IMG/VR virus record: IMGVR_UViG_3300033146_001194
Coordinates: 1 to 20,412 of that record
Reading direction: 5' to 3' (one strand)
From: a virus
Length of the DNA: 20,412 nt
In this document: positions 1-20,412 of the stretch, piece by piece
Layout of the letters: each line of letters begins with the position of its first letter
Position numbering within the stretch: the stretch's first letter is position 1
Made by a program: the position numbers and the translations under genes
Notes under the pieces: model-generated
Database searches by the model: none
Seen by the model: the letters and a program-made list of their open reading frames with translations, nothing else
What the model was told of the DNA's origin: nothing

Positions 1-1
1 A

Positions 2-361
2 AGACTTTCAAGTACCGGAATTAGCTTATTGGCTGTAAGTGCTGCATCTGTTTCAGGTGTAACATTATTTACAACAAATTCAAAACATAAATTTTCAGGA
101 AACATAGAAGTAGATGGAACTGTAGACGGGATTGATATTAATACAGATGTAACAGCAAACAATGCAAAAGTAACAAACGCTACACATACTGGAGATGTTA
201 CAGGAAGTACAGTATTAACATTATCTAACACAGCAGTAACACCAGGCACATATACAACAGCAGACATTACAGTAGATAGTAAAGGAAGAATAACTGCGGC
301 AAGTAGTGGAAGTGGAGGAGCAGTAGATAGCGTAAATAGTAGTAGTTTTAAATCAAGATGA
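2..361 (+). CDS. Fibre-like repeat protein, N-terminal part (5' partial, frame broken at the 3' end)
   Basis: The frame is open at the left edge, so the gene starts upstream of the window. The product is rich in Asn, Thr, Val and Gly and contains the repeat phrase NATHTGDVTGSTVLTL, which returns three more times in the following frame (350-1880). Such HTGDVTG repeats are common in phage tail-fibre or virion-surface proteins; that assignment comes from family resemblance. The frame ends at TGA 359-361, just after FKSR, in the middle of a repeat. The continuation (NQDEVLDGSTYVRTHND) lies in the next frame from 351. I read 2-361 and 351-1880 as one gene with a +1 disruption; a real C-terminus at 361 is less likely. 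Confidence 0.7.
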   Translation, partial: RLSSTGISLLAVSAASVSGVTLFTTNSKHKFSGNIEVDGTVDGIDINTDVTANNAKVTNATHTGDVTGSTVLTLSNTAVTPGTYTTADITVDSKGRITAASSGSGGAVDSVNSSSFKSR

Positions 362-1880
362 AGTTTTAGATGGGTCAACGTATGTTAGAACTCATAACGA
401 CCTAACCGACACTTTAGTAGGAAATATAAATACCAACAATTCTAAAGTTACTAATGCTAACCATACTGGCGATGTGACTGGGTCAACAGTATTAACTATT
501 GGTTCAGCCAGAGTTGATAACGATATGATTAATTGGGGTACCGGAGTAACACAAGTAAATCAAGATTATGTAGTAGACGGTTCAACATACGTTAGAACCC
601 ATAATGATTTTACAGACACAATGGCAGGATATTTAAATCAAAATGTAAAAACAACTGCAAGTCCATCATTTAAAGATATCAGTCTAAGCACTACAGATTC
701 TGTAGCGTTAACTGTGACTTCATCAATAGTAGGCAATGCTACAGCATCTATAACGTCAACATCAAATTCTTCAACGGTATTAGATGTTGATAAAACAACC
801 AACAACATATTACCTGGAATAAAAGTAAAAGACTCACATTTGTATAATTATGTAGAATTAATGAGAGACCGAACTAGTGATTACGGAACAAATTATATAT
901 ATAGAGATTTATCATCAGCAGATACGGCAGGACCGGTTGTAAATATAGTTCAAACTAATACTGGAGACGACCAAGTTTCATTAAGAGTTCAACAAGATGC
1001 TGTAGGTATAGACGCAATAGAAGTTATTGGTAATATAAGTGTTACCGGAACAGTTGACGGTATAAACATATCTTCTGCGGTTGGAGCTAATACAGCAAAA
1101 GTAACCAACGCAACTCATACAGGAGATGTAACAGGGTCAAGCTCTTTATCTATAGGAGTTAACAAAGTAAACGACACACACATTGATTGGGGAACAGGAA
1201 CAAATCAAATAAGTCAGGATGATGTAGTCAATGGGTCAACTTATGTAAGAACTCACAATGACCTAACCGACACTTTAGTAGGAAATATTTCAACAAACAA
1301 CACAAAAATATCTTACACAGATGCAACAGCTGTAGGATTAAACACCGTCCATAGAACTAGTGATGGTAAAAACCACAGCGATGTTGTAATAAACAATGCT
1401 AAGGTTGGAATAACACCTCAACAAGCTAGTGATATTACAACTAATAATGCTAAGATAAGTTATACAGATGCAACAGCTGTAGGATTAAATACGACTCACA
1501 GAACATCAGACGGTAAAAATCATTCAGACGTTGTTGCTAACAATGCAAAAGTAACTAATGCAACTCATACAGGAGATGTAACTGGTAGTAGTGTTTTAAC
1601 TATTGCTAATAACGTCATAGCTGAAGCTAATATGAAAATAAGCAATTCTCCTACAGATGATTATGTGTTAACTGCGGATAGTACTGCTACAGGTGGATGG
1701 AAATGGGCTGAAGGAGGAGGAGGTTCTTCTTATGACCAAGATTTGAATACAACAGATAATGTAGAATTTGCAACCATGAACGCAAGCGGCACTATAGAAA
1801 TCAACGGATATAAAGTAACAATATCATCAACAGAACCATCAAGTCCAAGTGAAAACGATTTATGGCTTGATATAAGTTAA
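351..1880 (+). CDS. Fibre-like repeat protein, C-terminal part (continuation after frameshift)
   Basis: Coding resumes in frame with NQDEVLDGSTYVRTHND at 351. If the piece were translated alone, the first usable start would be the GTG at 474. The sequence is made of recurring units: DGSTYVRTHNDLTDTLVGN (three versions), HTGDVTGS..LTI (three here), WGTG..Q..QD.V (two), and a duplicated block YTDATAVGLNT.HRTSDGKN near 1310-1400 and 1455-1535. The end is GGGGSS followed by a domain closing in SSTEPSSPSENDLWLDIS. It has no signal peptide or membrane segment. The repeats fit a trimeric fibre or other elongated virion-surface protein, probably for host contact; this is inference. A Shine-Dalgarno-like GAGGAAG follows the stop and serves the next gene. 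Confidence 0.75.
   Translation, partial: NQDEVLDGSTYVRTHNDLTDTLVGNINTNNSKVTNANHTGDVTGSTVLTIGSARVDNDMINWGTGVTQVNQDYVVDGSTYVRTHNDFTDTMAGYLNQNVKTTASPSFKDISLSTTDSVALTVTSSIVGNATASITSTSNSSTVLDVDKTTNNILPGIKVKDSHLYNYVELMRDRTSDYGTNYIYRDLSSADTAGPVVNIVQTNTGDDQVSLRVQQDAVGIDAIEVIGNISVTGTVDGINISSAVGANTAKVTNATHTGDVTGSSSLSIGVNKVNDTHIDWGTGTNQISQDDVVNGSTYVRTHNDLTDTLVGNISTNNTKISYTDATAVGLNTVHRTSDGKNHSDVVINNAKVGITPQQASDITTNNAKISYTDATAVGLNTTHRTSDGKNHSDVVANNAKVTNATHTGDVTGSSVLTIANNVIAEANMKISNSPTDDYVLTADSTATGGWKWAEGGGGSSYDQDLNTTDNVEFATMNASGTIEINGYKVTISSTEPSSPSENDLWLDIS
399..1288 (+). repeat. Identical 29-base repeat pair within the fibre gene
   Basis: Bases 399-427 and 1260-1288 are identical over 29 positions and encode the same DLTDTLVGN phrase. 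A third, diverged version lies near 603-640 (DFTDTMAGYLN). Identity at synonymous positions suggests recent duplication or gene conversion between repeat units, because neighbouring parts of the same units have diverged. Confidence 0.75.
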
Positions 1881-1890
1881 GAGGAAGAAC

Positions 1891-3558
1891 ATGCCATATA
1901 TGAAAAAATACCAAACGACAACCTCATCATGGAGTAGTGGTGGGTCACTTTCGACGGCAAGAGACCAATTAGTTTGTTGTGGTACAAAAACTGCAGGATT
2001 GGCATCTGGAGGTTATTCAACTGCTGTAATAGATTCATCTGAAGAATACAACGGTACATCTTGGAGTGCTGGCGGAACTATGCTAACTATCAGACGTTCG
2101 CATGGTACTTGTGGCACACAAACTGCAGGATTGATTTTCTGTGGTTATAGTGATACTTATTTAGCAACTGCCGAAGAATATAACGGTACATCTTGGAGTG
2201 CTGGCGGAACTCCATCTATGAATGTTTATCCTGAGGGGTGTGGCACACAAACTGCAGGATTACTTATTGGAGGACTGTTTAGTTCAACAGGAACTCAAAA
2301 TTACAACGGCACATCTTGGAGTACTGGAGATACATTAAGTTCTGGAGTATCAAGTGGTGCCGCTTGTGGAACTCAAACATCAGCAGTAGCATTCGTATCT
2401 GCAGTAACTCAAGAATATAATGGAACTAGTTGGAGTAATGGTGGAAGTTTAAATACATCAAGAACTGGATTAGGTGGTTCTGGAATTACATTTGATGGAT
2501 TGGCTTTTGGAGGTAGTGGTCCTTCTGCCGTAACAGAAGTTTATGACGGAACTAGTTGGACTAATACCACTTCTATGACCACAGCAAGAAATGCGTTAGG
2601 TGGATGTGGTAGTAGTGGTTCAGCAATAAGCGTTGGTGGAAATACTGGAAGCGTATCAGCAATAACCGAAGAATTTGTGGGAAAATACGCATCTTTAAAG
2701 TTTAAAAAACGCACAGGAAGCGTTTGGATAGAAATACCTCTTAAAAAATACGGAAATACACCAACATGGAGTATTGGTGGAAACTTGACCACAGCAAGAG
2801 ATAGACTGGGGTCATGTGGCACATTGACGGCAGGATTAGCGTTTTTTGGATATTCGTCAAATTCCGGCACTACATCTACATCTGAAGAATATAATGGAAC
2901 TAGTTGGAGCGCTGGTGGAAGTGGAACTGCTAGAGGTAGTTTGGCTGGATGCGGAACACAAACTGCTGGATTATCATTTGGTGGGTCAACAGTAACTGAA
3001 GAATATAACGGAACTGCATGGAGTGCTGGTGGAAGTTTGACTACAAGTAGACAATCATTGGCTGGATGCGGAACACAAACTGCTGGATTGGCTATGGGTG
3101 GATATAGCGGTGGTTATTTAGCAACTGTCGAAGAATACAACGGTACATCTTGGAGTGCTGGTGGAACTATGAATGAACAAAGAAGCGGTGCTGCTGGATG
3201 TGGTACACAAACTGCTGGGTTGGTATTTAATGGACGAGATAGCGTTAATTATTCAACAATATGCGAAGAATATAATGGAACTAGTTGGAGTAATGGTGGA
3301 ACTACAATCACAGAAGGCAGTTTAGGCGGATGCGGCACACAAACTGCAGGATTAGCTATGGGTGGTGGCGGTTATAATGATTATTCAGCTTTAGTAAATT
3401 CGTATAATGGAACTAGTTGGAGTGCAGTATTGTCATTGAATGTGGGAAGACATTCGGTGAGCGGATGCGGCACACAAACTGCAGGATTAGCTATAGGTGG
3501 AAATACTGGAAGTGTGGTAGCAACAACAGAAGAATACAGAGTATCATTTGTAGAATAA
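1891..3558 (+). CDS. Double kelch-like beta-propeller virion protein
   Basis: The 555-residue product starts at ATG 1891, four bases after GAGGAAG (1881-1887). It consists of about twelve blades of roughly 35-50 residues, each with EEYNGTSWSAGG followed by a variable stretch, then CGTQTAGLA.GG. Blades 1-6 (to about residue 265) end in GGNTGSVSAITEE. A linker with FKKRTGSVWIEIPLKK follows, and blades 7-12 end in the near-copy GGNTGSVVATTEE. The pattern resembles kelch motifs and suggests two six-bladed propellers in tandem. Proteins with this CGTQTAG signature are frequent in marine phage genomes and are assumed to be surface adhesins. One Cys per blade in most units is notable. There is no signal peptide. 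The neighbours are also repetitive surface proteins, so a role in glycan or host binding is likely but unproven. Confidence 0.85.
   Translation: MPYMKKYQTTTSSWSSGGSLSTARDQLVCCGTKTAGLASGGYSTAVIDSSEEYNGTSWSAGGTMLTIRRSHGTCGTQTAGLIFCGYSDTYLATAEEYNGTSWSAGGTPSMNVYPEGCGTQTAGLLIGGLFSSTGTQNYNGTSWSTGDTLSSGVSSGAACGTQTSAVAFVSAVTQEYNGTSWSNGGSLNTSRTGLGGSGITFDGLAFGGSGPSAVTEVYDGTSWTNTTSMTTARNALGGCGSSGSAISVGGNTGSVSAITEEFVGKYASLKFKKRTGSVWIEIPLKKYGNTPTWSIGGNLTTARDRLGSCGTLTAGLAFFGYSSNSGTTSTSEEYNGTSWSAGGSGTARGSLAGCGTQTAGLSFGGSTVTEEYNGTAWSAGGSLTTSRQSLAGCGTQTAGLAMGGYSGGYLATVEEYNGTSWSAGGTMNEQRSGAAGCGTQTAGLVFNGRDSVNYSTICEEYNGTSWSNGGTTITEGSLGGCGTQTAGLAMGGGGYNDYSALVNSYNGTSWSAVLSLNVGRHSVSGCGTQTAGLAIGGNTGSVVATTEEYRVSFVE
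1930..3540 (+). repeat. Array of kelch-like coding repeats (about 12 units)
   Basis: The phrase encoding EEYNGTSWS recurs with only a few synonymous differences near 2041, 2176, 2410, 2884, 3130 and 3268, and GGCACACAAACTGCAGGATT or close variants mark most blades. The two halves (about 1930-2680 and 2760-3540) look like duplicates of each other: both end in a segment beginning GGTGGAAATACTGGAAG (2635 and 3498). High similarity at the DNA level makes unequal recombination between blades plausible. Confidence 0.8.
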
Positions 3559-3578
3559 AAGGTGAGGAATTTAATACA

Positions 3579-4313
3579 ATGGAAAATAAAGAAAAACAAT
3601 TAAAAGAATACAATGATGGATTACTTAAAAATTTATCAACAAACGATATTTTATCAAATGCAGATGTTGAAAAATTAAAAAAGAATATGCCTGCGATACA
3701 ACACAGTCTTAAATATGCTCAAATGTTTAGAACTGACATTGAATCAAGAGTGTCTGTTTTAAATGATGTTAAATTTCCTGATGCAGATTCAAAATATTGG
3801 CAATCAATGAGAGAATTAAAAGTTCAAAGCAATGAGTTGTTTTATTTAAATTTCAACTATGAAGAAAAAATCATCGATATAGAAGAAATAGAATTAAAAT
3901 TAAGCAAGTTGTACGATAACGAGTTTGAAAAACGACGAGATATTATCAAATTAAAAAAGATGAAATATGAATTATTACAAATGGAACTTACAGCAAAAGA
4001 TAGAATGAGAGAAATTGAAATGTGGGTTACATTACAAACAGAATTAACAAAAAATATGAAACATAGTAATAGTGATATAAATGAACATCAGTTAATAAGT
4101 TTTGGTTTACGATTTATAAACGAATATGTTGCAGCAGTCAAAATGGGCGCTAATGCAAGTCCATCGGAAGCAAGAAATTTGATGGGATTACTTACATCTA
4201 CTATTAACAAGATAAATGAAGACGGCAAATTAGACTTATTAGTGAGCCAAGTATCTCCAGATAATATAAAAATACTAATTGAACATGGAATAATTACTCC
4301 ACTTGTACAGTAA
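3579..4313 (+). CDS. Coiled-coil protein of unknown function
   Basis: The start is ATG 3579 (MENKEKQLKEYNDG), preceded by GGTGAGG at 3561-3567. The open frame extends upstream into the previous gene, but that part (3417-3578) is a shadow of the kelch repeats. The 244-residue product is highly charged and rich in Glu, Lys and Leu, with long helical segments around residues 30-175 (for example EEIELKLSKLYDNEFEKRRD) and a helical C-terminal third ending in IKILIEHGIITPLVQ. No Cys, signal peptide or membrane segment is seen. I do not recognise the family. Its place between surface-repeat genes suggests a virion component or assembly factor (scaffold-like or fibre chaperone); this is speculation. 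Confidence 0.75.
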   Translation: MENKEKQLKEYNDGLLKNLSTNDILSNADVEKLKKNMPAIQHSLKYAQMFRTDIESRVSVLNDVKFPDADSKYWQSMRELKVQSNELFYLNFNYEEKIIDIEEIELKLSKLYDNEFEKRRDIIKLKKMKYELLQMELTAKDRMREIEMWVTLQTELTKNMKHSNSDINEHQLISFGLRFINEYVAAVKMGANASPSEARNLMGLLTSTINKINEDGKLDLLVSQVSPDNIKILIEHGIITPLVQ

Positions 4314-4378
4314 ACACATAGACAATTCATTCTATAGGGCAGATGTCGTAGAAAGAATCTAATACAATAGGTACTTAG
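4314..4378 (+). other. Short intergenic gap with an imperfect hairpin
   Basis: The 65-base gap holds an imperfect inverted repeat: ATTCATTCT (4325-4333) against AGAAAGAAT (4350-4358), with one mismatch and a 16-base loop. No T-run follows. The next start codon at 4379 has no clear Shine-Dalgarno sequence, unlike most genes here, so the hairpin could affect initiation. The evidence is weak. Confidence 0.3.
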
Positions 4379-5914
4379 ATGGCAATATATAACGCAATAT
4401 ACGGAATAGCACGATATGGAGAATCATCTTACGGTGTAATCCAACAAGAAGTTAGTATAGACGCAGTCTTAGTTAAAAAAAACACAGAACAAACATATAT
4501 TACAGACGCAGTATTATATAAAACGTCTAATCTTTCTTTTACGATTGATGCAGATATTGATGGATATACTAATTACACAAATTCTATTAATATAGATGCC
4601 CTTATTTTACAATCAAACACACCAACATTTAACGTAGATGCAAGAATAATTTATAATCCATCTATAATATTCGATACAGACGCAACAATATTAAACATAT
4701 ACACATCATCATTAGATATAGATAGCGTTCTTTATTACGATAAAAACATAAACGTAGATGTAGACTCAGTACTTATACGAACAGATTCAACATCTACTGA
4801 GGTAGACTCAGTACTTATACGAACAGATTCAACATCTACTGAGGTAGACTCAGTATTACAAACATACAGCAACATTCCATTTGACATTGATAGTGTTCTA
4901 AAGATTTCTCCAACATCTTCTTTTGACGTTGATAGTGTTCTAAAGATTTCTCCAACATCTTCTTTTGACGTTGATAGTGTTCTTTATCATAACAAAAATC
5001 AAGAATTATTAATAGATGCAACGATTGATGTCTGTCGTACTCATTCTTTCGATATTGACGGAATGGTTATTAACACACAAACTTCACATTTCGATATTGA
5101 CGGCGTTATTATATCAAACAATACTAATGAGTTTAGTATAGATGCAAGATTACATCACGCATTTACAAAACTGGTTGATATGGATGCGATGATACAAAAA
5201 CAAAACACATCGTCTTTTAATATAGATAGTAGAATAATTTATAATCCATCTATAATATTCGATACAGATTCCATGTTATTAGATAAATATTACAAAAACA
5301 TTAATATAGATGGAACTATGTCAAAGTCATCTGACGTATCATTTAATATAGACGCATCCATACTTAAAAATAAGACCATTTTTGTAGATATAGATACACC
5401 AATTGTTGATTCAAAAATAAGTTCTTTTAATTTGGATTCTACAATACAACAAACCAATACAAATATCTTCAATGTAGATAGTACAATAGTTACAAACAAA
5501 AAAACCACATTCACCATAGATAGTAGCGTAATCAAAAATCATAACGTAGATTTTGAGATTGACGCACCATTATACAATACATATACAAAAACATTTGAGA
5601 TAGACAGCATTATAGATACAGCGCGCAATATAGATTTCAAGATTGATGCTTTGTTATGCAATCCAAACACAATCTCATTCAACATAGATTCAATACTATC
5701 ACAAAATATAATATTAAAATGGATTCCTGTTATAAACAGCGTAAGCTATGGATATATTAAAAAGCCTAAAGTAAAGCATGTAAACATCAATCCAAAAATA
5801 AATACAGTAAAACCAAAATCTACAATAAAAAAACCAAAACTCAATATAAAAAACTCTAAGTCAACAACCATACTTAAAGTAACAGAAACATTAAAGAAAC
5901 CAAAAATGCGATAA
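4379..5914 (+). CDS. Short-period 'IDSxL' repeat protein, probable elongated virion protein
   Basis: The 511-residue product opens with MAIYNAIYGIARYGESSYGV, a type of start I associate with virion proteins of marine phages. Residues about 22-440 are a run of some 24 short units of mostly 14 to 18 residues, each with a hydrophobic-Asp pattern such as SFDIDSVLK or FNIDARII. The regular period suggests a beta-solenoid or elongated beta structure. Some repeats are exact at DNA level (see the repeat entries). The C-terminal tail (about 455-511) is very basic and rich in Lys and Pro (IKKPKVKHVNINPK, TLKKPKMR) and may anchor the protein to another virion part or to nucleic acid. No signal peptide or membrane segment is seen. 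The ATG at 4379 is the first in the frame; a weak TAGGT sits about 10 bases upstream. Function is inferred from architecture only. Confidence 0.75.
   Translation: MAIYNAIYGIARYGESSYGVIQQEVSIDAVLVKKNTEQTYITDAVLYKTSNLSFTIDADIDGYTNYTNSINIDALILQSNTPTFNVDARIIYNPSIIFDTDATILNIYTSSLDIDSVLYYDKNINVDVDSVLIRTDSTSTEVDSVLIRTDSTSTEVDSVLQTYSNIPFDIDSVLKISPTSSFDVDSVLKISPTSSFDVDSVLYHNKNQELLIDATIDVCRTHSFDIDGMVINTQTSHFDIDGVIISNNTNEFSIDARLHHAFTKLVDMDAMIQKQNTSSFNIDSRIIYNPSIIFDTDSMLLDKYYKNINIDGTMSKSSDVSFNIDASILKNKTIFVDIDTPIVDSKISSFNLDSTIQQTNTNIFNVDSTIVTNKKTTFTIDSSVIKNHNVDFEIDAPLYNTYTKTFEIDSIIDTARNIDFKIDALLCNPNTISFNIDSILSQNIILKWIPVINSVSYGYIKKPKVKHVNINPKINTVKPKSTIKKPKLNIKNSKSTTILKVTETLKKPKMR
4760..4855 (+). repeat. 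Exact 42-bp tandem duplication
   Basis: Bases 4760-4801 and 4802-4843 are identical 42-base units encoding VDSVLIRTDSTSTE. The first 12 bases of a third unit follow at 4844. The length is a multiple of three, so the frame is kept. Confidence 0.9.
4889..4988 (+). repeat. Second exact 42-bp tandem duplication
   Basis: Bases 4889-4930 and 4931-4972 are identical units encoding DSVLKISPTSSFDV, followed by a partial third unit from 4973. The unit has the same length as the duplication at 4760 but a different sequence, so two independent 14-residue expansions occurred in this gene. Confidence 0.9.
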
Positions 5915-5963
5915 CGCTTACTAATTAAAAAAACGATAATAATCGTAGGAGGAAAGAAATAAA

Positions 5964-6857
5964 ATGGCACAACGAATTAATTGGAACGAACCTGAAGATT
6001 TAGCTGTTATAAGTGTTGAAATTAATAGATGTAACACGTTATACGGCACTTATACCATCATAGACACAATAGATGCAACAAGCGATGGTGCACCCAAATC
6101 TGCAACAAATACATGGATTGTGGATTACACAGACCCAACAGGAACACGAACACATTGGTATAAAATCAGATATTATGACGGAACAAATTATTCAGAATAT
6201 TCAGAACCTACAACATCAGAAGAATTAGTTAGACTTTGTTCTGTATCAGACATTAAAGAAAAGTTGGATACAATAGGAAGATGGACAGACGATGAAGTAT
6301 TTAGTATGATAACAGAAATAGATGATTTGATATACATCGAAATGGGAACACCTATTCAATCAAGTTGGTCACCTATCGGAAAAATAAACAATGTAATTCA
6401 AAACAGATACTACGTAGGAGAAGCAGATATTTATAGAATAGATAGAGTGTTTTACGGAACGGCAACTAAAGTCGAGCTATATTTAGACGACGAATATAAA
6501 GCAAACAACAAACACGGCATGATTCAGATATTACCTATAGCTTCAAGTGGCGTTACTCTAAACACAGAATGTAGCATTGAGATACAATACGTTCCTAGAA
6601 TATTTAGTAAGCTAGCTATTTATAGAACAATAGTAGGATTACTTGAAAAAGCAGATACAACTACAGGTGGAAAAACGAGTAAAGAATTAGAAGTAGCGCA
6701 AAGTAAATTAAACACCATTGAAATCTTAATTAATAACAGATTTGCTTTAGAAACAACAACAAATCTTGGAAATTACGATGGAGTATATGGAGTAAATAAG
6801 AAAAGAGTAATCCAAAACTTCGATAGAAATCGTTTTGTAGGTAGCACAGGGTGGTAA
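5964..6857 (+). CDS. Head-tail connector protein (gp6-like) with N-terminal fibronectin III-like domain
   Basis: The start ATG 5964 follows a strong AGGAGG at 5947-5952. Residues about 3-88 look like a fibronectin type III domain: INWNEPEDLAVISVEINR, then a Y.D strand, then HWYKIRYYDGTNYSEYSEP. Residues about 90-297 begin with a helical segment typical of phage gp6-like connectors (CSVSDIKEKLD, TDDEVFSMITEIDDLI), followed by a beta-rich part and long helices with a Tyr/Arg/Gly-rich end. Such proteins form a ring under the portal that joins head and tail. Position just before the terminator-like and gp10-like genes supports the call. The front domain is extra compared with ordinary gp6-like proteins of about 100-200 residues and may be displayed on the neck. 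A small hairpin (ACGAT 5933-5937 with ATCGT 5942-5946) abuts the ribosome binding site. Confidence 0.7.
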   Translation: MAQRINWNEPEDLAVISVEINRCNTLYGTYTIIDTIDATSDGAPKSATNTWIVDYTDPTGTRTHWYKIRYYDGTNYSEYSEPTTSEELVRLCSVSDIKEKLDTIGRWTDDEVFSMITEIDDLIYIEMGTPIQSSWSPIGKINNVIQNRYYVGEADIYRIDRVFYGTATKVELYLDDEYKANNKHGMIQILPIASSGVTLNTECSIEIQYVPRIFSKLAIYRTIVGLLEKADTTTGGKTSKELEVAQSKLNTIEILINNRFALETTTNLGNYDGVYGVNKKRVIQNFDRNRFVGSTGW

Positions 6858-6879
6858 AATTCAGAAAATAATCGATACA

Positions 6880-6887
6880 TTTATATA
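6880..6887 (+). promoter_or_regulatory. TATA-box-like element (archaeal-type promoter candidate)
   Basis: TTTATATA is close to the archaeal TATA-box consensus and would place a transcript start near 6910, within the hairpin region. The DNA is AT-rich and the element overlaps the first hairpin, so chance is a real alternative. Confidence 0.25.
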
Positions 6888-7035
6888 GTAGAAGAACTAT
6901 ATATAATAGTATAGAGTACTATAGAGTCTATCCCGAAGGGAATATTAGACTGAATCTAGTTCGAAGAGCTACAATTTAATCCGAAGGATAAAAATGACAT
7001 CAGGAGTACAAAAATAAGTTAAATTGTAGTTTTTT
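6880..7035 (+). promoter_or_regulatory. Hairpin-rich intergenic region, candidate structured leader RNA
   Basis: The 198-base gap 6858-7055 has no gene but dense local symmetry. Consecutive hairpins are: 6882-6889/6896-6903 (8 bp); 6906-6911/6917-6922 (6 bp); 6925-6934/6938-6951 (10 bp with a 4-base bulge, loop GAA); 6957-6962/6966-6971 (6 bp with one G-U pair, loop GAA); 6979-6982/6986-6989 (4 bp, loop GAA). An 11-bp stem CTACAATTTAA (6969-6979) with TTAAATTGTAG (7019-7029) encloses the last hairpin and is followed by six T (7030-7035), like an intrinsic terminator. It competes with the fourth hairpin for bases 6969-6971. A 7-codon open frame (MTSGVQK) starts at 6994 within the loop. It could be a terminator, attenuator or small RNA. 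Base pairing was read by eye. Confidence 0.55.
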
Positions 7036-7055
7036 GAGAATTGATGTGAAATAAA

Positions 7056-7529
7056 ATGGATACAGTTACAGGATTAAACGTAGTTAGAGATACATTAAGA
7101 ACGCACTTGGTAGACCCATACACTATAGCCGGTGGAAACGCTAGAGGTGGAAGTTATTGGGTGTTCGGAAATGAACCAATTACTAGTGCTAAGTATCCCC
7201 AAATCCAACTTAAAAAAATTGACAATCCATCTGAGCCTATCTCAATGGGACCTAATTATATGGAACACGAACAATTGTTTATTAATATATATTTCTACAA
7301 CAAAAACGGATTTAAAATTACAGTAGATGGAACTACATATCAGAACGCACAAATGACAGAATATTATTTAGGATTGATAAAATCAACTTTAAAAGATAAT
7401 TTTATGGTTATGGCTGAACAATGTGCTCGTGGATACAAACATATTAATACAACTCAAATAGAATACGACCCAGATACTCAGTTATATTATGGAGCCGTAA
7501 CAATACGTATACGATGGTTTCAACGATGA
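7056..7529 (+). CDS. Probable tail terminator / tail completion protein
   Basis: The 157-residue product (MDTVTGLNVVRDTLRTHLVD) starts at ATG 7056 after a weak GATGTGA. Its layout matches phage tail-terminator proteins: an N-terminal helix, a PQIQLKKI strand, an alternating strand QLFINIYFYNKNGF, a helix (YYLGLIKSTLKDNF), and final strands ending in YYGAVTIRIRWFQR. Terminators cap the tail tube and dock it to the neck. The gene overlaps the next one (HK97 gp10-like) by 4 bases at ATGA, so translation is probably coupled. Sequence similarity to a named family is not obvious; the call rests on size, fold pattern and position between connector and tube genes. A head-closure (stopper) protein is the main alternative. 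Confidence 0.55.
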   Translation: MDTVTGLNVVRDTLRTHLVDPYTIAGGNARGGSYWVFGNEPITSAKYPQIQLKKIDNPSEPISMGPNYMEHEQLFINIYFYNKNGFKITVDGTTYQNAQMTEYYLGLIKSTLKDNFMVMAEQCARGYKHINTTQIEYDPDTQLYYGAVTIRIRWFQR

Positions 7530-7963
7530 GAATAAAAACAACTTTAACAATAACTAAAAAAGGGTCTTTAGCTACCGGAACATATTTTAAAAATGTAAAA
7601 CCAGCATTAATACGAGCTGCCGATAGAGTTGGTAAGATTGTAAAAGAAGAATCACAAAAAGCTTATATGAATAAAAGAAAAACTGACAAGGTACCAAGTT
7701 TTATTTTTGATAGTTTTTCACATTCCACATTATCGTTTGTTAACATGTCAGTGTATGCTATAATATTTGCAGGAGGACCTACAGCACCATATGCGCCATT
7801 TGTTAACGATGGACACGGATTAAGAAACGGAAAGAAATGGACAGGATATAAATTTATGGAAATTGGATTTAAAAAAGGAGTAGACGTTATGTCTAGTATA
7901 GCATTTGAAGAATTAAACAAGATTGACAACAATATTATAACATCAAAAACATACAAATTTTAA
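7526..7963 (+). CDS. HK97 gp10-like neck/tail-joining protein
   Basis: I chose ATG 7526, which overlaps the upstream TGA as ATGA, giving 145 residues. An in-frame ATG at 7514 would add four residues but sits inside the previous gene without a better ribosome site. The protein has an N-terminal basic helix (VKPALIRAADRVGKIVKEES), then FIFDSFSHSTLSF, a strand AIIFAGGPTAPYAPFVNDGH and GYKFMEIGFKKGVDVM. The 'AGG..APYA..V..G' segment before a closing helix is typical of the HK97 gp10 family, which acts in head-tail joining or tail completion. Neighbours (terminator-like before, tube after) agree. The product is cytoplasmic until assembled; no export signal is seen. Confidence 0.75.
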   Translation: MRIKTTLTITKKGSLATGTYFKNVKPALIRAADRVGKIVKEESQKAYMNKRKTDKVPSFIFDSFSHSTLSFVNMSVYAIIFAGGPTAPYAPFVNDGHGLRNGKKWTGYKFMEIGFKKGVDVMSSIAFEELNKIDNNIITSKTYKF

Positions 7964-7979
7964 AAGTTAGGAGGATACA

Positions 7980-8291
7980 ATGGTAAAAAAAGTAATATAT
8001 AATGGAGACGTTTCACCTTGCAACGTGAAGGTTCCTGCAGGATTAATTAAAGAATGGAAAACAGGTGAAATTAAGAGTTTAAGAGATAGATGTGCTGACA
8101 AATTAGTATCAGATAATAAAAATTTCAAATTTATAGATACCGAGGTATCGAAGAAAACAATCGAAAAAAAAGTTGAGACAGTTAAAAAAACAATAAAATA
8201 TGACCTTGACGGTGATGGAGATTTTGACAAAGACGATGTCAGTATAGGAGCCAAAGTAATGGCTGCCGGTCGCAAATTAAAGAAGGATTAA
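7980..8291 (+). CDS. Small neck/tail-region protein with EF-hand (dockerin-like) loop
   Basis: A strong AGGAGG at 7969-7974 precedes ATG 7980. The 103-residue product has a compact N-terminal part (VIYNGDVSPCNVKVPAGLIK, GEIKSLRDRCADKLV, FKFID), a charged helix (SKKTIEKKVETVKKTIK), and then DLDGDGDFDKDDVSIGAKVM. The loop D-L-D-G-D-G-D-F-D-K-D-D has acidic residues at positions 1, 3, 5, 9 and 12 and Gly at 6, as in calcium-binding EF-hand or dockerin loops. Only one such loop is present. The N-terminal part resembles small proteins often found beside phage neck genes; I cannot name the family. Calcium may stabilise a virion joint, or the loop may bind a partner; both are inference. Confidence 0.75.
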   Translation: MVKKVIYNGDVSPCNVKVPAGLIKEWKTGEIKSLRDRCADKLVSDNKNFKFIDTEVSKKTIEKKVETVKKTIKYDLDGDGDFDKDDVSIGAKVMAAGRKLKKD

Positions 8292-8325
8292 GGAGGATAA
8301 ATTAAAATGACAAACATAACAAGAG

Positions 8326-9438
8326 GTGGTTACGATTACAAATTCAGGCTATAATCAATCACTATATTTTGCTAATGAAACAACTTATGGTTCAGCTGCA
8401 ACAGTTGACCAAAATTTTGGATTAGTACAATCAGTAACACCAACAGAAACAAATAATTTTATCAAAATACGTACTATGGGAGGTACACGAGATTACAGTA
8501 ATGTAGTTACAGGTAAATTTGAAGTATCAGGAAGTATGGATTTTTACTTACAAGGCGGAAATTTCATAAGAATGGCTTTAGGAGAAGACACAGGTACAAC
8601 TTCAGGAATAGTAGATGGTGGACCTAGAGTACATAGTGGTGCCTCATACGTACATGTAATGGGAAGTGCAGCTTCGCCAGCAGCAGATTGTTTTCCAAGT
8701 TTTACTATGGAATTTGCTGATGATGAGAACGGAACTTGTAACGGAACAGGCGGAACTTACAATTTAAATAGAACTTACACAGGATGTAGAGTTAATAGTT
8801 TAAGTATTAGTGCATCAGTGGATGAACCTGTATCGGTTTCATGCGATTGGATTGCTCAAACAGTTGTTGTTTCAACAGCAGCGGCTACTAGTGTGACAGA
8901 CGCTACAACAGACCCTTACGTATTTTATCAAGGAGCAGTGTATGCAACAAGTGGAGCTATCGCTTACGATACAGCACTTGACTCATCTGCTCAAATCGCA
9001 GAAGTTAATAGTTTCGATTTAAGCGTATCTAACAATTTAGAATCTATCTGGTATCTTGCAGGCACAACTGGAGCTAACCAAACTTTAAGAGGATTGAAAA
9101 ATCTAGTAGTTAAAGGAAGAGACTATGATGCAAATCTAGATTTACATTTTACAAACAAAGAGATGTATGAACGATTCCTAGGTGCAGCTGGCGCAACAAC
9201 TCCTCAAGATACAATTGAGAAGTTTCAAGTAGTAGTTGATTTTGTGAGAAAAGGAGTTATTGGTTCAAGTCCAAAACTTGAAACAGACGATTATATGAGA
9301 ATCATATTAGAAGAGTGCGCATTTAATGATATTAACATTTCTGGTTCACCAGAAGATATCGTTGGACAAACAATTAGCGTATATCCCAAATCTGCAAAAT
9401 TCATATTTGTAGACGCAGATGCTGATTATAAAGTCTAA
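8326..9438 (+). CDS. Major tail tube protein
   Basis: The open frame reads as a 370-residue tail tube protein. The N-terminal half has NSGYNQSLYFANETTYGSAA, then VTGKFEVSGSMDFYLQGGNF, the repeated-strand layout of phage tube proteins (Phage_tube_2-like). The C-terminal half has VNSFDLSVSNNLESIWYLAG and a final IILEECAFNDINISGSPEDI strand. The uninterrupted frame can only start at GTG 8326, but the Shine-Dalgarno AGGAGG (8291-8296) is correctly spaced for ATG 8307 in another frame. Dropping one G near 8322-8328 joins them as MTNITRGVTITNSGYNQS, so a one-base indel at the 5' end is likely; the true start would then be 8307. Position before the chaperone and tape measure genes strongly supports the role. 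Confidence 0.8.
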   Translation: MVTITNSGYNQSLYFANETTYGSAATVDQNFGLVQSVTPTETNNFIKIRTMGGTRDYSNVVTGKFEVSGSMDFYLQGGNFIRMALGEDTGTTSGIVDGGPRVHSGASYVHVMGSAASPAADCFPSFTMEFADDENGTCNGTGGTYNLNRTYTGCRVNSLSISASVDEPVSVSCDWIAQTVVVSTAAATSVTDATTDPYVFYQGAVYATSGAIAYDTALDSSAQIAEVNSFDLSVSNNLESIWYLAGTTGANQTLRGLKNLVVKGRDYDANLDLHFTNKEMYERFLGAAGATTPQDTIEKFQVVVDFVRKGVIGSSPKLETDDYMRIILEECAFNDINISGSPEDIVGQTISVYPKSAKFIFVDADADYKV

Positions 9439-9528
9439 ATGGCTTTATTTTTTTATTTTTTTTTATTTTTACAAATTTTAGTGTAGTCCGAGACGACACA
9501 CTCAATCAATATACAATGAGGTGGAAAC
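9439..9528 (+). other. Intergenic gap: T-rich tract and leader hairpin
   Basis: The 90-base gap carries the T-rich tract described separately, then a small hairpin at 9481-9499 (GTGT with ACAC and GTC with GAC, one A-G mismatch, loop CGA), and finally GAGGTGG (9518-9524) as ribosome site for the chaperone gene. Confidence 0.4.
9444..9470 (+). terminator. T-rich tract after the tail tube gene, candidate terminator
   Basis: Starting six bases after the tube stop codon, 25 of 27 bases are T, with only single A interruptions. No GC stem precedes it, so it is not a classical bacterial intrinsic terminator. Archaeal RNA polymerase terminates at such U-rich runs, so it would suit an archaeal host and would let the tube gene be expressed above the downstream genes. 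Confidence 0.45.
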
Positions 9529-9933
9529 ATGTTAGATAAAAAAGCAATATTATTTTCAAGAGACGAGAAAGGAGAATTAGTACCACAAGAAGTGAAGATG
9601 GAAATAGATGAGGATAACGAGTATCAAATTAAATTTAAAGACGAATCTATATCAATAATACCTTTACCAAGAGGAAAAATAAAAAGACTTTTTTCAAAAT
9701 TAAGAAAAGAGGCAGATGATGATGTGTCTGAAGAAGAACAAACTGATTTGGATGAAGAAATCATATTAGAACATTGTATTATTCCAAAATTCACAAAAGA
9801 CGAATTAAAGCACATCAATCAACATCATATTACTATGATAGTTAACACAATCATGAGAGAAAGCGGATTAAAAACAACGATGCCAAAGAAAAAATCTTTA
9901 GATAAAATTGAAGATGATTTTTCAAAAAACTAA
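9529..9933 (+). CDS. Tail assembly chaperone, short form (gpG-like)
   Basis: ATG 9529 follows GAGGTGG at 9518-9524. The 134-residue product has an N-terminal beta part (MLDKKAILFSRDEKGELVPQ, YQIKFKDESISIIPLPRGKI) and a helical acidic part (KLRKEADDDVSEEEQTDLDE), ending in DDFSKN. This layout, and the position between tube and tape measure genes, fit the short tail assembly chaperone (lambda gpG-like) that coats the tape measure protein during tail assembly. Termination at TAA 9931-9933 lies directly after the heptamer A_AAA_AAC, the place expected for a programmed -1 frameshift that makes the longer form. Confidence 0.8.
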   Translation: MLDKKAILFSRDEKGELVPQEVKMEIDEDNEYQIKFKDESISIIPLPRGKIKRLFSKLRKEADDDVSEEEQTDLDEEIILEHCIIPKFTKDELKHINQHHITMIVNTIMRESGLKTTMPKKKSLDKIEDDFSKN

Positions 9934-10103
9934 GAAGAGTTAAGTCAGAAAAAGTCGAAGGGGACTTAACTCTTTTTTTACACAAACAAGGATATTCGTT
10001 TTTTAATATCGGGGCTTTAACATACGCAGAAATAGATAATATAGTAGAAGCTTGGAATAGCGAACAAAAGGCTAAAGAAAAAGCAATGAAAAAAAAGAAG
10101 TAA
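9529..10103 (+). CDS. Tail assembly chaperone, long -1 frameshift product (gpGT-like)
   Basis: Slippage by -1 at A_AAA_AAC (9924-9930) changes the frame so that reading continues with CTA at 9930 (join 9529..9930 and 9930..10103). The added 57 residues are LRRVKSEKVEGDLTLFLHK, then GYSFFNIGALTYAEIDNIV and EAWNSEQKAKEKAMKKKK, ending at TAA 10101-10103, 12 bases before the tape measure start. The extension has no start codon of its own near the junction and the stretch is otherwise unexplained. In lambda and most siphoviruses the G/GT ratio set by such a slip is needed for tail assembly. The extension's hydrophobic then Lys-rich character suits a domain that contacts the tube protein. Total length is about 191 residues. 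Confidence 0.8.
9924..9974 (+). promoter_or_regulatory. Programmed -1 ribosomal frameshift signal
   Basis: The slippery heptamer A_AAA_AAC (9924-9930) is in the correct phase of the chaperone frame (codons AAA 9925-9927, AAC 9928-9930). After a 4-base spacer comes a perfect 12-bp stem, AAGAGTTAAGTC (9935-9946) with GACTTAACTCTT (9963-9974), around a 16-base loop. The T-run overlapping the 3' arm also resembles an intrinsic terminator, but the hairpin lies inside the extended coding frame directly after the slippery site, so stimulation of frameshifting is the better reading. Confidence 0.85.
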
Positions 10104-10115
10104 AGGAAAAAAATA

Positions 10116-13100
10116 ATGGGCGAATTTGGAAACAGTATGATTAGTAGAATCGGGTATGAAATTACCGGCGAGAAGAGAGTAATTACTGTTAAGGAAAAAC
10201 TATTAAGTTTAGACAAAAAAGCTATTGTCGAAACAAAAAAGTTAACTCATGAGAATAAAAAACTTGCTAACGCTAGTGCTAACACAACAAATAACGAAAA
10301 GAAACAATCCACAGTCACAGATATTCTTAACAAAGAACTTGGAGAACAAGCAATACGTTTTATGCAAATCGAAACCCAATTAAAAAAATATGGGGAAGCG
10401 ATGAAACATAGTAAAAGAATTTTGACAACAAATTCTGTAGCGCACAAACAACTTAAAGCTAGAGTAAAAGAATTAAGTTACGAATACACAAGTATGGGTG
10501 GAAAAACTAAAAAACTTCTTAATCATAATAGTGACTTACTTTCAAGTTTTACAAGATTTCGATGGTTATTGGTAAATTTTATGTTAGTTTTTTATGCGGT
10601 AAAAAAAACATATGATGTGGTAATAAAATCTTCTGTAGAATTAGAATCTGAAATGGCAAATGTTCAAAAGACTACTAATTTTTCTTCTAAATCTATTCAT
10701 AATTTAAGACAAGAGCTTATTGAGATGTCAAAAACTTTGCCTACAACTTCTAAAGAATTGGGAGAAATAGCAACAGTTGCTGGACAACTTGGATTAGGAA
10801 AATTTGGAGTTGGCGCAGTAAAAGGATTTACTGAAGCAGTTGCTATGATGAGTATCGCAACAGAAATGTCAGCAGAAGAGGCAGCTAAATCTCTTGCAAA
10901 GATTTCTCAAGCATATGCTCTCCCTATTAGTGCGGTAAATAATCTAGGTTCAGTAATAAACGAATTGTCAAATACTACTGCGGCAACTTCTTCAGAAATT
11001 TCTAATTCTTTATTAAGAGTTGGTGCAGCTGCTTCAAATTTAGGGTTATCAGTTGGATTTGTGTCAGCATTACAATCTACATTAATAGATGCTGGAGTAA
11101 GAGCAGAAAGAGCTGGAACTAGAATGATTTCAGCTTTAAATAAAATAACTACAAATGCTGCCGAATTTTCAGAGTTTGTAGGAATGACTTTTAATGAGTT
11201 TGCTGAGATATTGAACGATAAACCCCAAGAAGCATTAATGTTAATATTAAAAACTATAAATGATATGGAGTCTCCGTTAGCAAAAGCTGCAAAAACAACA
11301 GAATTATTTGGAAAAGTTGGAGGCCAAAATATTATGACCTTAGTTGCAAGTTATGAGGACTTAGAAGAAAACGTTAATACTGCTAATGACGAAATGAAAG
11401 TAGGACTTTCGTTATTAAGAGAAACGTCTATTCAAGTAGGAACTACTGCAAATCAATGGAAAATTTTAGAAAACAGACTAATAGCATATGTATCTAATAC
11501 AGAAGGTCCTGTCAATTCTATGCTAACAAATATAAATGGTAGATTTGAAGCAAGCACACTACAAGTAGATAAATATGGTGCATCTTTCGAAGGTTTAAAA
11601 TTAGGGATTAGAGGGGCCGCTGGAGTAATTGGCGCAGCAACAGCTACTATATTGGGAGCAGGACCTTGGTTTACTGTAGCTGGATTTACTGCAGGAGCAG
11701 CTATTGGTGATGGAATGATTGCTGGAATAGAAAAAATCACAGGAGATGATTTTGAAGGATTAGCACCTAAAGCAATCGAAAAGATGAAAAGTCAGTTACA
11801 AAGTCTGTATACTCCTGAACAATATGCAATAGTTTCAAAAATAATAGATTCACAAAAAGACCTTAATTCGCAATATTTTATTGCAACAAGAGCTATGGGA
11901 CTATTGTCGAATGAATACGTGACTTTACAATCCGAACAATCTCGTTCGTTGGACTCATTATCTGAAGAAAATAAATTACTTGGTAAAGGTGGAGAATCAT
12001 GGACTCATCTTAAGAGTGCGATTAATAACATATCAACAGAAATTGAAACTACTGGTACTATTACTTTAGAACAAATGAAAAGAATCCAACAATTCCAGTG
12101 GATGATTGATAAAGCTTTATCTTTAGAAGCTCCAGTAATTCCTGATAATTACGCAAATTTATCTGCAGCTAAAATAGAATTAGATGCATTTAGAAAAGCA
12201 AAACAAGAAGCATTTGATACTAGAGATTTAGAGAAATACCAAGAAGCATCACAAGAACTTATATACGTAGAAGAAGATATTAATAGACAATTTACAAATG
12301 GAGTGTCTATTATAGATGCATTTTCTAAAACTGTAAAAGATTTAACTTCCGAAGTAAATAATTTTGAACAAGCATACGCTAAAATAACTATGACTGATTA
12401 TGCGTTTGAAATGTTTCAGTTAAGAAACCAATATGAAGAATACTCAAAATTAGCTAATGAAGCTGCAGATGTGACAAGAGACCAAGTTGATTTGTGGTAT
12501 AGAAATTCAAGAGCAATTTCTGATTACAATAAAGAAATGTCTGATATGAACAGCGAGATAAGCGACGCAACAGACGTATTAAAAGACCTACAAGGAGAAT
12601 TATCCAATGTAAATGGCGAAATAAAGGAGTTATCAAACGCAAAATTTACCGGAGAGTTAGGATTTCAACAAAAAATGTCAGAGTACGAGAGATATTTAAA
12701 ACAAATAGATTTCACAGAAATGACTGGAATGAGCGCATTTGAGTTTATAAACGCTACTATGAATATGTCTAATGCTCAGATAAAAGAGTTTTTAGGAACA
12801 TTTAAAGATATAAAAAAAGAAACTGATACAGGAAAAGATTCATACGAGGCATGGAGAGATACTGTTAAGGCATTTATTAGTGACACTGTAGAAGCTGGAA
12901 ACGAATTAGGAACAAGCGTTTCTGACGCTGTTAATAAATACTCAACTTTATTATTATCTACTTCCAGATTTGAATCTAGTACCGATAGTCAATCTGATTC
13001 TGTAGGATTATTGGGAGACGCATATGAGTTACATTATGGTGGTATGCATGATGAAGTTCAAGACCAGATAGATTTACAGAATGAACAAGCTACAACTACT

Positions 13101-13802
13101 TATGCAAATGCTCAACAGATAATAGGTGCGTTACAAACACAATGGTCAGAACAAGAAAGAATCACAGAATCAATTAACAACCAACAAAGTGCTATAGACA
13201 ATCTTACAACTAGTTTAGATTCCATACAAGAGGAATATGATGCTATGAAAGCAGGTATGGAAGGATACACTCAAAGCGTATCAGATGCTGTAGCGGAAAT
13301 GCATAAGTTAGTAAAAGCACAACAGGATGTGTCTAATAGTTCACCAACTGGAAATGACAATGGAAATGATAATGGAAATAATAATAGAACTACTAATCCT
13401 TTTGTAGACAGCTCTCCAGGGTTTCAAGATTTGTGGGATAATTTATTTCCACAAACAACTAGCACTAAATCTAACAATAAAAGTAATAAAACATATTCAC
13501 AAGATAATCCAGCAGATAACGGATATTTTCCAGGTATCAATCAATATTATCGAGACATTGGAAAAGATAAATACGGCAAAGATATACCTGCTATGGCAAC
13601 AGGTGGAATAGTAACACAACCAACTATGGCTTTAATAGGAGAAGTAGGACCTGAAGCTGTTATACCGTTAGACAAAATGGACAGTATGGGAACAAAAGTA
13701 ACAATTGGTACTATTAATATAAGCGGAGTTAATAGTTCAAATCCATCAGATTTCGCATATAAATTTGCACAAGAATTACAAAGAGAATTACGGACAATAT
13801 AA
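10116..13802 (+). CDS. Tail tape measure protein (TP901-like)
   Basis: The 1228-residue product starts at ATG 10116. Residues about 25-140 are a charged coiled coil. A hydrophobic segment (WLLVNFMLVFYAV, about 150-162) leads into the TP901-type core at about 173-345 (VELESEMANVQKTTNFSSKS, TTSKELGEIATVAGQLG, TSSEISNSLLRVGAAASNLG, DAGVRAERAGTRMISALNKI). A second hydrophobic, Gly/Ala-rich stretch lies near 498-535. Long coiled coils follow to about 1065, then an Asn/Gly/Asp linker. The C-terminus has GGIVTQPTMALIGEVGPEAV and IPLDKM (about 1161-1187), a hallmark of tape measure proteins. The protein sets tail length and may reach the host membrane at injection; at about 0.15 nm per residue the tail would be near 180 nm. 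The stop overlaps the next start by one base (TAATG). Confidence 0.93.
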   Translation: MGEFGNSMISRIGYEITGEKRVITVKEKLLSLDKKAIVETKKLTHENKKLANASANTTNNEKKQSTVTDILNKELGEQAIRFMQIETQLKKYGEAMKHSKRILTTNSVAHKQLKARVKELSYEYTSMGGKTKKLLNHNSDLLSSFTRFRWLLVNFMLVFYAVKKTYDVVIKSSVELESEMANVQKTTNFSSKSIHNLRQELIEMSKTLPTTSKELGEIATVAGQLGLGKFGVGAVKGFTEAVAMMSIATEMSAEEAAKSLAKISQAYALPISAVNNLGSVINELSNTTAATSSEISNSLLRVGAAASNLGLSVGFVSALQSTLIDAGVRAERAGTRMISALNKITTNAAEFSEFVGMTFNEFAEILNDKPQEALMLILKTINDMESPLAKAAKTTELFGKVGGQNIMTLVASYEDLEENVNTANDEMKVGLSLLRETSIQVGTTANQWKILENRLIAYVSNTEGPVNSMLTNINGRFEASTLQVDKYGASFEGLKLGIRGAAGVIGAATATILGAGPWFTVAGFTAGAAIGDGMIAGIEKITGDDFEGLAPKAIEKMKSQLQSLYTPEQYAIVSKIIDSQKDLNSQYFIATRAMGLLSNEYVTLQSEQSRSLDSLSEENKLLGKGGESWTHLKSAINNISTEIETTGTITLEQMKRIQQFQWMIDKALSLEAPVIPDNYANLSAAKIELDAFRKAKQEAFDTRDLEKYQEASQELIYVEEDINRQFTNGVSIIDAFSKTVKDLTSEVNNFEQAYAKITMTDYAFEMFQLRNQYEEYSKLANEAADVTRDQVDLWYRNSRAISDYNKEMSDMNSEISDATDVLKDLQGELSNVNGEIKELSNAKFTGELGFQQKMSEYERYLKQIDFTEMTGMSAFEFINATMNMSNAQIKEFLGTFKDIKKETDTGKDSYEAWRDTVKAFISDTVEAGNELGTSVSDAVNKYSTLLLSTSRFESSTDSQSDSVGLLGDAYELHYGGMHDEVQDQIDLQNEQATTTYANAQQIIGALQTQWSEQERITESINNQQSAIDNLTTSLDSIQEEYDAMKAGMEGYTQSVSDAVAEMHKLVKAQQDVSNSSPTGNDNGNDNGNNNRTTNPFVDSSPGFQDLWDNLFPQTTSTKSNNKSNKTYSQDNPADNGYFPGINQYYRDIGKDKYGKDIPAMATGGIVTQPTMALIGEVGPEAVIPLDKMDSMGTKVTIGTINISGVNSSNPSDFAYKFAQELQRELRTI

Positions 13803-14164
13803 TGGGATACGAAAACATAACTTTAGGAGGATATCCGTTGAACATAACAGATATTAATCCCACACAAAAACAGAAGACAAGAAAAGTTGTTCTTGGACAA
13901 ACTCTTATAGAATCATCTATAATAGGATTAAATGCAAAACAATGGGAACTTAGCGTATCTGGAATGATTGTGGGCACAACTAGCGATATTCTAGACACTA
14001 ATCGAAGAAATTTAGAAGCGATGGATAATTCAGAAACGTACGCTTACAGTGATGGTTTAAAAACAGGAACGTATATGATAAAACCAGGAACATTATCTTT
14101 TCAAGATTCTGGTAATGATGTGGGTCATGTTTATAGATATACAATGGTATTAATAGAATGGTAG
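13802..14164 (+). CDS. Small distal-tail candidate protein
   Basis: The 120-residue protein begins at ATG 13802, sharing one base with the tape measure stop, so translation is likely coupled. It reads MGYENITLGGYPLNITDINP, then KTRKVVLGQTLIES, WELSVSGMIVGTTS, a helix (DTNRRNLEAMDNS) and a strand-rich end (GTYMIKPGTLSFQDSG, YRYTMVLIEW). The all-beta pattern with one helix and the position after the tape measure gene resemble the tube-like domain of distal tail or tail-tip proteins, which form the ring below the tube. No firm family match can be claimed. The stop TAG overlaps the start of the giant gene by 7 bases. Confidence 0.7.
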   Translation: MGYENITLGGYPLNITDINPTQKQKTRKVVLGQTLIESSIIGLNAKQWELSVSGMIVGTTSDILDTNRRNLEAMDNSETYAYSDGLKTGTYMIKPGTLSFQDSGNDVGHVYRYTMVLIEW

Positions 14165-17100
14165 AGACTTCAAATATGAATTCAAAAAATAGAGGAAAGT
14201 ATATAATAGGACTGTTGCTTTTAACAGTGCTAACATCATCAGTATATATGTTATTAATGGATGGTGGAGTAAAGGTAGATATTCAAAAAACTAGAACATT
14301 CTTCTACGTAGATGTTAATGATAGTTGGACATTATCTGGAATAGAATATATTAATCTATTTGACGGTACAGCCAAGATGCGTGCCAGTTCTAGAGATATA
14401 AAAACATACGCCAATCTCACCCATGTTTTGATTGAACGTAGTGCCAACTATAAAGATAACATTTCGGTTATAGACCAATACATCTTTGAAAGTGATAATG
14501 GTATAGTAGACCAATTTCCAGTATCTCACGATATAACAGTGTTTAATGGAGTAGGAAAGATATTACAATATGAAATTACAAATCTAAAATACGCAGGAGA
14601 AACAGTTAAAGACATATCCAGTCCTCAAAAATTTGGACTAAAGATGAATGCAGAATGGTCTGATGGTAATTATTATTCTAGAATATATAAATATAAAAAT
14701 AATGATGAAGGTAAGTTAACTATTAAATATCGACCAGATTCAGATGAATACAGTATAAAAGCAAGATTTTTCGACCCACCACCATATTACGCTTATTGTT
14801 ATCAAGAAAGCGCAACTGTAGACAATCAAACAGGCATTGATGGAGATTGTGGATTGACTTATACAGGCGCATATGATAGCATTTATACTACATGGCCCGA
14901 TGAAGATAGTCGAATATATATGAATTACACTAAACCAAACGGTGTTACAAATAAAAGTTTATGGCAAGTAAAACACGGAACTCTTTCTGCATACAATGCA
15001 AGTATTAATGAATCTTGTTGGGACGCATATGGAGATAAATTAGTTTTAAGATTCTGGTTAGAAAATAACGTCGCAGAATATTCATATGGACAATGTTATA
15101 ATGGTACTGATTGGGTGAATACTACTAGTTATGATTCAGGCACAGCTAGCACTGCTAATACTCCAGCAGGTTCAGCGACACGAGCGTATGATGGAGATTG
15201 GAACACTGAAGTATTTCCAGCTGCAAATTGGAGAAAAATAACAACAGGAGTTATTCCATCATCAGCATTAATTGAAGAAGCTATGCAATGGGCAATATTA
15301 TCAGAACCTCCATTAAATCCTGTTATAGAATCACCAACAAATAATACACAATACACAACAACAGATATAGATTTAAATTGGACAAGTTATCAAAACATAA
15401 CCGACGCATATTTCATATTGGATGACAATGTAGCTAACACTTCTATTTATACAGCTGAACAAAATAGCGAATGTTATCAAGAATTTGCTAATGATAATGT
15501 TAATGGATGTGGATTTGATACTGGAACATATAGCATAACAGGTAATTGGCATAATTCTTTAAATATATATGATGGAGACTGGGATACTTTTACTAGTCCT
15601 AATGGAAATTATGGATTTTTAGATATAAAATACTATAAAGCTATTTATGCAACAGGAGCAACTTGGAAAACCAAAGAACTTACTAATGGATTACAGTATT
15701 TAACTATACCTGACGATTGTTGGAATTACAACGAAGATTATGTTAATCTCCAAATATATGCTAATAATACATTTTTTGTTAATTGGTCTTGTATGAACGA
15801 CACAGGTAGTTGGAAATTGCTAAGACAAGATACAGGTTCTAATAGACCTGTAGAGGAATCAATGACTTGGAATTTACACATTCCAGAAACTCGACATGAT
15901 GTATTGTTATCTAATCTAGAAGAAGGATTTCACAATGTTTCTATTTACACTACACTTGAAAACGAAGACGTTGTATCAGTTACTCATAATTTTTCAGTTC
16001 GTAACGAAACACGAGACGTATTCATATACTCACCTAAAAATGGCAGTACTTATGGGTCTTCTGTAAGAGTTAGATGGAACACTACAATGCCAGAAGATGA
16101 AATAAGTAGTTGTACTTACACAAACGGTACTTCTGACGTAGCATTGGTATACAGACCAGATATATTTTTAAACGATTTACCAGCAGATGATTATAATATA
16201 ACTATCAACTGTACTGATATTTACGGAAGAAATGCAGTAAAGAATTCTTCTTTCACAGTTACATATGCGGCAGACACTGAAGCTCCAGTAGTTGTAGCAA
16301 ACGAACTTGTAAACGATGGAATATATAACAATAGAAGCACTGTATATACATTCAACATATCAGATAGAAATCCAACTACTTTGAGAATGTGTTCTTCGTA
16401 TTTAATCAATCCAGTACCAACTCCTGTTAGACAAGTTTATGATTTCATATCAAATTGTGCAGGTTATCCACCAGCTATTCCAGACGGTCAATATGACAGA
16501 ATATACGAGACTACAGATTTATTATTGGAAGGAGCAAATCGAATAGAAATAGATGTATGGGATTCCACTTTACAAAATAAAGTAAATTACCAAATTAATT
16601 TCACTATTGATAGTATTGCGCCAATTATCGATATTATAACACCTACAAATAACGACTACATAACAAATTTAACAGAAAATATAAATTACACAGTTACTGA
16701 CGTTACTGATGTAACTTGTAAATATACTACTGAAGAAATTACAACTAATATCACATTAGAAGATTGTGCAAATTTTTCATTAGATATGACAGAAGCTGCG
16801 TTTGTTTTGGGGTTAAATAATATAACAATATTTGTAAACGATTCAGCACAAAATTTGGCAAGTTCAAATTTGATAATACATGTGCATAATGTTACTCCTG
16901 AGATAACAGTTACTTCTCCAGTAGAGGCATTTACTTATAATTATTCAACTATTCCATTTAATTGGACATCTTCAAGAGAATTGGCATCACTTGTTTACAC
17001 AATAAATAATGGTAGTGTTATCGATACAAATTTAAACAACATAACATTAGAGTTAGCATCATCAGATATTAATTTAACAATAACAGCAACTGATTTATAT

Positions 17101-20100
17101 GATATGACATATGAAGAGACTATACAATTTACAGTAGATATGGTAGCGCCTGTAATGTCAGATTTTGTTCCTTCACCTGAAGATACAATAACAGAAGTGC
17201 CTTTTAGTTTACAATTTTATGTTGATGATGAAGATGCAGAATGTAGATGGAGTCATGATTCAGAAAATTATTTCGATATGACAAACAGTTGTCCAAACGA
17301 AACAACGAATATAGAATGTACACAAGAAACTCCTACAAGTACTACAGATTGTTCGATATGTTCATCTTGTACTGATGGCGGAAGTGCTGTAGCAGATGAT
17401 GCTGGAAGATGGATGGGTGGACATCCAGCTAACGTATATGATGGCGATTGGAATACTTATGGTTCTGTGTTATCTAACGGCAAGTATTATATTTTATTGT
17501 CATACGAAAAACCAGAAGGTGTTGTTGGTGCAGACTGGAAAGTAAAAGATACAGGTGGAATTACTACTGTTTCAATATCACAACAATGTTGGGATTACGA
17601 TGACGATTATATATATTTAAGAGCAGGAAGCCAACCTTATACATCAGTAAGACATGCAGATTGGACTTGTCAATATGGAGCATCAAGTTGGGAAACATTA
17701 CATACTCATACAGGCACAGATGTTACAGCCGATGGATATCTATATGAAGAACAAATATTATGGAAAACAACAGACGTCTGTACTATAGACGATTTAGAAA
17801 ATGGTATGAACGATATTTATTTATCTTGCATAGATGAATACAATAATGGACAAAATACGCCTGTTAATTTAAAATACATGGTTGATAGCGCTCCTTCAAT
17901 AGTAACTATTTTATCACCTGAAGCCGACCAAATCTTTCATTATACAACAGAAGTGCCTTTAGTTTATTCTAACAGCCAAGAAGTTACATCTTGTAGATAT
18001 TCATTAGACGGCGCAGCATATTCACCTATCACATTTGATAACATATACCAAGAAACTGCTGATTCATTTTTACAAGTCAGCGACGGAGAAAACGGATATT
18101 ATGAAATGGAATATGATATGCCTAACGGATATGATATAACACAGGCTTTATGGCGAGTTAAAATGTTAGGAACACCAATAACTGATATAAATTATACGTT
18201 ACCGTATTCTTGTATAAATGACAATAAAGTTACAGTTAGAATATATTTTAACAACACATACGGAGCAACATCTTTAAGATGTCATGATGGTTCAGAATGG
18301 GTAGAAATAGGGTCAAGATTAATATCTCCATGTGTCTTTGGATATGATGCTTCTGCAACAAATTATTATAACGACACATTATGGAATACCGGAGCTAACA
18401 TATACCACGAAAACGACTTTGTATATACTGGAGATGAAGATACTTGTTTTTCAGGAGCAATTGTAGAAGAAGCATTATGGTGGGTGTATTCAGACGTAAA
18501 TAATATTACAGTAGACGACGGAAGTCATGATTTACGAGTTAATTGTACAGATATCACAGGATTAACTGGAATCAGCGATTATACATATTTTGATGTGGAT
18601 AATGCAGATGTAAACGTAACTATTTACGATTTCATGCATCATACTACAGAATTATACGACGCATCAGCTGCTTATTATCCTTTCAATGGCGATTCTATCG
18701 ATGAGAGTCCTAGTGGCACTAATGATTTAACTCCACATACAGTTAATGCAGGCACTTTAGCTTTAGGTACTGACCATCTTGGACATAGTGATAATGCATA
18801 CAATTTCACAACTGATACAACTCACAAAACAGATTTATCATATTTTATTCCAGATACGTCTTTCGAATTAAAAAGCAACACTGCTCTTTCATTCTGGCAT
18901 TACACTAGAACTATGTCAACTGGAGAGACGCATCCTGAAAATGGATTTTTTGGATTAAGCACAGATACAGACAGAAGTTACATTGGACTAGTTTCACCAG
19001 GAGTTTTCCCTCTTTTAAATATGAGAGATAAAGATGGACACGATTTAGTATTTCCACTTGGCGGCAATATAAAATTAAATGAATGGCAATTGATAACTAT
19101 AAGTGTAGAAGGCATTTCAGGTAGTAGTAATTACAGTATCACGTCTTATCTTAACGGCGTACAATATGAAACTAGAAATACAATGACTACTGAGATAGAA
19201 ATTGATAGATTTGGGTGGGGATATTATGGCGGAGTAAATCACGATGGATTACTTGATGAGATAATATTCTACGAAAAAGCACTAACACCAACAGAAGTAT
19301 CTAAATTATATAATATAACAATAGAAAACAAATTGGACAACCAAACCGTGATTTCTAACGATACAACATTATTGGTAGAATGGTCTGTAAATGATACATT
19401 TAATTGGGCAGGAATTCAAATAGACGATTCTCCAATAACTGAATTAATGCAGATAAGTTTTTTCCCAACATTATATTTAGATTTGGAGAACACTCCAGAT
19501 TCAGATGTTATTACTGACTTAAGTAAACAGAATAATAACGGTGAGTTTAAAATAAACGCAGCAGCTTATTATTCTTTTAACGGTAATGCTAATGATGAAA
19601 GTGTTAATAGTAATGATGGTACAGTAATTGGTGCAACACTTACTACTGATAGATTTGGTAATACAGATAATGCTTATAGTTTTGATGGAGTAAATGATTA
19701 TATAACTATTCCAGACAGTGCTACTCTTAAACCAGAAAACATATCAATTATAATAAATTGGAAAATGCAAGAAGGTGTAAAAGCTTTAGATAAACGTCAA
19801 GTGTTTTATGAATCATATGAAGTAATGTTAGAAAGAGGAAGTGGAGAATCAGGCACGTTTATTCGATTTTACAAATCAAACGGTGCTGGAGGATATGAAG
19901 ATTTTAGGGAACCTTCTCAATACTATCTTGAGGACACTTGGTATCAAACAGGAGTTACATTTGATTCAGTTACTAAAACTGTTACTATATATAAAAACGG
20001 TATACAAACAGCACAGGGAGTTGTATCTTCTAGTTCAATAACTGAAGCTACTCCAAGAGATTTAATGATAGGTGCAAGAAATCACACTACTCCATCAGAA

Positions 20101-20412
20101 TATTTTATGGGAACTATTGATGAAACATTAATTGTGCCATCATCTTTATCAAATAATGAAATGTTAAACTTATACAACACAACATTAACACATAAACTAG
20201 ATAAACCACTTGTTACTAAGACTGATACAGATGGGAATAGTATAACTGGGTATGAATTATCTAGTATAAACGCAGATAACCCTCAATTAGGATATATACA
20301 AGGGACTTCTTCTGTATTTCCAACAGGAACAGAGAAAGCATCTATATATGTGGAATTGTATATACCAGAGAATTATGGTAGTAGCTCTATTTTTTACAGG
20401 TTATTTGGGAAC
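14158..20412 (+). CDS. Giant secreted-looking multi-domain surface protein with LamG domains (3' partial)
   Basis: The frame is open from ATG 14158 to the window end (at least 2085 codons, no stop). ATG 14176 (MNSKNRGKYIIG) is an alternative start. Residues about 15-33 (YIIGLLLLTVLTSSVYMLL) form a signal peptide or membrane anchor after Lys/Arg residues. After an N-terminal domain (about 38-210) come Ig-like domains with C.YS.DG-type strands, a repeated Cys/Trp module (about 214-381, 439-573, 1054-1204, 1296-1445), and two LamG-like domains (about 1502-1720 and 1800-2011; AAYYPFNGDSIDES, AAYYSFNGNANDES, FDGVNDYITIPDS). N-X-S/T sequons are frequent throughout. The style is that of exported DPANN archaeal proteins. 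It sits where siphoviruses keep tail-tip and receptor-binding genes, so a glycan-binding tail protein is likely, yet an export signal is unusual for virion proteins assembled in the cytoplasm. A virus-encoded host-surface protein is the alternative. Confidence 0.85.
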   Translation, partial: MVETSNMNSKNRGKYIIGLLLLTVLTSSVYMLLMDGGVKVDIQKTRTFFYVDVNDSWTLSGIEYINLFDGTAKMRASSRDIKTYANLTHVLIERSANYKDNISVIDQYIFESDNGIVDQFPVSHDITVFNGVGKILQYEITNLKYAGETVKDISSPQKFGLKMNAEWSDGNYYSRIYKYKNNDEGKLTIKYRPDSDEYSIKARFFDPPPYYAYCYQESATVDNQTGIDGDCGLTYTGAYDSIYTTWPDEDSRIYMNYTKPNGVTNKSLWQVKHGTLSAYNASINESCWDAYGDKLVLRFWLENNVAEYSYGQCYNGTDWVNTTSYDSGTASTANTPAGSATRAYDGDWNTEVFPAANWRKITTGVIPSSALIEEAMQWAILSEPPLNPVIESPTNNTQYTTTDIDLNWTSYQNITDAYFILDDNVANTSIYTAEQNSECYQEFANDNVNGCGFDTGTYSITGNWHNSLNIYDGDWDTFTSPNGNYGFLDIKYYKAIYATGATWKTKELTNGLQYLTIPDDCWNYNEDYVNLQIYANNTFFVNWSCMNDTGSWKLLRQDTGSNRPVEESMTWNLHIPETRHDVLLSNLEEGFHNVSIYTTLENEDVVSVTHNFSVRNETRDVFIYSPKNGSTYGSSVRVRWNTTMPEDEISSCTYTNGTSDVALVYRPDIFLNDLPADDYNITINCTDIYGRNAVKNSSFTVTYAADTEAPVVVANELVNDGIYNNRSTVYTFNISDRNPTTLRMCSSYLINPVPTPVRQVYDFISNCAGYPPAIPDGQYDRIYETTDLLLEGANRIEIDVWDSTLQNKVNYQINFTIDSIAPIIDIITPTNNDYITNLTENINYTVTDVTDVTCKYTTEEITTNITLEDCANFSLDMTEAAFVLGLNNITIFVNDSAQNLASSNLIIHVHNVTPEITVTSPVEAFTYNYSTIPFNWTSSRELASLVYTINNGSVIDTNLNNITLELASSDINLTITATDLYDMTYEETIQFTVDMVAPVMSDFVPSPEDTITEVPFSLQFYVDDEDAECRWSHDSENYFDMTNSCPNETTNIECTQETPTSTTDCSICSSCTDGGSAVADDAGRWMGGHPANVYDGDWNTYGSVLSNGKYYILLSYEKPEGVVGADWKVKDTGGITTVSISQQCWDYDDDYIYLRAGSQPYTSVRHADWTCQYGASSWETLHTHTGTDVTADGYLYEEQILWKTTDVCTIDDLENGMNDIYLSCIDEYNNGQNTPVNLKYMVDSAPSIVTILSPEADQIFHYTTEVPLVYSNSQEVTSCRYSLDGAAYSPITFDNIYQETADSFLQVSDGENGYYEMEYDMPNGYDITQALWRVKMLGTPITDINYTLPYSCINDNKVTVRIYFNNTYGATSLRCHDGSEWVEIGSRLISPCVFGYDASATNYYNDTLWNTGANIYHENDFVYTGDEDTCFSGAIVEEALWWVYSDVNNITVDDGSHDLRVNCTDITGLTGISDYTYFDVDNADVNVTIYDFMHHTTELYDASAAYYPFNGDSIDESPSGTNDLTPHTVNAGTLALGTDHLGHSDNAYNFTTDTTHKTDLSYFIPDTSFELKSNTALSFWHYTRTMSTGETHPENGFFGLSTDTDRSYIGLVSPGVFPLLNMRDKDGHDLVFPLGGNIKLNEWQLITISVEGISGSSNYSITSYLNGVQYETRNTMTTEIEIDRFGWGYYGGVNHDGLLDEIIFYEKALTPTEVSKLYNITIENKLDNQTVISNDTTLLVEWSVNDTFNWAGIQIDDSPITELMQISFFPTLYLDLENTPDSDVITDLSKQNNNGEFKINAAAYYSFNGNANDESVNSNDGTVIGATLTTDRFGNTDNAYSFDGVNDYITIPDSATLKPENISIIINWKMQEGVKALDKRQVFYESYEVMLERGSGESGTFIRFYKSNGAGGYEDFREPSQYYLEDTWYQTGVTFDSVTKTVTIYKNGIQTAQGVVSSSSITEATPRDLMIGARNHTTPSEYFMGTIDETLIVPSSLSNNEMLNLYNTTLTHKLDKPLVTKTDTDGNSITGYELSSINADNPQLGYIQGTSSVFPTGTEKASIYVELYIPENYGSSSIFYRLFGN
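14797..18492 (+). repeat. Four copies of a Cys/Trp-rich module in the giant protein
   Basis: Copies lie at about 14797-15300, 15472-15876, 17317-17769 and 18043-18492 (135 to 168 residues). Each opens with a variant of C.QE (CYQESATVD, CYQEFANDN, CTQETPTST, IYQETADSF) and has further shared marks in order: YDGDWNT or a variant, a 'KP.G....W.VK' type strand, a 'C' or 'CW.Y.DD' strand, 'W.C....SW', and a closing EE..(M/L)W (EEAMQW, EESMTW, EEQILW, EEALWW). DNA identity between copies is low, so they are old duplicates. The YDGDWNT mark resembles discoidin (F5/8 C)-like sugar-binding domains; this is a loose resemblance. Confidence 0.65.
18661..20190 (+). other. Two LamG / concanavalin A-like domain segments in the giant protein
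   Basis: Segment 1 (about 18661-19317) runs from AAYYPFNGDSIDES to HDGLLDEIIFYEKALTPTEV. Segment 2 (about 19555-20190) runs from AAYYSFNGNANDES through FDGVNDYITIPDS and IYKNGIQ to MGTIDETLIVPSSLSNNEM. Both show the opening 'YY.FNG...DES' and the closing 'G.(L/I)DE....' marks of LamG_3 domains, which usually bind glycans. Between them is a strand-rich linker of about 80 residues. Confidence 0.8.

Follow-up and report, generated by a model that had tools for sequence, protein, structure and literature searches.

Predicted -1 programmed frameshifting, with a conserved downstream hairpin, in the putative lambda-type G/GT tail assembly chaperone genes of a siphovirus-like virus with archaeal-virus relatives

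Results

A G/GT gene pair between the tail tube and tape measure genes

The window analyzed here is a whole 20,412-base IMG/VR record from an uncultured virus, and we consider it very probable, from its sequence and from those of its relatives, that this siphovirus-like virus with archaeal-virus relatives expresses a tail assembly chaperone of the lambda G/GT type by -1 programmed frameshifting. The signal and its conservation, the compensatory changes in a downstream hairpin, the selection that acts on the -1 frame, and an in-frame G-T fusion that occurs naturally in one relative are each seen directly in the sequences. The order of genes in the middle of the window is a tail completion gene, a small open reading frame (ORF), the tail tube gene, a 134-aa ORF, and a gene for a 1228-aa tape measure protein, and the G/T gene pair is situated between the tail tube and tape measure genes (Table 1).

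Table 1. Features of the tail gene region and of the predicted frameshift site (window coordinates)
Feature	Position	Strand	Evidence
Tail completion gene	7514-7963		
Tail tube protein gene	8326-9438	+	Pfam PF18906 Phage_tube_2, E 7.7e-29; PHROG 290, E 9.4e-23
Tail assembly chaperone gene (gpG-like), 134 aa in frame 0	9529-9933	+	Position, homologues, AlphaFold model
Slippery heptamer A_AAA_AAC	9924-9930	+	In phase; conserved across relatives
-1 frame T domain, 57 codons and stop	9930-10103	+	Relatives, stop counts, start-codon scan
Frame-0 stop TAA, immediately 3' of the heptamer	9931-9933	+	Sequence
Putative stimulatory hairpin, arms 9935-9946 and 9963-9974, 16-nt loop	9935-9974	+	Fold, alignment
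Tape measure protein gene	10116-13802	+	PHROG 28, E 9.2e-45; Pfam PF10145, E 5.2e-26

Several other features of this part of the window are noted here. Near the tail tube gene, an AGGAGG with an ATG at 8307 provides good signals and opens a 15-codon ORF only; the conserved tube frame begins at about GTG 8326 rather than at this ATG, and the tube genes of relatives start as ATGACAAAT(AGT)GGATAT. Within 8307-8354 there looks to be a 28-base insertion between ACAAAC/ACAAAT copies, for which an assembly error, a real variant, and a leader ORF are the options. A T-rich run at 9448-9468, between the tube and G genes, could be an archaeal-type terminator, and the 198 bases at 6858-7055, over which no gene is called, include a TTTATATA motif at 6880 that is perhaps an archaeal-type promoter.

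The slip site and the -1 frame

The 134-aa ORF ends with TTT TCA AAA AAC TAA, and A_AAA_AAC is thus in the classic phase, covering the last two sense codons of G (TC(A AAA AAC) TAA) with the stop as the next codon, just as the earlier note on this DNA had described. AAAAAAC is common by itself in this A-rich window (17 copies), and the genes of the window include 43 canonical in-phase heptamers; only at 9924-9930 does the shifted frame continue past the stop of its own gene. The further claim that a -1 shift opens 57 additional codons also stands, the frame being open to a stop at 10101-10103 with LRRVKSEKVEGDLTLFLHKQGYSFFNIGALTYAEIDNIVEAWNSEQKAKEKAMKKKK as its product. That the extension exactly fills the gap to the tape measure gene is nearly so: the gap is filled, with 12 nt left over between the T stop and the tape measure ATG (10116).

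Close relatives retain the heptamer and the -1 domain

Scans of viral contigs with G or the tape measure protein as single queries found no relatives, and alignments seeded from distant phages were needed to retrieve them. The tube proteins of the close-relative contigs retrieved in this way are 51-66% identical. Six close relatives are distinct (L089/L090, L091, L092, L108/L109, L111, and L112), and A_AAA_AAC is identical in all of them; a stop follows directly after the heptamer in five, and 13 codons downstream in L092. The -1 domains of these six are 53-65% identical to that of the window, and in broader alignments T is 38-65% identical in 15 relatives and the G homologues 26-51% identical (16 sequences). 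The -1 frame has no stops in 15 sequences, compared with 3-12 each in either other frame. Differences within the close clade are distributed 344/269/561 over the codon positions of the -1 frame, for which NG86 dN is 0.21-0.50 and dS ranges from 0.89 to saturated; by these comparisons the -1 frame is under selection. The earlier note had proposed comparing homologous genes in related contigs, and in the close relatives the heptamer and the -1 domain are kept in six of six, as is the hairpin (see below). It had also named, as evidence against its reading, relatives that keep the short protein and lose the heptamer and the -1 frame, or in which that frame is unselected; what the relatives display is the opposite.

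A -1 arrangement throughout a large family

A scan with a T alignment yielded 92 relatives, from which 80 loci were retained; with identical T sequences merged and the window added, these became 71, made up of 68 with a readable -1 G, one in-frame fusion, and two that are cut by contig ends. The loci are non-identical yet not phylogenetically independent, so the family counts are descriptive. T lies in the -1 frame of G in all 68 non-identical members with a readable overlap (the window and its six close relatives included), and the overlap contains a canonical in-phase heptamer in 65 of them; as a control, windows of equal length were taken from other parts of these G genes, and 176 of 1360 (13%) contain one. 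The heptamers in use are A_AAA_AAC, A_AAA_AAG, A_AAA_AAA, A_AAA_AAT, A_AAT_TTT, A_AAT_TTA, T_TTT_TTG, and T_TTT_TTA, a variety that argues for selection acting on slipperiness rather than on the amino acid or the A-run. In one lineage the G-T fusion is encoded directly in the DNA, as G is duplicated at L118:4262-5168, with a first copy that encodes G alone and a second that continues in frame into T. We note that this arrangement offers a means of producing both G and GT with no slip needed in that gene.

The composition of the overlaps also bears on transcriptional slippage, by which the polymerase would slip on the A-run, leaving an indel in the mRNA, and ordinary translation would yield GT. 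Runs of 9-10 identical bases, long enough for such slippage, are present in the overlaps of 36 of the 68 members, but in the window and its closest relatives the run is always six A residues followed by C, which is short for the mechanism, other members use A_AAT_TTT, A_AAT_TTA, or T_TTT_TTA/G, and the conserved downstream hairpin would be left without a reason. We therefore regard transcriptional slippage as very unlikely.

Slightly less probable again is that T is a separate small protein, whose translation starts within the overlap or resumes at the stop by re-initiation. Some relatives do have codons suited to this, in the form of an ATG two bases past the G stop in L009 and an in-frame ATG just before the conserved T core in L121, L122, L124, and L126. 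However, a scan of the -1 frame of the window for ATG, GTG, and TTG found no usable internal start codon, as initiation at the sole candidate would leave 5 residues; L089, L092, and L123 do not have any of the three codons in this frame, and the in-phase heptamers would stay unexplained. The relatives in which the -1 T frame has no canonical heptamer are three (L009/L195, L186, and L216). Inspection by eye finds GAT TTT CAR just upstream in each of them (3060-3090 in L009), and our guess is that a single tRNA could slip on T_TTT in these cases.

A conserved hairpin follows the heptamer

After a spacer of 4 bases (9931-9934), AAGAGTTAAGTC (9935-9946) is perfectly complementary to GACTTAACTCTT (9963-9974), so that the 12-bp stem that had been noticed at this distance from the heptamer is found both in the sequence and in the RNA fold. 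The hairpin has a minimum free energy of -16.7 kcal/mol (z = -4.8 versus dinucleotide shuffles, with 0 of 200 equally stable), and 3 of 300 shuffles that preserve the -1-frame protein reach the stability of the native RNA. The 87 bases from the heptamer onward align without gaps in seven sequences, in which the stem is paired in 86.8% of pair cells, compared with a maximum of 51.6% when the arms are slid by 1-3 columns; RNAalifold independently recovers the same stem from these sequences. Four stem pairs are changed on both sides, in seven cells, a cell number matched by 0 of 500 shuffles; in this seven-sequence alignment the count of such pairs is not above that of shuffles (89/500), nor is the number of stem pair types (486/500). 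In our reading of the alignment, pairs 15-48 and 18-45 link two third codon positions of the -1 frame, and at these pairs both arms have changed and the amino acids have not (as in GTT/TTA to GTC/TTG). All six distinct close relatives retain the hairpin, and both of its arms carry compensatory changes.

Across the family, the RNA 3' of the heptamer exceeds synonymous shuffles in stability, with a mean z of -1.46 compared with -0.16 for the RNA inside G (65 loci; Mann-Whitney p 1e-7), although in 25 of the 65 members the downstream structure is weak (z above -1). The predicted hairpin of the close clade, conserved and compensated, is the form taken there by a downstream structure that is common, and not universal, in G/GT genes. 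That the stem and the seven T residues into which it runs (TTTTTTT, 9973-9979) act in intrinsic termination of transcription, with the -1 frame being incidental, is extremely improbable and the least favored of the explanations considered, as the tape measure gene would be cut off, the stem is kept without the T-run in some relatives (CTGTGGC in L111; CTCTGGT in L112), and the -1 frame is under selection.

Comparison with known chaperone genes

The -1 frameshift of lambda G/GT and its relatives in long-tailed phages are covered by a published account (PMC5009743, citing Xu, Hendrix & Duda 2004). The window resembles lambda in that the pair lies between the tube and tape measure genes, has an overlapping -1 frame, and carries an X_XXY_YYZ heptamer near the G stop. 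Unlike the lambda-type set, the G protein of the window has no detectable sequence similarity to PHROG and Pfam families, and T is weakly similar to PHROGs of unknown function. One weak match, PHROG 1566, was dropped as a label for T because neither in known phages nor in the relatives does it match the T region. A PDB relative of G was not found by sequence. The solved structures that best match an AlphaFold model of G (pLDDT 83) include the HK97 tail assembly chaperone (2ob9) and prophage YqbN (3klu), at a middling Z of 6.0 each (rmsd 5.3 over 97 residues and 4.8 over 88, respectively); a Foldseek search of the PDB with the model gave nothing below E 0.001, and its matches among predicted viral structures (BFVD) include the tail assembly chaperone of Halobacterium phage ChaoS9 (E 0.04).

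Bacterial phages have the same tube, G, T, and tape measure order as the window, and A_AAA_AAG ends G in Bacillus and Staphylococcus phages. Psychrobacter phage Psymv2, which has a bacterial host, resembles the window in that A_AAA_AAC directly adjoins the stop of G and the -1 extension is long, although its T sequence is unrelated and has 123 codons.

Among viruses of archaea, -1 frameshifting is listed for the chaperone genes of HVTV-1 and HCTV-1, -2, and -5 (PMC5009743; PMC8211752), with A_AAA_AAC as the heptamer of HCTV-2 (PMC5009743). We verified this heptamer, which is that of the window, in KC292028, where the gene is annotated as a joined chaperone. The T of HCTV-2 starts with LRK where that of the window starts with LRR, and HCTV-2 shares the ending GCAAAAAACTGA with the close relative L089; its extension is longer, however (164 codons), its G sequence is clearly different, and one fold gave no comparable perfect stem. 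A -1 slip site has also been published for the chaperone pair of the haloarchaeal virus Hardycor1 (PMC7911831), whose T domain (VLHEAGYDYETIPKLTIPE) is similar to FLHKQGYSFFNIGALTYAE and whose heptamer differs (G_GGA_AAT). This similarity is weak (E about 2) and was obtained with the T of a relative (L121), whose hit falls exactly on the Hardycor1 T region, and not with that of the window, which had no match to named phages even at E 10.

Replication genes of relatives point to archaeal hosts

Replication genes were not found in the window itself. RadA is present in 6 of 20 relatives' records, in 4 of them above the NCBIfam cut-off, and its best named matches are haloarchaeal viruses; PCNA is present in 4 of the 20, and among the control genomes this family matched the four archaea only. 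Relatives' contigs also encode the RFC small subunit and PolB. On the basis of these genes the group of viruses is very likely archaeal and, through relatedness to the group, the host of the window is likely archaeal as well, so that the archaeal host entertained in the earlier note is now well supported. Scanning of genome contigs with the T alignment found nothing, neither a provirus nor an archaeal relative, and with the RadA alignment three bacterial RecA-like loci only, with no host lead. A DPANN host is a guess, prompted by the general appearance of the protein encoded at 14158-20412, which is large and secreted; tailed proviruses are known in Woesearchaeales (PMC11705971).

The protein encoded at 14158-20412 is very large (>2085 aa), membrane-anchored, and rich in Asn-Xaa-Ser/Thr, and runs off the contig; it has no Pfam match, and long ORFs resembling it are present in several relatives. 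Two other relatives carry genes of note. A 109-kb relative encodes an adenosylcobalamin-dependent ribonucleotide reductase (L131:7938-10946) with a LAGLIDADG-like stretch inside it that is probably an intein, and the minus strand of relative G013 (L138:8546-12556) has what by eye is a cassette of QueC, FolE, QueE, and QueD-like genes for 7-deazaguanine synthesis.

Discussion

From these observations we infer ribosome slipping, its frequency, stimulation by the hairpin, and chaperone function. Under -1 programmed frameshifting, most ribosomes would stay in frame 0, terminate at 9933, and release the 134-aa G protein, and a minority would pause at the hairpin with tRNA-Lys and tRNA-Asn on A_AAA_AAC. 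These tRNAs would then re-pair one base back, and reading of the -1 frame as far as 10103 would yield a 191-aa GT protein. Its junction would read DDFSKN-LRR with a slip of both tRNAs once AAC has been decoded, and DDFSKK-LRR with an earlier slip. A host tRNA-Asn that lacks queuosine at position 34 should make AAC a more favorable second codon. If the proteins act as they do in lambda, G would coat the tape measure protein and tube subunits would be recruited by the T portion of GT, and the ratio of G to GT would therefore matter for tail assembly.

According to a 2021 review (PMC8211752), programmed -1 frameshifting has been reported for one archaeal gene and, beyond that, for a few haloarchaeal viruses. 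The novelty that the earlier note attached to an archaeal host holds insofar as the domain has few cases, but it is less than the note suggests: several haloarchaeal viruses are already on record with -1 slips in their tail chaperone genes, and one of these viruses uses the same heptamer. By the sequence evidence, the window is a well-supported further case of a known mechanism, from a domain where documented ones are few, and its contribution lies in the large size of the family and in the comparative support for conservation of the hairpin.

We put at about an even chance the broader proposition that tailed viruses of archaea, in a large group whose hosts are possibly DPANN, keep a -1 cassette with a conserved and compensated hairpin. 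If this is true, archaeal ribosomes beyond the haloarchaea would slip on A_AAA_AAN, and would react to a hairpin in the mRNA in the way of those of bacteria and eukaryotes. With the 68 non-identical loci, in which the slip site is conserved and of which the clade closest to the window retains a hairpin as well, direct tests of -1 frameshifting in archaea and of the RNA elements that stimulate it become possible, and the loci come with a natural panel of heptamers (A_AAA_AAC/G/A/T, A_AAT_TTT, and T_TTT_TTA), one in-frame fusion, and three heptamer-less exceptions. For gene callers, they would also be a reason to join the G and T ORFs.
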